Source: Bacillota bacterium
Lineage (GTDB): Bacteria > Sysuimicrobiota > Sysuimicrobiia > Sysuimicrobiales > Segetimicrobiaceae
Assembly (NCBI GenBank): GCA_021324295.1
Contig: JAJPJJ010000014.1
Location: 1 to 64,000 of the forward strand
Reading direction: 5' to 3'
Length of the DNA: 64,000 bases
Both the position numbers and the translations under genes were made by a program. Positions 1 to 64,000 of the stretch are shown piece after piece. The notes under the pieces are model-generated. The model did no database searches, was not told the DNA's origin, and worked only from the letters and a program-made list of their open reading frames with translations. Within the stretch, counting starts at the first letter, position 1, and each line of letters opens with the position of its first letter.

Positions 1-315
1 AGTAGTATCCGACGATCGGCGCACGTCGACTCGACCGCGCCATCGACAGATGTAGGATCGCGGGTAGCGCGCCCGCACTGCCTTGCCCACTGCCACGGAC
101 CTCCGCTCCCGCGACCGCATCATACGCCGTCTGTCACCTGAGCCTCCTGCTACGTCAGGAGCGCCACGAGCAGGGCTCCCGAACCTCCACCTCAATCCTG
201 ATCCACAAACGCTCGGGGGACCCGAGAGGCGATCGGTCCCGGCCAGGCCCCGGGACGGCGAGACAGGGGTCTTGGGGCGGTCCGGTTTTCGGCGCCCCGC
301 TAGCCCGTGAGAATG
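1..315. other. No gene recognised at left edge
   Basis: I see no convincing coding signal or RNA gene in this stretch. Short open frames exist but have no ribosome-binding site, no recognisable domain and an arginine/proline-rich make-up typical of GC-rich noncoding sequence. It may hold the 3' flank of a gene lying outside the window. Confidence 0.4.
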
Positions 316-388
316 TGGGCCGTGAGGGACTCGAACCCCCGACGCCCGGGTTAAAAGCCCGGCGCTCTACCCGCTGAGCTAACGGCCC
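316..388 (-). tRNA. tRNA-Lys (anticodon UUU)
   Basis: Read on the minus strand this is a full cloverleaf. The 7-bp acceptor stem is GGGCCGT/ACGGCCC, the D-arm holds TAGCTCAG, the anticodon loop CTTTTAA is closed by a CCGGG/CCCGG stem, and the T-arm carries GGTTCGAGTCC. The anticodon is UUU, decoding lysine. The discriminator base is A at position 316. CCA is not encoded and must be added after transcription. Confidence 0.95.
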
Positions 389-432
389 GCAGCCTCGATT
401 CTATCATATTCTTCGGTGGGCTGCGGGCCGTT
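381..432. repeat. 14-bp perfect inverted repeat at tRNA 5' end
   Basis: AACGGCCCGCAGCC (381-394) is repeated inverted as GGCTGCGGGCCGTT (419-432) around a 24-nt AT-rich spacer. The left arm includes the first eight nucleotides of the tRNA-Lys gene, so the right arm is an inverted partial copy of the tRNA 5' end. It could be a hairpin around the promoter or a scar of an integration event. Confidence 0.6.
398..408 (-). promoter_or_regulatory. Putative tRNA-Lys promoter -10 region
   Basis: The minus strand reads TATGATAGAAT here, offering a TATGAT (403-408) or an extended TGATAGAAT -10 element (398-406) a few bases before the tRNA 5' end at 388. No convincing -35 is visible. The element lies in the AT-rich loop of a 14-bp inverted repeat (381-394 with 419-432). 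Confidence 0.4.
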
Positions 433-599
433 GGCCCTCTCAGCCCTCTCAGTTCCCCGTTGAGGACCTCTGGGGCCACGTCGGCAGCCGCTTGAGCCGC
501 TTGGGGCACGCTATCGCGAAGCAGACCAGTTGCGCTCCGCAGCGCGGCGGCGCGAGGCACCCACGTCCCGGGCCGCTGCCTCCCGTCGCCGGGCCCCGG
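433..599. other. Intergenic, nothing recognised
   Basis: This stretch lies between the tRNA promoter region and the stop codon of the permease gene on the minus strand. No coding sequence or clear terminator is seen. Confidence 0.4.
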
Positions 600-1499
600 C
601 TATCTCGCCGACCTCAGCCGCGGGTCGAAGGCGTCGCGGATGGCATCCCCGAGCAGGTTGAACCCGAGCACCGCCAGGAAGATCGCGATGCCCGGGAACG
701 CCGGGTACCACCACGCGTCGATCATGTAGCTGCGGGCCTGCGCGATCATCGAGCCCCACTCGGGTGTCGGCGGCTGCGCCCCCAGGCCGATGAAGCTGAG
801 GCCAGCGGTTGCCAGGATCGCGTATCCGAAGTCGATCGACGCCTCGATGACGATGGTCGTGCCGACGTTCGGCAAGAGGTGGTGCAAAAGGATCCGGGGC
901 CGGCTGGCTCCCAGCGAGACGATCGCGAGGACGAACTCCTGCTCGCGCAGTGAGAGCAGCTGCCCGCGCACGAGCCGCGTGTACCACGGCCACCAGGACA
1001 GGGCGACCGCGACCATGGCGTTGTAGAGGCCGGGACCCAGCGTCGCGGCGATCGCGACCGCGAGGACGAGCCTGGGGAAGGAGAGGAAGACGTCGGTCGT
1101 GCGCATGATGACCTCATCCATCCACCCGCCCCAGTATCCGGCGATCAGCCCGAGGCCCACGCCGACGGTCATCGCGATCGCGAGCACGAGCACGCCGACG
1201 GCGAGGGAGATGCGGGCGCCGGCGATGACCCGGCTCAGGAGGTCCCGGCCGAGGTCGTCGGTGCCGAAGGGATGCGCGGCCGACGGCGGCAGAAGCTTGT
1301 CGAGCGGCGCGATCCGGAGGGGGTCGAACGGCGCCGCCGCCCGGCCGGCAACGGCCAGGACGAGCAGGAACGTCACGATGGTCGCGCCGATCCAGGCGGC
1401 CGGCATGCGCACGAGCGCGCGCAGCGAGAGCGCGACAAAGCTCGTGCCGGCGCGCGGGCCGGCGACCTCAGTAGCGGATGCGCGGGTCGAGGACAGCAT
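600..1499 (-). CDS. DppC-like ABC transporter permease
   Basis: Inner-membrane permease of the dipeptide/oligopeptide/nickel (PepT) class, 299 residues, the usual DppC size. It has an N-terminal transmembrane segment, a periplasmic stretch with the typical HPFGTDDLGRDLLSR motif near residue 75, then five hydrophobic segments. The cytoplasmic EAA-type loop contains SLGASRPRILLHHLLPN near residues 195-212, which contacts the ATPase. It ends with DAFDPRLR, characteristic of DppC. The start overlaps the upstream DppB-like gene by 32 bp, so the two are translationally linked. No DppD/DppF ATPase follows inside the window; the importer must borrow ATPases or have them elsewhere. Substrate is unknown. 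Confidence 0.9.
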   Translation of the reverse strand: MLSSTRASATEVAGPRAGTSFVALSLRALVRMPAAWIGATIVTFLLVLAVAGRAAAPFDPLRIAPLDKLLPPSAAHPFGTDDLGRDLLSRVIAGARISLAVGVLVLAIAMTVGVGLGLIAGYWGGWMDEVIMRTTDVFLSFPRLVLAVAIAATLGPGLYNAMVAVALSWWPWYTRLVRGQLLSLREQEFVLAIVSLGASRPRILLHHLLPNVGTTIVIEASIDFGYAILATAGLSFIGLGAQPPTPEWGSMIAQARSYMIDAWWYPAFPGIAIFLAVLGFNLLGDAIRDAFDPRLRSAR

Positions 1500-2472
1500 A
1501 CAGCACGTCCACGGCGAGGTTGACGATGACGTAGATCACGGTCAGCAGAAGCGCGCTCCCCATGATCGCGGAGTAATCGAGGGAAACGATGCCCTCCACG
1601 CTGTAGAGCCCCAGGCCGGGCCAGGCAAAGATGAGCTCCACGATGAAGACCCCGCCCAGCAGGGCGCTCACCTGCAGGCCCACGATCGTCAGCACCGGGA
1701 TCAACGCGTTGCGCAGGCCGTGCCGGACGTAGACGTGGACCGGCGCGACGCCCTTGGCCCACGCGGTGCGCATGTAGTCGTGGGACAGGATCTCGAGCAT
1801 CGCCGACCGCGTCATCCGCGCCGTTGGCGCGAGGGAGGCCAGGGCCAGCGTCACGGTGGGCAGCACGAGGTGGACAAGGGCGCTTGTGAGCGTCGCGAGG
1901 TTACCGGTCAGCAGGCTGTCGACGACGTACAGACCCGTGATGTGCGCCGGCGGCGAGTCCCCGGTCGCCAGCCGCCCGGCGAGGGGCAGCCAGCCCAGCC
2001 ACCGCGAGAACACGAGCTGCGTCAGGATCCCGAAGACGAAGATCGGAAGCGAGAGGCCACTCAGGCTCGCAAACTGTGCGACGAGGTCGGAGAGGCCGCC
2101 CCGCCCGATCGCCGCAACCATGCCGAGCGGCACGCCGAGCAGCACCGTCGCGAGCATCGCGGCCGCGGTGAGCTCAAGCGTCGCCGGGAAGTAGGTGCGC
2201 AGGTCGTCGAGCACGGAGCTGTTGGTGCGCATGGACGTGCCGAGGTCCCCGCGCGCCAGGTGGGCCAGATAGATCAGGTACTGCTGGGGGAGCGGCCGGT
2301 CCAGGCCGAACGCCCTCCGCACAGCCGCGATCTGCTCCGGGCCCGCGTGCTCGCCCGCGACCAGCTTGGCGGGGTCGGCCGGGACCAGGTGCGTGAGGAG
2401 GAAGAGCAGGAAGCTCACGCCGAGCAGGAGCGGCGGGAGCAGGGCGAGCCTCCTCACGATGTAGCGGGCCAC
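1468..2472 (-). CDS. DppB-like ABC transporter permease
   Basis: Partner permease of the same importer, 334 residues with a GTG start. The N-terminal membrane segment follows ARYIVRRLALL, and the RGDLGTSMRTNSSV stretch near residue 70 is typical of DppB. The EAA loop is around YMRTAWAKGVAPVHVYVRHGLRNAL, split across residues 230-255. The C-terminus LDPRIRY is the family ending. The GTG lies nine bases after a strong hairpin and has no recognisable Shine-Dalgarno sequence, so its translation may be weaker than that of the binding-protein gene before it. Confidence 0.9.
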   Translation of the reverse strand: MARYIVRRLALLPPLLLGVSFLLFLLTHLVPADPAKLVAGEHAGPEQIAAVRRAFGLDRPLPQQYLIYLAHLARGDLGTSMRTNSSVLDDLRTYFPATLELTAAAMLATVLLGVPLGMVAAIGRGGLSDLVAQFASLSGLSLPIFVFGILTQLVFSRWLGWLPLAGRLATGDSPPAHITGLYVVDSLLTGNLATLTSALVHLVLPTVTLALASLAPTARMTRSAMLEILSHDYMRTAWAKGVAPVHVYVRHGLRNALIPVLTIVGLQVSALLGGVFIVELIFAWPGLGLYSVEGIVSLDYSAIMGSALLLTVIYVIVNLAVDVLYAVLDPRIRY

Positions 2473-2481
2473 GGGGGGAAC

Positions 2482-2523
2482 ACGGCGGAGCCGGCGCCCA
2501 CGGGTGGGCGCCGGCTCCGCCGT
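2482..2523 (-). promoter_or_regulatory. 19-bp perfect hairpin between binding-protein and permease genes
   Basis: Positions 2482-2500 and 2505-2523 form a perfect 19-bp stem with a CGGG loop. The hairpin abuts the TGA of the binding-protein gene (2524) and precedes the permease GTG (2472). It lacks a T tract, so it is more likely an mRNA 3'-end stabiliser or partial terminator giving more binding protein than permease, as known for many importer operons. Confidence 0.7.
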
Positions 2524-4161
2524 TCACGACTTGTAGATCCGGTAGAGGTCGAACGTGTTGCCGAGCAACGGGTTGTACAGAAAGCCCTTGACCGTGCTGC
2601 GCATGGCGACGCGATTGATGAGCGTCCCGATGAAGACGGCCGCCGCTTCCTGGACGATGATGCGCTGCGCGTCCCGGAACATCCGAAGCCGCTGCGGCTG
2701 GTTCGTCGTCTCGTTGGCCTGCTTGAGTAGCTGCTCGACGCGGTCGTTCGCGTAGAAGCTGAAGTTCCACCCGGCCGTGCCCCACGCGTCCTTGCCAAAG
2801 GTCGCCGAGATCATCGCGGAGGGATCGGCGTAGTCGGGGTAGTTGCGCACCGGCAGAAGGTCCGGGGCGGTCTCCGGCTTGCCGGCCTTCTCGAGCAGCA
2901 CGGACGACGACAGCTCCTGGATGCTCACCCCGATGTTCAGCTCCTTGAGATGGGCCTGCAGGATCTCCGCCGCCTTCCGGAACGTGGGGTCGCCCTGGAA
3001 CAGGAACAGGCTCAGCGTGAAGCCGCCGTTCGGCCGGCTGGATTCACCGAGGAGCTGCTTGGCCTTCTGCATGTCGAACCGGTACGGCTTGTCCGCGGGC
3101 GCCAGGTGCGCGGGATCGTTGTCGGGCAACGGACCGTTGAGCGGGGCGAGCTTGCCGTTGAAGATCGCCTGCTTCGCGCCCTCATAATCGAACGCGTACG
3201 AGATCGCCTGCCGGATCTTCACGTCCTTGAGCGGCTCGCGCTGGCAGTGCATCGCGATGTAGAAGATCCGCATCGTTGGGCTCTCGCTGATGGTGATGCC
3301 CGGCTCCTTGGCGAGCGCGTCGATGAGGTCGGGCGCCACAATCGTGACGATGTCCGCCTCGCCGCGCTCGACCATCAGCCGCTGCGTCGATGCCTCGGGC
3401 ACGATCTTGAAGATGATGCGCCTCACGTGTGGGCCGGCCCAGCCGCCCCAGTAGCCCGCAAACTGCGTCAGGACCACCTGCTGGGCTCCCTTGTCATAAC
3501 TCGCGAGCATGTACGGCCCGGTGCCCACCGCGTGCTCCTTCAGCCACCCCTGGGCGAGGTCGTCGCCAGCGGCGTGCTCCCGCACCGCCTTGGGGCTCAC
3601 AACCAGGTTGCCGGAGATCGCCGCGAGCTTCGCGATGAACGAGGCGTCGGGTGCATTGAGGTTGACGCGGACGGTCTGGGCATCCGGCGTTTCGACGCTC
3701 GCGACCAGGGGCTTGAACGCGTACGCAAAGCCGCGGTTGATCTTGATGAGACGCTCCATCGTCACCTTGACGGCGTCGGAGTCGAACGGGGTCCCGTCGT
3801 GGAACTTGACGCCGGAGCGCAGCTTGAGGGTCCACTGCTTGATGTCGGGCGAGGAGCTCCACGAGGTGACGAGCTTGGGCACGATCCTCGGCGTGCTGCC
3901 CTGCAGGCCGACGAGCGGCTCGTAGATCCCGCGCGTGATGCGGACGGTGTTGTCGTAGACGATCTGCGGGTCGAACGTCTGGACGGCCGTATCCTGGGCC
4001 ACGATGAGCGTGTCCGCGGGGGCGCCGGCCGCGGCGGCCGGCGCCGTCCGGAAGACATCGGCGAGGCCCGCGGCGCCGGCCCCGAGCACAGCGCCGCCCG
4101 CGGCGAGCCCGCGCAGGAACCGCCGCCGCGATACCCTTCCGCTCCCTGCCGCCCTACCCAT
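2524..4161 (-). CDS. Tat-exported oligopeptide-type solute-binding protein (SBP family 5)
   Basis: Extracytoplasmic binding protein of the PepT importer, 545 residues, usual for family 5. The start at 4161 is chosen because GGAGGAGGGAG lies just upstream and the product opens with a twin-arginine signal (SRRRFLRG near residue 12) and an Ala-rich hydrophobic core. Family landmarks follow: TFDPQIVYDN near residue 65, WTLKLRSGVKFHDGTPF near 130, and a C-terminal domain with peptide-binding-protein features. The start overlaps the upstream ureohydrolase stop by 8 bp, indicating coupling. The ligand cannot be read from sequence; the ureohydrolase neighbour suggests a guanidino compound, but that is inference. 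Confidence 0.9.
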   Translation of the reverse strand: MGRAAGSGRVSRRRFLRGLAAGGAVLGAGAAGLADVFRTAPAAAAGAPADTLIVAQDTAVQTFDPQIVYDNTVRITRGIYEPLVGLQGSTPRIVPKLVTSWSSSPDIKQWTLKLRSGVKFHDGTPFDSDAVKVTMERLIKINRGFAYAFKPLVASVETPDAQTVRVNLNAPDASFIAKLAAISGNLVVSPKAVREHAAGDDLAQGWLKEHAVGTGPYMLASYDKGAQQVVLTQFAGYWGGWAGPHVRRIIFKIVPEASTQRLMVERGEADIVTIVAPDLIDALAKEPGITISESPTMRIFYIAMHCQREPLKDVKIRQAISYAFDYEGAKQAIFNGKLAPLNGPLPDNDPAHLAPADKPYRFDMQKAKQLLGESSRPNGGFTLSLFLFQGDPTFRKAAEILQAHLKELNIGVSIQELSSSVLLEKAGKPETAPDLLPVRNYPDYADPSAMISATFGKDAWGTAGWNFSFYANDRVEQLLKQANETTNQPQRLRMFRDAQRIIVQEAAAVFIGTLINRVAMRSTVKGFLYNPLLGNTFDLYRIYKS

Positions 4162-5236
4162 GGTTCTCCCTCCTCCGCGGTGCGTGTGCCGGGCTGTCCG
4201 GCCCGCGGGCTCCCCCTGCCCGGGGCCGCCCATCGAAGATCGCGCTCAGCGCGTCCAGCACCAGCCGCGCGGCGGCGCGCGCCGTGACCTCGGCCCAGTC
4301 GTAGGGCGGCGAGACCTCGACGAGATCGACGCCCACGATCCGGCAGCGGCGGGCAACGGCGCGGATCGCGTCGCGCACTTCCGCGTACGCCAAGCCGCCG
4401 GGCTCCGGGGTGCCGGTGCCGGGAGCGGTGGCGATATCCAGCACGTCGATGTCGAGCGTCAGGTAACACGCGCCGCCGGCGGGCACGCACGCGGTGGCGG
4501 CCCGCGGACCGCGCCGGCGGAGATCGGACGCGGTGACGACGCGAACCCCGTAGCGCCGGGAGGCCTCGAGCGGCTCGGTGTACTTCTGCAGGCCCCTGAG
4601 CCCGATCTGCGAGATGCCGGTGACGAACGGCAGCTCGGACGCCCGGCGCATCGCGTTGCCGTGCCCGAGGCGGACGCCGTGCCGCTCGTCGACGAAGTCC
4701 TGGTGGCTGTCGAACTGTACCACGTGCAGCGGGCCGCGGCCCCCGAACGCCCGGATCGCGGGGTACGTGATCGCGTGGTCCCCGCCGATCACGACCGGCA
4801 GGCTGCCGGCCGCCAGGATCGAGCGCACGCCCTCCGTGATCCGATCCAGGTTCACCCCGATATCCGCCGGCGTGATCCGGACATCGCCCCAGTCGGCCAT
4901 GGTCACGCCCCGGAGGATCCATCGCTGCCGGTCGAGGTCGTACCAGCCCTCGGCCGCGGCGCCATCGTCCCGCGCGTACTGCCACCATGCCGATGCGGCG
5001 CGCACAGCCTCCGGCCCGAATCGTGTCCCGGGCCGCAGCGTGGTGCCCAGGTCGAAGGGAACGCCGAGGAACGCGACATCGGTGCGCCCGCGGGCCGCGC
5101 CGTCGTACGGGGGCACGCCGTAGAACGTGTGATGCCTGACCCGGGGGCCCTCGGGGGAGGCCCCGTTCGGGCCGGAGGCGGCTGCGCTCACGCGCCGCTG
5201 CGCGACCCTCCGGCTCTGCTCCTTCGTCGACCGCAT
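4154..5236 (-). CDS. Ureohydrolase-family enzyme (agmatinase/arginase-like)
   Basis: Mn-dependent hydrolase that removes urea (or a similar amidino group) from a guanidino substrate, 360 residues. The conserved metal-binding signatures are all present: VIGGDHAITYP, VVQFDSHQDF and LDIDVLDIATAPGTGTPEPGG in sequence order (the last split over about residues 255-275). The N-terminal LGVPFD...RPGTRFGPEAVR segment is typical of agmatinases, guanidinobutyrases and guanidinopropionases. The start at 5236 was preferred to the longer frame because upstream sequence is low-complexity and the region to 5428 must hold divergent promoters. The gene is first in an operon with a Dpp-type importer. Exact substrate is undetermined; formiminoglutamase-type activity is an alternative. 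Confidence 0.85.
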   Translation of the reverse strand: MRSTKEQSRRVAQRRVSAAASGPNGASPEGPRVRHHTFYGVPPYDGAARGRTDVAFLGVPFDLGTTLRPGTRFGPEAVRAASAWWQYARDDGAAAEGWYDLDRQRWILRGVTMADWGDVRITPADIGVNLDRITEGVRSILAAGSLPVVIGGDHAITYPAIRAFGGRGPLHVVQFDSHQDFVDERHGVRLGHGNAMRRASELPFVTGISQIGLRGLQKYTEPLEASRRYGVRVVTASDLRRRGPRAATACVPAGGACYLTLDIDVLDIATAPGTGTPEPGGLAYAEVRDAIRAVARRCRIVGVDLVEVSPPYDWAEVTARAAARLVLDALSAIFDGRPRAGGARGPDSPAHAPRRRENHG

Positions 5237-5427
5237 CGTCGGCCCACCGCGTCTCCGATGGCAAGGCCACTTCTCTACGCGGCCGCGCCAGTCCTTTGGT
5301 GGACCGCGGCCGCGGGACCCCGGCTCCCGCGGCTCACGCCGCGCCACCCGAGGGGACGGCGGGCCCGGGGACGAAGTGCCCTGGCGGAGGACGGCGACCG
5401 GGCATGCGGAGGCACACGGAGGGCACG
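5237..5427. other. Divergent intergenic region
   Basis: This gap separates the ureohydrolase operon (minus) from the SDR gene (plus) and should contain both promoters. No clear -10/-35 pair stands out in the GC-rich sequence. CACGGAGGGCACG at the right end is the ribosome-binding site of the SDR gene. Confidence 0.4.
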
Positions 5428-6219
5428 ATGGACGACGAGCAGCTGTGGGCCCTGGTCCTGGGCGCGAGCAGCGGGTTCGGGGAAGCCACGAGCCTCGAGC
5501 TGGCGCGGTCGGGCTACGACATCATCGGCGTGCATCTCGATCGCAAGGCCACGCTCCCGCACGTGGAGGAGGTGCTCGATGCGGTCCGAGCGGCCGGCCG
5601 AAAGGCCGTGTTCTTCAACGTGAACGCGGCCGACCCCGAGCGGCGAATCGAGGTGCTCGCCCGTGCGAGGGAAGAGGTGGGCCCGACGGGCACGATCCGG
5701 GTGCTGCTGCACTCGCTGGCGTTCGGGAACCTCCGCCCTTACATCGCCGAGGACCCGCGCGATCAGATCACCGAGGCGCAGATGGACATGACCCTCAACG
5801 TGATGGCGCACAGCCTGGTGTACTGGGTCCAGGACCTGGTGCACGCCGGGCTGATCCGGCGGGGGGCCAAGGTCTATGCGATGACGAGCGCCGGGGGCAC
5901 ACGGGTGCTGCCGTACTACGGCGCGGTCTCGGCGGCGAAGGCGGCTCTCGAGTCGCACGTCCGCCAGCTCGCGATGGAGCTCGCGCCGCGCGGCATCGCG
6001 GTGAACGCGATCCGGGCGGGCGTGACCGACACGCCGGCGCTCCGCAAGATCCCCGGTCACGAGCTGATCGCCGAGAGCGCGCGGAAGCGTAATCCCTCGG
6101 GCCGGCTCACGACCCCTCAGGACGTGGCGCGGGCGATCGCCGCGCTGTCGCAGCCCGGCACCGAGTGGATCACCGGCAACGTGATCGGGGTCGACGGGGG
6201 CGAGGATATCGTCGGGTGA
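5428..6219 (+). CDS. Enoyl-ACP-reductase-like SDR (FabL/FabI type)
   Basis: NAD(P)H-dependent short-chain dehydrogenase, 263 residues. The start at 5428 follows GGAGGG by six bases. The cofactor-binding motif is GASSGFGEA near residue 12. The active site has the Y-x6-K spacing of enoyl-ACP reductases (YGAVSAAK), instead of the Y-x3-K of ordinary SDRs. The C-terminal RNPSGRLTTPQDVA and VIGVDGGEDI regions resemble Bacillus FabL. The likely role is the last reduction step of fatty-acid elongation. It stands alone, convergent with the cupin gene and away from other fab genes, so a separate metabolic role cannot be excluded. Confidence 0.75.
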   Translation: MDDEQLWALVLGASSGFGEATSLELARSGYDIIGVHLDRKATLPHVEEVLDAVRAAGRKAVFFNVNAADPERRIEVLARAREEVGPTGTIRVLLHSLAFGNLRPYIAEDPRDQITEAQMDMTLNVMAHSLVYWVQDLVHAGLIRRGAKVYAMTSAGGTRVLPYYGAVSAAKAALESHVRQLAMELAPRGIAVNAIRAGVTDTPALRKIPGHELIAESARKRNPSGRLTTPQDVARAIAALSQPGTEWITGNVIGVDGGEDIVG

Positions 6220-6242
6220 GCGCCCGCGCCGGGCGCCCCCTG

Positions 6243-6800
6243 TCAGACGGTCTCCCCGAGGGGCCCGCGGTCCACGTCCAGATCGACCTTGTCGGCGGCA
6301 TCGCTCCCGGGGAAGGGTCCCATCTTGATCTCGATGACCTTCGTGCGCGGCTCGAGGAACTCCAGCGAGTGGCCCTCGCAGAGGAGGACGAGGTCTCCCG
6401 GCCGCAGGACGACCCGCCCCAGCCGGTCCCCCTCGGTCGTGTAGAGGGCCACCCGCACCCGGCCGTGCTGGCACACCAGGATCTGGTGCCTGGTGGGGGA
6501 GGCAGCCGGCCGATCGTTGACGTGGTAGTGGGGACGGACGTAGGCCCCGGCATCGCGGTTGAGCACCACGATCTGCAGGGGGAGCTCGTCAGCGGTCAGG
6601 TGGGCCTTTGTCTCCCGCTCGCGCTGCGGGCTGACGACCTTGTAGGCCTGCGCCAGGTGCGCCTGCTCCTCGGGCGTATCGACAAACGGCGGAAAGCTCG
6701 TGTAGTCCGTGAAGGTGGCGGGCACGTAGAGCCCCACGAGCCGCCCGTCCGCCGCGCGGTATGCTTCGACCTGGCCGGCGTTCCCCAGTGCTTCCCTCAC
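6243..6800 (-). CDS. Cupin-domain protein of unknown function
   Basis: A GTG at 6800 preceded by GAGGGGAGG is chosen as start, giving 185 residues. The second half is a single cupin barrel: VRPHYHVND supplies the histidines of motif 1, HQILVCQHGRVRVAL forms the next strands, and LRPGDLVLLCEGHSLEFL is motif 2. The first half (about 75 residues) contains YVPATFTDYTSFPPF and matches no domain I know. Metal-dependent enzyme or small-molecule sensor are both possible. It lies between the SDR gene (convergent) and citrate synthase (same strand, 109 bp upstream), which gives no firm clue. Confidence 0.65.
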   Translation of the reverse strand: MREALGNAGQVEAYRAADGRLVGLYVPATFTDYTSFPPFVDTPEEQAHLAQAYKVVSPQRERETKAHLTADELPLQIVVLNRDAGAYVRPHYHVNDRPAASPTRHQILVCQHGRVRVALYTTEGDRLGRVVLRPGDLVLLCEGHSLEFLEPRTKVIEIKMGPFPGSDAADKVDLDVDRGPLGETV

Positions 6801-6909
6801 GCCGCCTCCCCTCGCGCAACCCTCGCGGGACCGCCGGCCGCAGGGCGGGCACGGCATCCGTCGCCGATCGCCGCGACGACCCCGACTTCGACCTCGCGGG
6901 ACGGCTGCC

Positions 6910-8058
6910 TTACCGTTTCTCGAGCGGCACGTACGTCCGGTTGCGCGGGCCCACGTACTCTGCCCGCGGGCGGATCAGCCGGTTGTCCGCGAGCTGCTCC
7001 AGGACGTGCGCGGTCCACCCGCTGATCCGGCTCACGGCGAACAACGGCGTGAACAGGTCGAGCGGGATCCCGAGCGCGTAGTAGCACGAGGCGGAGTAGA
7101 AGTCGACGTTGCAGTGCAGGCGCTTCTCCTGCAGCATGAACTGCTCGATCGCCCGCGAGATCTCGAACCACTTCAGCTGTCCGGTCCGCCGCCCGAGCTC
7201 CTCCGACATGCGGCGCAAGTGCGTGGCGCGCGGGTCTTCCGTCTTGTAGACCCGGTGTCCGAAGCCGGGGATCTTCTTTCCGGCGGCGAGCATCTCCCGG
7301 ATCGTCGGGACGGCCCTGGACGGCTCGCCGATCTGAAGAAGGATGCGCATCACCGCCTCGTTGGCGCCTCCGTGGAGCGGGCCCTTGAGCGTGCCGAGCG
7401 CGGAGGTGATCGCGGAGTGCATGTCCGACAGCGTCGCCGCGGTGACGCGGGCTGAGAACGTGCTGGCGTTGAGCTCATGGTCGGCGTGGAGGATCAGCGC
7501 GACATCGACGGCGCGCACGCTCGTCTCGTCGGGGCGCCGGCCCCAGAGCATGGCGAGGAAGTTGGCGGCGTGGCCGAGACCTGGGTCGGGCGCGACCGGG
7601 GTCTGGCCGGTGCGCACCCGATCGATTGCCGCGACGATCGTGGCGATCTGGGCGGTCAGGCGCACGGCCTTCCGGAGGTTGGCCGGCCGCGAGTTGTCCC
7701 GAGCCTCGGGATCATGGAGCCCGAGCGCCGACACCGCGGTGCGGAGCACGTCGATCGGGAGCGCGTCCCGGGGGGCCGCCGCCACCAGGGTCGCCACCGG
7801 CTCGGGGAGCGCCCGGGCGGCGGCGAGGTCGCGGCGGAGCGCGTCGAGCTGGGGCCGGGTCGGCAGCTCCCCGTGCCACAGCAGGTACGCCACCTCCTCG
7901 AACGTGCCGTGCGCGGCGAGGTCGTGGATATCGTAGCCCTGGTACAGCAGGCGGCCCTCGAGACCGTCGACGAAGCAGATCCGGCTCGCCGCGGCGACGA
8001 CCCCTTCGAGCCCCTCGATCACGTGTGCAGGCGCGGGAGCGCCCGGCCCCGATTGCAT
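6910..8058 (-). CDS. Citrate synthase
   Basis: Condenses oxaloacetate and acetyl-CoA to citrate, entry to the TCA cycle, 382 residues, the size of the short Gram-positive/archaeal type. Active-site regions are clear: LILHADHELNAS (His), GPLHGGANE, IPGFGHRVYKTEDPRA (catalytic His), and CNVDFYSA (catalytic Asp), followed by SRISGWTAH with the substrate-binding Arg. GGAGG precedes the ATG at 8058. It lies on the same strand as trpA, 128 bp beyond its stop, and could be read as a tail of that operon or from its own promoter. A 2-methylcitrate synthase activity is the main alternative. Confidence 0.93.
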   Translation of the reverse strand: MQSGPGAPAPAHVIEGLEGVVAAASRICFVDGLEGRLLYQGYDIHDLAAHGTFEEVAYLLWHGELPTRPQLDALRRDLAAARALPEPVATLVAAAPRDALPIDVLRTAVSALGLHDPEARDNSRPANLRKAVRLTAQIATIVAAIDRVRTGQTPVAPDPGLGHAANFLAMLWGRRPDETSVRAVDVALILHADHELNASTFSARVTAATLSDMHSAITSALGTLKGPLHGGANEAVMRILLQIGEPSRAVPTIREMLAAGKKIPGFGHRVYKTEDPRATHLRRMSEELGRRTGQLKWFEISRAIEQFMLQEKRLHCNVDFYSASCYYALGIPLDLFTPLFAVSRISGWTAHVLEQLADNRLIRPRAEYVGPRNRTYVPLEKR

Positions 8059-8186
8059 GGACGCGGCCTCCTCGTGGAGGGGCGTGCTGGCATCCCGAGT
8101 GCGCTGCCCCCATCACCACCTACGCGGGCAGCACAGCGGTGGTTCACCGATCGCCCGCCGGCTCCCTCCACCCGGCGGTGCGACCG

Positions 8187-9080
8187 CTACGCGCCCCCCT
8201 CGTCGATCGCGAGCCTGAGCGCGCGCACGAGGGCGCCCACCCGGCCGAGGTCGTCGGGCCTCTCCTCGAGCATCCGGACGAGCGCGCTCCCGACGATCGC
8301 GCCGTCCGCGATCCGGGCGACCTGCCGTGCCTGCGCGGGCCGGCCGATGCCGAAGCCCACGCACACCGGCGTCCCGGACTGCGCCTTGATCCGCGCGACC
8401 AGCTCTGCGAGCCCCTCCGGCAGCTCGTCCCGGACCCCGGTGACGCCGGTGCGCGAGACGCAGTAGATGAAGCCCGTGGACGCGGCCGCGACGGCGCGGA
8501 TCCGCGCCTCGGTGCTCGTGGGCGCGAGGAGGAAGACCGTCGCGAGGCCGGCCTGGCGGGCTTCCGCGATCAGCTCGTCGCCCTCCTCCGGCGGCAGGTC
8601 TGCGACGATGATGCCGTCGAGCCCCGCGGCGACCGCGTCTCGGCAGAAGGCGCCGACGCCGTGGCGGAGCAGCAGGTTGTAGTAGGTCATGAACGCGAGC
8701 GGCACCTGGGTCCGCTTCCGCAGGCGGGAGACGAGGTCGAGCGCCGGCCGCAGCGCCATGCCGTGCGCGAGGGCCCGGAGGCCGGCGCGCTGGTTGACCG
8801 GCCCGTCCGCGATAGGGTCGCTGAACGGCACCCCGAGCTCGATCGCGTCCGCGCCGGCGGCGACGAGCACTCCCACGAGCCGCTCCGTCGACGGCGGGTC
8901 CGGGTCGCCGGCCATGATGTACGGGATGAGCGCCTTGCGGCCCGCGGCCGCAAGGCCGGCGAGCGCCCGCACGAGACGGTTCGCCGCGAGTGCCGCGTCC
9001 GGGCCGGCGGCGGCGCTGCCCCGGAGCGCCACGGAGGGGGCGCGGGGAGCCCCGGCGGCCCGATCGGGCGTCGGCGTCAT
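8187..9080 (-). CDS. Tryptophan synthase alpha subunit
   Basis: Cleaves indole-3-glycerol phosphate to indole and glyceraldehyde-3-phosphate, 297 residues. TIM-barrel landmarks are [10 protein letters not shown] near residue 50, [15 protein letters not shown] with the catalytic Glu, [12 protein letters not shown] (catalytic Asp), [10 protein letters not shown] and [10 protein letters not shown]. It starts at 9080 with an ATGA overlap with trpB, the usual coupling for the alpha-beta complex. An N-terminal extension of about 30 Ala/Pro-rich residues precedes the barrel. It is the last gene of the aromatic operon. Confidence 0.96.
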
Positions 9081-10294
9081 GGCCGCCGGGTCAGGTCGTC
9101 GCCCGTCGCCTTGGCCACGGTCTCGACATCCTTGTCGCCGCGGCCGCTCAGGCCGAGGACGATCACCTTGTCGCGCCCGAGGGCGGGGGCCAGACGCGTC
9201 AGGTAGGCGACCGCGTGGGCCGGCTCGAGAGCGGGGATGATACCCTCGGTGCGCGAGAGGAGGTGGAACCCTTCGAGCGCCTCCGCGTCGGTGACCGCGA
9301 CGTACTGGGCCCGGCCCGTGTCCTTCAAGTACGCGTGCTCCGGACCGACGCCGGGGTAGTCCAACCCGGCCGAGATCGAGTGAGTGGCGCGCACCTGGCC
9401 ATCGGCGTCCTGCAGGAGATAGCTCAGCGCGCCGTGCAGCACGCCTGGGCTGCCGGCACAGAGGGTCGCGGCGTGCCGGCAGGTCGCGAGGCCGAGCCCG
9501 CCGGCCTCCACGCCGACCAGCGCGACGCCGGCGTCGTCCTTGAACGGGTGGAAGAGGCCCATCGCGTTGCTGCCTCCCCCCACGCACGCGACGCAGCAGT
9601 CCGGCAGGCGGCCTTCCGCCTCGAGGATCTGCGCGCGCGCCTCCCGGCCGATCACGGATTGAAAGTCGCGGACGAGCATCGGGTACGGGTGAGGGCCCAC
9701 GACCGAGCCGATCACGTAGAACGTGTCGCGCACGTTGGTCACCCAGTCACGGAGCGCCTCGTTGATCGCGTCCTTGAGCGTCCGGCTGCCCCCGTCCACC
9801 GGCACGACGCGGGCCCCGAGGAGCCGCATGCGGAAGACGTTGAGGGCCTGCCGCTCCATGTCGTCCGTGCCCATGTAGACGTCGCACGGCAGGCCGAACG
9901 CTGCGGCCGTCGCCGCGGTGGCAACGCCATGCTGCCCGGCGCCCGTCTCGGCGATGATCCGGCGCTTCCCCATGCGCACGGCCAGCAGCACCTGGCCGAC
10001 GGTGTTGTTGATCTTGTGCGCACCGGTGTGCAGGAGGTCCTCACGCTTCAGGTAGATCCGGGCGCCGCCGAGCGCCTCGGTGAGGCGCTGCGCGAAGTAC
10101 AGCGGGGTCGGGCGGCCGCACAGGGATCGCAGGCAGCGCTCGAGGTGGGCAGCGAACGCGGGATCGCGACGCGCCTCCTCGTAGGCGGCTTCCAGCTCCT
10201 CGAGCGCCGGGATCAGCGTCTCCGGCACGTAGCGGCCGCCGTAGATGCCGTACCGTCCCCGCGGCCGCACGCCCGTCTGTCCCTGCACCCCCAT
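9077..10294 (-). CDS. Tryptophan synthase beta subunit
   Basis: PLP enzyme joining indole and serine to tryptophan, 405 residues. The start at 10294 follows GGAGGTGA and forms a TGATG junction with trpF. It opens with [12 protein letters not shown]. The PLP lysine lies in [16 protein letters not shown], the phosphate-binding loop is [10 protein letters not shown], and [11 protein letters not shown] is typical of TrpB1 (the TrpA-partner type). Its direct coupling with trpA supports an alpha2beta2 complex. Confidence 0.97.
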
Positions 10295-10962
10295 CACGTC
10301 ACCTCCGGCCCCCGCCCTGTCGCCGCGGCGGCGTTCCACGCGCGCACCTGCGCGACGAACGCCCGGATCTTCGCCGGGTCCTTCCGGCCGTCCGTCTCGA
10401 CGCCCGAGGCGACATCCACCGCGTAGGGCTCCGCCGCCCGGATCGCCTCCGTCACGTTGTCGGGCGTGAGGCCCCCCGAGAGGATCACGGGCCCGGCCGC
10501 CCGCGCCCGCGCGGCAAGCGTCCAGTCGAACGTGCGCCCGGTGCCTCCCATCTCGCCGGGGACGTGCGCGTCGAGGAGGAACGCCGCGACCTGGTACCTC
10601 TCGAGGTCGCGCAGGCTCTCGGGGCCGCGCACCTTGATCCCCTTGATCACCGGCCGGTCGAACTGGCGGCAGAACTCAGGGCTCTCTGCGCCGTGCAGCT
10701 GCAACGCGTCGAGGCCGCACAGGCCGGCGATCCTCCGGACCGTCTCCGCGTCCTCGTCCGCGAAGACCCCGACCCGCGTCACAAACGGCGGCAGGCCGCG
10801 CGCGATCGCGCGCGCCGTCTCGGGCGCGATGTAGCGACGGCCGGGCCGCCAGAAGTTGAAGCCGATCGCGTCCGCGTCGGCGGAGACCGCGGCGAGGGCG
10901 TCCTCGAGCCGCTGGATCCCGCAGATCTTGACGCGCACGGCACCGGCGCGGCCATCCACCAT
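10294..10962 (-). CDS. Phosphoribosylanthranilate isomerase
   Basis: Converts N-(5-phosphoribosyl)anthranilate to the carboxyphenylamino-deoxyribulose phosphate, 222 residues, a free-standing enzyme not fused to TrpC. Family motifs are VKICGIQ near residue 11 (catalytic Cys), [26 protein letters not shown] (catalytic Asp), [11 protein letters not shown] and [10 protein letters not shown]+KD. It follows trpS with a 19-bp gap and overlaps trpB by one base. Confidence 0.96.
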
Positions 10963-10981
10963 GGCGCGGCCTCCGGCCTCT

Positions 10982-12046
10982 CTACACGCCCACGCGCGCG
11001 GCCCGGAAGTAGTCCATCCCCATCGCGTCCAGGCACAGCGCGAGGGTCTCCTGTGCCTCCCGGCGCGCGACGCGGCTGCCTTCCACGATGATCTCCTCGA
11101 GCCGCGCCGGGGCGGCGGCCCAGGCGGCCCGGCGTGCGCGAATCGGATCCAGGAACTCGTTGAGGGCGCGGGCGAGGCGCTTCTTCACCTCGACGTCGCC
11201 CACGGTCCCCGCGCGGTACCGCTCCCGGAGTTCCTCGACCTCCGCGCGATCCTTGTTGAAGGCGTCGTGGTAGATGAACACCGGGTTCCCCTCGACGTGC
11301 CCGGGGTCCGTGGGGTGGATCCGCGTCGGATCGGTGAACATCCCCATGACCTTCCGGCGGACCGTCTCCGCGTCGTCCGACAGGAAGATCGCGTTGCCGA
11401 GCGATTTGCTCATCTTGGCCTGGCCGTCCGTGCCAACGAGCGTGGGCACCCGCCCCACGATCGTCTCGGGCTCGGGGAACACCGGCCCGTACATCTCGTT
11501 GAATCGCCGGGCCAGCTCCCGGGTCACCTCGAGGTGGCTCGCCTGATCCTTGCCCACCGGCACGACCTGAGCGCGCACCATCAGGATGTCGGCGGCCTGG
11601 AGCACGGGATACGACAGCAGTCCCAAGCTGGCGGTCTCGAGCTTGAGATCCCGCATCACTTCCTTGAGCGTCGGCACGCGCTGGAGGCGCGGCACCGTGG
11701 TCAGCATCGAGAAGATCAGGTGCAGCACCGCCACCTCCGGCACGAGCGACTGCAGGTAGATCGTGCTCCGCTCCGGATCGATCCCGACGCTCAGGTAGTC
11801 GAGGAGCAGCTCGTGGACGTGCTGGGCGATCTCGCGGGTGCGGTCGGCCCCGGTCGTGAGCACGTGGTAGTCGGCGATGAGGAAGAAGCACTCGTACTCG
11901 TCCTGCAGCCGGAGCCGGTTCTCGAGCGAGCCGACGTAGTGGCCCAGGTGGAGCGCGCCCGTCGGGCGGTCGCCGGTCAGGAGCCTCCCCCGCGGCGCCG
12001 CGGCGGCGCGGTGTGGGAGCGTCTCAGCGATCTGCGTCTCAGCCAT
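10982..12046 (-). CDS. Tryptophanyl-tRNA synthetase
   Basis: Charges tRNA-Trp, class Ic synthetase, 354 residues. The HIGH-type signature is [15 protein letters not shown] near residue 25 and the KMSKS loop is KMSKSLGN near residue 212. QRVPTLKE and [10 protein letters not shown] are further TrpRS signatures. The gene sits inside the tryptophan operon between trpC and trpF, so synthetase and amino acid synthesis are co-transcribed. The upstream Trp-specific T-box would therefore raise both when uncharged tRNA-Trp accumulates. Confidence 0.96.
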
Positions 12047-12079
12047 GGCCTCTCCTTCCGCGGGTCCGGCGTCCCGTCT

Positions 12080-12895
12080 CTATCCCTCCCGCCCCAGCAG
12101 CTCCCGCAGACGGGCCGCCGGGTCGCGCGCCCGCATGAGGGCGGTGCCCACCAGGACGGCATCGACGCCCAGGCGTGCCATCTCCTCGACGTGCGCGCGC
12201 TCCTCGATGCCGCTCTCGCCGACGACCACGACCTCGGGCGGGACGGACGGCCGCAGCCGGCGGGTGACCTCAAGCGACGTCTCGAGCGTATCCAGGTCGC
12301 GGTTGTTGATCCCGAGAAGCGACGCGCGCGTGTCCAGCGCCCGCGCCAGCTCGTGCTCGTCGTGAACCTCGACGAGGGCGGCCATGCCCAGCGCCGCGGC
12401 CGTGCCCTGGAGCTCCTCGAGCGCCCCGCGGGGCAGGATCGATACGATCAGCAGGACCGCGTCCGCCCCGAGCACCCGCGCCTCGTACACCTGGTATGGG
12501 TCGAGCACGAAGTCCTTGCGCAGCACCGGGACCGCCACGACCTGCCGCACCCGGGTCAGGTGCTCGTCCGCCCCGCGGAAGAACCGCGTGTCCGTGAGCA
12601 CCGAGACGGCCGCCGCGCCGGCCGCCGCGTACGCGCGCGCGATCGCGGCCGGGTCGAACTCCTCGCGGATCGTGCCGGCCGACGGCGAGGCGCCCTTGAC
12701 CTCGGCGACAAGCCGGACCTCCCCGGCGCCGGTGCCGCCGCGGGCCGGGGGAGCGCCGCGCGCCGCGCCGGGCTCCGGCGGCCGCAGGGCCGCGCGGAAC
12801 GGCCGCGGCGGCGGTGCGTCGAGCGCGCGGGCGCGGACCTCCCGGAGCGGGATCCGCCGCCTCCGCTCGGCCAGCTCCTCGCCCTTGTGCGCCAC
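12080..12895 (-). CDS. Indole-3-glycerol phosphate synthase
   Basis: Closes the indole ring in tryptophan synthesis, 271 residues from the GTG at 12895. Motifs are VAEVKGASPSAG (catalytic Lys), SVLTDTRFFRGA, VLRKDFVLDPYQV, EVHDEHEL, LGINNRDLDTLE and GESGIEERAHV. Homologues begin a few residues earlier with a segment like LQQIVAHKGEEL. That segment is present upstream in frame (from about 12910) behind a GGGGGAGAGGA site but begins with CTG codons, so a non-standard start a few residues upstream is possible. An Ala/Pro/Gly-rich insertion of about 25 residues sits near residue 40. Confidence 0.94.
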   Translation of the reverse strand: MAHKGEELAERRRRIPLREVRARALDAPPPRPFRAALRPPEPGAARGAPPARGGTGAGEVRLVAEVKGASPSAGTIREEFDPAAIARAYAAAGAAAVSVLTDTRFFRGADEHLTRVRQVVAVPVLRKDFVLDPYQVYEARVLGADAVLLIVSILPRGALEELQGTAAALGMAALVEVHDEHELARALDTRASLLGINNRDLDTLETSLEVTRRLRPSVPPEVVVVGESGIEERAHVEEMARLGVDAVLVGTALMRARDPAARLRELLGREG

Positions 12896-12966
12896 GATCT
12901 GCTGCAGGAGTCCCAGCGTCCTCTCCCCCTTCGGGCCACGCCGCTCGCCCGGCGGGCGGCGCCCGC

Positions 12967-13983
12967 CTACGCGAACTTCGTCTTCAGGCGCAGCGCCTCG
13001 AGCTTCGCGTAGGCGCGGCCGCTATCGATGCTCTCGGCGGCACGTGCCACCCCGTCCGGGACCGTCTGCGCGAGGCCGGCCGCCACCAGCGCGACCGCGG
13101 CGTTGGCGAGGACGATGTCGCGCCGCGCGCTCCGCTCCCCCCGGAGGATGCTCACACAGATCTGCGCGTTCTCCTCGGGGGAGCCGCCCCGCAGCGCCTC
13201 GAGCGGGGCCCGCCGAAAGCCCAGCTCCTCCGGCGCGAGCGTGTACGTGCGGACGGTGCCGTCGGCGACCTCGGAGACCTGGGTCGGAGCGCAGATCGAG
13301 ATCTCGTCCATGCCATCCTGGCCGTGCACGACGAACGCGCGCTCGGCGCCGAGCTGCGCGAGGACCCGCGCCATCACCTCCGTGTGCGCCAAACTCGGCA
13401 CGCCCTGCAGGTACCGGCGCGCCCCCGCCGGGTTGGTCAGGGGACCGAGGATGTTGAAGACCGTGCGGATGCCGATCTCGCGCCGCGGCCCCAGCGCGTG
13501 CTTGAACGCCGGGTGGAAGCGCGGCGCGAACAGGAACCCGAACCCGATCTCCTCGACGCACTCCTGGACGACGTCGGGCGGGGCGTCCAGGTTGATCCCG
13601 AGGGCCTCGAGCACGTCGGCGCTGCCGCTCCTGCTGCTCGCGGCACGGTTGCCGTGCTTGGCCACGTGGCCGCCGGCGCCGGCGACGACGAACGCCGTCG
13701 CGGTCGAGATGTTGAACGTGTTGAGCCGGTCCCCTCCGGTCCCCACGATGTCCACGAGGTGGTCGGCGCGGGGGCAGATCGTGACGGCGCGCTCGCGGAT
13801 CGCGCGGGCAAACCCCGTGATCTCCTCGACGGTCTCCCCGCGCACGGCGAGCGCGGTGATGAACGCCGCGATCTGAGCCGGCGTGGCCTCGCCGTCCATG
13901 ATCAGGCCCATGGCCCGGTGGGCCTCCTCCTCGGTGAGCGCCTGGCGGGAGACGACCTTGGCGAGCGCGGGCCGAAGCGGCAT
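12967..13983 (-). CDS. Anthranilate phosphoribosyltransferase
   Basis: Attaches phosphoribosyl from PRPP to anthranilate, 338 residues. The start at 13983 follows GGAGGGAGA. Signatures are DIVGTGGDRLNTFNIST (PRPP/anthranilate site), GGHVAKHGNRAASSRSGSAD (split around residues 105-125), RTVFNILGPLTNPA, and VVHGQDGMDEIS. It lies 4 bp after trpG, so TrpE-TrpG-TrpD are closely coupled. Confidence 0.96.
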   Translation of the reverse strand: MPLRPALAKVVSRQALTEEEAHRAMGLIMDGEATPAQIAAFITALAVRGETVEEITGFARAIRERAVTICPRADHLVDIVGTGGDRLNTFNISTATAFVVAGAGGHVAKHGNRAASSRSGSADVLEALGINLDAPPDVVQECVEEIGFGFLFAPRFHPAFKHALGPRREIGIRTVFNILGPLTNPAGARRYLQGVPSLAHTEVMARVLAQLGAERAFVVHGQDGMDEISICAPTQVSEVADGTVRTYTLAPEELGFRRAPLEALRGGSPEENAQICVSILRGERSARRDIVLANAAVALVAAGLAQTVPDGVARAAESIDSGRAYAKLEALRLKTKFA

Positions 13984-13987
13984 CGGG

Positions 13988-14650
13988 CTATCTCCCTCCG
14001 GCGACGTAGTCGGCGCTCCCCGACGCCGCGCGCCCGCCGGATGGACGCGGGGCGGGGGCGGCCGACCCGTCCCGCGCACCCCGCCGGGCCAGCGCGAGGA
14101 AGTTCCGAAGCAGCGCGTGCCCGTGCTCGGTCAGGACGGACTCCGGGTGGAACTGCACGCCCTCCACGAGCGCGGTGCGGTGGCGGACCCCCATGACGAC
14201 CCCGTCCTCGGTGCGGGCGGAGACCTCCAGCGGCGGCGGCAGGCTCGCGTCGTCCACGACGAGCGAGTGGTAGCGCGTGCCCACGAACGGGCTGGGCAGG
14301 CCCTCGAAGATCGTCCGGCCATCGTGGAAGATCCGCGACGTCTTGCCGTGAACCGGGAAGCGTCCGCGCACCACCGATGCGCCGCACGCGGCGCCGATGC
14401 ACTGGTGGCCCAGGCAGACGCCCAGGATCGGGATCGTCCCGGCGAGCGCCGCCACCGCGGCCGTGCTGACGCCGGCTTCGGCGGGGGTGCACGGGCCGGG
14501 CGAGATCACGATCGCCTCGGGCGCCATCGCCGCGATCCCCTCGACTGTGATCGCGTCGTTCCGGAAGGGCCGGGGATCCTCCCCCAGCTCGCCCAGGTAC
14601 TGCACGAGGTTATAGGTGAACGAGTCGTAGTTGTCGATCACGAGGATCAT
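13988..14650 (-). CDS. Anthranilate synthase glutaminase subunit
   Basis: Class I glutamine amidotransferase that feeds ammonia to TrpE, 220 residues. It opens with [18 protein letters not shown]. The nucleophile Cys is in [12 protein letters not shown], and the His/Glu pair in [12 protein letters not shown] 30-residue Ala/Arg/Pro-rich tail follows the core domain. It is separated from trpE by 8 bp. It may also serve aminodeoxychorismate synthase (PabA role), since no separate pabA is seen in the window. Confidence 0.95.
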
Positions 14651-14658
14651 GCGTCACC

Positions 14659-16137
14659 TCACAGCCCGCGCCCGGCCAGCTCGATCGCCCGGACCAACAC
14701 CTTGGCCTTGTTGATCGTCTCGTCGTATTCGCACGCGGGCGCCGAGTCGGCCACGATCCCGCCGCCGGCCTGCGCGTAGGCCACGCCGTCTTTGATGACA
14801 AGCGTCCGGATCGCGATGCAGGTGTCGAGCGCGCCGCCGAACCCCACGTAGCCCACCGCGCCCGCGTACGGGCCCCGCGCCGTGGGCTCCAGCTCGTCGA
14901 GGATCTCCATCGCGCGGACCTTGGGCGCCCCGCTCACGGTCCCGTGCGGGAAGACGGCGCGCAGCACGTCGAACGCGTCGCGGCCCGGAGCCAGGCGCCC
15001 CTGGACGAGGCTGACGATGTGCATGACATGCGAGTAGCGCTCGACCGTCATCAGCTCGGGCACCCGGACGGTGCCGTACCGGGAGATCCGGCCGACGTCG
15101 TTCCGCGTGAGGTCCACGAGCATGACGTGCTCGGCCCGCTCCTTCTCGTCGGCCAGCATCTCCTCGGCCAGCCGCCGGTCCTCGTCCTCGGTGAGGCCGC
15201 GCCGCCGCGTGCCGGCGATCGGGCGCATCTCCACGAGGTCGCCCTCCAGGCGCACCAGCAACTCCGGGGAGGCGCCGACGAGCGTCGCCTCGTCGCCCGC
15301 CAGGTAGAACATGAACGGGGACGGGTTGATCGCCCTGAGCGCCCGGTAGATCGCGAGCGGGTCGAGCCCACCGACGTCCACGGCGAAGCGCTGCGACAGG
15401 ACGATCTGGAACGCGTCCCCGGCGTAGATGTAGTCCCGGCACCGCTCCACGGCCGCGAGATACTGCTCGCGCGTCATGTTGGACCGGATGTTGAGCCGGC
15501 CCGGGGAGGCCGCCGTCGGCGGGGGGAGGGGCCGCCGCAGCAGGTCCAGCCACTCCTCGATGCGGTCCCGCGCCGCCCGGTACGCCCGCTCGGCGCCGTC
15601 GTCGACGCACGCGCTCGCGACGATACGAATGCGGTGGCGGAGGTGGTCGAAGACCATCACGGTATCGGCGAGGGCGAGGTGCAGGATCGGAAGGTGACGG
15701 TCGTCGGGAGGCTGGTGCGGGAGGCGCTCGAGCGTGCGGACCAGGTCGTACGAGAAATACCCGACCAGCCCACCGTAGAACCGCGGCAGGGTCGGATCCT
15801 CGACCGGGCGGTATCGCCCGAGGATCTCGCGCGCGGCGGCGAGCGGGTCCTGCGCCCGCACGCGCCTCGCCCCGTCCTCCACGATCTCGACGCCGTCCGG
15901 CCAGGCGCGCAGGGTGAGCCGGGGACGGGCGCCCAGGAAGGAGTAGCGGGCGAGCTTGCTGCTGCCCTCGGCGCTCTCCAGGAGAAACGCGTGCGGCAGG
16001 TGACGCAGACGCAGGAACGCCGAGATCGGCGTGTCGAGATCCGCGAGCACCTCGCACGAGACCGGGACGAGGTTGCCCTCGCGCGCTCGGCGATCGAACT
16101 CCGCCGCACCCGGTTCCAGGACCACCGTCCGCGCCAT
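14659..16137 (-). CDS. Anthranilate synthase component I
   Basis: Makes anthranilate from chorismate with ammonia from TrpG, 492 residues. The N-terminal region holds AFLLESAEGSSKLARYSFLG, the LLES element known to bind feedback tryptophan. The C-terminal chorismate-binding domain has PSPFMFYL, IAGTRRRGLTEDED, VDLTRNDVGRIS, FPHGTVSGAPKVRAME and GGGIVADS. Length and motifs fit TrpE better than PabB. Activity is probably feedback-inhibited by tryptophan in addition to T-box control. Confidence 0.96.
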   Translation of the reverse strand: MARTVVLEPGAAEFDRRAREGNLVPVSCEVLADLDTPISAFLRLRHLPHAFLLESAEGSSKLARYSFLGARPRLTLRAWPDGVEIVEDGARRVRAQDPLAAAREILGRYRPVEDPTLPRFYGGLVGYFSYDLVRTLERLPHQPPDDRHLPILHLALADTVMVFDHLRHRIRIVASACVDDGAERAYRAARDRIEEWLDLLRRPLPPPTAASPGRLNIRSNMTREQYLAAVERCRDYIYAGDAFQIVLSQRFAVDVGGLDPLAIYRALRAINPSPFMFYLAGDEATLVGASPELLVRLEGDLVEMRPIAGTRRRGLTEDEDRRLAEEMLADEKERAEHVMLVDLTRNDVGRISRYGTVRVPELMTVERYSHVMHIVSLVQGRLAPGRDAFDVLRAVFPHGTVSGAPKVRAMEILDELEPTARGPYAGAVGYVGFGGALDTCIAIRTLVIKDGVAYAQAGGGIVADSAPACEYDETINKAKVLVRAIELAGRGL

Positions 16138-16145
16138 CGCCGCTC

Positions 16146-17036
16146 CTATCCGTCCTCCCGCGCCCCGCGCGCGGGGCGCCCGGCGGGCTGCGACCGCTCG
16201 CGCAGCCGCAACCGGGCCCGCCGGGCGCGCTCGAGCAGCGCATCGAACCCGTCGCCGTCCGCAAGCGCCGCCTCGAGCCGGGCGAGCTCCTCGCGGAACG
16301 CCCGCAGGGCGCCCTGGATGGGCTCACGGTTGAGGCGGCAGATCTGCGCCCACATCTCCACGGGGCTGCCGGCCACCCGCGTCGCGCCGAGAAACGCCGG
16401 GCCCGCCGCGTTCCCCGCGGACCCGCAGATGCCGACGAGCGCCGCGGCCACGAGGTACGGGAGGTGGCTCACGACCGCGACGGCGCGGTCGTGCGCCTCC
16501 GGATCCATCGCCACGGGCCGCGCCCCCAGGGCGCGCGCGAGGCCGGTGAGGCGCTCGCACGCGTCCGCCGGCGTGCGCGGGGTCGGCGTCAGCAGATAGA
16601 CCGCACCCTCGAACAGGGAGGCCGCGGCCGCCGCGATCCCGCGGCCCTCGTTGCCGGCCATCGGGTGGCCGCCGAGAAACGCCACCCGGCTGCCGGGGCG
16701 GAGGAGCGCCTCGATCGCGCGGACGATCTCCGCCTTGACGCTCGCGACGTCGGTCACGAGCGCGCCGGCGCGCAGGTGGGGCAGCGCCCGCCGCGCCATC
16801 GGCACGACGAGGTCCGGCGGCGTCGCGAGCACCACGAGGTCCGCTCCGTCCACGCCCTCCACCGGATCCACCGTGCCGCGGTCGATCGCGCCGCGCGCGC
16901 GGGCCGCCGCGATCGTCTCCGGCACGCGGGTGACGCCCACCACCTCCCCGGCCAGCGCGCGCCCGCGCAGGGCCATCCCGAGTGAGCCGCCGATCAAGCC
17001 CACCCCGATGATCGTGACGCGCTCGAAGAGGGGCAT
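16146..17036 (-). CDS. Prephenate dehydrogenase
   Basis: Oxidatively decarboxylates prephenate towards tyrosine, 296 residues. The start at 17036 follows GGGAGAGG. It has an N-terminal Rossmann fold (IIGVGLIGGSLGMAL at about residue 8), FLGGHPMAGNEGRG, and the catalytic His in VVSHLPYLVAAAL. The C-terminus is the all-helical dimer domain; there is no chorismate mutase fusion and no ACT domain. An arogenate dehydrogenase preference is possible. It is 8 bp upstream of trpE in the operon, so tyrosine synthesis is co-transcribed with tryptophan genes. Confidence 0.92.
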   Translation of the reverse strand: MPLFERVTIIGVGLIGGSLGMALRGRALAGEVVGVTRVPETIAAARARGAIDRGTVDPVEGVDGADLVVLATPPDLVVPMARRALPHLRAGALVTDVASVKAEIVRAIEALLRPGSRVAFLGGHPMAGNEGRGIAAAAASLFEGAVYLLTPTPRTPADACERLTGLARALGARPVAMDPEAHDRAVAVVSHLPYLVAAALVGICGSAGNAAGPAFLGATRVAGSPVEMWAQICRLNREPIQGALRAFREELARLEAALADGDGFDALLERARRARLRLRERSQPAGRPARGAREDG

Positions 17037-17065
17037 CGCCTCTCCCGGGATGCGCCTGGCCGGGC

Positions 17066-18088
17066 TCAGACGCGTCGCCCGACGGCGAGGGCGATCGCGT
17101 CCAGCTCCTGCATCATGACGGCGAAGTTCTGCGGGGTGAGCTGCTGGGGGCCGTCGCTCAGCGCGCGGTCGGGCTCGGGGTGGACCTCCACCAGCAGGCC
17201 GTCGGCCCCCGCGGCGACGGCCGCCCGCGCCATCGGGGTCACGAGCTTCCACTTCCCGGTGCCGTGGCAGGGGTCGACGATCACGGGCAGGTGGCTCAGG
17301 CGCTTGAGCACCGGCACCGCCGTGAGATCCAGCGTGTACCGCGTGTAGGTCTCGAACGTCCGGATGCCGCGCTCGCAGAGCACGATGTTGCTGTTGCCCT
17401 CGGCCATGATGTACTCGGCGGCCAGCAGCAGCTCCTCGACCGTGGCGCTCGGCCCGCGCTTGAGGAGCACCGGGTGGCCGGCGCGGCCGACGTCCCGCAG
17501 CAGGGTGTAGTTCTGCATGTTCCGGGCGCCGATCTGCACCATGTCGGCGTACTTGACGACGAGCTCGAGCTGGCGCGCGTCCATCGCCTCGGTGACGATC
17601 GGGAGCCCGGTCGCCTCGCGCACCTCGGCGAGGATCTTGAGGGCGTCCTCCTCGAGCCCCTGGAACGAATACGGGGAGGTGCGCGGCTTGAAGGCGCCGC
17701 CGCGGAGCAGCTGCGCGCCAGCCAGCTTGACCGCCCGGGCGGTCTCGATCACCTGCCTGGGGCTCTCGACCGAGCAGGGGCCGGCGATCACGACGACGCG
17801 CCCGCCCCCGATCGCGACGTTGCGCACCCAGACGGTCGAGTCGCGCCCGCCGTGAAATTCCCGGCTCACGAGCTTGTACGGCTGCAGGATGCGCACGACG
17901 CTTTCGACGCCCGCCATCGCCTCAAGGCCCTCCCGGAGCAGCTCCTTGGTGTGGCTGTCGCCGATCACCCCGATCACGGTGCGCTCCACGCCCTCCGTGA
18001 CCTGAGCGCGGAGCCCCGCCTCCTCGACCTTGCGGACGACCCCTTCGCGCTCCGCCCGTGTATGCCGGGGGCTCATGACCACGATCAT
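17066..18088 (-). CDS. 3-deoxy-7-phosphoheptulonate (DAHP) synthase
   Basis: First shikimate-pathway step, joining phosphoenolpyruvate and erythrose-4-phosphate, 340 residues. The start at 18088 follows AAGGAGG. An N-terminal ferredoxin-like regulatory domain (about 70 residues, [15 protein letters not shown] onward) precedes the barrel, as in the Thermotoga-type AroF, where it mediates allosteric inhibition. Barrel motifs are [48 protein letters not shown] and [12 protein letters not shown]. It is the first gene of the aromatic operon, directly after the T-box leader. Confidence 0.96.
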
Positions 18089-18120
18089 CCTGCCGCCTCC
18101 TTGCGCGCGACCATGGCCAA

Positions 18121-18157
18121 AATAGAAAAGGCCCCCCGTCCCTCGGGACGGGAGGCC
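18121..18157 (-). terminator. Rho-independent terminator of the T-box
   Basis: On the minus strand GGCCTCCCGTCC (18157-18146) pairs with GGACGGGGGGCC (18141-18130) over a CGAG loop, followed by TTTTCTATTTT. Its 5' arm includes the CGTCCC needed for the competing antiterminator, so termination and tRNA binding are mutually exclusive. Confidence 0.9.
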
Positions 18158-18421
18158 ATTGTGCCGCCCGCGGTACCACCCCACTTCCCCGACATCGCGC
18201 CGGGGCCCTCTCCGGGACCACAGCCATCCGGCAGGACCGGCCTGGTCCCCGCCTCCCGCTCACGGCGGAGGAGCCGGCGGCGACTACTCCGCGGTGGATG
18301 CCGCGTTTCGGCGCGCCCCTCGCGGGTCCATTCCGCCCGGGCGCCTCCCGCGCTCCCACCGCGCGCGCGGGTCTCTCGAAGGCACCGCGAGGCGTACTCG
18401 CCCCGGTCGTCGGGTTTGGTA
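18121..18421 (-). promoter_or_regulatory. Tryptophan T-box riboswitch
   Basis: The leader of the aroF-trpA operon carries the canonical T-box sequence GGGTGGTACCGCGGG (18181-18167 read on the minus strand), with the UGGU bulge at 18178-18175. Stem I contains AGTA at 18398-18395 and GAA-TGG-A with the codon TGG at 18330-18328. CGCC just after AGTA pairs with GGCG just before GAA, and CGGG/CCCG close the other side, so AGTA/GAA form the specifier loop. The specifier is therefore UGG, Trp. GCG and GGG around the bulge can pair with CGTCCC (18150-18145) to form the antiterminator. Uncharged tRNA-Trp should permit read-through. Confidence 0.92.
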
Positions 18422-18427
18422 CCCCCT

Positions 18428-18436
18428 ACTATAGCA
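18428..18436 (-). promoter_or_regulatory. Promoter of the aromatic operon (extended -10)
   Basis: The minus strand reads TGCTATAGT, an extended -10 element, placing the transcription start near 18421 immediately before Stem I of the T-box. No good -35 lies 16-18 bases upstream; a TTGACG is only 8 bases away and too close. The same TGCTATAGT element precedes rpmH at 58119-58127. Confidence 0.65.
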
Positions 18437-18628
18437 CACCGCGTCAAGGCCGGGGGAGCAGGGGAACCGGCGCCGGCGCACGTATCCCTGCCGTGGCGGC
18501 GGCATTGCAGGGACCGGGTGAGACGGTACGACACGGCCCGGAGGAAGGAGGTGGCGAGGACCGGCTGAGAGCCAGGCGCAGGTGGCTCCGCCGGAGATGC
18601 GGATCCAGAGCGCGGGAGGGATGCTGCC
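18437..18628. other. Divergent intergenic region upstream of sugar importer
   Basis: This region separates the T-box promoter (minus) from the sugar-importer operon (plus). It must hold the plus-strand promoter, but no clear -35/-10 pair is visible. GGGAGGGATGC near the right end is the ribosome-binding site of the binding-protein gene. Confidence 0.4.
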
Positions 18629-19984
18629 ATGCGAAGCCGATCCCATGGACAGGGCCGGTGGACCCGGCGGGAGGTCCTCAAGCTGGCCGGCGCAGGCACC
18701 GCGTACGCGGCGGCCGGGGGCCTGGGCACCCTCGTGGCGCGGGACGGGGCCCTCGCGGCGTCGCGGCCGATCCACCTGAACTTCACGGTCTGGAGCTACA
18801 GCGTCGACACCATCCAGGACAACATCAAGCGGTTCGAGGCCGAGGCCAAGCGGACGGTCACGGTCACGGTGACCGACATCCCCTGGAACAACTACCACGA
18901 GACGATGGTCAGCCGCCTCAGCGGGAAGGCGCCGATCCACGTGCTGTACAACGGCGGCGACTGGCTGCCGGAGTTTGCCCGCGCCGGGTGGGTGGTTCCC
19001 CTCGAAGACTACTTTCCGAAGGCGCGCAGCTACTATGCCCGGAAGATCGTCGGGTACGCCCTGCAGGACATGACCTACCAGGGCAAGATGTACGGGCTCC
19101 CCTACTACGCGGACATCACGACGTTCCAGTACAACGCCAAGATCCTGAAGGATCACGGGATCGCGAAGCCGCCGGAGACGTGGGAGGAGCTATCGGATCA
19201 GGCCAAGTTTCTCCAGTCGAAGGGGATCGCGAGCCCGATCGTCTTCGAGTTCGCGACGTCGCTCCCGACGACGTATGACAACTTCACAGCGATGGCCTTC
19301 GGGCGGGGCGGCGAGTGGTTCGACGGGGACCTCAACCCGCTCTTCGACAAGCCCGGGAGCGCCGTCCGCCAGCAGCTGGCCTGGCTGGCCGGCGCGGTGA
19401 AGTCGAAGCTGGCAACGGTGCTGCCGCACGAGACCGAGGTCGTCAAGGCGCTCAACACGGGGCGGCACGTCTACACGGTGCTGTGGAACTACAACCTGGC
19501 CGAGGCCAACAACAAAGCGGTGTCCCCCCTGGCCGGGCAGTTCAAGGTCGCGCTCATGCCCGGGGCGACGCACGAGACGCAGGGCATGTGCAAGTTCTAC
19601 AACATGACGAAGTACGCGGTGGAGCAGGGGAAGGACACCGTGGACGCGGTGATCAGGTTCATCGAGTACTTCGGCGGCGAGACGGGCGGCCAGTACAAGA
19701 TCGCCAAGCGGTGGGCCGTCGAGAAGGGCCTGGGGTTCGGCCAGCTGCCGCTGTACGACGACCCCGACGTGCGGAAGTCGTTTGGCCAGTGGATCGACTT
19801 CGACGTGTTCAAGGCCCAGGCGGCCAAGGCCCGCGCCCGGCGCCACGCGGTGTGGGAAGGGGTGTTCGGTGAGTTCGCCCGCGTGCAGCTCGTCCGAGCC
19901 ATCGCAGGGGAAACGGGTGTGGACGAGGCCGTCGGCGCGATGTCCCAGAAGGTGAAGGAGCTCAAGGCGCAGTTCAAGGCGTAA
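18629..19984 (+). CDS. Tat-exported sugar-type solute-binding protein (SBP family 1)
   Basis: Extracytoplasmic binding protein of a carbohydrate-type (CUT1) ABC importer, 451 residues. It begins with a twin-arginine signal (TRREVLKLAG near residue 12). The mature part has the family-1 pattern: a first-lobe segment FEAEAKRTVTVTV, then MYGLPYYADITTFQYNAKIL near residue 155, and KPPETWEELSDQAKFL. Two permease genes follow on the same strand. No ATPase gene is present; CUT1 importers often share an MsiK-type ATPase encoded elsewhere. The ligand is unknown. Confidence 0.88.
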   Translation: MRSRSHGQGRWTRREVLKLAGAGTAYAAAGGLGTLVARDGALAASRPIHLNFTVWSYSVDTIQDNIKRFEAEAKRTVTVTVTDIPWNNYHETMVSRLSGKAPIHVLYNGGDWLPEFARAGWVVPLEDYFPKARSYYARKIVGYALQDMTYQGKMYGLPYYADITTFQYNAKILKDHGIAKPPETWEELSDQAKFLQSKGIASPIVFEFATSLPTTYDNFTAMAFGRGGEWFDGDLNPLFDKPGSAVRQQLAWLAGAVKSKLATVLPHETEVVKALNTGRHVYTVLWNYNLAEANNKAVSPLAGQFKVALMPGATHETQGMCKFYNMTKYAVEQGKDTVDAVIRFIEYFGGETGGQYKIAKRWAVEKGLGFGQLPLYDDPDVRKSFGQWIDFDVFKAQAAKARARRHAVWEGVFGEFARVQLVRAIAGETGVDEAVGAMSQKVKELKAQFKA

Positions 19985-19991
19985 CCGGCCC

Positions 19992-20018
19992 GGGGCGCCG
20001 TCCCCGGGGCGGCGCCCC
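19992..20018 (+). promoter_or_regulatory. GC hairpin between binding-protein and permease genes
   Basis: GGGGCGCCG (19992-20000) pairs with CGGCGCCCC (20010-20018). The hairpin starts seven bases after the binding-protein stop and ends six bases before the permease ATG. It has no T tract. It is the same arrangement as at 2482-2523 and probably lowers permease output or protects the upstream mRNA. Confidence 0.6.
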
Positions 20019-20024
20019 CTCCCC

Positions 20025-20975
20025 ATGACGGACGACACCGGCGACGTTGCCCGGCCCCGCGCGGCGGTCCCGCCGATCCCGGCCCGGCGCGTGCGCCGCG
20101 ACGACGCCCGCGCGGCGTACGCGATGGCGGGGGGCGCCCTGCTCACCATCGGGCTCTTCACGCTCTACCCGGTCGGCTACGCGCTGGTCGGGAGCACCCG
20201 GACGCTGTCGCCGATCCTCCCGCCCTCGTTCGTCGGCCTCGCAAACTACCGGCTCGTCTTCGAGAGCCCCTACTTCGGCTTCGCGCTCCTGCGGACCGCG
20301 CTGCTGGCGGTCGCCACCGTGCCGGCGGTGTTGCTCCTCGGCCTCACCATCGCGATCCTCCTCACCCAGCGGTTCCGGGGCAACCTCCTCGTCAAGGTGG
20401 CCATCCTGCTCCCCTGGGCCATCCCTGCGACCGCAGCCGGCGTGCTGTGGAAGGGCATCTTCGCAGACTCCTGGGGAGCCCTCAACGCCGTGCTGTACCG
20501 GGCCGGGCTCCTCCACGAATATGTGGCGTGGCTCACCACCCCGCACCTTGCCTTCGCGGCAACGCTCGTCGCTCAGGTCTGGGCGCAGTTTCCCCTTGCG
20601 GCGGTGCTCCTGCTGGCGGCGATGCAGGCGATCCCCTCCGACCTCTACGAGGCAGCCGCCCTCGATGGGGCCGGCGGGCTCCGGACGTTCGGCGCCATCA
20701 CGCTCCCCCACATCCAACCGATGCTCATCACCGTCGCGCTGTTCGAGCTCCTCGTGGCCCTCACGGCGTTCGACCTCGTCTTTGCGCTGACCGGGGGCGG
20801 GCCGGGTACCGCCACGACGGTCCTGAGCTACTTCATCTGGGCCGAGACGTTCAAGATGCTCAGCTTCGGCAAGGGCCTCGCCCTCGCGGTCATCATCGCG
20901 GCCCTGGCGCTCGGCATCATCGCCGCCTTGATGCGGTTGATGCCGGCGGATGCCCTGCTGGGCGCGGAACCATGA
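20025..20975 (+). CDS. Sugar ABC transporter permease (MalF/UgpA-like)
   Basis: Inner-membrane permease, 316 residues with six predicted membrane segments. The N-terminal cytoplasmic tail (about 35 residues) is Arg/Ala-rich. The EAA loop reads YEAAALDGAGGLRTFGAITLPHI, split around residues 208-230, the ATPase contact site. The motif ALTGGGPGTATTVLSYFIW near residue 250 is typical of MalF/UgpA permeases. It pairs with the MalG-like gene 12 bp downstream. Confidence 0.9.
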   Translation: MTDDTGDVARPRAAVPPIPARRVRRDDARAAYAMAGGALLTIGLFTLYPVGYALVGSTRTLSPILPPSFVGLANYRLVFESPYFGFALLRTALLAVATVPAVLLLGLTIAILLTQRFRGNLLVKVAILLPWAIPATAAGVLWKGIFADSWGALNAVLYRAGLLHEYVAWLTTPHLAFAATLVAQVWAQFPLAAVLLLAAMQAIPSDLYEAAALDGAGGLRTFGAITLPHIQPMLITVALFELLVALTAFDLVFALTGGGPGTATTVLSYFIWAETFKMLSFGKGLALAVIIAALALGIIAALMRLMPADALLGAEP

Positions 20976-20987
20976 GGTGCGCCTGAT

Positions 20988-21869
20988 ATGGCGAGGCGGC
21001 GTGCCCTGCTCGTGTACCCGGCGATGGCAGCCGTGCTGCTGTTCACCCTGGCACCCTTCGCCTGGGTCGCCGTCTCGAGCGTGCTGCCGGAAGTCGCCAT
21101 CCTCACGGTCCCCCCGCAGTGGTTCCGGTACGGGATCGTCCTGGACAACTACCGCTACATCTTCACGGGCGCGGTGCCGCAGAGCTACCAGGTCGGCGGG
21201 CAGTTGCGGAAGATGATCTCCGAGGAGGTCCGCCAAGTGCCCCGCGCGGCCCTCAACAGCGGCATCGTGGCCTTCGCCGTGCTGCTGGCCAACTGGCTCC
21301 TGGGCGCGCCGGCGGCGTACGCCTACGCCCGGTTGCGCTTCCCCGGAAGGACGGCGACGTTCTACTTCATCACGCTGAGCCGCCTCATCCCCACGGTCGC
21401 CCTCGCCGTTCCGTACTTCCTCATCGTGCAGCGGCTGGGGCTTCTCGACCGGCATCTGGCCCTCATCGCCGTCCACACCGTGCTCACCCTGCCGTTCACG
21501 ATTCTCATCCTCACGCTGTACTTCCGCACGATCCCGCCCGCGATCGAAGAGTCGGCGCAGCTCGACGGCGCGACACGATCCATCATCCTGCGGCGCATCA
21601 CGATCCCGCTCGCCCTGCCGAGCCTCGTCGGCACCGGCCTGTTCGCGTTCATGCTCTCGTACAGCGAGTTTCTCTTCGCGCTGCTGGTGACGACGACAGC
21701 GTACTCCCGGACGCTTCCGGTGACGCTGGCCTCGCTGGCATCGAACCCCGACGTGAGCTGGGCGCTGCTCAGCGCGGGCGCCACGCTTGCGGTGCTGCCT
21801 GTGGGGCTCCTGCTGTGGCCGATCTGGCGGTTCATGGTACGGGGGCTGATCGGGGGAGCCCTCGGCTGA
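20988..21869 (+). CDS. Sugar ABC transporter permease (MalG/UgpE-like)
   Basis: Second permease of the CUT1 importer, 293 residues. It opens with a membrane segment (YPAMAAVLLFTLAPFAWVAV), followed by a periplasmic loop containing WFRYGIVLDNYRYIF. The EAA loop is EESAQLDGATRSIILRRITIPLALP, split around residues 185-210. An insertion with GGQLRKMISEEVRQVPRA near residue 70 is longer than usual for this family. The operon ends here without an ATPase. Confidence 0.9.
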   Translation: MARRRALLVYPAMAAVLLFTLAPFAWVAVSSVLPEVAILTVPPQWFRYGIVLDNYRYIFTGAVPQSYQVGGQLRKMISEEVRQVPRAALNSGIVAFAVLLANWLLGAPAAYAYARLRFPGRTATFYFITLSRLIPTVALAVPYFLIVQRLGLLDRHLALIAVHTVLTLPFTILILTLYFRTIPPAIEESAQLDGATRSIILRRITIPLALPSLVGTGLFAFMLSYSEFLFALLVTTTAYSRTLPVTLASLASNPDVSWALLSAGATLAVLPVGLLLWPIWRFMVRGLIGGALG

Positions 21870-22011
21870 CGCTCCATCGGGCCCGAAGGGACCCCAGGCC
21901 TGCGGTGGAGAAAAGCGTGGGCGGGACGCGGCCGCGGCACGCCGACCCAGGAGGGAGACGCCTGACAGCGCACGTGGGTGAGCGGAGGCCGGGCCGGTGG
22001 AGGCGCCTGTG

Positions 22012-23478
22012 ATGCGCGGGGGATACCGGCATCGGCGGCGCGGGCGAGGGCCGGGCCCGCCGCCGCGCCGGCTGCCTGCCCTCCGCTTCGACCGTGGCTC
22101 GCTGCGGCTGGACGCGCCAGCGGACGCGGAGGTCCCACCGTACCTCCGGTGGGACGCGCGCGTCTCGGCCTGGCGCACGGAAGCCCTCAATCATCTCCGC
22201 CTCATGGAAGACGCGGTCCGCTACCGGCTCGACCTGCGCGACGAAGCGGAACGGTTCTTCGAGTGCCCGCCCCTGCGCCCCGCCCTGCCCCCGCTGAGGC
22301 CGGACCAGCTCGCGGCCGTGGAGGCGTGGGAGCGCGCCGGGCGGCGGGGCGTGATCGTCAAGCCCACCGGCACCGGGAAGACCGAGATCGCGCTCGCGAT
22401 CATCGCCCGGCATCGGGCCCCGGCCCTGATCGTCACCCCGCTGCGCGACCTGATGTACCAGTGGCAGCGCCGGATCCGGAACGGCCTCGGGGTCGACGCG
22501 GGCGTGCTGGGCGACGGCCGACGGGAGGTCTGGCCGATCACGGTGACGACCTACGATAGCGCCTGGATCTACATGAAGGAGATCGGCAACCGATACCCGC
22601 TCGTGGTCTACGACGAGGCGCACCACCTGCCCGGCCCCGCGCTGCACGAGAGCGCGCTCGATTGCCTCGCGCCGATGCGGCTCGGCCTGACGGCGACGCC
22701 GGAGCGCGCCGACGGCCGCGAGCGGATGCTGGCCGATCTCATCGGACCGACGGTGTACGAGGAGGGGCTGCCGGAGGCCCGCGGGCGGACGCTCGCGCAC
22801 TACGCGATCGTCCGCGTGCCGGTCTACCTCTCCGAGGACGAGCAGGCCGAGTTCGACCGCCTCTCGCGCCGGATCCGCGCGTACGTCGCGCGGATCCGGC
22901 GCGAGACCGGCGCGTTCGACTGGCGGGAGGATCTCGCCAAGCTGTCCCGGACCGATCCCGAGGCGAAGGAGATCCTCCGGCTCTACCGGCGGAAGCTCGC
23001 GCTCATCCACCGCTCCGCCGAGAAGCTGCGCGTCGTCGAAGACATCCTCCGCCTCCACCCGCACGATCAGTGCGTCATCTTCACGGCCTCCACGCGCATG
23101 GCGCTGGATGTCTCGGCGCGGTTCCTGATCCCGGCGCTCACCGCCCACTCGGACAAGCAGGAGCGGAACGCCGTGCTGGACGGGTTTGCGCGGGGCACCC
23201 TGCGCGCGATCGCGGCGTGCGAGGTGCTGAACGAGGGCTGGGATGCGCCCGCGGTCAAGGTCGGGATCGTGCTGGGAGGAGAGAAGGGCACCCGCGAAGC
23301 CGTGCAGCGCCTCGGCCGGCTCCTGCGGCGATCGGGGGAGCGCCCGGCCCGGCTGTACGAGGTCGTGATCGAGGAGACCCCGGACGTCCAGCGGGCGCGG
23401 CGCCGGGGCCGGACCGATGCTTACCAAGGCGCAACGCGTCTATCACTGGGACAGGCGCAGCAGCTCGATCTCCTCTGA
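22012..23478 (+). CDS. XPB/Rad25-type DNA helicase
   Basis: Superfamily 2 DNA helicase, 488 residues. Start at 22012 is chosen for GGTGGAGG eight bases upstream. Motifs: LRPDQLAAVEAWERAG (Q region), VIVKPTGTGKTEIA (Walker A), VVYDEAHHLPG (DEAH box), LGLTATPERADGRE (motif III), and QRLGRLLRRSGERP (motif VI, Arg finger). A region rich in charged residues with EFDRLSRRIRAYVARIRR between the two RecA domains occupies the thumb-like position. The architecture matches archaeal-type XPB helicases, which act in DNA repair. The downstream gene encodes its known partner Bax1, overlapping by 62 bp, which strongly supports the call. Confidence 0.88.
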   Translation: MRGGYRHRRRGRGPGPPPRRLPALRFDRGSLRLDAPADAEVPPYLRWDARVSAWRTEALNHLRLMEDAVRYRLDLRDEAERFFECPPLRPALPPLRPDQLAAVEAWERAGRRGVIVKPTGTGKTEIALAIIARHRAPALIVTPLRDLMYQWQRRIRNGLGVDAGVLGDGRREVWPITVTTYDSAWIYMKEIGNRYPLVVYDEAHHLPGPALHESALDCLAPMRLGLTATPERADGRERMLADLIGPTVYEEGLPEARGRTLAHYAIVRVPVYLSEDEQAEFDRLSRRIRAYVARIRRETGAFDWREDLAKLSRTDPEAKEILRLYRRKLALIHRSAEKLRVVEDILRLHPHDQCVIFTASTRMALDVSARFLIPALTAHSDKQERNAVLDGFARGTLRAIAACEVLNEGWDAPAVKVGIVLGGEKGTREAVQRLGRLLRRSGERPARLYEVVIEETPDVQRARRRGRTDAYQGATRLSLGQAQQLDLL

Positions 23479-24628
23479 TCGCCTCGAGGACGGCTGCCTC
23501 CCGCACCTCCGCCGGGCGATCGCCGTCTACCGGAGCAGGATCGGCGGCCGGCTCGGAGAGGTGCGCAACGCCGCCCGCGCCTCCCTCGAGGGGCTCCGGC
23601 CCGACCGCGTAGAGGCCGTGGTCCAGGTGCTCGACGAGGCGGCCACCTACGAGTGGCCGCGGGGACGGCGCCAGGCCCAGCGACGCCTGCGGGCGTTCGA
23701 GGCCGCAGCCGCGCACCATCCGCTGGTGAACCAGGAGGCGGCGCGCGCCGTGCTCGCCGCCGCGTTCGAGCCGGCCGCCGGCGGCCAGGACGAGGCGGTC
23801 GCGCGCCTCTACGCGGACTACCCGGAGTTCCACCGGCTCGCGGCGTTCCCGCGCGACTACACGCCCGAGGCCCTCAGGGACGACTACGACCTCGCCCAGG
23901 CCCAGGCGCTCCTCTACGACGCCACCACGGTCGAGGTCGAGGCGCGCGGCGACCTCCGGCACATCGTCCAGTACGCGCGCCTGTCGCGGCTGATGCACCG
24001 GATCGCGCGCGGGCCCGCAGGGGCGTACCGGCTGCGCTTCGACGGGCCGAACTCGATCCTGCGCCGGACCCACGCGTACGGGGTGGATTTCGCCCGGTTC
24101 CTCGGGGCGCTGGTCGGGGCCAGGGACTGGCGGATGCGGGCGGAGATCGTGCTGCGCCCGGGGTGGCGGCCGCTCACCTTCGCGCTCACGTCAGCCGACG
24201 GCCTGCGCTCCCGCGTGCCTGCGCCCAGGCTCTTCGACTCGAGCCTCGAGGAAGGCCTCGCGCGCAAGTTCGGGCGGGTCCGCGACGGCTGGCGCCTCGC
24301 CCGGGAGGCCGTGCTCCTCGAGGTGGGCGAGCGCATCGCCGTGCCCGACTTCGTGTTCACGCACGAGGACGGCACCGAGGTCGCGCTCGAGATCGTCGGC
24401 TACTGGACGCCGGAGTACCTGGCCGCGAAGCTCGCGAAGCTCGGCCGCGTGCGGGGAGCCAACCTCATCGTCGCCGCACCGCGCTCGCTCGCCCTCGCAG
24501 CCAGCTCCCTGCCGGCGGATGTGCTCCCCTTCAAGACGCGCATTCTGCTGCGCGACCTCATGCCGCTGCTGAACGCGTATCGCGCGCGCCGCGAGGGCGG
24601 ATCCTCCCGCGCCGCGCCGGCTCCGTAG
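23417..24628 (+). CDS. Bax1/DUF790 nuclease, XPB partner
   Basis: Structure-specific nuclease that associates with XPB in archaea, 403 residues. The PD-(D/E)xK core lies near residues 310-350: AVPDFVFTHEDGTEVALEIV followed by GYWTPEYLAAKLAKL, a hallmark of DUF790. The N-terminal half (PHLRRAIAVYRSRIGGRLGEV) is the helical region seen in the family. The start at 23417 overlaps the helicase end by 62 bp; MLTKAQ resembles the family opening MLxKELL, so this start is kept, though the Shine-Dalgarno is weak. The pair likely acts as a helicase-nuclease in excision repair; in bacteria this is inference from archaeal work. Confidence 0.85.
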   Translation: MLTKAQRVYHWDRRSSSISSDRLEDGCLPHLRRAIAVYRSRIGGRLGEVRNAARASLEGLRPDRVEAVVQVLDEAATYEWPRGRRQAQRRLRAFEAAAAHHPLVNQEAARAVLAAAFEPAAGGQDEAVARLYADYPEFHRLAAFPRDYTPEALRDDYDLAQAQALLYDATTVEVEARGDLRHIVQYARLSRLMHRIARGPAGAYRLRFDGPNSILRRTHAYGVDFARFLGALVGARDWRMRAEIVLRPGWRPLTFALTSADGLRSRVPAPRLFDSSLEEGLARKFGRVRDGWRLAREAVLLEVGERIAVPDFVFTHEDGTEVALEIVGYWTPEYLAAKLAKLGRVRGANLIVAAPRSLALAASSLPADVLPFKTRILLRDLMPLLNAYRARREGGSSRAAPAP

Positions 24629-24685
24629 CCCGGCGGGGATCCCGCCGGAGCAGGACGGGGACGAGGACGCTTCGAACTTCGGAGG

Positions 24686-25729
24686 GTGCCCCCTGTCGTC
24701 GTGGATGACGTGGAGCCCGATCCGGTCAGTGCCGCCCGCACGCCCGCGGTCGCCGCGATCCTGGAGCGAGCGCTCGCCGGGGATGCGGTCGGCCGGGACG
24801 ATGCGCGCCTCCTGATCACGTGCCCGCCGGGTGATCTCCCGGCGGTGTGCGCGGCCGCCCGCGTGCTGCGCGAGCGCGGCAAGGGCCGGACCGTGAGCTT
24901 CTCCCCGAAAGTCTTCATCCCCCTGACGCGCCTCTGCCGCGACGCCTGCGGGTACTGCACCTTCCGCACGGACCCGCGCTCCGACCCCCACCTCTACCTG
25001 ACGCCGGAGGAGGTGCTGGCGGTGGCGCGGGCGGGCGAGCGGGCCGGGTGCACCGAGGCCCTGTTCACGCTCGGGGAGCGTCCGGAGCAGCGCTATCCGG
25101 AGGCGCGCCGGTGGCTTGCGGCGCGCGGCTACCGTAGCACGCTCGCGTACCTGCGCGACGCGGCCGCGCTCGTGCTGCGGGAAACGGCGCTGTGGCCGCA
25201 CCTCAATCCCGGCACGATGGGCCGGGACGAGATTGCCCGGCTGCGTGACGTGAGCGCGTCGATGGGCTTGATGCTGGAGAACGTGAGCGAACGGCTCTGC
25301 GGCCCCGGCGGCCCCCACGAGCACGCGCCCAGCAAGCACCCCCGGGCGCGCCTGCGCACCTTGGAGGCCGCCGGGGCGCTCCGCGTCCCGTTCACCACCG
25401 GCCTCCTCCTCGGGATCGGGGAGACGCCGGCGGAGCGGGTGGACACGCTGCTCGCGATCCGGGAGTCGCACGCGCGCTGGGGCCACGTGCAGGAGGTCAT
25501 CATCCAGAACTTCCGAGCCAAGCCGCGGACGCCCATGGCCGCGTCTCCCGAGCCGGGGGCGGATGAGATCGTGCGCGCCGCGGCGGTCGCCCGCCTCCTC
25601 CTCGGCCCCGCCGCGAACATCCAGGTCCCGCCCAACCTGAGCGCCGGCGGCTACCACGTCTACCTGGACGCCGGCATCAACGACTGGGGCGGCATCTCTC
25701 CCGTGACGATCGACTACGTCAACCCCTAA
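24686..25729 (+). CDS. CofG, F420 (FO synthase) subunit 1, C-terminus cut by in-frame TAA
   Basis: Radical SAM subunit of FO synthase, which builds the deazaflavin ring of coenzyme F420. The radical SAM cluster motif is CRDACGYC near residue 85. Further signatures are TLGERPEQRYPEA, HLNPGTMGRDEI, TTGLLLGIGET and INDWGGISPVTIDYVNP at the end. A TAA follows VNP, yet the same frame continues for 68 codons with sequence resembling the rest of CofG (APWPQIAALRER, then RPRLPVYPEYV). The TAA thus replaces a residue in the conserved NPEAPWP-like stretch. The GTG start at 24686 abuts GGAGG; GTG at 24701 is an alternative. Confidence 0.88.
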   Translation: MPPVVVDDVEPDPVSAARTPAVAAILERALAGDAVGRDDARLLITCPPGDLPAVCAAARVLRERGKGRTVSFSPKVFIPLTRLCRDACGYCTFRTDPRSDPHLYLTPEEVLAVARAGERAGCTEALFTLGERPEQRYPEARRWLAARGYRSTLAYLRDAAALVLRETALWPHLNPGTMGRDEIARLRDVSASMGLMLENVSERLCGPGGPHEHAPSKHPRARLRTLEAAGALRVPFTTGLLLGIGETPAERVDTLLAIRESHARWGHVQEVIIQNFRAKPRTPMAASPEPGADEIVRAAAVARLLLGPAANIQVPPNLSAGGYHVYLDAGINDWGGISPVTIDYVNP

Positions 25730-25936
25730 GCGCCCTGGCCTCAGATCGCCGCCCTGCGCGAGCGCACCGCCGCGGCCGGGCTCGTGCTGCGGCCGCGCCT
25801 GCCGGTGTACCCCGAGTACGTGCTGCACCGGCCCGAGTTTCTCGCGCCCGCGCTCCGCGAGCGCATCCGCACGGCAGCGGATGCCGAAGGCTACGCCCCA
25901 GGAGGTCTCGCCCGGCATGTCCCCACGCGATGCTGA
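25730..25936 (+). pseudogene. Stranded C-terminal 68 codons of cofG
   Basis: This segment is in the same frame as cofG after its TAA and encodes APWPQIAALRER and a RPRLPVYPEYVL tail typical of CofG C-termini, ending in TGA at 25934-25936. It has no start or ribosome-binding site for a separate protein. Possible explanations are a real nonsense mutation, stop-codon readthrough, or a sequencing/assembly error. The core enzyme domain is complete without it, so truncated CofG may still work. Confidence 0.75.
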
Positions 25937-27290
25937 TGTAGAGGACGCGCAGCGCGAGCAGCGCTGCGAGCGATCGTCGCACCCCGGCCTCGCCCCCGAG
26001 CCGGGACGGCCGCTCGACCGGCTGCTCGCCGGGATCACCCCGCAGGTCGCCCGGATCCTCGACCGGGCGCTCTCGGGCGCGGAGATCACCGCCGGCGAGG
26101 CCGAGCACCTGCTGCGGGCGACCGGGCCGGACCTCCTCGCGACGGCGGCCGCGGCCGACCACCTCCGCCGCGAGGCCGTCGGCGAGGTCGTGACGTACGT
26201 GGTCAACCGCAACATCAACTTCACCAACGTCTGCATCAAGGGCTGCGGGTTCTGCGCGTTCAGCCGGAGCTTCCGCGAGGAGGAGGGGTACTTCCTCCCC
26301 GACGAGGAGATCCTGCGCCGGGCGCGCGAGGCGTGGGAGCTCGGCGCCACCGAGGTCTGCATCCAGGCCGGGCTGCCGCCCAAGATGGACGGCGACCTCT
26401 ACATCCGCCTCACGCGCCTGATCAAGGAGGCGATCCCCGGCCTGCACATCCACGGGTTCTCGCCCGAAGAGGTCCTCTACGGCGCGGTCCGGTCCGGCCG
26501 GACGATCCGCGAGTACCTCGGGGAGCTCAAGGCCGCCGGCGTCGGCAGCCTGCCCGGCACCGCGGCGGAGATCCTGGACGACGAGCTCCGGGACCGGATC
26601 TCGCCCGGCCGCATCCGGACGGCGCAGTGGATCGAGGTCATCACGACCGCCCACGAGCTCGGCATCCCCACGACGTCTACGATGATGTTCGGGCACGCCG
26701 AGACGCCCGCGCACCAGGCCCGCCACCTCGTCCTGCTGCGCGATCTGCAGCGCCGCTCGGGCGGATTCACGGAGTTCGTCCCGCTCAGCTTCGTCCACAC
26801 GGAGGCGCCGATGTGGAGGAAGCGGCTCGTCCCCGGGCTGCGTCCGGGGCCGACCGGGATGGAGGTGCTCCGCGTGCACGCCACGGCCAGGATCGTGCTG
26901 GGCCGCGCGATCCCGAATCTTCAGGCCTCCTGGGTCAAGGAGGGACACCGTCTCGCGCAGCTCCTGCTCGCCGCCGGCGCGAACGACCTGGGCGGCACGC
27001 TGATCAACGAGAGCATCTCCACCGCGGCGGGCGCGGGATACGGCCAGCTGGTCCCGCCGGCCGAGCTGCGCCGGTTGATCCGCGACGCGGGCCGGATTCC
27101 GGCGGAGCGCTCGACGACGTACGGGATCCGCCGGGTCTTCGCAGCGGACGAGAACGAGGGGCCCGGGCCGCTCGACCGCGCCGCAGAGGATGCGGCGCGG
27201 TTCGGCAGCTACCACGCGCTGATCAAGATGGACCGGTTCCGGTATCGCCACCGCGGCGGGCAGGGAGCGGCAGCATCGCCCCGGGCATAG
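25917..27290 (+). CDS. CofH, F420 (FO synthase) subunit 2
   Basis: Radical SAM enzyme that joins tyrosine to the aminouracil precursor in FO/F420 synthesis, 457 residues. The start at 25917 follows AGGAGG by eleven bases; an upstream start would run into cofG. The cluster motif is CIKGCGFC near residue 117, preceded by VNRNINFTN. Later motifs are EVCIQAGLPPKMDG, HIHGFSPEEV, GSLPGTAAEIL, TTSTMMFGH, FVPLSFVHTEAPM and ANDLGGTLINESISTAAGA. It overlaps the stranded cofG tail by 20 bp. Together with cofG it implies F420 use, though cofC/D/E are not in the window. Confidence 0.93.
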   Translation: MSPRDADVEDAQREQRCERSSHPGLAPEPGRPLDRLLAGITPQVARILDRALSGAEITAGEAEHLLRATGPDLLATAAAADHLRREAVGEVVTYVVNRNINFTNVCIKGCGFCAFSRSFREEEGYFLPDEEILRRAREAWELGATEVCIQAGLPPKMDGDLYIRLTRLIKEAIPGLHIHGFSPEEVLYGAVRSGRTIREYLGELKAAGVGSLPGTAAEILDDELRDRISPGRIRTAQWIEVITTAHELGIPTTSTMMFGHAETPAHQARHLVLLRDLQRRSGGFTEFVPLSFVHTEAPMWRKRLVPGLRPGPTGMEVLRVHATARIVLGRAIPNLQASWVKEGHRLAQLLLAAGANDLGGTLINESISTAAGAGYGQLVPPAELRRLIRDAGRIPAERSTTYGIRRVFAADENEGPGPLDRAAEDAARFGSYHALIKMDRFRYRHRGGQGAAASPRA

Positions 27291-27372
27291 TGCCGGTTGC
27301 CGTCGGCCACCGTGGGCAACGATGTGAGGCGCCGCAGGCACCCGGCGCGGGAAAGGGGGCGCGGACGCCGGG

Positions 27373-28119
27373 CTACCCGAGGAGGCCGCGCAGCAGCAGG
27401 TTGAGCGAGGCGAGCGCGACGATCGCGAGCACGATCCTGCTGAACACCTCCTGGTTGAGCCGGTCCTGGAGCACGAGCCCCAGCCACGTGCCCAAAGCCA
27501 TCGGGAGGCACGCCAGGAGCGATGTGCCGAGCACCGGGCCCGCGTACAGCCCGAGGCGGAGGTAGCTCGCGACCTGCGCGATGTTGCTCACGGTGAACAT
27601 CACCGTGATCCAGAACACGAACTCGCGCTTGGCCAGCTGGAGCATGTGGAGGTAGCTCGCCAGGAGCGGGGCGAAGATGCCGGTCGCGCCGCCCATCACG
27701 CCGGCCGCGAGGCCGACGAACGGCCCCACGCGCCGGCCCACGGAGACGGGCACGAGGACCGTCAACCGGAACGCGGTGGCGACGACGTACAGGAGCGCGA
27801 TCCCCCCGACGAGCACGGACAGGACCCGCGGGTCGAGCACCGTGATCAGTAACGCGCCGGCCACGGTGCCGACGAGGAGCCCCGCGAGCACGGCCACATG
27901 GGCGCCGGCCCCCCCGGCGGACCGGCGGTGGGCCGCGACGATCAGGTTGCTGAGCAGGGTCGGGATCGCGATCATCGGGACCGCGACGCGCGGGCCGAGC
28001 ACGGTGGCGAGCAGCGGGACCGCGATCAGCGGGAACCCGAACCCGATCGTCCCCTTCACCGCCGCCGCGCCGGCGACGACGACCGACACGAAGAGCAGCT
28101 CCAGGGGCCCGTGGATCAC
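27373..28119 (-). CDS. TSUP (TauE/SafE) family membrane exporter
   Basis: Integral membrane protein of 248 residues with about eight hydrophobic segments. The first repeat contains KGTIGFGFPLIAVPLLATVLGPR, split around residues 22-45, and the second GGATGIFAPLLASYL, the two related motifs that define TauE/SafE proteins. Family members export sulfite, sulfoacetate or other organic anions. Its ATG overlaps the aroA stop by 4 bp, so it is translationally coupled to aroA, an odd partner; no substrate can be assigned. Confidence 0.85.
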   Translation of the reverse strand: MIHGPLELLFVSVVVAGAAAVKGTIGFGFPLIAVPLLATVLGPRVAVPMIAIPTLLSNLIVAAHRRSAGGAGAHVAVLAGLLVGTVAGALLITVLDPRVLSVLVGGIALLYVVATAFRLTVLVPVSVGRRVGPFVGLAAGVMGGATGIFAPLLASYLHMLQLAKREFVFWITVMFTVSNIAQVASYLRLGLYAGPVLGTSLLACLPMALGTWLGLVLQDRLNQEVFSRIVLAIVALASLNLLLRGLLG

Positions 28120-29411
28120 GCCCGGGTCACCCGGCGCAGCGTGGCCTCGAACTCCGGGAACGAGGTACGGACGCAGGCGGGATCGTCGATCACCACCGGG
28201 CCATCCGCGCAGAGCCCGGCAACCGCGAGCGCCATGGCAATGCGGTGGTCTCCGCCGCTCGCCACGCGGCCCCCGCGGAGCCGCCCGGATCCCGCGATCG
28301 CGAGGCCGTCCGGGCGCGCTTCGACCCGCGCGCCGAGGCGGCCCAGCTCACGCGCGAGAGCGGCGATGCGGTCGGACTCCTTGACGCGCAGCTCGGCGGC
28401 GTCCCGGATCACGGTCTCGCCCTCGGCGAGGCACGCGGCGACGGCCACGACCGGGAGTTCGTCGATCGTGCGCGGGACGAGGTCCCCGCCGACCACCGCG
28501 CCGTGCAGGCGCGAGGCCCGCACGGTGATCGTGCCGAGCGGCTCGCCGGCCCTCTCGCGCACCTCGTGCACCTCGAGGTCGGCGCCCATCATGCGCAGGA
28601 CGTCGAGCACGCCGGTGCGCGTCGGGTTGAGGCCGACGTCCTCGACGGTGAGGCACGATCCCGGGACGAGCGCGGCCGCCACGAGAAAGTACGCGGCCGA
28701 CGATAGATCCCCGGGCACCGTGAGGGCGGCGCCGCGCAGCCGCGCCGGCCCGCGCAGGCGGACCGCGAGCCCGGCGCGCGCGACCGGCACGCCGAAGACC
28801 CCCAGCATCCGCTCCGTGTGGTCGCGGCTCTGCGAGGGCTCGCGGACCTCGGTCTCGCCGTCGGCAAAGAGCCCGGCGAGGAGGACCGCCGACTTCACCT
28901 GGGCGCTGGGGACCGGGGTGGTGTGGGAGATCGCGCGCAGGCGCCCACCGTCGATGGACAGCGGCGCCAGCCGGCCGCCCGCGCGGCCGGAGACGCCGGC
29001 CCCCATCCGGCGCAGGGGCTCCGCGATCCGGTCCATCGGCCGCCGCCTGATGCTCGCGTCGCCGGTGAGCACGCTGTGGAACGGCTGGCCGGCGAGGATG
29101 CCCGCGAGCAGGCGGATCGTCGTGCCCGAGTTGCCGACGTCCAGGATCTCCTCGGGCTCCCGCAGCGCTCCGCCGTGGATCAGGAGGCGGTCCGGCGGCT
29201 CCTCCTCGATCGCGACGCCGAGCTGCCGGAGGCACCGCAGCGTCGACAGGCAGTCCTCGGCGCGCAGGAACCCGTCGACCCGGGTCGTGCCTGCGGCGAT
29301 CGCGCCGAGGAGCGCCGCCCGGTGGGAGATGGACTTGTCCCCGGGCGCGCGCAGGGTCCCGCGCAGCGGGGATCCGGGACCGACGGCCAGGGCGTCAGCG
29401 GGCCGGGGCAT
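28116..29411 (-). CDS. 5-enolpyruvylshikimate-3-phosphate synthase
   Basis: Sixth shikimate step, transferring enolpyruvyl from PEP to shikimate-3-phosphate, 431 residues. Motifs are APGDKSISHRAALL near residue 25, LDVGNSGTTIRLL near 90, RPMDRIAEPLRRMGA near 120, SAQVKSAVLLAGL, SRDHTERML and a C-terminal DHRIAMALAVAGL. SAQVKSAVLLAG and RDHTE are features of class II enzymes, the group with low glyphosate sensitivity; this is inference from motif only. It lies 51 bp after aroH on the same strand and overlaps the TSUP gene. Confidence 0.95.
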   Translation of the reverse strand: MPRPADALAVGPGSPLRGTLRAPGDKSISHRAALLGAIAAGTTRVDGFLRAEDCLSTLRCLRQLGVAIEEEPPDRLLIHGGALREPEEILDVGNSGTTIRLLAGILAGQPFHSVLTGDASIRRRPMDRIAEPLRRMGAGVSGRAGGRLAPLSIDGGRLRAISHTTPVPSAQVKSAVLLAGLFADGETEVREPSQSRDHTERMLGVFGVPVARAGLAVRLRGPARLRGAALTVPGDLSSAAYFLVAAALVPGSCLTVEDVGLNPTRTGVLDVLRMMGADLEVHEVRERAGEPLGTITVRASRLHGAVVGGDLVPRTIDELPVVAVAACLAEGETVIRDAAELRVKESDRIAALARELGRLGARVEARPDGLAIAGSGRLRGGRVASGGDHRIAMALAVAGLCADGPVVIDDPACVRTSFPEFEATLRRVTRA

Positions 29412-29462
29412 CCTCGGTGGCTGCCGGGGAGCGGCCGGCGGCGCGCGCCGGGGAGGGCGCTC

Positions 29463-29834
29463 TCACGAGCGCGAGATGAGGTCCGGCCGGAGCCGCTCCG
29501 CCCCGCGCAGGTAGACGTGCTCGACCTCATCCAGCGTCTTCGTGGTGTTGACGAGCATGAGGACCCGGATGCAGCGCGGCAGGGCGCCGGGGACCGGGAT
29601 CTCCTGGGCGCACATCAGCGGCACCTGGGCCCACCCGGCCAGGCGCCGGCCGGCCTCGGCCGGAAACGCGGCATCGAGATCGGGCGTCACGGTAAAGACG
29701 ACGCCGGCGATGTCGTCCACGTCGACCTCGTTGGCGGCGACCATCTTTCGGAGCAACTCCGCCGTCGCGTCCAGGATGGCGTCCGCGGTGTTGCTCTCGA
29801 CCGTGACCGCGCCGCGAATGCCGCGAAAGCGCAC
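29463..29834 (-). CDS. Chorismate mutase, AroH type
   Basis: Converts chorismate to prephenate, supplying tyrosine and phenylalanine branches. The GTG at 29834 is taken as start because GGGAGG lies six bases upstream and the product then opens VRFRGIRGAVTVESNT, as in Bacillus AroH. It has 123 residues, forms a trimeric barrel in the family, and carries VTPDLDAAFPAEAGR, VPLMCAQEI, CIRVLMLVNT and HVYLRGAERLRPDL. The active-site Arg in RGIRGA and Arg in CIRV are conserved. It is 51 bp upstream of aroA. Confidence 0.94.
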   Translation of the reverse strand: MRFRGIRGAVTVESNTADAILDATAELLRKMVAANEVDVDDIAGVVFTVTPDLDAAFPAEAGRRLAGWAQVPLMCAQEIPVPGALPRCIRVLMLVNTTKTLDEVEHVYLRGAERLRPDLISRS

Positions 29835-29941
29835 CGTATCCTCCCGAGGGCTCCGCTCCTCAGCGGCGGGACGTCGATCGCCCATGCCGGCCCGTTGGTT
29901 CGACGGGGCCGGCGCGCTTCCCTCGCCGGCGCGCTGACCGG

Positions 29942-30382
29942 CTACCGGGGCTCGTCCCGCACGCGGCGCGCCGCGATGACCTCCACTTCGATGGTGTCGG
30001 CCTGATTGAGGGCCCGCACCTCCACGATCGTGCGCGCCGGGAGGTCCTGTCCGAAGAACCGGGTGAAGGCGTCGTTCACGAGCGGGCGGTGGCGGGCCAT
30101 CTCCGTGACGTAGACGCGCGTCGACAGGACGTCGCTCGCCGCGCAGCCGTGGGCCTCCAGGATCCGGGCCAGGTGGCCGAAGATCAGCTCGAGGCGGCGC
30201 GCGTCATCGGGCGCCGGCGCCCCGGTCGCCGGATCGATTCCGCGAATCCCGGAGACGAAGACGAGATCGCCCCACGCCACGGACCACGCGAACGGGCCGG
30301 TCGGACCCGGAACGCCCGCGACGGCCCTGTGCCGCCGGATCTCGGGCTCCCGGGCGGGCACCTCAGCTCGAGACGAACGCAT
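29942..30382 (-). CDS. RidA-family protein
   Basis: Small trimeric RidA/YjgF/UK114 protein, 146 residues. Typical members hydrolyse reactive enamine/imine intermediates to ketoacids. Signatures are GDLVFVSGIRGIDPATG near residue 40, and RVYVTEMARHRPLVNDAF, where the last third carries ARTIVEVRALNQADTIEVEVIA, split around residues 117-138, with the Arg of the active site. It overlaps the NMT1-type binding-protein gene by 20 bp and so belongs to that operon; divergent RidA members often accompany catabolic clusters. Confidence 0.88.
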   Translation of the reverse strand: MRSSRAEVPAREPEIRRHRAVAGVPGPTGPFAWSVAWGDLVFVSGIRGIDPATGAPAPDDARRLELIFGHLARILEAHGCAASDVLSTRVYVTEMARHRPLVNDAFTRFFGQDLPARTIVEVRALNQADTIEVEVIAARRVRDEPR

Positions 30383-31367
30383 CGGTGTAGTAGTCCGCGA
30401 GGGGGAGCCGCCTGCGGATGACGCCCGAGGTGTACAGGATCGTCAGCGAGCGCGCCCAGGCATCCTCGCCGGCCCGTCCCAGGGCGGGCCTCTGGACGAT
30501 GAGCTGCAGGAGGTTGTGCACCTGCCCTGCGATGACCCGGTCGCCGAGCCGGTCCCCGTAGAGCTTGGTCATGATCGCGATCGCCTCGTCCGGGTGGTCC
30601 AGCGTGTACCGGAACCCTTTGAGCGTCGCCTGGGTCACCCGCTTGACGAGGTCGGCGTCGCTCGTCAACACCGAGGTGTTGACCACCAGCAGGTAGCCGA
30701 GCGGATCGAAGTGGAGGTCGGAGAGCCTCAGCACGTTGAGCGGCTCGGGGGCCTTCACCTGCAGGATCACGTAGTCGTTGGCCCAGAAGATGTCGGCCAT
30801 GATGTCGAGCTTGTGTCCGAGGAACAGGCCCACGCGCGCCGACGGGTCCACGTGCACGACATCGACCTTGCTCGTGTCGATCCGGAACGTCCGCGCGAAC
30901 GCCGGCCACACCTGGAAGAACGTCGAGGAGGGCGAGATCGAGACGCGGTGTCCTTCGAGGTCCTTCGGCTTGGTCAGCGGCACGTTCGGCCAGGACGCCC
31001 AGCACATGCCGGTGTAGCGCCCCAGGGTGGCCACGGTCTTGACGGGAATGCCGCCGCTGATGCCCTCGATGACCTGCACCGACGGCACGTAGCCGAAGGT
31101 ATCCCGGCCGGCGCCGACGACCTGCACGGCCTGGGTCCCGCTCTTGCCCTCCAGCAGGTCGAGGCGGACGCCGGCGGCCTCGTAGAAGCCCTTCTCGCGG
31201 GCGACGAAGAACGGCGTGAACTCGCCCTTGATCGTCCAGTTGAACCGCAGGGTCGCCTGCTTGGCCGGGGCCGGCGCCGCCCACGCGCGCGGGGCGATGG
31301 CCTGCGCGGCGAGCAGCGCGAGCCCGCCGCGCAGCACGGTCCGCCGGGTGAGTCGCGTGTGTCGCAT
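30363..31367 (-). CDS. Tat-exported NMT1/SsuA-type ABC substrate-binding protein
   Basis: Binding protein of a TauT/nitrate-sulfonate-type importer, 334 residues. The start at 31367 follows AAGGAGGTG and gives a twin-arginine signal (TRRTVLRGG near residue 9). The mature domain opens ATLRFNWTIKGEFTPFFVAR, typical of NMT1/THI5-like and SsuA proteins, and has YEAAGVRLDLLEGKSGTQAV, split around residues 60-80. Such proteins bind pyrimidine precursors, sulfonates, or aromatic acids. It follows the permease and ATPase genes and precedes ridA. Ligand not determinable. Confidence 0.85.
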   Translation of the reverse strand: MRHTRLTRRTVLRGGLALLAAQAIAPRAWAAPAPAKQATLRFNWTIKGEFTPFFVAREKGFYEAAGVRLDLLEGKSGTQAVQVVGAGRDTFGYVPSVQVIEGISGGIPVKTVATLGRYTGMCWASWPNVPLTKPKDLEGHRVSISPSSTFFQVWPAFARTFRIDTSKVDVVHVDPSARVGLFLGHKLDIMADIFWANDYVILQVKAPEPLNVLRLSDLHFDPLGYLLVVNTSVLTSDADLVKRVTQATLKGFRYTLDHPDEAIAIMTKLYGDRLGDRVIAGQVHNLLQLIVQRPALGRAGEDAWARSLTILYTSGVIRRRLPLADYYTDAFVSS

Positions 31368-31406
31368 CTGTAACACCTCCTTCGCCACTCCGGTCTCGAT
31401 CGATCC

Positions 31407-31425
31407 TGCGCCACGCGATGGCGCA
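31407..31425 (-). promoter_or_regulatory. Small hairpin downstream of binding-protein gene 5' flank
   Basis: TGCGCCA (31407-31413) pairs with TGGCGCA (31419-31425) across a five-base loop in the 82-bp gap between the ATPase stop and the binding-protein start. It could stabilise or attenuate the operon mRNA. No T tract follows. Confidence 0.3.
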
Positions 31426-31449
31426 CGGCGTCCGCGGCGCGGGCCGGCC

Positions 31450-32277
31450 TCAGAGCAGCCCCATCGTATGGAACACGGCGCGGACCTCGTCCACCAGCTC
31501 GTGGAATCGCGCCTCTCCCCGCGTCGCGAGCCCCCGGGGCCGCGGCAGGTCCACGGGGAACGCCCGCAGCACCGTCCCCGGACGCGGGCCCATCACGACG
31601 ACCTGATCGGCCAGCAGCACCGCCTCCTCGATGCTGTGCGTCACGAAGACGACGGTCTTGGGCGCCTCCGTGGTCAGGCGCAGCAGGTCGACGTTGAGCT
31701 TCTCCCGCGTCAACGCGTCCACGGCCGCAAACGGCTCGTCCATCAGCAGGAGCGCCGGATCGTGGACGAGCGCGCGGCAGAGCGCCGCGCGCTGCCGCAT
31801 GCAGCCGGAGAGCTGGTCCGGGAACGCCCCGACGAACTCGCCCAGGCCGACGCGCTCGAGCAGGGCGAGCGCCCGGCTGCGGTAGCGCGCCTCCGGCAGC
31901 CGCTTCACCTCGACGGGCAGCAGCACGTTCTCCAGCACCGTCCGCCAGTCGAGCAGCACGTCGCGCTGGAAGACCATCCCGATCCCGTGCCAGGGGCCCG
32001 CGACCGGGCGGCCAGCGATCAGGATCTGCCCGCTCAGCGGGCGGTACAGGCCGGCGATGAGCATCAACAGGGTGCTCTTGCCGCACCCGCTCGGCCCCAC
32101 GATGCTGCAGAAGTGCCCGGCCGGGACGCGGAGGTCGACGCGGTCGAGCGCCCGGAGCGTCTCCCCCGTGTCGAGCCGGTAGGCCATGGAGACGCCCTCC
32201 ACCTCGACCGTCACGGGCGGGGACGCCCCCGCGGCGGCGTCTCGGTCGAGGGCGCGGTCCGCGGCGCGGCGGCTCAC
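31450..32277 (-). CDS. ABC transporter ATPase (SsuB/TauB-like)
   Basis: Cytoplasmic ATPase of the NMT1-type importer, 275 residues from a GTG that overlaps the permease stop (GTGA). Walker A is GPSGCGKST near residue 65, the Q-loop VFQRDVLLDWRTV, the signature loop LSGCMRQRAALCRAL, Walker B LLLMDEPFAAVDA, and the switch His in VFVTHSIEEAV. The signature reads LSGCM where LSGGM is usual; the Gly-to-Cys change is worth noting but is tolerated in some transporters. The first 25 residues are an unconserved tail. Confidence 0.92.
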   Translation of the reverse strand: MSRRAADRALDRDAAAGASPPVTVEVEGVSMAYRLDTGETLRALDRVDLRVPAGHFCSIVGPSGCGKSTLLMLIAGLYRPLSGQILIAGRPVAGPWHGIGMVFQRDVLLDWRTVLENVLLPVEVKRLPEARYRSRALALLERVGLGEFVGAFPDQLSGCMRQRAALCRALVHDPALLLMDEPFAAVDALTREKLNVDLLRLTTEAPKTVVFVTHSIEEAVLLADQVVVMGPRPGTVLRAFPVDLPRPRGLATRGEARFHELVDEVRAVFHTMGLL

Positions 32278-33116
32278 GGTCGGATCCTCTGCTCGATCCG
32301 GGCGGTCTTGCTCCGCAGCGGACGCGGGAGCAGGATGCCCTCGATCGCCTCGACCGCGTAGTACAGCGTGATGCTCAGCAACGAGAGCACCGCGACGATC
32401 GCAAACAGCAGCGGCGTATCGATGTTGTTGTTGGCCGCCAGCAGGAGGTAGCCGAGGCCGCCGTTGGAGGCGATGAACTCGCCCACGATCGCCCCGACGA
32501 CGGCGAGCGTGATCCCGATCTTGAAGCCGGCGAAGACGTACGGCGCGGCGGCGTAGAGGCGGATCTTGAGAAAGATCTGCAGCTCCGACGCCTCGAGCGA
32601 TCGCATCAGGTACACGAGCTCCGGCGGCGTCTGCTTCATCCCGATCACGGTGTTCACGATGATCGGGAACATCGCCGTGACGAACGCCAGCATGACCTTG
32701 GAGGCGGGGCCGAACCCGAACCACACGACGAGGATCGGGGCGAGCGCGACCTTCGGGATCGCCTGGAAGGCGACGAGGAACGGGTAGACGAGCCGCTCCA
32801 GCAGCCGCGAGTAGACCACCAGGATCCCGAGCGGGATGCTGACGACGGCGCCGAGGAGGAAGCCTTCCAGCACCTCCCCGAGCGTGATGAGGGTGTGGGC
32901 GAGGATCTGAGGGAGGCCGCCCCCGGCGCGTTCCGCGATCGCCGCGGGGGACGGCAGCAGGAAGCCGGGGATATGGAAGGCGAGGCTCGCGCCCTGCCAC
33001 GCGGCCACGGCGCACAGGTACGCCGCGAGCACGACGCCGCTCTGCCGCGCCCAGCGCAGGAGCGGATCCCAGCGCCGCACCCGGGCGGTCCGATCGATCC
33101 GCGCCATCGCGGCCAT
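32274..33116 (-). CDS. ABC transporter permease (SsuC/TauC-like)
   Basis: Inner-membrane permease of the NMT1-type importer, 280 residues with about six membrane segments. It contains LPSPAAIAERAGGGLPQI near residue 55, the family AFQAIPKVALAPILVVWFGFG, split around residues 118-140, and an EAA loop around MRSLEASELQIFLKIRLYAA. The C-terminal half carries GAIVGEFIASNGGLGYLLLA, a TauC/SsuC hallmark. It starts 7 bp after the LacI-type regulator stop and overlaps the ATPase by 4 bp. Confidence 0.92.
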   Translation of the reverse strand: MAAMARIDRTARVRRWDPLLRWARQSGVVLAAYLCAVAAWQGASLAFHIPGFLLPSPAAIAERAGGGLPQILAHTLITLGEVLEGFLLGAVVSIPLGILVVYSRLLERLVYPFLVAFQAIPKVALAPILVVWFGFGPASKVMLAFVTAMFPIIVNTVIGMKQTPPELVYLMRSLEASELQIFLKIRLYAAAPYVFAGFKIGITLAVVGAIVGEFIASNGGLGYLLLAANNNIDTPLLFAIVAVLSLLSITLYYAVEAIEGILLPRPLRSKTARIEQRIRP

Positions 33117-33123
33117 GCCGTCC

Positions 33124-34236
33124 CTACGCGGGCCCCGGTACGCGGGGCCCGCCGGGGGCCCCAGCCGCCCTGTCCCGCGGCCGGCAGCACGGGCGGGGCG
33201 GCGCGGTCGTCTCTCGAATACGCAGCTCGACCGGCAGGACCACGGGCTCGGCGCCGCCGTCCTCCAGCAACCGCCGCAGCAGCGCCATCGCCCGCCGCCC
33301 GATCTCGTACATCGGGATCGCGACCGAGGTCAGGGCCGGGACCGTGTGCGACGCGAGCGGGCTGTCGTCGAACCCCACGACCGAGACGTCGTCCGGCACG
33401 CGCAGCCCGCGCTCGTGCAGCAGCCGTACCAGCCCGATCGCCATCTGGTCGCTGCACGCGACCACGGCGGTCGGCGGATCGTCACGGGCAAAGAGGCGCT
33501 CGCCTCCTCGGCGGCCGCCCGCCAGGCTGAACTCGCCCCTGGCGACATCGTCGGCGCGGGCCGGGAGACCGGCCCGGCGCAGCGCCCGGCGATAGCCGGT
33601 CAGGCGGTCCGCAGCGGTCAGCGACTCCGCCGGGCCAGCGAGGCACGCGATGCGGCGGTGGCCCAGTTCGATGAGGTGCCGGGTCGCGGCGACCGCCGCC
33701 CCGACGTTGTCGACCCGCACCGACGGCAGCGGAACGCCGTGCCGTCCGATCACCACGATAGGAGGTGCGCTCCTCACGGCCGCCAGATGCTCCCGGCGGA
33801 TCGTGCCGCCGGCCACGATGAGCCCGTCGACGCGCCGCTCCAGCAGCGCCCGCAGGTAGGACCGGACCTTGTCGCCGCGGCGATCGGTGTTGCACACGAT
33901 CACGGCGCGGCCCGTCTCGCTCGCGGCGTCCTCGATGCCGCGGAGGATGACCGCGTAGTAGGGGTTGGAGACGTCGGGGACGAGCACGCCGACCGCGGAC
34001 GTCTCGCGCTTGAGGAGGCTGCGCGCGAGCATGTTGGGCAGGTAGCCCAGATCGCGTGCCGCGGCCAGCACGCGCCGGCGCGTTGGGGGGCTCACGGCGT
34101 GGGAGCTGCCGGTCAGCACGCGAGACGCCGTCGCAGCCGACACGCCGGCGCGCCCGGCCACGTCCAGGATGGTGGCGGAGGCGTCGCGCCGGCCCCCCCC
34201 GGTGCGGTGCGCGGCGTGAGCGTCGTCCGGCGCCAT
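33124..34236 (-). CDS. LacI-family transcriptional regulator
   Basis: DNA-binding repressor with a ligand-binding domain, 370 residues. The helix-turn-helix is ILDVAGRAGVSAATASRVLT near residues 24-43, followed by a hinge ARDLGYLPNMLARSLLKR. The periplasmic-binding-protein-like core has VGVLVPDVSNPYYA, VIGRHGVPLPSVRVDN, HRRIACLAGP and VVGFDDSPLASHTVPALTSV. An Arg/Pro-rich tail of about 25 residues follows. It sits between the dehydrogenase and importer genes and probably controls this block; the palindrome at 38793-38810 before the creatininase gene is a candidate operator. ATG 34236 is preceded by a weak site; GTG 34242 is an alternative. Confidence 0.9.
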   Translation of the reverse strand: MAPDDAHAAHRTGGGRRDASATILDVAGRAGVSAATASRVLTGSSHAVSPPTRRRVLAAARDLGYLPNMLARSLLKRETSAVGVLVPDVSNPYYAVILRGIEDAASETGRAVIVCNTDRRGDKVRSYLRALLERRVDGLIVAGGTIRREHLAAVRSAPPIVVIGRHGVPLPSVRVDNVGAAVAATRHLIELGHRRIACLAGPAESLTAADRLTGYRRALRRAGLPARADDVARGEFSLAGGRRGGERLFARDDPPTAVVACSDQMAIGLVRLLHERGLRVPDDVSVVGFDDSPLASHTVPALTSVAIPMYEIGRRAMALLRRLLEDGGAEPVVLPVELRIRETTAPPRPCCRPRDRAAGAPGGPRVPGPA

Positions 34237-34244
34237 CGTCACCC

Positions 34245-35348
34245 CTACGGCACGACGACGACCTTGATCGCGTCGCCGAGACGCTGCTCGGCGGTCCGCA
34301 GCGCCTCTGGCAGCTCGTCCAGCGTGAACCGGTGCGTGATGAACGGCCTCCCCGAGATCCTCCCCTGGGCCATGAGGGCGAGACCGCGCCGGACCGCGCC
34401 CTGCCCCTCCCCCCGGATGCCGTACAGATAGATGTTGTTGCGCACCATGTGCGCGGCGTCGAACGCCACCGGCTCCCGGCTGAACGCCGCCAAGCAGATG
34501 CGTCCTCCGCGCTTGGTGGCGTACAGCGCCTGGTTGAGCGCGCTCGGCGCGCCCGAGCACTCCATGACGAGATCGGCGCCCGCGCCGCCGGTCATCGCCC
34601 TCGTGGCCTCGACGGGATCCTGCTCCCTGGCGTTCACGATCTCATCGGCACCGAGCTGCCGCCCCACCCCGAGGCGGCTCTCCCGGGTGCCGGTGAGGAT
34701 CACGCGCGCGCCGAGCGCCTTGCCGCACGCCACCGCCATCAGCCCGATGGGACCGGGGCCCATGACGAGGAGCGTGTCGCCGGCGATGAGGCCGCCGAGC
34801 ACGTCCAGGCCGTAGAGGGCGGTGCCCGCGGTGACGATGAGGGTCGCCTCGTCGAACGGGATGTGGTCCGGGAGCCGGAACAACGTGTTGACGTGGTTGA
34901 CCGCGTACTCGGCGAAGGCCCCATCGGTCGTGAACCCGTTGGCCCGGTGCCCCTTCGCGCGAGAGGAGTAGTTCAGGCACGACGTGTACATTCCGTGACG
35001 GCACCGCTCGCACCGCCCGCAGCCCGCGTGGACCTCCACGACGACCCGGTCGCCGACGCGGAACTCGTCGACGGCCGGCCCGACGGCGGCGACGGTGCCG
35101 GCGTACTCGTGCCCGATGACGTGCCGGCCGTCGAAGGGCGGCTTGCCGTCCACGAGCGCCGGCAGACCGTGGCGCAGGATCTCGAGGTCCGTCCCGCAGA
35201 TCGCGACCGCCTCCACCTTGACGAGGACCTCCGCCTCTCCCGGGCGCGGGACCGGCTTCCTGACCGGCCGGATGTCGCCGGGCCCGAACAGGGCCCACGC
35301 CCTCATCGCCTCCGGGATCTTCCCAACCGCTGCCTCCGCCGTCAGCAC
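34245..35348 (-). CDS. Zn-dependent alcohol/polyol dehydrogenase (MDR family)
   Basis: NAD(P)-dependent medium-chain dehydrogenase, 367 residues from a GTG behind AAGGAGG; it overlaps the Tm-1-like gene by 7 bp. Catalytic zinc ligands are in AICGTDLEIL, the GHE motif in VIGHEYAGTVAAVG, and the structural zinc site is CGRCERCRHGMYTSC. The nucleotide-binding fold has VMGPGPIGLMAV. It resembles threonine/sorbitol dehydrogenases. The neighbouring class II aldolase and Tm-1-like protein suggest it oxidises a sugar acid or hydroxy acid, which is inference. Confidence 0.9.
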   Translation of the reverse strand: MLTAEAAVGKIPEAMRAWALFGPGDIRPVRKPVPRPGEAEVLVKVEAVAICGTDLEILRHGLPALVDGKPPFDGRHVIGHEYAGTVAAVGPAVDEFRVGDRVVVEVHAGCGRCERCRHGMYTSCLNYSSRAKGHRANGFTTDGAFAEYAVNHVNTLFRLPDHIPFDEATLIVTAGTALYGLDVLGGLIAGDTLLVMGPGPIGLMAVACGKALGARVILTGTRESRLGVGRQLGADEIVNAREQDPVEATRAMTGGAGADLVMECSGAPSALNQALYATKRGGRICLAAFSREPVAFDAAHMVRNNIYLYGIRGEGQGAVRRGLALMAQGRISGRPFITHRFTLDELPEALRTAEQRLGDAIKVVVVP

Positions 35349-36649
35349 GGCACGCCTCCTTCCGCCGGCGCGCGGGGCCCGGCCGGCTCGCCGCTCCGGC
35401 CGAGCAGCTCCCGCGCCGCCGCCACCACCGCATCGGCGAAGCGGGGATCGTTGATCCCCGCGTCCACCTCCACGTACCGGATCGCGGGCGCGAGCGCCCG
35501 CCGCAGCACCTCCCGCAGCGCGTCGTTGGCCGCCGGGTCCCACAGCGGCCCCCCCTCCGCGCCGATGTGGGACCACCCGCGCAGCGGGTTCAGGAACACC
35601 ACCGGCCCGCGCGCCGCGTTGAGACGCTGGGCCAGCGCCTCGCCCACGCGGCGCAGTTCGGCCGGCGTCGCGCGCACGTTGGTGTTGTAGGGATTGTGGT
35701 GGTGGGTCGGTCGCCCGCGGTAGCGGGCGGGGATCGTGTCCTCCGCTCCGAAGACGAGGTAGTCGAGGCCGCCCGGAGCGACGACCTGGGGGACGCCCGT
35801 CTCGCCCGCCGCGGTGAGCCGGCCGGACGTGACCGGCGCGTAGATGTCGTCGCCGAGGACCTCGCCCAGCAACTCGTGCGGCGTCAGGTCGATCACCGCC
35901 TCGAACTCCCTGCCCCGGATCAGCGCCTCCATCGCCGAGCCGCCGGCACCCGAGGCATGGAACGGCACCACCTCGTACCCGTGCGCCCCGAGCGACGCGA
36001 TGATCCGCTGCACCGCGGCGTGCGTGTTGCCGAGCGCCGTGATCGCCACGGCCGGCGCGCGCGGCGCGGCGAGCGGACCCGCGGCCTCCATCATGCCCGC
36101 CAGCATGCCAGCGGCGCGCGCCAGCACCGGCCGCGTCACGCGGTTCGGGCCGCCGAGCAGGTCCCCGACCGAGAACAGGATCGCGACGTCGGCGGCGCCC
36201 ACAAATGGCCGGACGTTGCCGGAGGCCACCGTCGAGACCAGCACGCGCGGGAAGCCCAGCGGCAGCGCCCGCATCGCCAGCCCGCTGATCGTGGTGCCCT
36301 GATGCCCCCCGATGCCGATGACGCCTCCCAGGAGGCCCTCATCGAGCCAGCCCCGGAGGATCGCCGCGGCGCCCCGGCCCATCGCCGCCATGGCCTCGTC
36401 CCGGCGCATCGCGGCGAGCGCCGCGAGGGAGACGCCCGCGGAGGCGGCGACGCGCTCACGCGTCGCGTCGGCCGGGTCCAGCGAGGCAGGGGGATCCGCC
36501 CGCGTGCTGACGTCGACGATCCGGACCTCGTACCCCCGAGCGCACAGCGCGCGGTGCAGGAAGCGCGCCTCGCCCTCCTTGGTATCGAGCGTCGCGATGA
36601 TGGCGGCCGCCCGGCCGTGCGCGCGCCCCGGCATCGTCTCCGTCACCAC
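35342..36649 (-). CDS. Tm-1-like ATP-binding (UPF0261) protein
   Basis: Homologue of the plant Tm-1 N-terminal domain and bacterial UPF0261 proteins, 435 residues. Diagnostic segments are AAIIATLDTKEGEARFL near the N-terminus, GVIGIGGHQGTTISG, LVSTVASGNVRPFVG, VVPFHASGAGGSAMEALI, VIDLTPHELLGEVLG and TSGRLTAAGETGVPQVV, split later by NPYNTNVRATPAEL. Biochemical role in bacteria is not established; members commonly cluster with sugar-acid catabolic genes. Here it lies between a class II aldolase and an alcohol dehydrogenase gene, with 104 bp upstream and a 7-bp overlap downstream. Confidence 0.88.
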   Translation of the reverse strand: MVTETMPGRAHGRAAAIIATLDTKEGEARFLHRALCARGYEVRIVDVSTRADPPASLDPADATRERVAASAGVSLAALAAMRRDEAMAAMGRGAAAILRGWLDEGLLGGVIGIGGHQGTTISGLAMRALPLGFPRVLVSTVASGNVRPFVGAADVAILFSVGDLLGGPNRVTRPVLARAAGMLAGMMEAAGPLAAPRAPAVAITALGNTHAAVQRIIASLGAHGYEVVPFHASGAGGSAMEALIRGREFEAVIDLTPHELLGEVLGDDIYAPVTSGRLTAAGETGVPQVVAPGGLDYLVFGAEDTIPARYRGRPTHHHNPYNTNVRATPAELRRVGEALAQRLNAARGPVVFLNPLRGWSHIGAEGGPLWDPAANDALREVLRRALAPAIRYVEVDAGINDPRFADAVVAAARELLGRSGEPAGPRAPAEGGVPC

Positions 36650-36753
36650 GGCCGCCGCGGCTCCGACCGCATCGCTCCGCCGCCCGAGTCAGGGACGCGT
36701 GTCCCCCGCGCCGGGCCGCGGCGCCGGCCCGCGCGCCCCGGGGACGTCCGCGC

Positions 36754-37374
36754 TCACGGCGCCTGCCCTCCCAGCAGCCGCACGAGGCACGCGGTGCGGG
36801 CGGCGTCCTCGAGGTACTCGCTGAGGTAGAGCGCCGCGCGGAGGTCCGAGCCCACCGTGACCGTCCCGTGCTCCGCCAGGATCGCCGCCCGGACGGCCGG
36901 GTCCTGGAACGCATCGCCGACGAGCGCCGCGAGCTGCGGCGACCCTGAGGGAGCGGGCGCGACGAGCGCGGTCCGGCCCTCCAAGAAGGCCCGCGCCGCG
37001 CCCGTGAGCATCGGCGGGAGCCGGCGCGCCACGGCGAACGCGACCGCGTAGGGAGGGTGCAGATGGACAACCGCCCCGACATCGGGCCGGCGCTGATAGA
37101 TCGCCACGTGGAACAGCCGTTCCTTGGAGGGACGCGGCGGCGTGCCGCGCTCCACGACGTTCCCGTCCAGATCCAGGAGGACCGTATCCGCCGCGGTCAT
37201 CTCGCCCAGCGCCCGGCCCGTCGCCTTGATGAGGATGTGGTCCGAGCCGGGGACGCGGACGCTCAGGTTGCCGCTCGTGCCGGGCACCAGCCCCTGCATG
37301 GACGCGCGGTGCGCCACCTCCACGAGGAGGCCTCGCACCTCGTCGAGCCGGCTACGCTCCACCGGGGCATCCAT
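36754..37374 (-). CDS. Class II aldolase/adducin-family protein
   Basis: Zn-dependent aldolase or epimerase of the fuculose-1-phosphate aldolase group, 206 residues from the ATG at 37374. Motifs are GLVPGTSGNLSVRVPGSDHI near residue 32, ILIKATGRALGEM, PSKERLFHVAIYQRRPDVGAVVHLHPPYA, split around residues 80-108 (metal-binding HxH), and ILAEHGTVTVGSDL (third His). The frame stays open upstream through the 78-bp repeat array, but homology begins at about this ATG. There is no clear ribosome-binding site. Likely cleaves a phosphorylated sugar or sugar acid; exact substrate unknown. Confidence 0.88.
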   Translation of the reverse strand: MDAPVERSRLDEVRGLLVEVAHRASMQGLVPGTSGNLSVRVPGSDHILIKATGRALGEMTAADTVLLDLDGNVVERGTPPRPSKERLFHVAIYQRRPDVGAVVHLHPPYAVAFAVARRLPPMLTGAARAFLEGRTALVAPAPSGSPQLAALVGDAFQDPAVRAAILAEHGTVTVGSDLRAALYLSEYLEDAARTACLVRLLGGQAP

Positions 37375-37393
37375 CGCGATGCCGTGACCGAAA

Positions 37394-37783
37394 GGCCCGG
37401 GCCCCCATCGCACGGAGGCAGGCCGCTTCAGCTCCCAAGCCGTGAGCCCACGTCGCGATACCCGGGTCACAGGCCCGGGCCCCCATCGCACGGAGGCAGG
37501 CCGCTTCAGCTCCCAAGCCGTGAGCCCACGTCGCGATACCCGGGTCACAGGCCCGGGCCCCCATCGCACGGAAGCAGGCCGCTTCAGCTCCCAAGCCGTG
37601 TGTCCACGTCGCGATACCCGGGTCACAGGCCCGGGCCCCCGCCGCACGGAGGCAGGCCGCCTCAGCTCCCAAGCCGTGAGCCCACGTCGCGATACCCGGG
37701 TCACAGGCCCGGGCCCCCGCCGGACCGATACGGGTCGCCTCAGCTCCAAGGCCGTTTGCCGTCGTCGCGCTCCCTGTGATCGA
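37394..37783. repeat. Five-copy 78-bp tandem repeat
   Basis: Copies begin at 37394, 37472, 37550, 37628 and 37706, each starting GGCCCGGGCCCCC. The first four are nearly identical; the fifth is diverged in its second half. Each unit contains the palindromes GGCCCGGGCC and ACCCGGGT. Because 78 is divisible by three, frames stay open through the array on both strands, creating false repeat proteins. The array fills the gap between the aldolase start and the creatininase stop, where the aldolase promoter would be expected. There are no variable spacers, so it is not a CRISPR array. Confidence 0.95.
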
Positions 37784-37865
37784 ATTCGCGTCGCCCCGGC
37801 GAATTCTCCCGGGGGCCCCCGGCAAATCGCATTGGCCGGCGATTCGCTGGGGTGGGACAAGTGGG
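37784..37865. repeat. Dispersed GATTCGC element, copy A
   Basis: This gap just beyond the creatininase stop (37866) contains GAATTCGC, CGAATTC, AAATCGCATTGGCCGGC and GATTCGCTGGGGTGGG. It matches the element at 39412-39451 in order and sequence, with an extra half copy on the left (from 37782, GAATTCGCGTCGCCCCGGCG). Confidence 0.6.
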
Positions 37866-38777
37866 CTAGGGCATGTACGCGCGCTCCGGATAGTCACGGG
37901 CGGTGACCTCCACGGGGAACGCGCGCGCCTCGATGACGAAGTCGGCGAGGTGCCGGGCCATGCGCCGGAAGATCTCCTCGCCCTTCTCGGGGTTGGCGCG
38001 GAAGGGGTTACCGATCACGGCCGTGTCCGAGTACTCGTGGTGCTCCATCGGCACCCAGATGTTCTCGGATCCCTGGAACTTCACCGTGCCCGTCCCGTCG
38101 ATCTTCGAGAACGCGGGGCCCATCCAGCGCGGCGCGTGCGGCCGATCGGAGACCGCCCGCTCCATCGAGACGAGCGCCGGGTGCACGGCCATGACGCACG
38201 ACGTCTCCAGCTCGCTGGAGTGCCAGCCCGGCGTCTCCTCGGGCGGGTTCTCGAGGACGCCTTCGAGGACCTGCACTTCCCGCTCGGTGGGGGTCTTGTA
38301 GAAGGCGATGAACGCGCCGGTTCGGTACCGAAGGTAGCGCAAGACCTCGTCGATCGGCTTGGTGTTGGACCCGTGGTGGCTGACGAAGATGATCCTGTTG
38401 AACCCGTGAAAGATCAGGCTCAGGGCGACGTCGTGCATGACCCGGCGGTAGGTCTCCGCCTGCAGCGTGATCGTCCCGGCCCCCTCGTGCAGCCGGCCCA
38501 TGTGATGCGGGGAGTACCCGAACGGCATCAGCGGCGCGTACAGGCAGTCCGCCATCTCCGCCGCCTGCACGACCGCGGCCATCGTGATGTAGCTGTCGGT
38601 GCCGAGCGGGATGTGCGCGCCATGCTTCTCCGTGCTGCCAAGCGGCAGCAGGACCAGGTCCTGTCCCGGCTCGCGGAGCCGCTCCGCCACCTCGGCGAAC
38701 GAGAGCGAGAGCAGGTTGCGCTTCCGTCCGTCCGCCGGCACGTCCGACGCGTAGAACGCCTCGCTGGCCCGCCCCAC
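37866..38777 (-). CDS. Creatininase-family amidohydrolase
   Basis: Metal-dependent cyclic-amide hydrolase or amidase, 303 residues. GTG 38777 is chosen as start since AGGAGG lies five bases upstream; an 11-residue longer GTG start (38810) lacks a site and would lie inside the palindrome. Metal-binding motifs are LLPLGSTEKHGAHIPLGTD near residue 45 (Glu and His), VSHHGSNTKP near 135, and WHSSELETSCVMA with the ELETS Glu. Members include creatininase, MftE-like peptidases and ArfB. It is the first gene of the catabolic block behind a likely repressed promoter. Confidence 0.88.
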   Translation of the reverse strand: MGRASEAFYASDVPADGRKRNLLSLSFAEVAERLREPGQDLVLLPLGSTEKHGAHIPLGTDSYITMAAVVQAAEMADCLYAPLMPFGYSPHHMGRLHEGAGTITLQAETYRRVMHDVALSLIFHGFNRIIFVSHHGSNTKPIDEVLRYLRYRTGAFIAFYKTPTEREVQVLEGVLENPPEETPGWHSSELETSCVMAVHPALVSMERAVSDRPHAPRWMGPAFSKIDGTGTVKFQGSENIWVPMEHHEYSDTAVIGNPFRANPEKGEEIFRRMARHLADFVIEARAFPVEVTARDYPERAYMP

Positions 38778-38792
38778 CGTTCCCTCCTGGGT

Positions 38793-38817
38793 GTGGAAAA
38801 CCTTTTCCACCTTATTA
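38793..38817 (-). promoter_or_regulatory. Candidate promoter and operator of the catabolic block
   Basis: GTGGAAAACCTTTTCCAC (38793-38810) is an 8+8 bp inverted repeat with a 2-bp centre. On the minus strand TGTAATAAG, including a TAATAA -10-like hexamer at 38817-38812, lies immediately upstream, so the palindrome would cover the transcription start. The TGGAAA/TTTCCA half-sites resemble those of LacI-family operators. It is the best candidate target of the regulator at 33124-34236. Confidence 0.5.
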
Positions 38818-38844
38818 CACCGCGGTCGCCTCGGATCCTCCCGG

Positions 38845-39366
38845 CTACCTCGACCCGGCCCGTGCGGCCGGCCTGCGGCGCCGGCGGCCCGCCGCCTTTC
38901 GCTCGCCCGCTGGGGCCGCCGGCCCGCGCACGCCGCGTGCCTGCTGCGCCAGCGCCAGCGCGGCGCGCAGGCCGAGCAGGTAGCTGTGCATCCCGAAGCC
39001 CATGATCTGGCCGGCGACGACCGGCGCGATCACGGACACGTGCCGCAGCGGCTCGCGGGCGTGCAGGTTGGACAGGTGCACCTCGACGACCGGGACCGGG
39101 ACCGCGGCGATCGCATCGCGCAGGGCGATGCTGTAGTGGGTGAGGGCGCCCGCGTTCAGGACGATGGCCTGGTACCGCCCCTCGGCGGCGTGGAGCCGGT
39201 CGACGATCGTGCCCTCGTGGTTCGACTGGAAGGTCTCGACCGCCGCCCCCAGCTCGCGGGCGAGCGCGTGGAGGGCCCGGTCGATCTCCGCGAGGGTCAC
39301 GGTCCCGTAGATGTGCGGTTCGCGGCGCCCCAGGCGGTTGAGGTTCGGGCCGTGGATGACGAGCAC
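38845..39366 (-). CDS. Type II 3-dehydroquinate dehydratase
   Basis: Third shikimate step, 173 residues from a GTG at 39366. Family motifs are [19 protein letters not shown] near the start (active-site Tyr in the flexible loop is at IYG), [28 protein letters not shown], and [18 protein letters not shown] (His). Homologues open [10 protein letters not shown], whereas here the preceding codons are CTG AGG, so GTG (V of RVLVIHG) is the likely start. A 25-residue basic Arg/Ala tail is extra. It follows the aroK-aroB fusion by 85 bp, a gap holding repeat copy B. Confidence 0.93.
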
Positions 39367-39411
39367 CCTCAGAGCATGCCTCGGAAACCTTCCAGAGGAA
39401 GGCCCGGGGCC

Positions 39412-39451
39412 CCCACGAATTCGCATCACCGGAGCCGATTCGCGGGGTGGG
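39412..39451. repeat. Dispersed GATTCGC element, copy B
   Basis: CGAATTCGCATCACCGGAGC (39416-39435) followed by CGATTCGCGGGGTGGG ends exactly at the CTA that is the TAG stop of the aroK-aroB gene. A small CCTTCC/GGAAGG hairpin lies at 39388-39402 next to it. Confidence 0.6.
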
Positions 39452-41137
39452 CTAGCCATCGTCGAGGACCTCCTCGAGGAGCCCGGCCGGCAGGTCCTCC
39501 CTCAGGACCGTGGCCCCGAGCCGGGCGGGCAGCACGAGCCGCAGCCGGCCCGCGCGCGCTTTCTTATCGTGCGCCATCGCCGCGGCGATGGCCGACCGTG
39601 CGGGCGGCCGTCCCCGGCAGATGTCTGCCAGGCGCACCGGGAGCCCGGCGGCCGCGAGCAGACGCGTCTGCCGGGCCAGGAGCGTCTCGTCGCAGACGCC
39701 TAGCCGCACCGCGAGCCGGGCCTCGAGCGTCATGCCCACGGCGATCGCCTCGCCGTGCGTGACACGCCGGTAGCCGGCCGCCGCCTCGATGCCGTGGCCG
39801 ATCGTGTGGCCGTAGTTGAGGACGACCCGCCCGGCCTCCTCGCGCTCGTCGCCGGCGACGATTCCGGCTTTGTACTCCGCGCAGCGGCCCACGACGCGCG
39901 CGAGCACACCGGGCTCCCGGGCGAGCGCTGCCCGGATGTGCGCCTCCAGGTCCTCGAACAGATCCGGGGCACCGATGACCCCGGTCTTGATCACCTCCGC
40001 CATCCCGGACCGAAGCTCTCGCGGCGGGAGCGAGCGCAGGGTGTCGATGTCGGAGACCACGAGCGCGGGCTGGTGGATGGCGCCGATCAGGTTCTTGGCG
40101 CGGGGGTGGTTCACGCCCGTCTTGCCGCCGATGCTGGCGTCCACCTGCGCCAGCAGCGTCGTGGGAAGCGCGACCCACGCGATCCCCCGCAGGAACGTCG
40201 CCGCGACGAACCCGCCCAGGTCCCCGGCGACGCCCCCGCCGAGCGCGAGGAGCGCGGCGGTCCGGTCGAGCCGGGCGTCGACGAGGGCGTCGTAGACGCG
40301 GCGGGCGGCGCGCAGGCTCTTGCTGCGCTCGGACGGCGGCACGGTCACGGTCACGACCTCGTGCCCGGCCTCACGGAGCGCGGCGGCGAGGCCGCGCCCG
40401 TAGAGCGCCTCCAGACGCGGGTGGGTGAGGAGCGCGAGCCGGCCCCCGACGCCGCACCCGCGCAGGTATCCGGCGAGGCGCGGGAGGAGCCCGCGGCCGA
40501 TCCGGATCTCGTACCCGCGCGCGCCGAGCGGGACGCGGACAACCCGGTCGGGCGGCGCGGGCTCGGCCGTGGACGGCGCGAGCGGCGCCTCGGGCCCCGG
40601 GGCGCCGGCGACGCTGTCCCGTGCCGAGACAAACGCGAGTACCCGGGCGGCGACCTCGTCGAGGGTGAGCGACGTGGTATCCACGACGAGAGCGGCGTCC
40701 CGGTACAGCGGGTCCCGCTCCACGAGCAGACGGCGCACGCGGGCCTCCGGGTCGTTCCCGAGCAGAGGGCGGTCGCCGCCGCCCGCGCCGACGCGGGCCA
40801 GGATCGCCTGCGGCTGCGCGCGCAGCGCGACGATCACGCCGCTCCGGCGGAGGCGCGCCATGTTCTCCGGGCGCAGCACGACCCCGCCGCCGGTGGCGAT
40901 GACCGCGCCCGACCGCGCGCTCGCCTCGGCCACCACCTCGGCCTCCAGCCGGCGGAACGCCTCCTCGCCGTCCTCGGCGAAGATGCGTGCGATCGACCGG
41001 CCCGCCCGGGCCTCGATGAGGGCGTCGGTATCGATGAAGGGCCGACCGAGACGCGCCGCCACCCGCCGGCCCACGGCGGTCTTGCCCGTGCCCATGAAGC
41101 CGATGAGCACGATGTTGAGCGGCACGCCTGCGGTCAC
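39452..41137 (-). CDS. Shikimate kinase-3-dehydroquinate synthase fusion
   Basis: Bifunctional protein of 561 residues. The kinase domain (about 1-175) has the P-loop [12 protein letters not shown], the shikimate-binding [19 protein letters not shown] and RDPLYR. An Ala/Pro linker (about 175-195) joins the synthase domain (about 195-561), with [58 protein letters not shown] and [18 protein letters not shown] (zinc His ligands). It covers shikimate steps five and two. GTG 41137 is used because it forms a GTGA overlap with aroC; a later GTG at 41125 is possible. Confidence 0.94.
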
Positions 41138-42264
41138 GCGGTGGGGCCGGTGCGGGCCCACTGCCGGTGGGCGTCCGCGGCGACGCGCATCTGGTCCAGG
41201 CTGTCGCCGCCGAACTTCTCGATCAACGCGTCGGCGAGCACGAACGCGGCCATCGCCTCGCCGATCACGCCGGCGGCGGGCACGGCGGTCACGTCGCTGC
41301 GCACCACCGCCGCCTCGACGCGCTCCTTGGTGACGATGTCCACCGATGCGAGCGGGCTCCGTAGCGTGCTGAGCGGTTTCATCGCGACCCGCACCACCAG
41401 CGGCTCGCCCGTGGTCATGCCGCCCTCGGTGCCGCCGGACTGGTTGGTGTGGCGATAGAATCCGCGCGCGGGATCGTAGAAGATCTCATCGTGCGCTGCG
41501 GACCCGGGCAGCCTGGCCTCGGCGAATCCCTGACCGATCTCGACGCCCTTGATCGCGTTGATCGACATCATCGCCTGCGCCAGCCGGCCGTCGATCCGGC
41601 GGTCCCAGTGCACGTACGAGCCGAGGCCCACCGGCAGGCCGGCCACGATGACCTCGAACACGCCGCCCAGGGTGTCGCCCCGCGCCTTCGCCTCGTCGAT
41701 CGCCGCGATCATCCGGGCCTCCGCCTCGGGGTCGGCGCACCGGAGCGGCGACCCCTCGGCGATCGCGGAGATCTCCTCCACGCTCTGCGGCCGGGACCGG
41801 GCCGCGATGCCGCCCAGCTCGACGACGTGGCTCGCGAGCGTGATCCCGAACTGCGCGAGCAGGCACCGGCACACCGCGCCGGCCGCCACGCGCGCGACGG
41901 TCTCGCGCGCACTCGAGCGCTCCAGCACCCGGCGGACGTCGTCGAAGTGGTACTTCAGCGCGCCGGCGAGATCGGCGTGGCCCGGGCGGGGCCGGGTGAG
42001 CGGCGGCTCCTCTTTCCGCCAGTCCCGGTTCCCGATGAGGAGCCCGACCGGCGCCCCGATCGTGGTGCCGCGCATCACCCCGGAGTAGATCTCGGCGCGA
42101 TCCTGCTCGATCTGCATGCGGCCGCCGCGCCCGTAGCCGCGCTGGCGGCGCGCGAGCTGCAGGTTGATCTCGTCCTCCGAGACGGGCACGCCGGCGGGCA
42201 TCCCCTCGAGGATCACGAGGAGGCCGCGGCCGTGCGACTCGCCCGCGGTCAGGAATCGCAGCAT
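41134..42264 (-). CDS. Chorismate synthase
   Basis: Last shikimate step, making chorismate from EPSP with reduced FMN, 376 residues. Signatures are LRFLTAGESHGRGLLVILEG at the N-terminus, RRQRGYGRGGRM, PRPGHADLAGALKY, RSSARETVARVAAGAV and the C-terminal MTTGEPLVVRVAMKP. It starts 21 bp after the aroE stop and overlaps the aroK-aroB gene by 4 bp. Confidence 0.97.
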   Translation of the reverse strand: MLRFLTAGESHGRGLLVILEGMPAGVPVSEDEINLQLARRQRGYGRGGRMQIEQDRAEIYSGVMRGTTIGAPVGLLIGNRDWRKEEPPLTRPRPGHADLAGALKYHFDDVRRVLERSSARETVARVAAGAVCRCLLAQFGITLASHVVELGGIAARSRPQSVEEISAIAEGSPLRCADPEAEARMIAAIDEAKARGDTLGGVFEVIVAGLPVGLGSYVHWDRRIDGRLAQAMMSINAIKGVEIGQGFAEARLPGSAAHDEIFYDPARGFYRHTNQSGGTEGGMTTGEPLVVRVAMKPLSTLRSPLASVDIVTKERVEAAVVRSDVTAVPAAGVIGEAMAAFVLADALIEKFGGDSLDQMRVAADAHRQWARTGPTA

Positions 42265-42285
42265 CCCATCACCACCCGAGGCGCC

Positions 42286-43152
42286 TCACTGCTGCGAGGC
42301 TCCTCCGGACAACCCCACCGCCTCGCGCATCACCCCCACGGGCGCCGGTTGCCCGGTCCAGATCTCGAACGCCCGCGCGCCCTGGTAGACGAGCATCGGC
42401 AGGCCCCCGAGCGTGCGGCACCCACGGTCCCGCGCGGCGCGCAGGAGGACGGTCTCGCGCGGCTCGTAGATCATGTCCATCACGAAGAGGTGCGGGTGCA
42501 GCGCCGCGGGATCGACCGGAGCGGCTTCGCGCTGGGCGCCGCCGCCCACGGTGGTTGCCTGGATGAGCAGCGCCGCCTCGCGCAAGGCGCCGGCGACCCC
42601 GGACCCTCCGAGGGGCACGGCGTCCACGGCGCACGCGGGGAAGGCCCGCCGCACGGCATCGGCGAGGGCACGGGCACGGTCCCAATTGCGGTTCGCGATC
42701 GCGATCGCCGCGGCGCCGGCGCGGGCCAGCGCGAACGCGGCGGCCCGCGCCGCCCCCCCCGCCCCGATGATCACGGCGCGGATGCCCGCGACGGCGAGGC
42801 GCCCATCAGCCCGCAGTGCATCGAGCAGCCCCTCGCCGTCGGTGTTGTGTCCGATGAGACGCCGGCCGTCGACGCGCACCGTGTTGACCGCACCGATCGC
42901 ACGCGCCTCGTCGCTCGTTTCGTCCAGGTACGCAACGGCCGCTTCCTTGTGCGGCACCGTCACGTTGGCGCCCGCGACGCCGAGGGCCGCGAGGCCGCGG
43001 AGGGCATCCCCCAAGCGGTCGCGCGGGACCGGGAACGCGACGTAGCACCAATTCAGCCGCAGAGCAGCAAAAGCCGCGTTGTGGATCCGCGGGGAGAGGC
43101 TGTTTCGAACCGCGTCCCCGAGCACGCCGACAACCGTGGTGGCCGCGTCGAT
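42286..43152 (-). CDS. Shikimate dehydrogenase
   Basis: NADP-dependent fourth shikimate step. Motifs are VVGVLGDAVRNSLSPRIHNAAF near the N-terminus (split), NVTVPHKEAAVAYLD (catalytic Lys), GAVNTVRVDGRRLIGHNTDG, split around residues 85-105, and VIIGAGGAARAAAFAL (nucleotide-binding loop). The start is uncertain: homology begins before the first in-frame GTG (43125), but upstream there is no ATG, GTG or TTG until 43365. A GGGAGGGA site at about 43164 precedes ACG (43158) and ATC (43152) codons at the expected N-terminus. I give 43152 as the homology-based limit; conventional callers would use 43125 or 43365. Confidence 0.85.
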   Translation of the reverse strand: MDAATTVVGVLGDAVRNSLSPRIHNAAFAALRLNWCYVAFPVPRDRLGDALRGLAALGVAGANVTVPHKEAAVAYLDETSDEARAIGAVNTVRVDGRRLIGHNTDGEGLLDALRADGRLAVAGIRAVIIGAGGAARAAAFALARAGAAAIAIANRNWDRARALADAVRRAFPACAVDAVPLGGSGVAGALREAALLIQATTVGGGAQREAAPVDPAALHPHLFVMDMIYEPRETVLLRAARDRGCRTLGGLPMLVYQGARAFEIWTGQPAPVGVMREAVGLSGGASQQ

Positions 43153-43391
43153 CTCCGTACCGTCCCTCCCGTGTCCTCCCCGGCAGCGTGCGGCTCCGCG
43201 CGCCGCATCTCGGGAATCCGGGGCCGCGCGGGCGCGCCAGATAGTCTCCCCAATTATAGGGAACCACCCGGCGGCAACACAAGCCTGCGCCCCGGCAGCG
43301 GCCGCCGGCGCGGCCCCGCGCGGCGGACAGGGGCTGCGCGGCCCCTGCCCGAATGCAGCATGCACAGCGGATCGTGCCGTGGGAGGGGGCG
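43153..43391. other. Divergent intergenic region
   Basis: This gap lies between aroE (minus) and the phosphoribosyltransferase gene (plus). An AT-richer patch, ATAGTCTCCCCAATTATAGG (43241-43260), contains ATTATA/TATAAT-like hexamers and is the likely promoter area for one or both genes. GGGAGGGGG before 43392 is the ribosome-binding site of the plus-strand gene. Confidence 0.45.
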
Positions 43392-43970
43392 ATGAAGTAC
43401 GAGGGGCAGGAGCACTATGAGATCACGGTGGCCGGGCTCCGGCGTCGGCTACCGATCGTGCCGATCACGGACTCCCTGTGGATCGCCGCGTTTGTCCTCT
43501 GGGGCGATGTCGAGCTGACCAACACGTGTGCCCGGGAGCTCGCAGACCGGCTCCGCGCGTTTCGCTTCGACTATGTGGTCTCGGTCGAGGCCAAGGCGCT
43601 GCCCCTGGTCCACATGATCGCCACATACCTGTCCGACCCGGAGCGCGGGCGGTACTTCCCGTACGTCGTGTGCCGGAAGAGCGCCAAGGGCTATATGAAG
43701 AACCCGCTCACCGTGCAGGTGAAGTCGATCACCACCGCGGGGGTGCAGTCCCTGGTGCTCGATGGCGTCGAGGCCGACCGGATCCGCGGGAAGCGGGTGG
43801 CCGTGGTCGACGACGTCGTGAGCACCGGCGGCAGCCTTCGGGCGGTCGAGGAGCTGCTGCGGCGGGTGGACGCGCAGATCGTGGCCCGCGCCGCGGTGCT
43901 GCTGGAAGAGGGCGGCTATCGGAACCCGGAGCTGATCTCGCTGGGGACCCTGCCGATCTTCACGCGATGA
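43392..43970 (+). CDS. Phosphoribosyltransferase-family protein (adenine PRTase-like)
   Basis: Type I PRTase fold, 192 residues, with ATG at 43392 behind GGGAGGGGG. The PRPP-binding loop is VAVVDDVVSTGGSL near residue 138, and FDYVVSVEAKALPLVHMIA near residue 60 matches the adenine/xanthine PRTase group. CRKSAKGYMKNPLTVQVKSI near residue 97 fills the flexible loop. It may salvage a purine base or act as a PRTase-like regulator. The transporter gene 3 bp downstream could supply a nucleoside or sugar, but that is speculation. Confidence 0.8.
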   Translation: MKYEGQEHYEITVAGLRRRLPIVPITDSLWIAAFVLWGDVELTNTCARELADRLRAFRFDYVVSVEAKALPLVHMIATYLSDPERGRYFPYVVCRKSAKGYMKNPLTVQVKSITTAGVQSLVLDGVEADRIRGKRVAVVDDVVSTGGSLRAVEELLRRVDAQIVARAAVLLEEGGYRNPELISLGTLPIFTR

Positions 43971-43973
43971 CTC

Positions 43974-45326
43974 GTGCGATTCCACGCTGAGGCTGAGGTG
44001 GGGCCCCCGCGGAGCGGCCACGGCATCGTCCGTCCCGCCCTGTACGGCGCCGGCGCGCTCGGCGCGAGCCTCCTGCTCCAGACGATCCTCCTGTGGTTCA
44101 TCTACTTCTACGCGCCGCCCGCCGGCCAGGGGACCCCGCGCCTGTCGCCGGCGCTCGTGGGCATCGCGCTCGCCAGCGGCCGCGCCGTCAACGCGCTCAG
44201 CAACCCGCCGGTCGCGTACTGGAGCGACCGGCTCCGCAGCCCCTGGGGACGCCGGCGCCCGTTCATCGCCCTCGGGGCGCCCGCGCTGGCCGCCTGCTTC
44301 ATCCTGCTCTGGATCCCCCCGGACGCCCCGTCGCATGCGACGTTCGTGTACACGCTCGCGACGCTCGCCGGCTTCTTCTTCTTCTTCTCCTTGGTCATGA
44401 ACCCGTACGCCGCCCTGCTGCCGGACATCACGCCCGCCGGGCCCGCGCGGGTGGCCACGGCGGCCTGGCAGGCCGGTGCGTCCCTCGGAGGCGTCGGCGC
44501 CGCGGTGGTGGTGTCCCCGTGGCTGATCGCCCACCGCGGGTTCGGCGCGATGGGACTCGCGCTCGGGGTGGCGGCGTTCGGGCTGCTCTGGGCGGTCGCG
44601 GCCGGCGTGCCCGATCCGGTGCGCTCCCCGGCCGCGCCCTCGGCCACGTTCGCGGGCGCGATCACGTCCGTCCTGCACAATCGCGCGTTCGCCGTCTACC
44701 TCGTGAGCCTCGCGCTTCTCTGGCTCGGCACCAGCATGGTCAACTCGACGCTCGTCTACGTGGTCACGGTGCTCATGGGCCTGCCGGCCGCCCACGTGGG
44801 CACCGTGCTGGGCGCGGCCTTCGTGTGCACGCTCGCGGCCTTTCCGCTCCTCGCCGCCACCAGCCGGCGGTTCGGTGCGCCGCGTGTGCTCGCGTGGACG
44901 CTCGGTGTCTGCTCGCTCATCGTCCCGGCCATCGGCGCGATCGGCCTGCGCGGGCTGCCGCTCGCGCCGGTGGCGCAGGGCTACGTGCTGGTCGTGCTGT
45001 CGGCGGCGCCGCTCGCCGCACTGCTCGTGCTCCCCAACGCGCTGCTGGCGGACATCGCCGAGCTCGACCGCCTCCGCACCGGCGAGGGACGCGAGGCGAT
45101 GTTCTACGCCGTCCAGGGCCTGGTGCTCAACGGAGCGACCGCGGCGGCATCCGTGAGCCTGGGGCAACTGCTGACGCTGGGAGACAGCCCCGGGCATACG
45201 CTGGGGTTGCGGCTCGTGCCCGTGGCCGCTGGGGCGTGCACCCTGGCGGCGCTGCTCACGTTCCGGCGGTTTCCGCCTCTGCCCGTGCCGGCGCGTCGAG
45301 ACGAGCGGCTCGGCTCAGGAGGGTGA
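43974..45326 (+). CDS. MFS transporter, GPH (glycoside-pentoside-hexuronide) family
   Basis: Membrane transporter of 450 residues with about 12 hydrophobic segments. The cytoplasmic loop motif VAYWSDRLRSPWGRRRPFIALG, split around residues 78-100, is diagnostic of the GPH:cation symporter group. GEGREAMFYAVQGLVL near residue 372 is the second conserved loop (family: TGxRxEg...). The start may be GTG 43974 or GTG 43998, which follows CTGAGG. The 3' end overlaps the convergent tatA gene by 12 bp. Substrate unknown; a glycoside is likely. Confidence 0.82.
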   Translation: MRFHAEAEVGPPRSGHGIVRPALYGAGALGASLLLQTILLWFIYFYAPPAGQGTPRLSPALVGIALASGRAVNALSNPPVAYWSDRLRSPWGRRRPFIALGAPALAACFILLWIPPDAPSHATFVYTLATLAGFFFFFSLVMNPYAALLPDITPAGPARVATAAWQAGASLGGVGAAVVVSPWLIAHRGFGAMGLALGVAAFGLLWAVAAGVPDPVRSPAAPSATFAGAITSVLHNRAFAVYLVSLALLWLGTSMVNSTLVYVVTVLMGLPAAHVGTVLGAAFVCTLAAFPLLAATSRRFGAPRVLAWTLGVCSLIVPAIGAIGLRGLPLAPVAQGYVLVVLSAAPLAALLVLPNALLADIAELDRLRTGEGREAMFYAVQGLVLNGATAAASVSLGQLLTLGDSPGHTLGLRLVPVAAGACTLAALLTFRRFPPLPVPARRDERLGSGG

Positions 45327-45689
45327 CGCGCGCCCGGCAAGGCTGCGGCGCAGCGCCTCGGCTGTCGGCTCGGACGCCAGGGACGAGAGACCGTCCAGGT
45401 CGGCCGCGTCCGCGTCGCAGGTGGCCGGCACCGCCATCCCCGGGGCCTCCCGGGCAGGTCCTGTCCCCGGCGTGGGGGCGGGCTCGGGCAGCGCGGCGGC
45501 CTCCGGCTCGATGGTCGCGGTGGCCTGCTCGATGCCGTCGGTGAAGGTGTCCTGCGCGCTCCGCACCGCGTTGCGAAAGTCACGGATGGCGCGGCCGAGC
45601 GCGGTGCCGAGCCCGGCCATCTTGGATGGCCCAAAGATCAGGAGCGCGATGACCAGGATGATGAACAGCTTCTCAGGGTTCTCGAACAT
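45315..45689 (-). CDS. TatA/E-family twin-arginine translocase protein
   Basis: Pore-forming component of the Tat exporter, 124 residues. It has one N-terminal membrane helix (EKLFIILVIALLIFGPSKMA) with the Phe-Gly-Pro hinge, then an amphipathic helix with GTALGRAIRDFRNAVRSA, and an acidic/Pro-rich tail of about 75 residues. Three Tat-signal binding proteins in this window are likely clients. TatC is not in the window. Start ATG at 45689. Confidence 0.9.
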   Translation of the reverse strand: MFENPEKLFIILVIALLIFGPSKMAGLGTALGRAIRDFRNAVRSAQDTFTDGIEQATATIEPEAAALPEPAPTPGTGPAREAPGMAVPATCDADAADLDGLSSLASEPTAEALRRSLAGRASPS

Positions 45690-45734
45690 TCCGCACCTTG
45701 TCGCTGAGCGGGGCGCCGGGACTGGCGCTCGTTG

Positions 45735-46358
45735 CTATTGTACACTACGGCGGCGGTGGCCCGGAAGATCTCGCCAGCGCGATGGTGTGCTAGCGCTCCG
45801 TCCCATGGGCCCGGCGAGAGGGACGGTTGTGGGGCGGGGCCTGCCCTTCGCGCCCGCGACGCGGCCCTCGCGCCGCCCGGCCCGACGGCGGGCCGCCGCC
45901 GGCGGGTGCGCGTGGACCGCGGCGCCCTGGCCATCCGCACGCGCGCGGCTCGCCGGCGGCACCTCCGCGACGCCGTGCCCTGCGGCGGCGGCGAGGTAGC
46001 GCTGATAGTAGTGCTCCACCGTTCTCCGGTTGATGCGGAACGTCGGCGTCCGGTGCGGGCGGATTGCGCCGCTGAACGTGCGGGGGATGTGCAGGAGCTC
46101 GTGGATCAAGATCCGATCCTGCTCGTCCGGGGGAAGCCGGCTAAACTCCGGTTCGATGATCTCCACGACGTACGCGGGGCCGATGCCCAGCACCTGCTGC
46201 CACAGCGCCGGGAGGCCCCAGATGCGGGCCCACGCCTCGGACGTCGAGCCGTACCCGCGCACGCAGAAGACGCGGGCGGGATCGATGTGCGCGAAGCCGA
46301 GTGCGCTGACGATCCGTTGGAGACGGGTGTGGGTCTCGCGGCAGAGTTCCCAGCGCAT
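45735..46358 (-). CDS. Putative zinc metallopeptidase (phage-metallopeptidase-like)
   Basis: Unknown protein of 207 residues from the ATG at 46358. The zinc motif is IHELLHIPRTFSG near residue 92 (HExxH), preceded by YVVEIIEPEFSRLPPDEQDR. This arrangement, with HELLHIP followed by a conserved Thr-Phe-Ser-Gly and a downstream His (RPHR), resembles the putative metallopeptidase family seen in phages, archaea and bacteria. The last 70 residues are Arg/Ala-rich and unconserved. No signal peptide is visible, so it acts in the cytoplasm. It shares a strand with the DinB gene 17 bp upstream. Confidence 0.65.
   Translation of the reverse strand: MRWELCRETHTRLQRIVSALGFAHIDPARVFCVRGYGSTSEAWARIWGLPALWQQVLGIGPAYVVEIIEPEFSRLPPDEQDRILIHELLHIPRTFSGAIRPHRTPTFRINRRTVEHYYQRYLAAAAGHGVAEVPPASRARADGQGAAVHAHPPAAARRRAGRREGRVAGAKGRPRPTTVPLAGPMGRSASTPSRWRDLPGHRRRSVQ
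45737..45742 (-). promoter_or_regulatory. Putative tatA -10 element
   Basis: TACAAT on the minus strand, about 48 bp upstream of the tatA ATG, overlaps the stop codon of the metallopeptidase gene. No strong -35 is visible. Confidence 0.35.
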
Positions 46359-46375
46359 CGCAGACGACGCCGCGA

Positions 46376-46882
46376 CTACCGGGCGGGCGCACCCGCGCCA
46401 GGCGCGGGTGCGCCGGAGAGCGCCGCCCGCCCGAGGTTCCGGAGCAGGAGGATCTGACCGCGGTGGTACCCGAGGTGCTCCAGGTAATGGAGCAGCGCCC
46501 ACAGCTTCGAGGGACGCCTCTCCGGGCGGCCCCGAGTCACGGCGACGGCGGTCTCGGCTTGCAGGTCCTGTATCGTGAGATCCGCGAGCACCCGCCGCGC
46601 CAGCGCCCGCGCGTCCTCCACGGCCTTCAGCACCTCGGCGCGCGGTGGCTCATCGTGCGCGAACTCCGTCTCGCGCACGCGGTGGCTCGGCACCCCGCCG
46701 ATCGCCTCCCCGATCCACCACCGCTGGCTGCCGGCAAGATGGCGCAGCAGGATCGCGATCGAGTTGAACTGCGGCCCCGGGCGCCACTGGAACAGCCGGT
46801 CGTCGACGGACGCCACCTCGTCCAGCAGAGACGACCACACTTCCTCGAGATGATCCGCGATGCCCTTCACCCCGGCGTCCAT
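46376..46882 (-). CDS. DinB-family protein
   Basis: Four-helix-bundle protein of the DinB/YfiT superfamily, 168 residues, ATG at 46882 behind GGGAGG. Signatures are LFQWRPGPQFNSIAILLRHL with the first metal His near residue 47, GSQRWWIGEAIGG, and LWALLHYLEHLGYHRGQILLLRNL, split around residues 128-150, with the other His ligands. Family members include thiol-transferases and proteins of unknown function induced by DNA damage. No regulatory LexA-like box is visible upstream. Confidence 0.85.
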   Translation of the reverse strand: MDAGVKGIADHLEEVWSSLLDEVASVDDRLFQWRPGPQFNSIAILLRHLAGSQRWWIGEAIGGVPSHRVRETEFAHDEPPRAEVLKAVEDARALARRVLADLTIQDLQAETAVAVTRGRPERRPSKLWALLHYLEHLGYHRGQILLLRNLGRAALSGAPAPGAGAPAR

Positions 46883-47048
46883 CTGCGCTGCGCCTCCCGT
46901 GTGGCCGCCACGCCCCACCTGCTCCCTCTCTCTTCGCCACACGGGAGGCGTCCTCCCTGCTGCCCGCAGGACGCCGCCCTGCCTCTCTGCGTCTCGGGCT
47001 GGTGCCGGCGGCGCGCCGCGAGACCGATGTTGCGCGCGACAGGCGCCG

Positions 47049-47456
47049 CTACTGGCCGAGCACGCGCAGCGCCCGGTCCAGCGCGTACGCACCCGGCCCG
47101 GAGAGCATGATCGCGAGGGCCACGACGATGATGAGCAGATTGTACTCGTACCCGCCGTGCTCGATCCAGAAGCCGTGCCGGCCGGCGGCGGCCGCGATCG
47201 CGACGATCATCGTGATGATGATCGCCAGTGCGCCGAGCGGCGTCAGGAACCCGAGGCCCACGAGGATGCCGCCGCCGAACTCCCCGAGGCCGGCGAGCAC
47301 CGCCCAGAATCGACCGGGCCGGATCCCCAGATCCTCGAGGTAACGCGAGGTCCTGGGGATCCCGCCGCCAAACCACCCGAAGAGCTTCTGGCCGCCGTGC
47401 AGCACGAAGGTGATCCCCAGCCACGCCCGGAGCAGGAGCAGGGCCGCATCGATCAT
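47049..47456 (-). CDS. DoxX-family membrane protein
   Basis: Small integral membrane protein, 135 residues with four hydrophobic segments. The first ends ITFVLHGGQKLFGWFGG, a DoxX hallmark, then RPGRFWAVLAGLGEFGGGIL, split around residues 46-66, and a third segment starting PLGALAIIITMIVA. Family members take part in sulfur or thiosulfate oxidation or redox homeostasis. It lies 58 bp after gyrA on the same strand. Confidence 0.88.
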   Translation of the reverse strand: MIDAALLLLRAWLGITFVLHGGQKLFGWFGGGIPRTSRYLEDLGIRPGRFWAVLAGLGEFGGGILVGLGFLTPLGALAIIITMIVAIAAAAGRHGFWIEHGGYEYNLLIIVVALAIMLSGPGAYALDRALRVLGQ

Positions 47457-47514
47457 GCGGGCCGCCGCGCGCGGCGCGCGGCCCCGGGTCGCGGGCGATC
47501 GCTGAACCCGGGCA

Positions 47515-49956
47515 TCAACCTGCCTCTGCGGGCTCCACCCGCGCCGCGATCGGCGCTATCGCCGAGACCCGGTCGCCGTCGTCGAGCCGCTTGAGCCGAA
47601 CGCCCTGCGCGGCGCGGCTCTGCCGGGAAATCTCCTTGACCGACAGGCGGCTTACGATCCCGCGTGCGGTGATGACCAGGACTTCGTCCTCGTCGTTGAC
47701 CGCGCGGACCGCCGCGACGGTGCCCGTCTTCGGCGTGAGCCGGACGCTCTTGACGCCCGACCCGGCCCGGCGCTGCAGGCGGTACTGGGTGAGCGGAGTA
47801 CGCTTGCCGAACCCGAGCTCGGTCACGGTGAGGAGATCTCGCCCCTCGCCGCTCTGCGCCATCCCGACCACGATGTCGTCCTTGCGGAGACGCATGCCCA
47901 GCACGCCGTGGGCGGCGCGCCCCATCTCCCGCACGCCGCCCTCCTTGAACCGGATCGCCTGGCCCCGGCGCGACGCCAGGAGGATCTCCTGCTTGCCGTC
48001 CGTGAGGCGCACGCCGATCAGCTCATCGTCCTTGTCCAGGGTGATCGCCGTGATCCCCGCCCGCTTGGCGTTGAGGAACTCCATGAGGCCCGTCTTCTTG
48101 ACGCACCCGCGCGCGGTGGCGAAGAAGAGGTATCCCGCGTCCTCGAAGGAGCGGATGGGGATGATCGCGTTGACCCGCTCGCCGGATGCCACGGTGAGCA
48201 GGTTGACGAGGGCCGTGCCCTTGGCGGTCCTCCCCGCCTCGGGAACTTCGTAGGCCTTCATCCGGTACACCTTCCCCCGGTTCGTGAAGAAGAGCAGGAA
48301 CGCGTGGTTGGTGGTCACGCAGACGTGCTCGACGTAGTCTTCTTCCTTGGTCTCCATGCCCATGACGCCCCGGCCGCCCCGGCTCTGCCGCCGGTAGGTA
48401 TCGAGCGGGAGTCGCTTGATGTAGCCGTTGTGCGTCAGGGTGATGACGACGTCGGCGTCGGGGATGAGGTCCTCCTCCTCGAGCTCGACGTCCTTGCCGG
48501 TGATGCGGGTGCGGCGCGCGTCGCCGAACCGGGCCTTGACGTCGGCCAGCTCGGTCTTCACGATGCCGAGCACCTTGCGCTCGTCGCGCAGCACGTCCTC
48601 GTAGTAGGCGATCGCCTTGATCAGCTCCTTGTACTCCTGATCGAGCTTCTCGCGCTCGAGCTGGGTGAGCCGCTGCAGCCGCATCTCGAGGATCGCATCG
48701 GCCTGGGCCTCGCTCAACTTGAACCTGCTCACGAGGCCGGCCCGCGCGGCCGGGACATCCTTCGCCCTGCGGATCAGCGCGATGACCTCGTCGAGGAACT
48801 TGACCGCGGTCTTCAGGCCTTCCAGGATGTGCGCCCGCGCCCGGGCCTTCCGCAGCTCGAACTCCGTCCTGCGGGTGACGACCGTCCGGCGGTGCGCGAT
48901 GTAGTGGGTGAGCATCTGCTTGAGGGTCAGCACCCGCGGGACGCCGTCCACAAGCGCCAGCATGATCGCTCCGAACGTCGTCTGCATCTGCGTGTGCTTG
49001 AAGAGCTGGTTCTGGACGATCTGGGGGTTGACGTCGCGCCGCAGCTCGATCACGATCCGCATCCCCTGGCGGTCGCTCTCGTCGCGCAGATCGGAGATGC
49101 CATCGAGTTTCTTCTCGCGGACCAGCTCGGCGATCCGCTCGATCAGCGCGGCCTTGTTCACCATGTACGGCAGCTCGGTGACGATGATCGCCATCCGCCC
49201 GCCGCGGAGCTCCTCGAACGCGGTCCGCGCGCGCACGGTGATGCTCCCGCGCCCCTCCAGGTAGGCCGCCCGGATGCCGTCCCGGCCGAGGATCAGCCCG
49301 CCGGTCGGGAAGTCTGGGCCCTTGACGAGCTTGAGCAGCTCCTCGGGCGCGAGGTCCGGGTCGTCGATGAGCGCCTCGAGCGCGTCCACCAGCTCGCCGA
49401 GGTTGTGCGGCGGGATATTGGTCGCCATCCCGACCGCGATCCCGGCGGCGCCGTTCATCAGGAGGTTGGGCACCCGGCTCGGCAGCACGACCGGTTCCTT
49501 GAGCGTCTGATCGAAGTTAGGGGCGAACGCGACCGTCTCTTTATCGAGATCCGCGAGCAGCTCCATCGCCATCCGCGAGAGACGCGCCTCCGTGTAGCGC
49601 ATCGCCCCGGGCGGGTCGCCGTCGACGCTGCCGAAGTTGCCCTGTCCGTCGATGAGGGGGTACCGGAAGCTGAAGTCCTGCGCCATCCGGACGAGCGCCT
49701 CGTACACGGGGACGTCGCCGTGCGGATGGTACCGGCCCATGACATCGCCAACCAGGCGGGCGCACTTCTTGTAGGGCCGGTCCGGCCCGAGCCCCATCTC
49801 GGATGCGCCGTACAGGATCCGACGCTGCACGGGCTTCAGCCCGTCGCGGACGTCGGGCAGGGCACGGCTGACGATAACGGACATCGCGTAGTCCAGGTAC
49901 GACGTCCGCATCTCCCGGTCGATCGGCTGTCCGATAATCTTCTCTTCGGTCGCCAT
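47515..49956 (-). CDS. DNA gyrase subunit A
   Basis: Type II topoisomerase breakage-reunion subunit, 813 residues. The active-site Tyr lies in [10 protein letters not shown] near residue 122. The N-terminal region has [20 protein letters not shown], and the C-terminal part has repeated beta-pinwheel blades; the GyrA box-like [12 protein letters not shown] near residue 530 is present. The quinolone-contact helix reads [17 protein letters not shown]: the residue equivalent to E. coli Ser83 is Val and Ala84 is Pro. It lies 132 bp downstream of gyrB on the same strand. Ser83-type replacements are linked to reduced quinolone binding in other species. Confidence 0.97.
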
Positions 49957-50088
49957 CTCTAACGCCTCACGTCGTCAAGGTGCGATGGGACACGCAGAAG
50001 TGCCGTGGCAAATCACCACCTCGACGGGAAAGCGAAGGACAGACCCCACGCCCCACCGTCCCCGGCACGGAACCCTTGCCCTCTTGTG

Positions 50089-52155
<2,067 letters not shown>

Positions 52156-52425
52156 CTACCCCTGGGCGCTGCTGAGTCCCCACTGTACGTTCGTGACACG
52201 CCTGACGAGCGTCATCGACGATATGGGAGACGCGTAGACCCCTCCGGCCGTCACAACGATAGATTTCAGGTCGCTTGATGGCACGTCTGAGCGCAATCTG
52301 CCGCCCGCTCGTGCTATCTCTAGAAAGCGCTCGTTATCGCCGTTTCCGACGATCATCCTGGCATCGAAGATGCCGACGATCTCCTGAATCGGGACGACGA
52401 CCTCGCCCCCGAGGTGCACGTACAC
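52156..52425 (-). CDS. RemB/YaaB-like DUF370 protein
   Basis: Small regulator of the RemA/RemB (DUF370) family, 89 residues. The opening MYVHLGGEVVVPIQEIVGIFD closely follows Bacillus RemB, and KSIVVTAGGVYASPISSMTL, split around residues 54-74, is the second block. In Bacillus the gene sits at the same place, between recF and gyrB, and the family controls extracellular matrix genes. Here it is preceded by the DciA-like gene (3 bp) and followed by gyrB. Confidence 0.88.
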   Translation of the reverse strand: MYVHLGGEVVVPIQEIVGIFDARMIVGNGDNERFLEIARAGGRLRSDVPSSDLKSIVVTAGGVYASPISSMTLVRRVTNVQWGLSSAQG

Positions 52426-52428
52426 TAA

Positions 52429-52764
52429 CTACGAACCTCCTTTCGTATCGAACTGCCCTCCGCCGCTACCGCCCAGTCCCAGCGGCTGCATGACGAGCTG
52501 AATCTCGTCGATCGCACGGCACCCCGCCCTCTGGTTGAGCGCCTCGACCAGGGACGCCCGGCGCAGGCCCAGCTCGTAGAGGACCGCCGGGAGGTCGGTC
52601 GCCACCACGAGCGTGCCGCCCCGCACGCCGAGCGGCCTCGCGTGGCGCGCGCGCGCCTCCCCGACTACTTCCGGCCATGCGCTCAGCACGGCCCCCTGGC
52701 GGGCGCGCCGCGGCCCCAGGAGCGCCGCGAGCGCGTCGCCCAGCAGCTCCCTAAGGACGTGCAC
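52429..52764 (-). CDS. DciA-like DUF721 protein
   Basis: Predicted replicative-helicase operator/loader of the DciA (DUF721) family, 111 residues from a GTG at 52764. Core signature: LLGPRRARQGAVLSAWPEVVG near residue 17, then ARHARPLGVRGGTLVVATDLPAVLYELGLR, split around residues 42-72. DciA helps load DnaB in organisms lacking DnaC or DnaI. It overlaps recF by 14 bp. The short length matches the Gram-positive form. Confidence 0.82.
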   Translation of the reverse strand: MHVLRELLGDALAALLGPRRARQGAVLSAWPEVVGEARARHARPLGVRGGTLVVATDLPAVLYELGLRRASLVEALNQRAGCRAIDEIQLVMQPLGLGGSGGGQFDTKGGS

Positions 52765-53833
52765 CCAGGTCCTCGAGCAGGGCGCCGGCACGGATGGAGA
52801 GCACCCGCATCCTGGCGCTTCCCGCCGGCCGGCCGGTATGGGTGAGCAAGACCTGCGGTCCTGCGATCTCGCGCAGCAGCAGCGCCTGCCGGGACGGGTC
52901 GAGGTCGGCCATCACGTCGTCCAGGAGCAGGACCGGCCACTCCCCCAGCTCTTCCCGCAGCAGCTCCGCCTCGGCGAGCCGCAGGCTCAGCGCGGCGGTG
53001 TGCTGCTGGCCGCGCGATCCGAACGCCCGGAGGTCGGCGCCGTTGACGCTGAGACGCAGGTCATCCCGGTGCGGACCGACCAGGCTCGCGCCCCGCCGCA
53101 GCTCCTCCGCCCGCCGCGCCGCGAGCGCCCGTCCGATCGCCTCCCGCTCGCCCCCCTCGCCGGCCGAGCATAGGTACGCGACGTCCATCACCTCGTCGCC
53201 GCCCGAGATCCGCGCATGCCGCTCGCGCGCCGGGCGCGCGAGCGCCTCCACGAACCGCCGCCTCCGCTCGACGAGCGCCGCCCCCAGCTCCACCAGTTGA
53301 TCGTCCCACGGCGCCAGGGCGGGCCCAGGGGCCGCACGCCGCAGGAGGTGGTTGCGCTGGCGGACCACGCGCAGGTAGCGCGTGAGCGTGAAGTAGTACG
53401 AGGGGCTGACCTGGCTCAGCGCCGCGTCCAGGACGCGGCGGCGGGACGCCGGTGCCCCGCGGATGACCTCGTCGTCCGCCGGCCCCGCCAGCACGACGGC
53501 GAGCCTCCCGAGCAGCTGACCCCGCTGCACGGCGACGCCGTTGACCCGCATCCGCTTCTCGCCGCTTGCGCGGTCGATCGCGATCTCGAGCAGCTGCGGC
53601 CGCGCGCCACGTACAGCCGCCCGCACGTAGGCGCGGTCCTGGCCAAACCGCACGACCTCGGCGTCCGCGTTCACGCGCGGGCTTCGGCCGAGTGCGACCG
53701 TGTAGACGCTCTCGAGCAGGTTGCTCTTCCCCTGCGCGTTGGGCCCCTCGATCAGCGTCACACCGTCCCCGAGCGCGACGTCCAAGGTCGCGTAGTTGCG
53801 GAAGTCGCGCAGGCGAAGCTCAGCCAGCCACAA
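52751..53833 (-). CDS. RecF recombination protein
   Basis: SMC-like ATPase of the RecFOR repair pathway, 360 residues. The TTG at 53833 is the likely start (GGGAG seven bases upstream) since the product then opens LWLAELRLRDFRNYATLDVA. Walker A is IEGPNAQGKSNLLES, the signature loop SRGQQHTAALSLRLAE, and Walker B VLLLDDVMADLDPSRQ. It overlaps the S4 gene by 14 bp and dciA by 14 bp. Confidence 0.95.
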   Translation of the reverse strand: MWLAELRLRDFRNYATLDVALGDGVTLIEGPNAQGKSNLLESVYTVALGRSPRVNADAEVVRFGQDRAYVRAAVRGARPQLLEIAIDRASGEKRMRVNGVAVQRGQLLGRLAVVLAGPADDEVIRGAPASRRRVLDAALSQVSPSYYFTLTRYLRVVRQRNHLLRRAAPGPALAPWDDQLVELGAALVERRRRFVEALARPARERHARISGGDEVMDVAYLCSAGEGGEREAIGRALAARRAEELRRGASLVGPHRDDLRLSVNGADLRAFGSRGQQHTAALSLRLAEAELLREELGEWPVLLLDDVMADLDPSRQALLLREIAGPQVLLTHTGRPAGSARMRVLSIRAGALLEDLGARP

Positions 53834-54023
53834 CGCGGTACTCCCGCCCGCCGTGCTCGACCCGGTCGCCGGCCCGCAGCGGCCGGCCTCGCCGGCGCTC
53901 GACCGCACCGTTCACGAGCACGCGCCCGCCCTGCACGAGCAGCTTGGCGTGCCCGCCCGTGGCCGCGATGCCGGCCCACTTGAGGAAGTCACCGAGCGAG
54001 ATCTCCGGCGTCGAAACCGCCAC
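53820..54023 (-). CDS. S4-domain RNA-binding protein (YaaA/RlbA-like)
   Basis: Small S4-domain protein, 67 residues from a GTG at 54023. The S4 core reads ISLGDFLKWAGIAATGGHAK and LLVQGGRVLVNGAVERRRGR. It occupies the place of yaaA between dnaN and recF in Firmicutes. The start lacks a strong ribosome-binding site; GTG 54023 fits the family N-terminus. It is 22 bp downstream of dnaN. Role probably in ribosome-associated RNA binding. Confidence 0.88.
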   Translation of the reverse strand: MAVSTPEISLGDFLKWAGIAATGGHAKLLVQGGRVLVNGAVERRRGRPLRAGDRVEHGGREYRVVAG

Positions 54024-54045
54024 CGGGACCGGCCGGCGGCCGGTG

Positions 54046-55155
54046 CTACCCGTAGACGCGGACCGGCGCGAGGACGTAGACATAGTCCGGGTGCTCCACC
54101 GGACGCAGCGCGCCGGGGCTGAGCGGGCCCGTGAGGTCGAAGAAGACCTCCGCCGCATCGATGTTGCCCAGCGCGTCCATCAGGAACTTCGCGTTGAAGG
54201 CCACCGGCACGGCGTCGCCCTCGACCTCCACGCCGACCTGCTCCTCCGCCGTGCCCACGTCCGGGGTATTCGACGTGATCGTCAGCGTGCCGTCCGACGC
54301 GCTCAGCCGGACGACGTTCGCGGAATCCCGGGCGGTGATGCTGGCCCGGCGCACGGCGCGGAGCAGCCGCTCCGTGCCGACCCGGATCCGCTGCTTGTAC
54401 TCCTTGGGAATGACCTGTTCGTAGTTCGGAAACTGCCCGGCGATCAGGCGGGAGATGAAGCGCATCCCCGGCAGCGCGAACAGCACCTGATTCTCGTGAG
54501 ACGCGATCGTCACCTCCCCCTCCACGCCGCCGAGCGCGCGGACGAGCTCGCTCATCGTCTTCCCGGGGACGATCGCCGTGATCTTGCCCCCCTCGGGGCT
54601 GGGGATCTTGGCCCGCCGCAGCGCCAGCCGGCCCCCGTCGGTGGCGACGAGCTGCCCGGTCTCTCCCTCCAGGACCAGGTACACCCCGGTGAGGAACGGA
54701 CGCGTCTCGTCCGTGGAGACCGCGAAGCTCGTCTGGCGGATCATCGTCCGGAGGAGCCCTGCGTCGAGCCGTACGAGGACGTCGCCGTCTGACGACGGCA
54801 GGACCGGAAAGTCAGCCGCCGGCAACCCGAGGACCTCGAACCTCACCTTCTCGCAGGTGATCGTCGCCCTGGACTCTCCCTCCGGCACGCGTATCTCGAC
54901 GTCCCCTTCCGGCAGGTTGGACACGATATCGGTCAGAATCCGCGCCGGGAGCGTGACTGCGCCGTCCTCAGCGACCGTGGCCTCCACGTAGGACTCGATT
55001 CCAAGCTCCAGGTCCGTCGCGGCGAGTTTTACGCGGTCTTCCGAGGCCTCCAGCAGGACATTGCCCAGGATCGGCATGCTTGCTCGGGGCGAGATCGCCC
55101 GGGCGACGGTTTGAACTCCCCGCAGTAGCTGGTGCTGCACGCAGTGGATGCGCAT
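54046..55155 (-). CDS. DNA polymerase III beta subunit (sliding clamp)
   Basis: Ring-shaped processivity clamp, 369 residues. It begins MRIHCVQHQLLRGVQTVARA with AGGAG upstream, shows three repeats of the clamp fold (ILGNVLLEASEDRVKLAATD, FAVSTDETRPFLTGVYL, VAFNAKFLMDALGNI) and ends with the clamp motif YVLAPVRVYG, where E. coli has YVVMPMRL. It is adjacent to the second origin element, which lies directly upstream. Confidence 0.97.
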   Translation of the reverse strand: MRIHCVQHQLLRGVQTVARAISPRASMPILGNVLLEASEDRVKLAATDLELGIESYVEATVAEDGAVTLPARILTDIVSNLPEGDVEIRVPEGESRATITCEKVRFEVLGLPAADFPVLPSSDGDVLVRLDAGLLRTMIRQTSFAVSTDETRPFLTGVYLVLEGETGQLVATDGGRLALRRAKIPSPEGGKITAIVPGKTMSELVRALGGVEGEVTIASHENQVLFALPGMRFISRLIAGQFPNYEQVIPKEYKQRIRVGTERLLRAVRRASITARDSANVVRLSASDGTLTITSNTPDVGTAEEQVGVEVEGDAVPVAFNAKFLMDALGNIDAAEVFFDLTGPLSPGALRPVEHPDYVYVLAPVRVYG

Positions 55156-55175
55156 GCCGGCACTCCTGGTACGCT

Positions 55176-55274
55176 TTTATACCATAATATTCGTCAAAGC
55201 CGTAGTAGAACCTGTGGATTGTGTGAATATCCCTCCCAGGAGGCTGTCAGGGCCGGCGCCGCGCCTGTGGATAA
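55176..55274. other. dnaA-dnaN origin element: AT-rich DUE and DnaA boxes
   Basis: The 199-bp gap holds an AT-rich patch at 55175-55200 and the DnaA boxes TGTGGATTG (55213-55221), TGTGAATAT (55222-55230) and a perfect TGTGGATAA (55266-55274). AT patch plus boxes resembles a DNA-unwinding element. TGGTATAAA at 55184-55176 (minus) is an extended -10 for dnaN, 21 bp before its ATG. Together with boxes upstream of dnaA this gives a bipartite origin as in Bacillus. Confidence 0.7.
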
Positions 55275-55354
55275 CCCCTGGGTCGACGTCCGGGGGTTAT
55301 GCAGGCGGTCCACCGGAAGGCGCGAGGCTCCCTGCCGGGGCCGGCCGCTCTCCC

Positions 55355-56740
55355 CTACCTGTCCCCCTTCACCGGGCGCTCTGTCCGGAAGCTGTCCACA
55401 AGGCTCTTGATGCCGGCGGCGAGGTGGGCGTCCTGCGCGAGCGCGCCTTTGACCCGCTCGCAGGCGTGCATGACGGTCGTGTGGTCGCGGCCCCCGAACT
55501 CCTCGCCGATGCGGGGCAGGGACGCGTCCGTCAGCTCGCGGGCCAGGTACATCGCGACCTGGCGGGGGAAGGCGACCCCCTTGGTTCGCCGCTTGGCCTT
55601 CATCTCGTCGACGCGGATCCCAAAGAACTCCGCCACGGCCCGCTGGATCGCGGCGATCGTGACCGGGCGGATGCGGGCCTGCGGGAGCAGCTCCTTGAGC
55701 ACCTCCACGGTCAGCTCCACCGAGATCGGCGATCGCGTCATCTCCGCGTGAGCGCGCAGGCGGCTGAGCGCCCCCTCCAGCTCTCGGATGTTGGACGAGA
55801 TCCGCTGGGCGATGTACTGCGCCACCTCGTCCGGGAGGGCGATCGCGTCCATCTCGGCCTTCTTGCGCAGGATCGCAATACGCGTCTCGTAGTCCGGCGG
55901 CTGGATGTCGGCGATGAGGCCCCACTCGAACCGCGAGCGTAGGCGGTCCTCGAGCGTGGGGATCTCGCGGGGGGGCTTGTCGCTGCTGATGATGAGCTGG
56001 CGGCTGGACTCGTAGAGCGTGTTGAAGGTGTGGAAGAACTCCTCCTGCGTGCGTTCCTTTCCGGCCAGGAACTGGATGTCGTCGATCAGCAGCACGTCGA
56101 CGTTGCGGTATTTGTTCCGGAACTCGACCATCTTGTCGTCCCGGATCGCGTTGATGAGCTCGTTCGTGAACCGCTCCGACGACACGTAGGTGACCCGGGC
56201 GAGCTGCTTGCGCGTGAGGACGTGGTGGCCGATCGCGTGGAGCAGGTGCGTCTTCCCGAGGCCCACCCCGCCGTAGATGAACAGCGGGTTGTACGAGCGC
56301 CCCGGCGATTCGGCGACGGCGTGGGCCGCGGCGTGGGCGAAGCGGTTTCCGCTGCCCACGATGAACGTGTCGAAGGTGTACCGGCCCGTCAGCCCGGCGG
56401 CCTCGTGCGCGGGGCCCCGCGCGCCGGGCGCGTCCCGGGGCGCGCCGCGGTCGCGGGTCGCGGCTGCCGGGGCCGGTTCGCCGTCCGCCACGACGAAACG
56501 CACGTCGACGCCCCGGGTGAGGACCTCCCGCAGCGTCTCCGCGATGAGGCCGCGATAGCGGCCTTCGAGCCACTCCTTCGCAAAGACGCTCGGGACGGAG
56601 AACACGAACACGTCGCCCTCGAGCGTGAGGGGGCGCATCGCCTTCAGGAACGCCTCGAAGCTGGGCTTGCTGAGTTGGCTCTCGATCCGGGTGAGCGCCT
56701 CATGCCAGACCTGGCCGGGAGCCGCACTCTGTGGATCCAT
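55355..56740 (-). CDS. Chromosomal replication initiator DnaA
   Basis: AAA+ initiator protein, 461 residues. The start at 56740 follows GGAGG by eight bases and the product opens MDPQSAAPGQVWHEALTRIE. Domain I (1-80) is followed by a Pro/Ala-rich linker, then the AAA+ domain: FIYGGVGLGKTHLLHAIG (Walker A), VDVLLIDDIQFLAGKERTQ (Walker B), and SRFEWGLIADIQPPDYETR. Domain IV has LARELTDASLPRIGEEFGGR and DHTTVMHACERVK, the DnaA-box-binding motif. It is flanked by DnaA boxes on both sides. Confidence 0.98.
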   Translation of the reverse strand: MDPQSAAPGQVWHEALTRIESQLSKPSFEAFLKAMRPLTLEGDVFVFSVPSVFAKEWLEGRYRGLIAETLREVLTRGVDVRFVVADGEPAPAAATRDRGAPRDAPGARGPAHEAAGLTGRYTFDTFIVGSGNRFAHAAAHAVAESPGRSYNPLFIYGGVGLGKTHLLHAIGHHVLTRKQLARVTYVSSERFTNELINAIRDDKMVEFRNKYRNVDVLLIDDIQFLAGKERTQEEFFHTFNTLYESSRQLIISSDKPPREIPTLEDRLRSRFEWGLIADIQPPDYETRIAILRKKAEMDAIALPDEVAQYIAQRISSNIRELEGALSRLRAHAEMTRSPISVELTVEVLKELLPQARIRPVTIAAIQRAVAEFFGIRVDEMKAKRRTKGVAFPRQVAMYLARELTDASLPRIGEEFGGRDHTTVMHACERVKGALAQDAHLAAGIKSLVDSFRTERPVKGDR

Positions 56741-56782
56741 CGGGGCATCCTCCACGTCGGCCCGCCGCGTCGCGGCGGGGCA

Positions 56783-57589
56783 TCAGGGCTTGAACACGCT
56801 GTCCATGTACGCGATGCCCTCCTCGGTCAGGGTGCGCTTGCCCGGCCCGCGCGGGGCGAGCAGATGCATCCGCTGGAGGGCCGCGAGTTCCCGAAACGCG
56901 GTGCTCTGGCTGATGCCGAGCTCCTTCGCGATCGTCGACGGGCCGGCCGACCCGAGCTCGGCGATCAGCAGCAGAACCTTGCGCTGGCGCTCGGTCAGGC
57001 GCGCCCGGGCGGCTGCCGCATCGGGCTCGGGCTCGGCGCGGGGGGACGGCGGGGCGGCGGGAGCGACCGGCGGCCTGGTCGGGCCGACGTGCAGCGTGAC
57101 GACGGTCCCGCGCTCGAGGTTGTCCTCGATCGAGATCGCCCCGCCGAGGAACGCCAGTTGCTCCCGGGCGACCGGCAGGCCCGAGCCGACGCCCTTGATG
57201 AACCGCCGCATCTCTCGGGTGGCGGTCGTGAAGCCTGGGAGGAACGCACGTTCCTTGTCGCGGATGCCCGGGCCCTGATCCGAGATGCGGATCGTGTTGC
57301 CGTCGTCCATGATCGTGATGACGGCGTCCTGGAAGTATGCGTGGATCAGGTTCTCCACGATCTCCTTGATCACGACGAAGGGAATACGCCCGCCGCGCTC
57401 CCGGGCGTAGCCGTGCGTGCGCGCCGCCAGCTCCCCAACGAGCTGATCGAAGTCTTCCGAGGACAGCGACACCACCTGGGGCGGCGCGAGCGGCGAATCG
57501 TAGACGGCCATGCGTACTTCGGGCGCCCTCGGCGACTCCTCCGGCTCACCCTGGCGTTGGGAGGCGAGCCGCGCGAAGAAGTCCTGCAT
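56783..57589 (-). CDS. GHKL-ATPase/winged-helix fusion protein next to dnaA
   Basis: Two-domain protein of 268 residues, ATG at 57589 behind AGGGGGA. The first domain is a histidine-kinase-like ATPase: N-box VIKEIVENLIHAYFQD (Asn80, His83), G1 box DQGPGI (104-109) and G2 box GVGSGLPVAREQL (133-145); there is no phosphoacceptor H-box or membrane segment. A Pro/Ala-rich linker (170-197) joins a winged helix (198-268) with LTERQRKVLLLIAELGSAG and AKELGISQSTAFRELAAL. It may bind ATP and DNA. Position 42 bp upstream of dnaA and next to the main origin suggests replication or growth-linked regulation; function is unknown. Confidence 0.8.
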   Translation of the reverse strand: MQDFFARLASQRQGEPEESPRAPEVRMAVYDSPLAPPQVVSLSSEDFDQLVGELAARTHGYARERGGRIPFVVIKEIVENLIHAYFQDAVITIMDDGNTIRISDQGPGIRDKERAFLPGFTTATREMRRFIKGVGSGLPVAREQLAFLGGAISIEDNLERGTVVTLHVGPTRPPVAPAAPPSPRAEPEPDAAAARARLTERQRKVLLLIAELGSAGPSTIAKELGISQSTAFRELAALQRMHLLAPRGPGKRTLTEEGIAYMDSVFKP

Positions 57590-58097
57590 TATGGGATCCC
57601 CCTGCACGCGTCCATCGTAATTGGCCGCACCTCTGGGCCCTCCTTCCATTCCACCTGCCGCGCGTGGACTTCTTTCGCGTGCCGTTGACGTGCCGGCGGG
57701 CAACCACCCGCGAGGGAAAGGGGCCAGCGGGTGGTGCGGTCATCGCGCGTCCGGGCCCGCACAAAACGTCGCCCGCGCCGCCGCGGCCTGCATCGAGGGC
57801 GGGCGCCAGGTTATCCACAGCTGTGGAAAAGATTGTGGATAACCTCGAACGACTCCTGCCATATCTCGCCACGAACCCGCAGGGGACCGCGACTCCGAGG
57901 ACGGCAGGTACGCGCGCCAGCCCCGGCACGGCCGAAAATGTGGATAAGCAGGCACGGTATCTTCAGGTTGTCCACAGATCGCTGGAACGCTTGGAGGCCG
58001 GCACGGGAATCGGCCGAGCCCGCGCCCCGAGGAGCCCTGCGAGGCGAGGCTCCGCCCATGGTGCCCGTGGCGTCGAGCCGCGCGGTTCGGGCCCGCG
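57590..58097. other. Main origin region (oriC) upstream of dnaA
   Basis: Five DnaA boxes lie here: TTATCCACA (57811-57819), TGTGGAAAA (57822-57830), TGTGGATAA (57834-57842 and 57939-57947) and TTGTCCACA (57968-57976, one mismatch). GGTTATCCACA (57809-57819) and TGTGGATAACC (57834-57844) form a perfect 11-bp inverted repeat. No gene is recognised. The location between rpmH and dnaA is the usual site of oriC. Confidence 0.85.
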
Positions 58098-58127
58098 TTG
58101 AACGCGCCGGAGACGCTATGCTATAGT
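58098..58127 (+). promoter_or_regulatory. rpmH promoter
   Basis: TTGAAC (58098-58103), an 18-bp spacer and TATAGT (58122-58127), with the extended TGC at 58119-58121, form a good promoter about 60 bp before rpmH. The -10 is identical to that of the T-box operon. Confidence 0.75.
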
Positions 58128-58194
58128 GGACCACGGCGCCGGCGGCCCATCGCCCGGGGGGCGCGCCGACCAGGCGCAGGAGGAGGGTCCACCG

Positions 58195-58332
58195 GTGAAG
58201 CGAACGTTTCAGCCGAGGCGCCGGCACCGGAGCAAGACGCATGGTTTTCGGGCGCGGATGCGCACCCCCGGGGGTCGGAACGTGCTGCGCCGGAGGCGGC
58301 TTCGGGGGCGCCGGCGCCTCGTTCCTTCGTAG
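58195..58332 (+). CDS. 50S ribosomal protein L34
   Basis: Basic ribosomal protein, 45 residues, GTG start behind AGGAGGAGGG. It reads [18 protein letters not shown] then [19 protein letters not shown], the invariant L34 pattern. It is first in the rpmH-rnpA-yidD-yidC-khpB-rsmG run. Confidence 0.97.
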
Positions 58333-58357
58333 ACTGCTCCGCTCGGGCGTCTTTCGG

Positions 58358-58711
58358 ATGAGAGCGGGACGCCGGGGCGCCCGGCTCTCCACGCGCGCGG
58401 AGTTTTCCCGGGTGTACAGGGAAGGGCGTCGCTATGCCGGGGAGAGCCTCGTGCTCTACGTTCGGCCCACCCCCGAGCCTCGCCGCATCGGCGTGACGGC
58501 CGGCCGGAGGATCGGAGGAGCCGTGCCGAGAAACCGGGCGCGCCGCCGTCTGCGCGAGGCGCTGAGGAGGCTGGAGGGTCGCCTGTGCCCCCACGGGGAT
58601 ATCGTCGTGGTGGCACGGGCGCAGGCGGTGACGGCTCCGTTCGCGGAGCTCGTCGCCGAGGTGGAATCCATGTGCGCGGCGGGCCGCGTGCTGTGCGGGG
58701 ACGGCCGTTAG
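58358..58711 (+). CDS. Ribonuclease P protein component
   Basis: Protein subunit of RNase P, which trims tRNA 5' leaders, 117 residues from the ATG at 58358. The family RNR motif is [20 protein letters not shown] near residue 50, and [20 protein letters not shown] near residue 17 is the usual N-terminal block. It follows rpmH by 25 bp. The upstream Shine-Dalgarno is weak, as is common for rnpA. Confidence 0.92.
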
Positions 58712-58839
58712 CGCCGCAGGGCGCCGCGCCATCGCCGGTCGCTAGCCCGGCCCTGGGGCCTGGCCGGCGCGCCGGCGGGGCGGCCGCGCTCCTGGCACGC
58801 CTGGGGACGGCGGCCGGGCAGATAGGGCGCGGCGGCGGC

Positions 58840-59034
58840 GTGGCGTTCCTGCGCGCGTACCAGCGGTGGATCTCGCCCTATATTCCGCCCACGTGCCGGT
58901 TCTACCCCTCCTGCTCCGAGTACGCCGCGCAGGCGATCTCGCGGCACGGGGTGGTACGTGGGGGGTGGCTGGCCGTCCGGCGACTCCTCCGCTGCCACCC
59001 GCTCCACGCTGGGGGATATGATCCGGTGCCCTGA
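58840..59034 (+). CDS. Membrane protein insertion efficiency factor YidD
   Basis: Small protein, 64 residues from a GTG at 58840. It reads [20 protein letters not shown], then [20 protein letters not shown] and [16 protein letters not shown], with the conserved Cys residues and the [11 protein letters not shown] core. It associates with YidC-mediated insertion. The long open frame before it (58693-58840) has no homology and is ignored. It is followed by yidC after 24 bp. Confidence 0.93.
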
Positions 59035-59058
59035 GCCCGGAGGCGAGGAGGCCCGGTA

Positions 59059-59841
59059 GTGCTCCAACCGATCGTCGATGCGCTGCACAATCTGCTGACG
59101 TTTTTTTATGGGTTCACGCACGACTACGCCCTCGCGGTCGTGCTGATGACGCTCGTCATCAAGGCCATCCTGCACCCGCTGACCCGCGTGCAGTTGCGCT
59201 CGATGAAGGCGATGCAGGTCCTCGCGCCCCATATGGAGGCGCTCAAGCGAAAGTACAAGGACGACCCCAGGACACTGAACCAGGAGATGATGGCGCTCTA
59301 CCGGGCTCACAACGTGAACCCGATGATGGGGTGCCTCCCGATGCTCATCCAGCTCCCCGTGCTGTGGGCGCTGTTCCGGCTGCTGTATACGAAGGGCCTC
59401 TTCGGCAACGCGACGATGTTCGGGGTCGTGTGGCTCCGCCTCGACGCGATCCCCAAAGACCTGTACGCGCAGGTCCCCGCCCACCCGGAGCTGCTGGTCG
59501 TCTTCCTCATCCCGCTGCTGGTTGCCGCCTCGACATGGTGGCAGCAGAAGATGAGCGTCACGGATCCCCAGCAGGCGCGGATGTTCGTGTTCATGCCGAT
59601 CATGATCGGTTACTTCGCGACGCTGTACCCGATCGGGCTCTCGATCTACTGGATCGTCTCGACCGTAGCGTACATCGGGGAGTACTTCCTCGTGGTCGGC
59701 CGCCCGCACCCGATGGCCAGCGCGCCGCCGAAGTCCCAGCAGACGCCGTCGACGGGCGGGCCGCGGGCGCCGGCGCCCGCGGCCCGCGGGTCCCGGCCGG
59801 CCACGCTGCCGCCGGGCAAGAGGGGAGCGAAGCGCGCGTGA
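59059..59841 (+). CDS. Membrane protein insertase YidC
   Basis: Insertase of the YidC/Oxa1/SpoIIIJ family, 260 residues, GTG start behind GGAGG. The short N-terminus, lacking the long periplasmic domain of proteobacteria, is of the Gram-positive type. Conserved segments are LMTLVIKAILHPLTRVQLRS (with the substrate-groove Arg), GCLPMLIQLPVLWALFRLLY, and a C-terminal region IVSTVAYIGEYFLVV. A Pro/Ala/Arg-rich basic tail of about 45 residues may bind ribosomes. Its stop overlaps the khpB start by 4 bp. Confidence 0.96.
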   Translation: MLQPIVDALHNLLTFFYGFTHDYALAVVLMTLVIKAILHPLTRVQLRSMKAMQVLAPHMEALKRKYKDDPRTLNQEMMALYRAHNVNPMMGCLPMLIQLPVLWALFRLLYTKGLFGNATMFGVVWLRLDAIPKDLYAQVPAHPELLVVFLIPLLVAASTWWQQKMSVTDPQQARMFVFMPIMIGYFATLYPIGLSIYWIVSTVAYIGEYFLVVGRPHPMASAPPKSQQTPSTGGPRAPAPAARGSRPATLPPGKRGAKRA

Positions 59842-60632
59842 GATCGGCGGAAGGCTCCGGCCGGACCGTCGAGGAGGCCATTCGCGACGCCCTGCGGATC
59901 CTGGGCGCCAAGCGCGAGGACGTCGACCTCATGGTGCTCGACGAGGGTAGCCGCGGCGTCCTGGGGATCGGGGCGCGTGTCGCCCGGGTCCGCCTGACGC
60001 TCCTCTCGGAGGAGGGCGAAGAGGAAACCTCGGCGGAGCCCTCCCCGGCTGGTGCACCCCCACAGCCTGTGGGGGACGATGCCGTGGCCGCGGCTCGGAG
60101 TATCACGTCTGCCCTGATCGAGGCGATGGGCTTTCACGGGGAGGTCCAGGCGCGAGAGGACGCCGGCGCCGTCCTGGTATCGATCAGCGGCGGCCAGCTC
60201 GCCCCGCTGATCGGCCGCCACGGCCAGACGCTGGAGGCTCTCGAGCTGCTCGTGAACCTGATGACGGCGCGCCGGATGGGCCGGCGGGTCCCCGTGGTCG
60301 TGGACGCGGAGCGCTACCGGGAGCGCCGATACCTGGCCCTGCAGGCGCTGGCGCGCCGGACCGCCTCTCGGGTTCGCCGCTCTGGAAGGCCCGTGGCCCT
60401 GGAGCCGATGTCTGCCGCGGAGCGGCGCGTCATCCACATGGCCCTCGCCCAGGATCCCGGAGTGACGACCCACAGCGAGGGCGAGAACGAGGGGCGGCAC
60501 GTCGTGATCTCGCCCCGCGCTCGTCCGTCGCGTCCGGCGGGCGCGGGCCCGTCCTCGCGGGGTGGCGGGCGCCCCAGGCACGAGCCCGAGGATGACGCGG
60601 ACTCGCAGGCGGGGGCCGGGCCGCCCGGCTAG
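59838..60632 (+). CDS. KhpB/Jag RNA-binding protein (Jag_N-KH-R3H)
   Basis: RNA-binding protein of 264 residues, GTG start in a GTGA overlap with yidC. Jag_N domain: AEGSGRTVEEAIRDALRILG near residue 3 and VLDEGSRGVLGIGARVARV near residue 33. KH domain: LAPLIGRHGQTLEALELLVN near residue 115, with the GxxG-type GRHG loop. R3H domain: RRVIHMALAQDPGVTTHSEG near residue 200. The tail is Arg/Pro/Gly-rich. In Gram-positives it acts with KhpA in cell-division and envelope regulation. Confidence 0.94.
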   Translation: MRSAEGSGRTVEEAIRDALRILGAKREDVDLMVLDEGSRGVLGIGARVARVRLTLLSEEGEEETSAEPSPAGAPPQPVGDDAVAAARSITSALIEAMGFHGEVQAREDAGAVLVSISGGQLAPLIGRHGQTLEALELLVNLMTARRMGRRVPVVVDAERYRERRYLALQALARRTASRVRRSGRPVALEPMSAAERRVIHMALAQDPGVTTHSEGENEGRHVVISPRARPSRPAGAGPSSRGGGRPRHEPEDDADSQAGAGPPG

Positions 60633-60674
60633 CCGGCCGGCGGATTCGCATCGCCCGGGCGAGTGGGTGGGGCC
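60633..60674. repeat. Dispersed GATTCGC element, copy C
   Basis: Directly after the khpB stop, CCGGCCGGCGGATTCGCATC and GCCCGGGCGAGTGGGTGGGG match the repeat of 39412-39451, in the same orientation on the plus strand. It spans the gap to rsmG. Confidence 0.55.
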
Positions 60675-61401
60675 GTCCTCCGATGGAGTGGGCTTCCGGG
60701 ATGCGCCTCTGGGGAGCCGTCTTGAGTCCGGGGCCGCGGTGCTCGGGCTGTCCCTCTCTGCCGAGCAGGCCGCTCGCCTCGCCCACCACGCGGCGCTCAT
60801 CGCCGCCTGGAACCCACGGCTCCGGCTGACGGCCGCGCGCACCGCGCGGGAGGCGGCCGAGGGGCTGGTCCTGCCCGCGCTGGCGGTCCTCCGGTACATC
60901 CCGGAGGAGGGCGCGGCCGTCGACGTCGGCAGCGGCGCCGGCGTGCCGGGGGTGCCCGTGGCGGTACTGCGGCCGCGCCTCCGTGTCGTGCTCGTCGAGG
61001 CCTCGAGGAAGAAGGCGGGCTTCCTCGAGATCGTGGTGCGCGAGCTGCGGCTCACGAACGCGGCCGTCCTGAGCGCCCGCGCCGAGGGCCTCGGCCGCTC
61101 ACCGGAGCACCGCGAGCGCTATGACGCGGCCACTGCGCGGGCGGTCGCACCGTTGCGCGTGCTCGTCGAGTACGTGCTGCCACTGCTCCGTGTCGGAGGC
61201 GTCGCCGCGCTCCCCAAGGGCACCGCCGCGGCCGACGAGACGGCGGCCGCGGCGGCGGCTCTCCGCCTGCTCGGCGGCGAGGCGGAGGTGCACCCGCTCG
61301 CATGGCCGCAGGCCTCCGCCGTGGTCCTTGTCCGGAAAGTCGCGCCCACGCCCCCCGGGTACCCGCGGCGGCCCGGCGTCCCGCAACGCCGGCCGTTGTA
61401 G
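60667..61401 (+). CDS. 16S rRNA m7G methyltransferase RsmG
   Basis: Methylates 16S rRNA at G527, 244 residues from a GTG at 60667 (GTG 60688 is an alternative). The SAM-binding motif is AVDVGSGAGVPGVPVAVLRP near residue 83, followed by VLVEASRKKAGFLEIVVREL, ARAEGLGRSPEHRERYDAAT and ARAVAPLRVLVEYVLPLLR. It normally follows mnmE/mnmG in this cluster; those genes are absent here between khpB and rsmG. Its start partly overlaps repeat copy C. Confidence 0.94.
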   Translation: MGPSSDGVGFRDAPLGSRLESGAAVLGLSLSAEQAARLAHHAALIAAWNPRLRLTAARTAREAAEGLVLPALAVLRYIPEEGAAVDVGSGAGVPGVPVAVLRPRLRVVLVEASRKKAGFLEIVVRELRLTNAAVLSARAEGLGRSPEHRERYDAATARAVAPLRVLVEYVLPLLRVGGVAALPKGTAAADETAAAAAALRLLGGEAEVHPLAWPQASAVVLVRKVAPTPPGYPRRPGVPQRRPL

Positions 61402-61539
61402 CGCCCGGGTCCCTCCACGGGGCCTGCGCGTCGGCTCGCCTGCAGCAGGGCCAGAGGCCCCGTCCGGCGGGCACCGCGCCCTGTGTCGCCCGGCAACCGC
61501 CGGATGTGCTACGCTGTTCTGATTTTCATCTGACTATAC

Positions 61540-61568
61540 TTGTAAAATTGTATCCTACGAAATATCTA
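61540..61568 (+). promoter_or_regulatory. Putative parA promoter
   Basis: TTGTAA (61540-61545), a 17-bp spacer and TATCTA (61563-61568) lie in an AT-rich island (61516-61575) that contrasts with the GC-rich surroundings. The start of transcription would be near 61575, so the longest parA frame (from TTG 61574) would be essentially leaderless. Confidence 0.55.
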
Positions 61569-61573
61569 ATCTA

Positions 61574-62740
61574 TTGGATGCGGTGCTCACAATGCGCCGC
61601 ACACGAGCACGTCTCCGGCTGCGGCGTTGCAGGATTTCCCGTGGAGGCGAGGAACTGCACTGCGATTGCGCGTGGCCCGTGCGGGTGCGCACGAGGCAGC
61701 CACAGCAGGCGTCTCCCTGGATCACGCACTTCGACGCGGAAAGGAAGTCGCAGCTCACGGCGCGCACGTTCGCAATCGTCAACCAGAAGGGCGGCGTGGG
61801 CAAGTCCACGACCGCCGTCAACCTCGGCGCCGCGCTGGCCGCCCTCGGGCACTCCGTCCTGCTCGTCGACATGGATCCGCAGGGCAACGCCACGAGCGGG
61901 GTCGGCATCTCCAAGTCCAGCCTTGCGCTCACCACCTACCACGCGCTCGTCGGCGGGGAGCCGATGGAGCGGGCGATCCGGCCGACCGGGACCGAGCGGC
62001 TCGAGATCGTCCCGTCCGATCTCCGGCTCGCCGGTGCCGAGGTGGAGCTGGTTTCCCAGATCGCCCGTGAGACCAAATTGAGAGCCGCGCTCCGGCCTGT
62101 CGAGGGCCGCTACGATCTCATCCTCGTCGATTGTCCTCCGTCCCTCGGCCTGCTCACAATCAACGCGCTGACCGCGGTGCAGGCCTGTGTGATCCCGGTG
62201 CAGTGCGAGTTCTACGCGCTCGAGGGGCTCACGCAGCTCATGGATACGATTGCGCTGGTCCGGCGGCACCTGAATCCCGTCCTGAGCGTCGCCGGGGTGG
62301 TGCTGACCATGGTGGACCCACGGACCAAGCTCTCGGACCAGGTCGCGGACGAGGTCCGCAGGCACTTCGCCGATCTGGTCTTCGCCACGGAGGTGCCGCG
62401 CAGCGTGCGACTCGCTGAGGCGCCCAGCTATGGGATGACCGCGCTGTCCTACGCACCGTCGTCTCGCGGCGCGGCGGCCTACCGGGGCCTCGCGAGCGAG
62501 TTGCTCGCCCGGATCGGGATGCCCGTGGTCGATGGGCGCCACAACCATGCGGAGGCGACCCGGGCGGATGTGGGGGACGATCGCGGCCACTCCGCTGACT
62601 CGGACGTGGCAGGCGATGCGCCCGTCGAACGTGGTGCGGACAGCGCCGGTGGGAGCGGACCCGTGGTCGACTCCTGTCGGGCGGAGCTCTCTGTCCGGGC
62701 GTCCAGAGGCCAGGAGGGACGAGGTGATGGAGATGGCTAG
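61574..62740 (+). CDS. ParA/Soj chromosome partitioning ATPase
   Basis: Walker-type ATPase that separates origins with ParB. Core motifs are FAIVNQKGGVGKSTTAVNL (deviant Walker A with both Lys), LLVDMDPQGNATSGVG, YDLILVDCPPSLGLLTINAL and PVQCEFYALEGL. The longest frame has about 60 residues upstream of the usual N-terminus (ARTFAIVNQ) and about 75 Asp/Gly/Ser-rich residues downstream of the usual end, for 388 in all. The start is uncertain: candidates are TTG 61574, GTG 61583 and ATG 61592; no start codon lies at the homologous position, where GGAAAGGAAG is followed by CTC. It overlaps parB by 14 bp. Confidence 0.88.
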   Translation: MDAVLTMRRTRARLRLRRCRISRGGEELHCDCAWPVRVRTRQPQQASPWITHFDAERKSQLTARTFAIVNQKGGVGKSTTAVNLGAALAALGHSVLLVDMDPQGNATSGVGISKSSLALTTYHALVGGEPMERAIRPTGTERLEIVPSDLRLAGAEVELVSQIARETKLRAALRPVEGRYDLILVDCPPSLGLLTINALTAVQACVIPVQCEFYALEGLTQLMDTIALVRRHLNPVLSVAGVVLTMVDPRTKLSDQVADEVRRHFADLVFATEVPRSVRLAEAPSYGMTALSYAPSSRGAAAYRGLASELLARIGMPVVDGRHNHAEATRADVGDDRGHSADSDVAGDAPVERGADSAGGSGPVVDSCRAELSVRASRGQEGRGDGDG

Positions 62741-63593
62741 ACGGGGTCTCGGAAGAGGATTGGGAGCCCTCATCCCGGGGGCACAGACCGACGATCTGCC
62801 GCAGCCGGTGAACGAGATCGACGTCTCGCTGGTCTCCCCCAACCCGTTCCAGCCGAGGCGCGAGATCGCCGGGCCTGAGTTCGATGAGCTGGTTGCGTCG
62901 GTGCGCCAGCACGGAGTGCTGCAGCCAGTGATCGTCAGGCCGTCGTCCGGAGCGTACGAGATCGTCGCCGGCGAGCGGAGATGGCGCGCCGCTCAGGCCG
63001 CCGGAATGGCGACGATCCCGGCGGTCGTTAGGGAGATCGGCGACCGGGAAATGCTCGAGCTCGCCCTGATCGAGAACCTCAGGCGCGAGGACCTGAATCC
63101 GATCGAGCGCGCACTCGCGTACCGCAGGCTCGCGGACGAGTTCCATATGACGCAGGACCAGATCGCCGAGGTCGTCGGTGGAAGCCGGCCATCGGTAGCG
63201 AACACGATGCGGCTCCTTGAGCTTCCTGGTGAGGTCCAGGCGGCGATAAGTCATGGCCGGTTGTCGGAGGGGCACGGACGCGCCCTGCTCATGCTCCATG
63301 ACCGACCCACGGCTCTGCTCGAGGTGTGGAGACTCGTCGAGGCGCGAGGCCTATCCGTGAGGCAGACGGAGGACCTCGTGAAATCGAGGCTCCGCCGTGT
63401 TTCACGTGAAACACCATCCAGGCGAGGCGCGGCGGTAACTACGGATGCTGTGATCGCGGACCTGTCCTCGCAGCTCAGGGAGCGGTACGCCACCAGCGTC
63501 AGCATCGTCCCGCGCGGTAAGAAGGGGACGATCCAGATCCACTACTACTCCCAGGAGGACCTCGAGCGGCTGGTCGACCTGCTGCTCCGCTAG
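62727..63593 (+). CDS. ParB/Spo0J chromosome partitioning protein
   Basis: Sequence-specific DNA-binding CTPase, 288 residues. The start at 62727 follows GGAGGG by eight bases, giving MEMARRGLGRGLGALIPG, the usual opening. The ParB/CTP domain has VSPNPFQPRREI, GVLQPVIVR and the EIVAGERRWRAAQAAG motif, plus ALIENLRREDLNPIERA. The helix-turn-helix is MTQDQIAEVVGGSRPSVANT. The C-terminal dimer domain ends SQEDLERLVDLLLR. Its own target parS lies inside the gene. Confidence 0.96.
   Translation: MEMARRGLGRGLGALIPGAQTDDLPQPVNEIDVSLVSPNPFQPRREIAGPEFDELVASVRQHGVLQPVIVRPSSGAYEIVAGERRWRAAQAAGMATIPAVVREIGDREMLELALIENLRREDLNPIERALAYRRLADEFHMTQDQIAEVVGGSRPSVANTMRLLELPGEVQAAISHGRLSEGHGRALLMLHDRPTALLEVWRLVEARGLSVRQTEDLVKSRLRRVSRETPSRRGAAVTTDAVIADLSSQLRERYATSVSIVPRGKKGTIQIHYYSQEDLERLVDLLLR
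63398..63413. promoter_or_regulatory. parS centromere-like site
   Basis: TGTTTCACGTGAAACA is a perfect 16-bp match to the bacterial parS consensus TGTTnCACGTGAAACA. It is within the parB coding sequence, in the linker after the helix-turn-helix, as in Bacillus. ParB should load here and spread. Confidence 0.95.
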
Positions 63594-63624
63594 CCCAACT
63601 TCCGCAGTTGAGAGGTTAAACCCC

Positions 63625-63645
63625 CCAGTTTTCAAGGAAAACTGG
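63625..63645. terminator. Candidate bidirectional terminator
   Basis: CCAGTTTTC (63625-63633) and GAAAACTGG (63637-63645) form a perfect 9-bp stem with a 3-nt loop in the gap between the convergent parB and aminotransferase genes. There is no long T tract in either direction, so efficiency is uncertain. Confidence 0.5.
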
Positions 63646-63680
63646 ATCGAGTCTTCACTACACCCGGACCGCCTCCAGGT

Positions 63681-63723
63681 GGGTCGGCAGGATTCGCGCC
63701 ACCGAGCCGATTCGTGGCGTATG
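63681..63723. repeat. Dispersed GATTCGC element, copy D
   Basis: GGATTCGCGCCACCGAGCC and GATTCGTGGCG match the element at 39412-39451 and end next to CTA, the stop of the minus-strand aminotransferase gene (63724). It is the most diverged copy. Confidence 0.5.
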
Positions 63724-64000
63724 CTAGACGCTCGTGACGAACTCCGGCTCGTCGACCCTGCCAGGCTCCCTCTCGATGAGCCTGGCGAGCCCTCGGGACA
63801 GCCTGCGGATGCCCTCCACGAGCACGGCCTCCGGCTTGTCAGCAAACGAGATCCTGAGACCGGCCGGAGGCGGTGTATGCGGCAGGAAGAGGTCTCCGAG
63901 CCCGCATGCTACGCCTTCGCGAATTCCCTCCTCGAACGCCTCTGAGGCTGTGATTTGACCTGGCAGGCTGATCCAGAGGTTGAACCCGGCGTCCGGATGA
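63724..64000 (-). CDS. PLP-dependent aminotransferase, C-terminal part (cut by window edge)
   Basis: The minus-strand frame is open from the window edge to the TAG at 63724-63726 and lacks a start because the gene continues to the right. It reads PDAGFNLWISLPGQ, FEEGIREGVACGLGDLFLP, LRISFADKPEAVLVEGIRR and LSRGLARLIEREPG. This is the C-terminal small domain of fold-type I aminotransferases, closest to 2-aminoadipate/MocR-type proteins. The usual PG before the Phe loop reads LGDLF. About 91 codons are visible; the PLP lysine is outside. Confidence 0.75.
   Translation of the reverse strand, partial: HPDAGFNLWISLPGQITASEAFEEGIREGVACGLGDLFLPHTPPPAGLRISFADKPEAVLVEGIRRLSRGLARLIEREPGRVDEPEFVTSV

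Follow-up and report, generated by a model that had tools for sequence, protein, structure and literature searches.

Transcriptional T-boxes specific for tryptophan have been described upstream of trp genes, such as trp of Lactococcus lactis and trpE of Dehalococcoides, and it is established that T-box specificity changes by divergence and after duplication (PMC2494555, excerpt, where the former are cited). The antiterminator of class I T-boxes is defined by a 7-nt UGGNACC bulge located between A1 and A2, with a G-U pair at the base of A2 (PMC7583486, excerpt). T-boxes have been named for Firmicutes, Actinobacteria, Chloroflexi, Thermus/Deinococcus, and Geobacter, and the phylum of the DNA studied here is absent from the distribution given in the excerpt of that source (PMC3766115). 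Joint aro-tyr-trp units under attenuation are represented by the supraoperon of Bacillus subtilis and a cluster of Desulfovibrio vulgaris (PMC1173090, excerpt). In a non-exhaustive literature search, no listing was found of an aroF-tyrA-trp operon headed by a Trp T-box or of T-boxes in Sysuimicrobiota.

The window, that is, the whole stretch of 64,000 nucleotides that was analysed, contains on its minus strand, at about 18421-18130, a complete T-box leader of the transcriptional type, which lies between a promoter-like element and aroF. Like the known Trp T-boxes (RF00230, TBDB), it combines a UGG specifier and an antiterminator/terminator switch with trp genes downstream, and it has a UGGN bulge, the U of which is often opposite a discriminator G. 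Unlike them, it also heads aroF and tyrA, has trpS within the operon, and is very GC-rich. With the aro-trp supraoperon of B. subtilis, controlled by TRAP, and the aro-tyr-trp cluster of D. vulgaris it shares, as far as the excerpted account of these goes, the gathering of aromatic-entry, tyr, and trp genes in what is predicted to be one transcription unit. In that account attenuation relies on a protein in the former and on a putative, unspecified attenuator in the latter, whereas the leader of the window is a tRNA-Trp T-box.

Among 80 named loci, a T-box motif shortly 5' of aroF was found in those belonging to the order of the window (L039-L042) and in five others, from Clostridia and relatives. 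By eye, the latter carry a Phe specifier (L061, L062, L071, and L102) or a Tyr specifier (L082), and L061 and L071 exceed the Rfam cut-off. The leader of the window resembles these in being located shortly 5' of the DAHP synthase gene and differs from them in its Trp specifier, theirs being without trp genes following in the stretches examined. Given that the Clostridia-type aroF leaders read Phe or Tyr, the Trp specifier on aroF in the window goes with the linkage to trp.

The leader is best explained, with a probability of about 0.92, as a canonical class I tRNA-Trp T-box that would attenuate aroF-tyrA-trpEGDC-trpS-trpFBA, with Trp charging setting the whole operon. Its sequence anatomy, covariation, conservation, and gene content, on which this explanation is based, were all observed. 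From 5' to 3', the leader is composed of Stem I, Stem II, Stem IIA/B, Stem III, antiterminator, and terminator, all given here on the minus strand. Stem I (18319-18412) carries an AGUA S-turn, an AG bulge, a distal loop, and a specifier loop of the form GAA-NNN-A/G, and is seen in the consensus fold and compensatory changes of 11 sequences. The specifier UGG (Trp), within GAA-UGG-A, is located at 18328-18330 and is invariant in the 11 leaders of the family. Of the helices that the sequence-only reading had placed around this loop, CGGG/CCCG beneath it is upheld by 3 of the 11 sequences, in which C-G has become G-C; CGCC/GGCG above it can be formed in the window, but further up the family consensus pairs in a slightly shifted register. 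Stem II, with an AGUA S-turn, and the Stem IIA/B region, with a CCGUGA F-box, are found at 18245-18310 (helices 4-6 of the consensus fold). They are followed by the purine-flanked hairpin of Stem III (18187-18205; helix 7). In the antiterminator (18145-18181), A1 (GGG/CCC) and A2 (GCGGG/CCCGU) enclose the 7-nt bulge UGGUACC, and a G-U pair closes the base of A2. The competing intrinsic terminator, detected by a terminator scan (18120-18157), consists of a hairpin at 18157-18130 with a helix of 12 bp and of a T tract, TTTTCTATTT. Because the strand CCCGUCCC is common to antiterminator and terminator, the two structures are mutually exclusive. The bulge and the terminator are intact, as had been claimed, and the latter is the sole terminator locus between 8000 and 18700 (a second row of the scan is a shorter stem within the same hairpin). 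Directly 5' of the leader, an extended -10 promoter-like element, TGC-TATAGT (TGCTATAGT, 18428-18436), was recognized by eye, and a consensus promoter scan gave no -35/-10 pair. In a relative (L222), a resembling sequence, TGGTATAGT, lies 5' of the second T-box.

The covariance check that the sequence-only reading had proposed gave a result in two parts. In the window, RF00230 matches as two colinear halves, one at 18412-18319, covering Stem I (22.2 bits, E 0.0089), and one at 18211-18144, covering Stem III and the antiterminator (25.6 bits, E 0.0012); neither reaches the gathering score of 93, at which no T-box is reported in the window. The orthologous aroF leader of G027 is matched over its full length, with all 219 positions and 97.6 bits, above the cut-off. 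Given that this orthologue passes, the low score of the window seems to be due to its GC-rich sequence and extra length. The presence of a T-box, as originally claimed, is clear from other measures. The T-box core GGGTGGTACCGCG, at 18181-18169, is the sole match in the window when up to 1 mismatch is allowed (mean of 0.20 in shuffles), and the ordered Stem I motifs AGTA...GAGAG...GAATGGACC occur once, at 18398-18325, and are absent from all 100 shuffles. Folding energy was dropped as proof of a T-box, being uninformative in a GC-rich leader: it is ordinary for the composition, with a z of -1.57 and 9 of 100 shuffles equally good.

When the leader of the window was aligned with those of 10 relatives, RNAalifold found Stem I unaided in the resulting 11 sequences. 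The 56 pairs evaluated are the RNAalifold consensus minus its long-range pairs, which tilts the slid control towards them; they are paired in 96.4% of cells, with double-sided changes in 13 pairs, compared with 90.8% and 7.3 double changes in shuffles and, in slid versions, with 44.5-52.9% and 0-6. Pairing of the terminator helix is seen in 95.1% of cells, and the specifier stretch GAAUGGACC, the UGGUACC bulge, and the CCCGUCCC strand are invariant in the 11 family members.

Downstream of the leader, NCBIfam profiles identify ten tightly spaced genes, all on the minus strand, and the proposed operon from DAHP synthase to TrpA proved right in both genes and order. These are aroF (DAHP synthase of 340 aa, 17066-18088, start at 18088; TIGR01361, 402.5 bits, and NF006421), tyrA (prephenate/arogenate dehydrogenase, 16146-17036, start estimated; NCBIfam and PF02153), trpE (14659-16137; TIGR00564, 554.3 bits), trpG (13988-14650; TIGR00566), trpD (12967-13983, start estimated; TIGR01245), trpC (12080-12895; NF001377), trpS (tryptophanyl-tRNA synthetase, inside the operon, 10982-12046; TIGR00233), trpF (10294-10962; NF002298), trpB (9077-10339 as the longest frame, with the true start probably near 10267; TIGR00263), and trpA (8187-8970, start estimated; TIGR00262). 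The trp genes and trpS match the specifier, and aroF and tyrA make the gene content broader than Trp. The own genome gave one match to aroF-type DAHP synthase and one to TyrA, both in the operon, and a search of it for class II DAHP synthase gave none; with the genome estimated to be 96% complete, the single-copy calls for aroF and tyrA are strong, not absolute. This supports the claim that the regulon would span shikimate entry and tyrosine synthesis. A citrate synthase gene (6910-8058, minus strand) lies 128 bases past trpA. It was not adopted as an eleventh gene of the operon, given that its distance to trpA varies widely among relatives.

The CCA anticodon of uncharged tRNA-Trp would pair with the UGG specifier, and the UGGU bulge would take up the 3' GCCA end of the tRNA, the discriminator G by wobble. 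This pairing would stabilise the antiterminator and allow RNA polymerase to read into aroF-tyrA-trpEGDC-trpS-trpFBA, and with charged tRNA-Trp the terminator would stay formed. Binding of the tRNA, the read-through response, co-transcription as far as trpA, and the physiological effect are all expected from the features of the locus. Trp charging would then set shikimate entry, the tyrosine branch, Trp synthesis, and the expression of TrpRS, and would reach the first two because aroF and tyrA are apparently single copies. In this organism, the reach of a tryptophan signal thus probably goes beyond tryptophan.

The sequence-only reading had allowed the bulge to pair with a discriminator A or, by wobble, with a discriminator G, and it is the second partner that is retained. 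A pattern search for tRNA-Trp gave 33 places in 29 of the 43 genomes of the order; 30 of these were read, and comprise 28 canonical genes, one place cut by a contig end (L162), and one odd candidate from the own genome (L168). All 28 canonical tRNA-Trp genes carry a discriminator G, so that a discriminator-A tRNA-Trp was rejected as explanation of UGGU. Given that the UGGU bulge is found in 11 of 11 family leaders, it would face the discriminator G by G-U wobble pairing. This is not odd, and is common among Trp T-boxes: UGGU is opposite a discriminator G in 46% of those in TBDB (PMC7778990, excerpt). Of the 46 tRNA matches in the own assembly, each of which was read, none is a canonical tRNA-Trp. 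In several close relatives the tRNA-Trp gene sits close to the end of a contig, on a short stretch, and the own gene is for this reason probably absent from the assembly. The odd candidate is a tRNA-like element with a CCA anticodon (L168 1477-1548, G000:C118, 34.2 bits), which has neither a normal D arm nor a CCA end and is doubted as the cognate tRNA.

Across the order, a DAHP synthase match was found in 39 of 43 genomes and some T-box match in all 43. The named DAHP synthases nearest to that of the window are from two genomes called 'Terrabacteria group bacterium ANGP1' (86% identity; L039 and L040), followed by two records called Armatimonadetes (69%; L041 and L042), all of which we take to belong to the CSP1-3 group. 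This group has been named Sysuimicrobiota, with one order, in which the family Segetimicrobiaceae is the most abundant in soils (PMC11604079, excerpt). The order studied is probably CSP1-3/Sysuimicrobiota.

The upstream stretches of 40 aroF places were examined, and the specifier could be read in 35, two of them from the single genome G027, whose second copy is identical to that of G040. Two leaders were unreadable because the sequence is cut inside the leader (G025) or at the gene (G018), and no T-box was found 5' of the second aroF of G001, nor 5' of aroF in G029 and in G017 (the match in G017 being partial). The proposed UGG reading holds in 32 of the 35 leaders, two of which (G038 and G030) were read apart from the scripted scan, and the remaining 3 read UUC, where the aroF leader is apart from trp. 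In all 35, aroF is the first operon gene 3' of the T-box, and the order aroF-tyrA-trpEGDC-trpS-trpFBA is retained across most families. The second aroF of G001 (L201) has no T-box motif, and TGCTATAGT is found immediately 5' of the gene.

The trpS slot is empty in G013 and G015. Elsewhere it holds two types of TrpRS, with 35-42% versus 68-87% identity to that of the window (first group: L211, L213, L214, L215, L218, L231, and L234-L236; second group: L197-L200, L202-L204, L206, L207, L212, L217, L219-L222, L225, L230, and L237). Both types occur within genus g11 (G030 versus G018), and this looks like replacement in place.

The three UUC leaders differ in the genes that they head. In G023, a UUC T-box precedes aroF-tyrA and a UGG T-box precedes trpE onward; in G019, aroF is the sole gene headed by the UUC T-box, and tyrA-trpE onward have a UGG T-box of their own; in G022, a UUC T-box precedes aroF, and a search of the genome for the trp operon did not find it. 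By eye, the specifier loop is GAG-UUC-A in G022 and G019. On the aroF tree, which has 40 rows, the 33 that bear a UGG or UUC label require 2 changes, and a single origin of UUC is rejected (p-AU 1.9e-6 for the three UUC rows together). Judged from these comparisons, the Phe specifier arose at least twice, with an aroF leader no longer common to the trp genes. Because the switch to UUC occurs where aroF is off the trp leader, the reading of the specifier is strong. The nearest neighbours of each UUC leader are UGG leaders from the same family or, within its genus, the other UUC leader, so that the simplest account is a specifier change in a leader that had been inherited. For the same reason, an import of pheS leaders is not favoured, in a comparison that contained no pheS leader. 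The bulge differs as well, being UGGU in the Phe leader and UGGC in the Trp leader of G023 and G019; these fit the discriminators A and G, respectively, the A of tRNA-Phe having been read in the own genome only. With RF00230, the UUC leaders of G022 and G019 score 43.8 and 63.6 bits, and the leaders of G023 are not reported at E 0.01.

Specifier and gene content are imperfectly matched in a few genomes: G015 has a UGG T-box before aroF and a second one before trpE, and in G016 and G035 aroF retains UGG where trpE has only distant homologues and trpB only TrpB-like or weaker matches. In genus g9 (G029 L224, G016 L225, and G035 L244), trpEGDCFBA has apparently been lost; G016 retains UGG T-box-aroF-tyrA-trpS, G035 retains a UGG T-box before aroF (cut by the contig), and G029 has no T-box motif 5' of aroF and a promoter-like TGCTATACT nearby. 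A TrpB-like (TrpB2) gene under its own UGG T-box is found in G016, G037, G029, and G015 (L275, L276, L279, and L277), among them genomes in which the search for the trp operon did not recover it. A possible function is indole salvage controlled by tRNA-Trp. At L226 and L228, an aroF with a Phe T-box adjoins a second T-box, which at L226 heads, by eye, genes for acetolactate synthase, ketol-acid reductoisomerase, and 2-isopropylmalate synthase. The other T-boxes of the own genome (L001, L002, L003, and L004; gene names and specifiers by eye) precede an acetolactate synthase-like gene (CUC), proC (CCC), an aminotransferase-like gene (UCC), and a pheS-like gene (UUC).

Given that TBDB takes the -1 and +1 frames into account (PMC7778990, excerpt), GAAUGGA could also be read as GGA (Gly) or AAU (Asn), and the T-box would then respond to another tRNA. 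This is very improbable: GAA-UGG is retained in nearly all readable leaders, the specifier read in the +0 frame is Trp in front of trp genes and Phe where the leader heads aroF apart from trp, and the operon contains no glycine or asparagine genes. A decayed T-box that has lost its switching would be in line with the low Rfam score of the window, yet the invariance of specifier, UGGUACC, and CCCGUCCC in the family and the conserved pairing of the terminator helix leave this with hardly any likelihood.

It is unlikely, to a lesser degree, that the T-box matters for the trp genes only, with aroF and tyrA mainly controlled through feedback on DAHP synthase or from other promoters; the wide regulon would then have little effect. 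DAHP synthases are usually feedback regulated, and the second aroF of a relative (L201) and that of G029, near TGCTATACT, are without T-box, which speaks for such a separation. Against it, aroF comes first after the T-box in every readable leader, and the specifier has changed to Phe where aroF is off the trp leader, suggesting that the signal received by aroF matters. The canonical tRNA-Trp T-box acting on the whole operon is the explanation that we retain. As an RNA, the leader is an ordinary T-box of a known family, and what is distinctive is the breadth of the Trp-controlled operon, the fact that it is conserved throughout the order, and the re-specification of aroF leaders on independent occasions.

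A broader and tentative proposal, which we place slightly below even odds, is that tRNA-Trp charging was the ancestral transcriptional sensor of the phylum for all aromatic entry, from which lineages have repeatedly escaped by means of an own aroF leader, with or without tyrA, and a change from UGG to UUC that the bulge base followed. The escape would have been repeated because the supply of Phe and Tyr was tied to the status of Trp. If this is true, these genomes hold a natural record of regulon rewiring through the specifier bases. The switches from UGG to UUC are clean comparative material on the rewiring of regulons. The finding adds an uncultured phylum to those with T-box control, one for which no earlier description was found in the literature searched. 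With one tRNA signal over a branched pathway, added tryptophan should lower the expression of DAHP synthase and TyrA, and the cells could be starved of both phenylalanine and tyrosine if neither basal read-through nor feedback made up for this.

Follow-up and report, generated by a model that had tools for sequence, protein, structure and literature searches.

A GHKL-ATPase/winged-helix gene kept between oriC and dnaA in several phyla, probably an overlooked partner or regulator of chromosome replication

Background

Why should a gene for a kinase-like ATPase fused to a DNA-binding domain stand between the origin of replication and dnaA? Detailed knowledge of how DnaA is regulated is limited to a few model bacteria, each of which uses different proteins. 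The gene considered here lies in a stretch of 64,000 nucleotides from a genome of the Sysuimicrobiota (the window). In the original prediction, which was made from the letters of this stretch, its product was proposed to sense the ATP state and to act on dnaA or the origin.

Protein architecture

The gene occupies positions 56783 to 57589 on the minus strand, stop codon included, and its open reading frame of 268 amino acids begins with an ATG at 57589. This start codon is supported by the residues MQDFF, which are kept in close relatives, and several of these carry stop codons just upstream of the same start. In the protein a short N-terminal helix is followed by a GHKL ATPase domain, a flexible linker and a winged helix. 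The GHKL domain, together with its N-terminal strand pair and helix, was assigned to residues 24-169 (57083 to 57520, minus strand) on the basis of Pfam, invariant columns, the AlphaFold2 model and Foldseek. Its Pfam HATPase_c match covers residues 73-168 (1.8e-12, 48.1 bits against a cut-off of 26.4). The N box (E76xxxN80), the G1 box (D104xG106xG108) and the G2 box (G133xGxG137) show no variation among the 51 homologues compared, which come from several phyla; the invariant positions of the ATPase domain in this set include E76, E79, N80, H83, G97, D104, G106, P107 and G108 as well as G133-P139, G150, N157 and G161.

In GyrB, MutL and SpoIIAB a Glu precedes the Asn of the N box by four residues. 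As E76 takes this position relative to N80, hydrolysis or phosphotransfer is chemically possible, and E76 is, by analogy, the likely general base of the N box. H83, inside the N box, is the sole invariant His; no His outside this box is conserved in the 51 homologues, and a phosphoacceptor helix is therefore missing. Pfam likewise yielded no His kinase A match in the approximately 70 residues that precede H83 and the N box.

The winged-helix domain (residues 198-265; 56795 to 56998, minus strand) was delimited by Pfam, conserved columns and the structural model, with a putative recognition-helix region from S227 to L238. HTH_IclR reached 23.1 bits in this region (cut-off 22) and MarR 23.3 bits (cut-off 24.6). 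Invariant positions among the 51 homologues include G216, P217, L224, R233, L238, G250, R252 and G258, and S229, T230 and A231 are nearly invariant.

The AlphaFold2 model, built on the alignment of the 51 sequences (pLDDT 85), shows a helix at residues 2-12, strands at 24-29 and 38-43, the GHKL fold, a disordered linker at approximately 170-195 and a winged helix of the order H-H-H-beta-beta with a pLDDT of about 95. The pTM is only 0.59, so that the placement of the domains relative to each other is unreliable. In six Actinomycetota genomes that look like host-associated Coriobacteriia, the homologue has a P/Q-rich interdomain linker of up to approximately 200 residues and stands before a divergent DnaA.

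From the conserved columns and the profile matches, the predicted architecture, the intact ATP boxes and the conserved winged helix can be regarded as demonstrated. The original prediction had given the exact coordinates of the reading frame and had described a fusion of a GHKL ATPase to a winged helix; the latter agrees with the HATPase_c match and with an HTH_IclR score above its cut-off. Its further claim of intact N, G1 and G2 boxes without a phosphoacceptor is upheld by the invariant columns. The winged helix itself was correctly recognized, but its proposed likeness to MarR/ArsR is not specific: IclR, TrmB and HVO_A0261-type domains are equally close.

Neighbourhood of the origin

Downstream, dnaA extends from 55355 to 56740 on the minus strand (TIGR00362, 572.6 bits), its start being taken as the ATG at 56740 with a GGAGG 8 nt upstream. 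The GHKL gene ends 42 bp before this ATG and 27 bp before a longer alternative start, a GTG at 56755. The next gene of the cluster is dnaN (54046 to 55155, minus strand; TIGR00663, 316.9 bits). On the other side, a cluster of DnaA boxes at 57811 to 57976, assigned to oriC, begins 222 bp behind the start codon of the GHKL gene. It holds five boxes, three of which are perfect copies of TTATCCACA, and its spacing is conserved in the phylum; these five are among nine boxes with at most one mismatch in the window. The cumulative GC-skew minimum of the window lies at about 56 kb. The predicted placement between oriC and dnaA is thus correct.

The gap between the GHKL gene and dnaA contains neither a promoter-like site on that strand nor a terminator-like site, which, given its shortness, fits co-transcription with dnaA, although the sigma-70 scan behind it carries little weight in a genome of 70% G+C. 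A perfect G+C-rich hairpin, CCCGCCGCG-A-CGCGGCGGG, is located at 56745 to 56780, between the stop codon of the GHKL gene and the ribosome-binding site of dnaA. It is strong in the window, but its form is not conserved in relatives.

Upstream, a candidate promoter or operator block, CGGCACGTCAACGGCA, was found at 57680 to 57695 on the minus strand, 105 bp before the start codon. The block CGGCACGTCARCGGCA recurs at -105 or -106 from the start codon in 7 out of 12 family members. In the genome the exact block occurs once, at its own locus, and near matches are as frequent as those of the reversed control. It could equally be an operator or a core promoter element. No operator common to the phyla was found by k-mer enrichment in the region between rpmH and the GHKL gene with DnaA boxes masked. 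The enriched k-mers were mainly the coding start of rpmH, its likely -10 (TATAGCA) and -35 boxes, and lineage-specific words, none of them at a position shared across phyla. Rfam revealed no known RNA element near the gene. In the upstream regions of several Coriobacteriia, CCTTGAAAA recurs at approximately -470 from the GHKL start, near AGAATCGGCG at approximately -515; these words are possibly part of the origin or of the rpmH promoter in this group.

Occurrence in other genomes

Within the Sysuimicrobiota the gene was present in 38 of the 43 genomes examined, including all 28 of high quality (completeness of 90% or more, contamination of 5% or less); completeness among the five lacking it is 69-86%. 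Each genome has one copy. In 30 out of 30 phylum loci that were read, dnaA follows directly downstream on the same strand, and seven further loci of the phylum agree; rnpA or yidC, in opposite direction, borders the other side. Among the relatives are genomes labelled Armatimonadetes bacterium CSP1-3, a group that now bears the name Sysuimicrobiota.

Outside the phylum, one genome per species was scanned and the best 80 of 356 stretches encoding relatives were compared. They represent Actinomycetota, Coriobacteriia, Thermoleophilia, Candidatus Aquicultor, Bacillota and UBP13, mostly as metagenome-assembled genomes. In 79 of these 80 loci dnaA is the next gene on the same strand, and the remaining locus is cut by the contig end. 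Profile matches were obtained in 142 out of 347 evenly drawn genomes of Actinomycetota, in deep-branching lineages, and in 26 out of 250 sampled genomes of Bacillota, hence in a minority of the latter; in the loci read from both groups dnaA is again next, with exceptions only at contig ends. A sample of about 100 genomes from other parts of the domain contributed one more true match, also beside dnaA. In seven complete or near-complete chromosomes the record ends with this gene and begins with dnaA; the two are therefore neighbours on the circular chromosome. In some Coriobacteriia the gap to dnaA appears to be 0.6-1.7 kb, which is explained by the long P/Q-rich linker in the protein and by unaligned N-termini of DnaA. 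The family includes cultured Coriobacteriia such as Cryptobacterium curtum, whose type-strain genome is published (PMC3035227).

Essentially all strong and readable matches are situated between rnpA/rpmH/oriC and dnaA, on the strand of dnaA. Linkage of the gene to dnaA is hence established, and so are its single copy and its fixed position between oriC and dnaA across the phyla compared. Conservation beside dnaA in other genomes had been suggested as a check of the original prediction, with random placement in relatives as the finding that would speak against it. The high-quality genomes of the phylum and the loci of several other phyla confirm the former, and the counts of 79 out of 80 and 30 out of 30 loci contradict the latter by a wide margin.

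In 54 loci with all four genes readable, the identity of homologues in other phyla to the window protein averages 0.49, and the corresponding values are 0.49 for DnaA and 0.36 for both DnaN and RecF. An identity equal to that of DnaA across phyla indicates strong purifying selection, and the data fit a gene that was inherited vertically for long under strong constraint and is neither mobile nor in decay. Its pairwise distances and those of DnaA, DnaN and RecF are correlated (0.84-0.91). Such values are expected for any co-inherited core genes and by themselves do not show an interaction.

Two candidates from these searches were discarded. An apparent fusion of the GHKL protein to DnaA in Thermoleophilia (proteins of 755 and 763 aa) proved to be two genes separated by a stop codon. 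A weak partial match (E 2.9e-13) has no dnaA nearby and was taken as an unrelated kinase-like ATPase.

Relation to known families

No model in Pfam or NCBIfam describes the whole protein; the matches are to the generic HATPase_c and to assorted winged helices. Likewise, no gene of this kind beside dnaA was mentioned in the literature searched, which covers few subscription journals. Within this scope the expectation that the system is undescribed is supported. GHKL and winged-helix regulators as such are already known, but the dnaA-linked family is uncharacterized.

With the CA domains of sensor histidine kinases and of CheA the protein shares the HATPase_c fold, the N, G1, F and G2 boxes, a PGF[ST]T lid and a GTxVTL end. 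In contrast to these kinases, it lacks a DHp or Hpt domain and a phosphoacceptor His as well as a sensor and a membrane segment, and no response regulator is encoded alongside: the conserved neighbours are yidC, rnpA, rpmH, dnaA, dnaN and recF. The absence of a conserved His outside the N box excludes an ordinary sensor kinase, and the lack of DHp/Hpt and of a cognate response regulator also rules out membership of this family. Membership of the MutL/GyrB-type GHKL ATPases is rejected as well: TIGR00585 reached 18.8 bits against a cut-off of 180 and matched the N-box region only, and no transducer domain was detected.

The GHKL domain of the NifL type is an adenylate-sensing, non-kinase domain. 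The NifL model TIGR02938 matches the GHKL region in 47 of the 51 homologues, although the window protein scores 24.4 against a cut-off of 242. The analogy is functional, in that a GHKL domain is used to sense ADP/ATP; unlike NifL, the window protein has no PAS domains and is not accompanied by NifA.

Over the whole model, the best Foldseek match is DIP2311 of Corynebacterium diphtheriae (PDB 3lmm; approximately 280 columns, E 1.3e-6), in which a GHKL-like domain is also followed by a winged helix. The match is poor (TM-score 0.44-0.46 of the query, rmsd 12-13, identity 13-14%). DIP2311 differs in its length of approximately 555 residues and in an additional N-terminal domain, and a link to dnaA is not known. 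It presumably belongs to the AlbA_2/HATPase_c_4/winged-helix group; neither AlbA_2 nor HATPase_c_4 matched the window protein at E <= 1 or appeared among the families listed for the 51 homologues. The known regulators of DnaA, namely Hda, YabA, SirA, Soj and DiaA/HobA, resemble the protein only in the proposed role, that is in acting on DnaA activity or amount. To our knowledge they have other folds and gene positions, and none of them is a GHKL/winged-helix protein.

Discussion

The same spot is occupied in nearly all relatives from at least three phyla, and the protein is therefore probably a long-standing partner or regulator of chromosome replication that has been overlooked. For its mode of action we favour, with a probability of about 0.45, an ATP-responsive DNA-binding regulator that is co-expressed with DnaA and acts on the dnaA promoter/oriC region. 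The GHKL gene would then open the dnaA operon, within an arrangement of oriC, GHKL/winged-helix gene, dnaA and dnaN that is old and has been kept by vertical descent. From the conserved motifs we infer that ATP is bound through the GHKL domain and that the target is DNA contacted by the winged helix. The nucleotide state would alter the shape or dimerization of the protein, and this in turn would change the binding of the winged helix to DNA of oriC or the dnaA promoter, so that DnaA supply, or origin activity, would follow the adenylate charge. The protein would work like an adenylate-sensing one-component regulator, made together with DnaA as a feedback element. The block at -105, whose exact sequence is unique in the genome and whose position is fixed within the family, would fit a local operator.

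The lack of an operator common to the phyla, despite the conserved recognition helix, speaks to some degree against the transcriptional reading, and direct contact with DnaA becomes its main rival. The protein would in that case bind DnaA itself, as an initiation factor or as a brake, and would not act on dnaA transcription; an N-terminal aromatic helix on a flexible tether would perhaps contact DnaA, the winged helix would touch the origin, and the ATPase cycle would gate the contact. We consider this doubtful, but it accounts for several features. The N-terminal helix MQDFFARLASQRQ (residues 1-13; 57551 to 57589, minus strand) is an aromatic/amphipathic motif that is kept in many lineages and across phyla, even though the linker behind it varies greatly in length, and the model shows low confidence directly after this helix. 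With a permissive pattern of the type M-x-x-[FY]-hydrophobic, the motif was counted in 85 out of 127 distinct homologues compared with 20 in a composition control; examples are MQDFFLRL, MESFLDRL, MKSFFDG, MKNFLEKI and DFYPFV. Co-inheritance and a conservation equal to that of DnaA would also suit a direct partner. On the other hand, the motif is degenerate, as in MSLRELL..., LFSRLFRK and DFYPFV, about one third of the homologues have no clear copy or none at all, and a real fusion to DnaA, as opposed to one read through a stop codon, was not found.

Gene adjacency near oriC is exceptionally stable in bacteria, so that location alone does not prove a function. The protein might thus be a regulator with its main targets elsewhere in the genome, standing beside dnaA only because gene order around oriC rarely breaks; rnpA, rpmH, yidC, dnaN and recF hold the same order in the same loci, and winged helices are generic. 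This explanation is unlikely, since the adjacency is kept even where the protein is much altered by the long P/Q-rich linker and DnaA is divergent, the gene is single-copy, and none of the loci read held a strong match away from dnaA.

Least likely is a partner switch of the SpoIIAB/RsbW type, in which a Ser kinase or anti-factor would phosphorylate or sequester DnaA or another regulator and the winged helix would serve as docking module or locator: SpoIIAB and RsbW are also small soluble GHKL proteins in which a Glu, the likely general base, stands four residues ahead of the Asn in the N box, and weak matches to SpoIIAB structures and, in 33 of the 51 homologues, to anti-sigma F TIGR01925 were found, but the window protein carries a winged helix, its 24.5 bits against a TIGR01925 cut-off of 135 rule out SpoIIAB membership, no STAS antagonist, phosphatase or sigma gene is present in the conserved neighbourhood, and the structures that matched best are those of histidine kinases and of DIP2311, not of SpoIIAB.

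Returning to the ATP-responsive regulator, we tentatively suggest a wider reading, which we hold to be possible but somewhat short of even odds: the protein may be an ancient one, dedicated to the control of initiation. It would have kept its place beside dnaA from a time before Sysuimicrobiota, deep Actinomycetota and some Bacillota diverged, would couple DnaA or the origin to cellular ATP via its GHKL domain, and would have been lost in model Gram-positives. A gene conserved like dnaA and locked upstream of it in several phyla is a candidate link of replication to the energy state. If true, such a link by this family has so far gone unrecognized, and with one gene and one adjacent origin it presents a directly testable target.

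Further features of the replication region were observed in the window. A perfect DnaA box is located at 55266 in the intergenic region between dnaA and dnaN. A DciA gene (PF05258) follows recF at 52432 to 52791, so that DciA is probably the loader of the replicative helicase in this lineage. The DnaA-box array at oriC is strongly phased, successive boxes being 29, 105, 12 and 11 bp apart in many members of the phylum. This spacing represents a conserved oriC architecture and could help to locate origins in genomes of the phylum.
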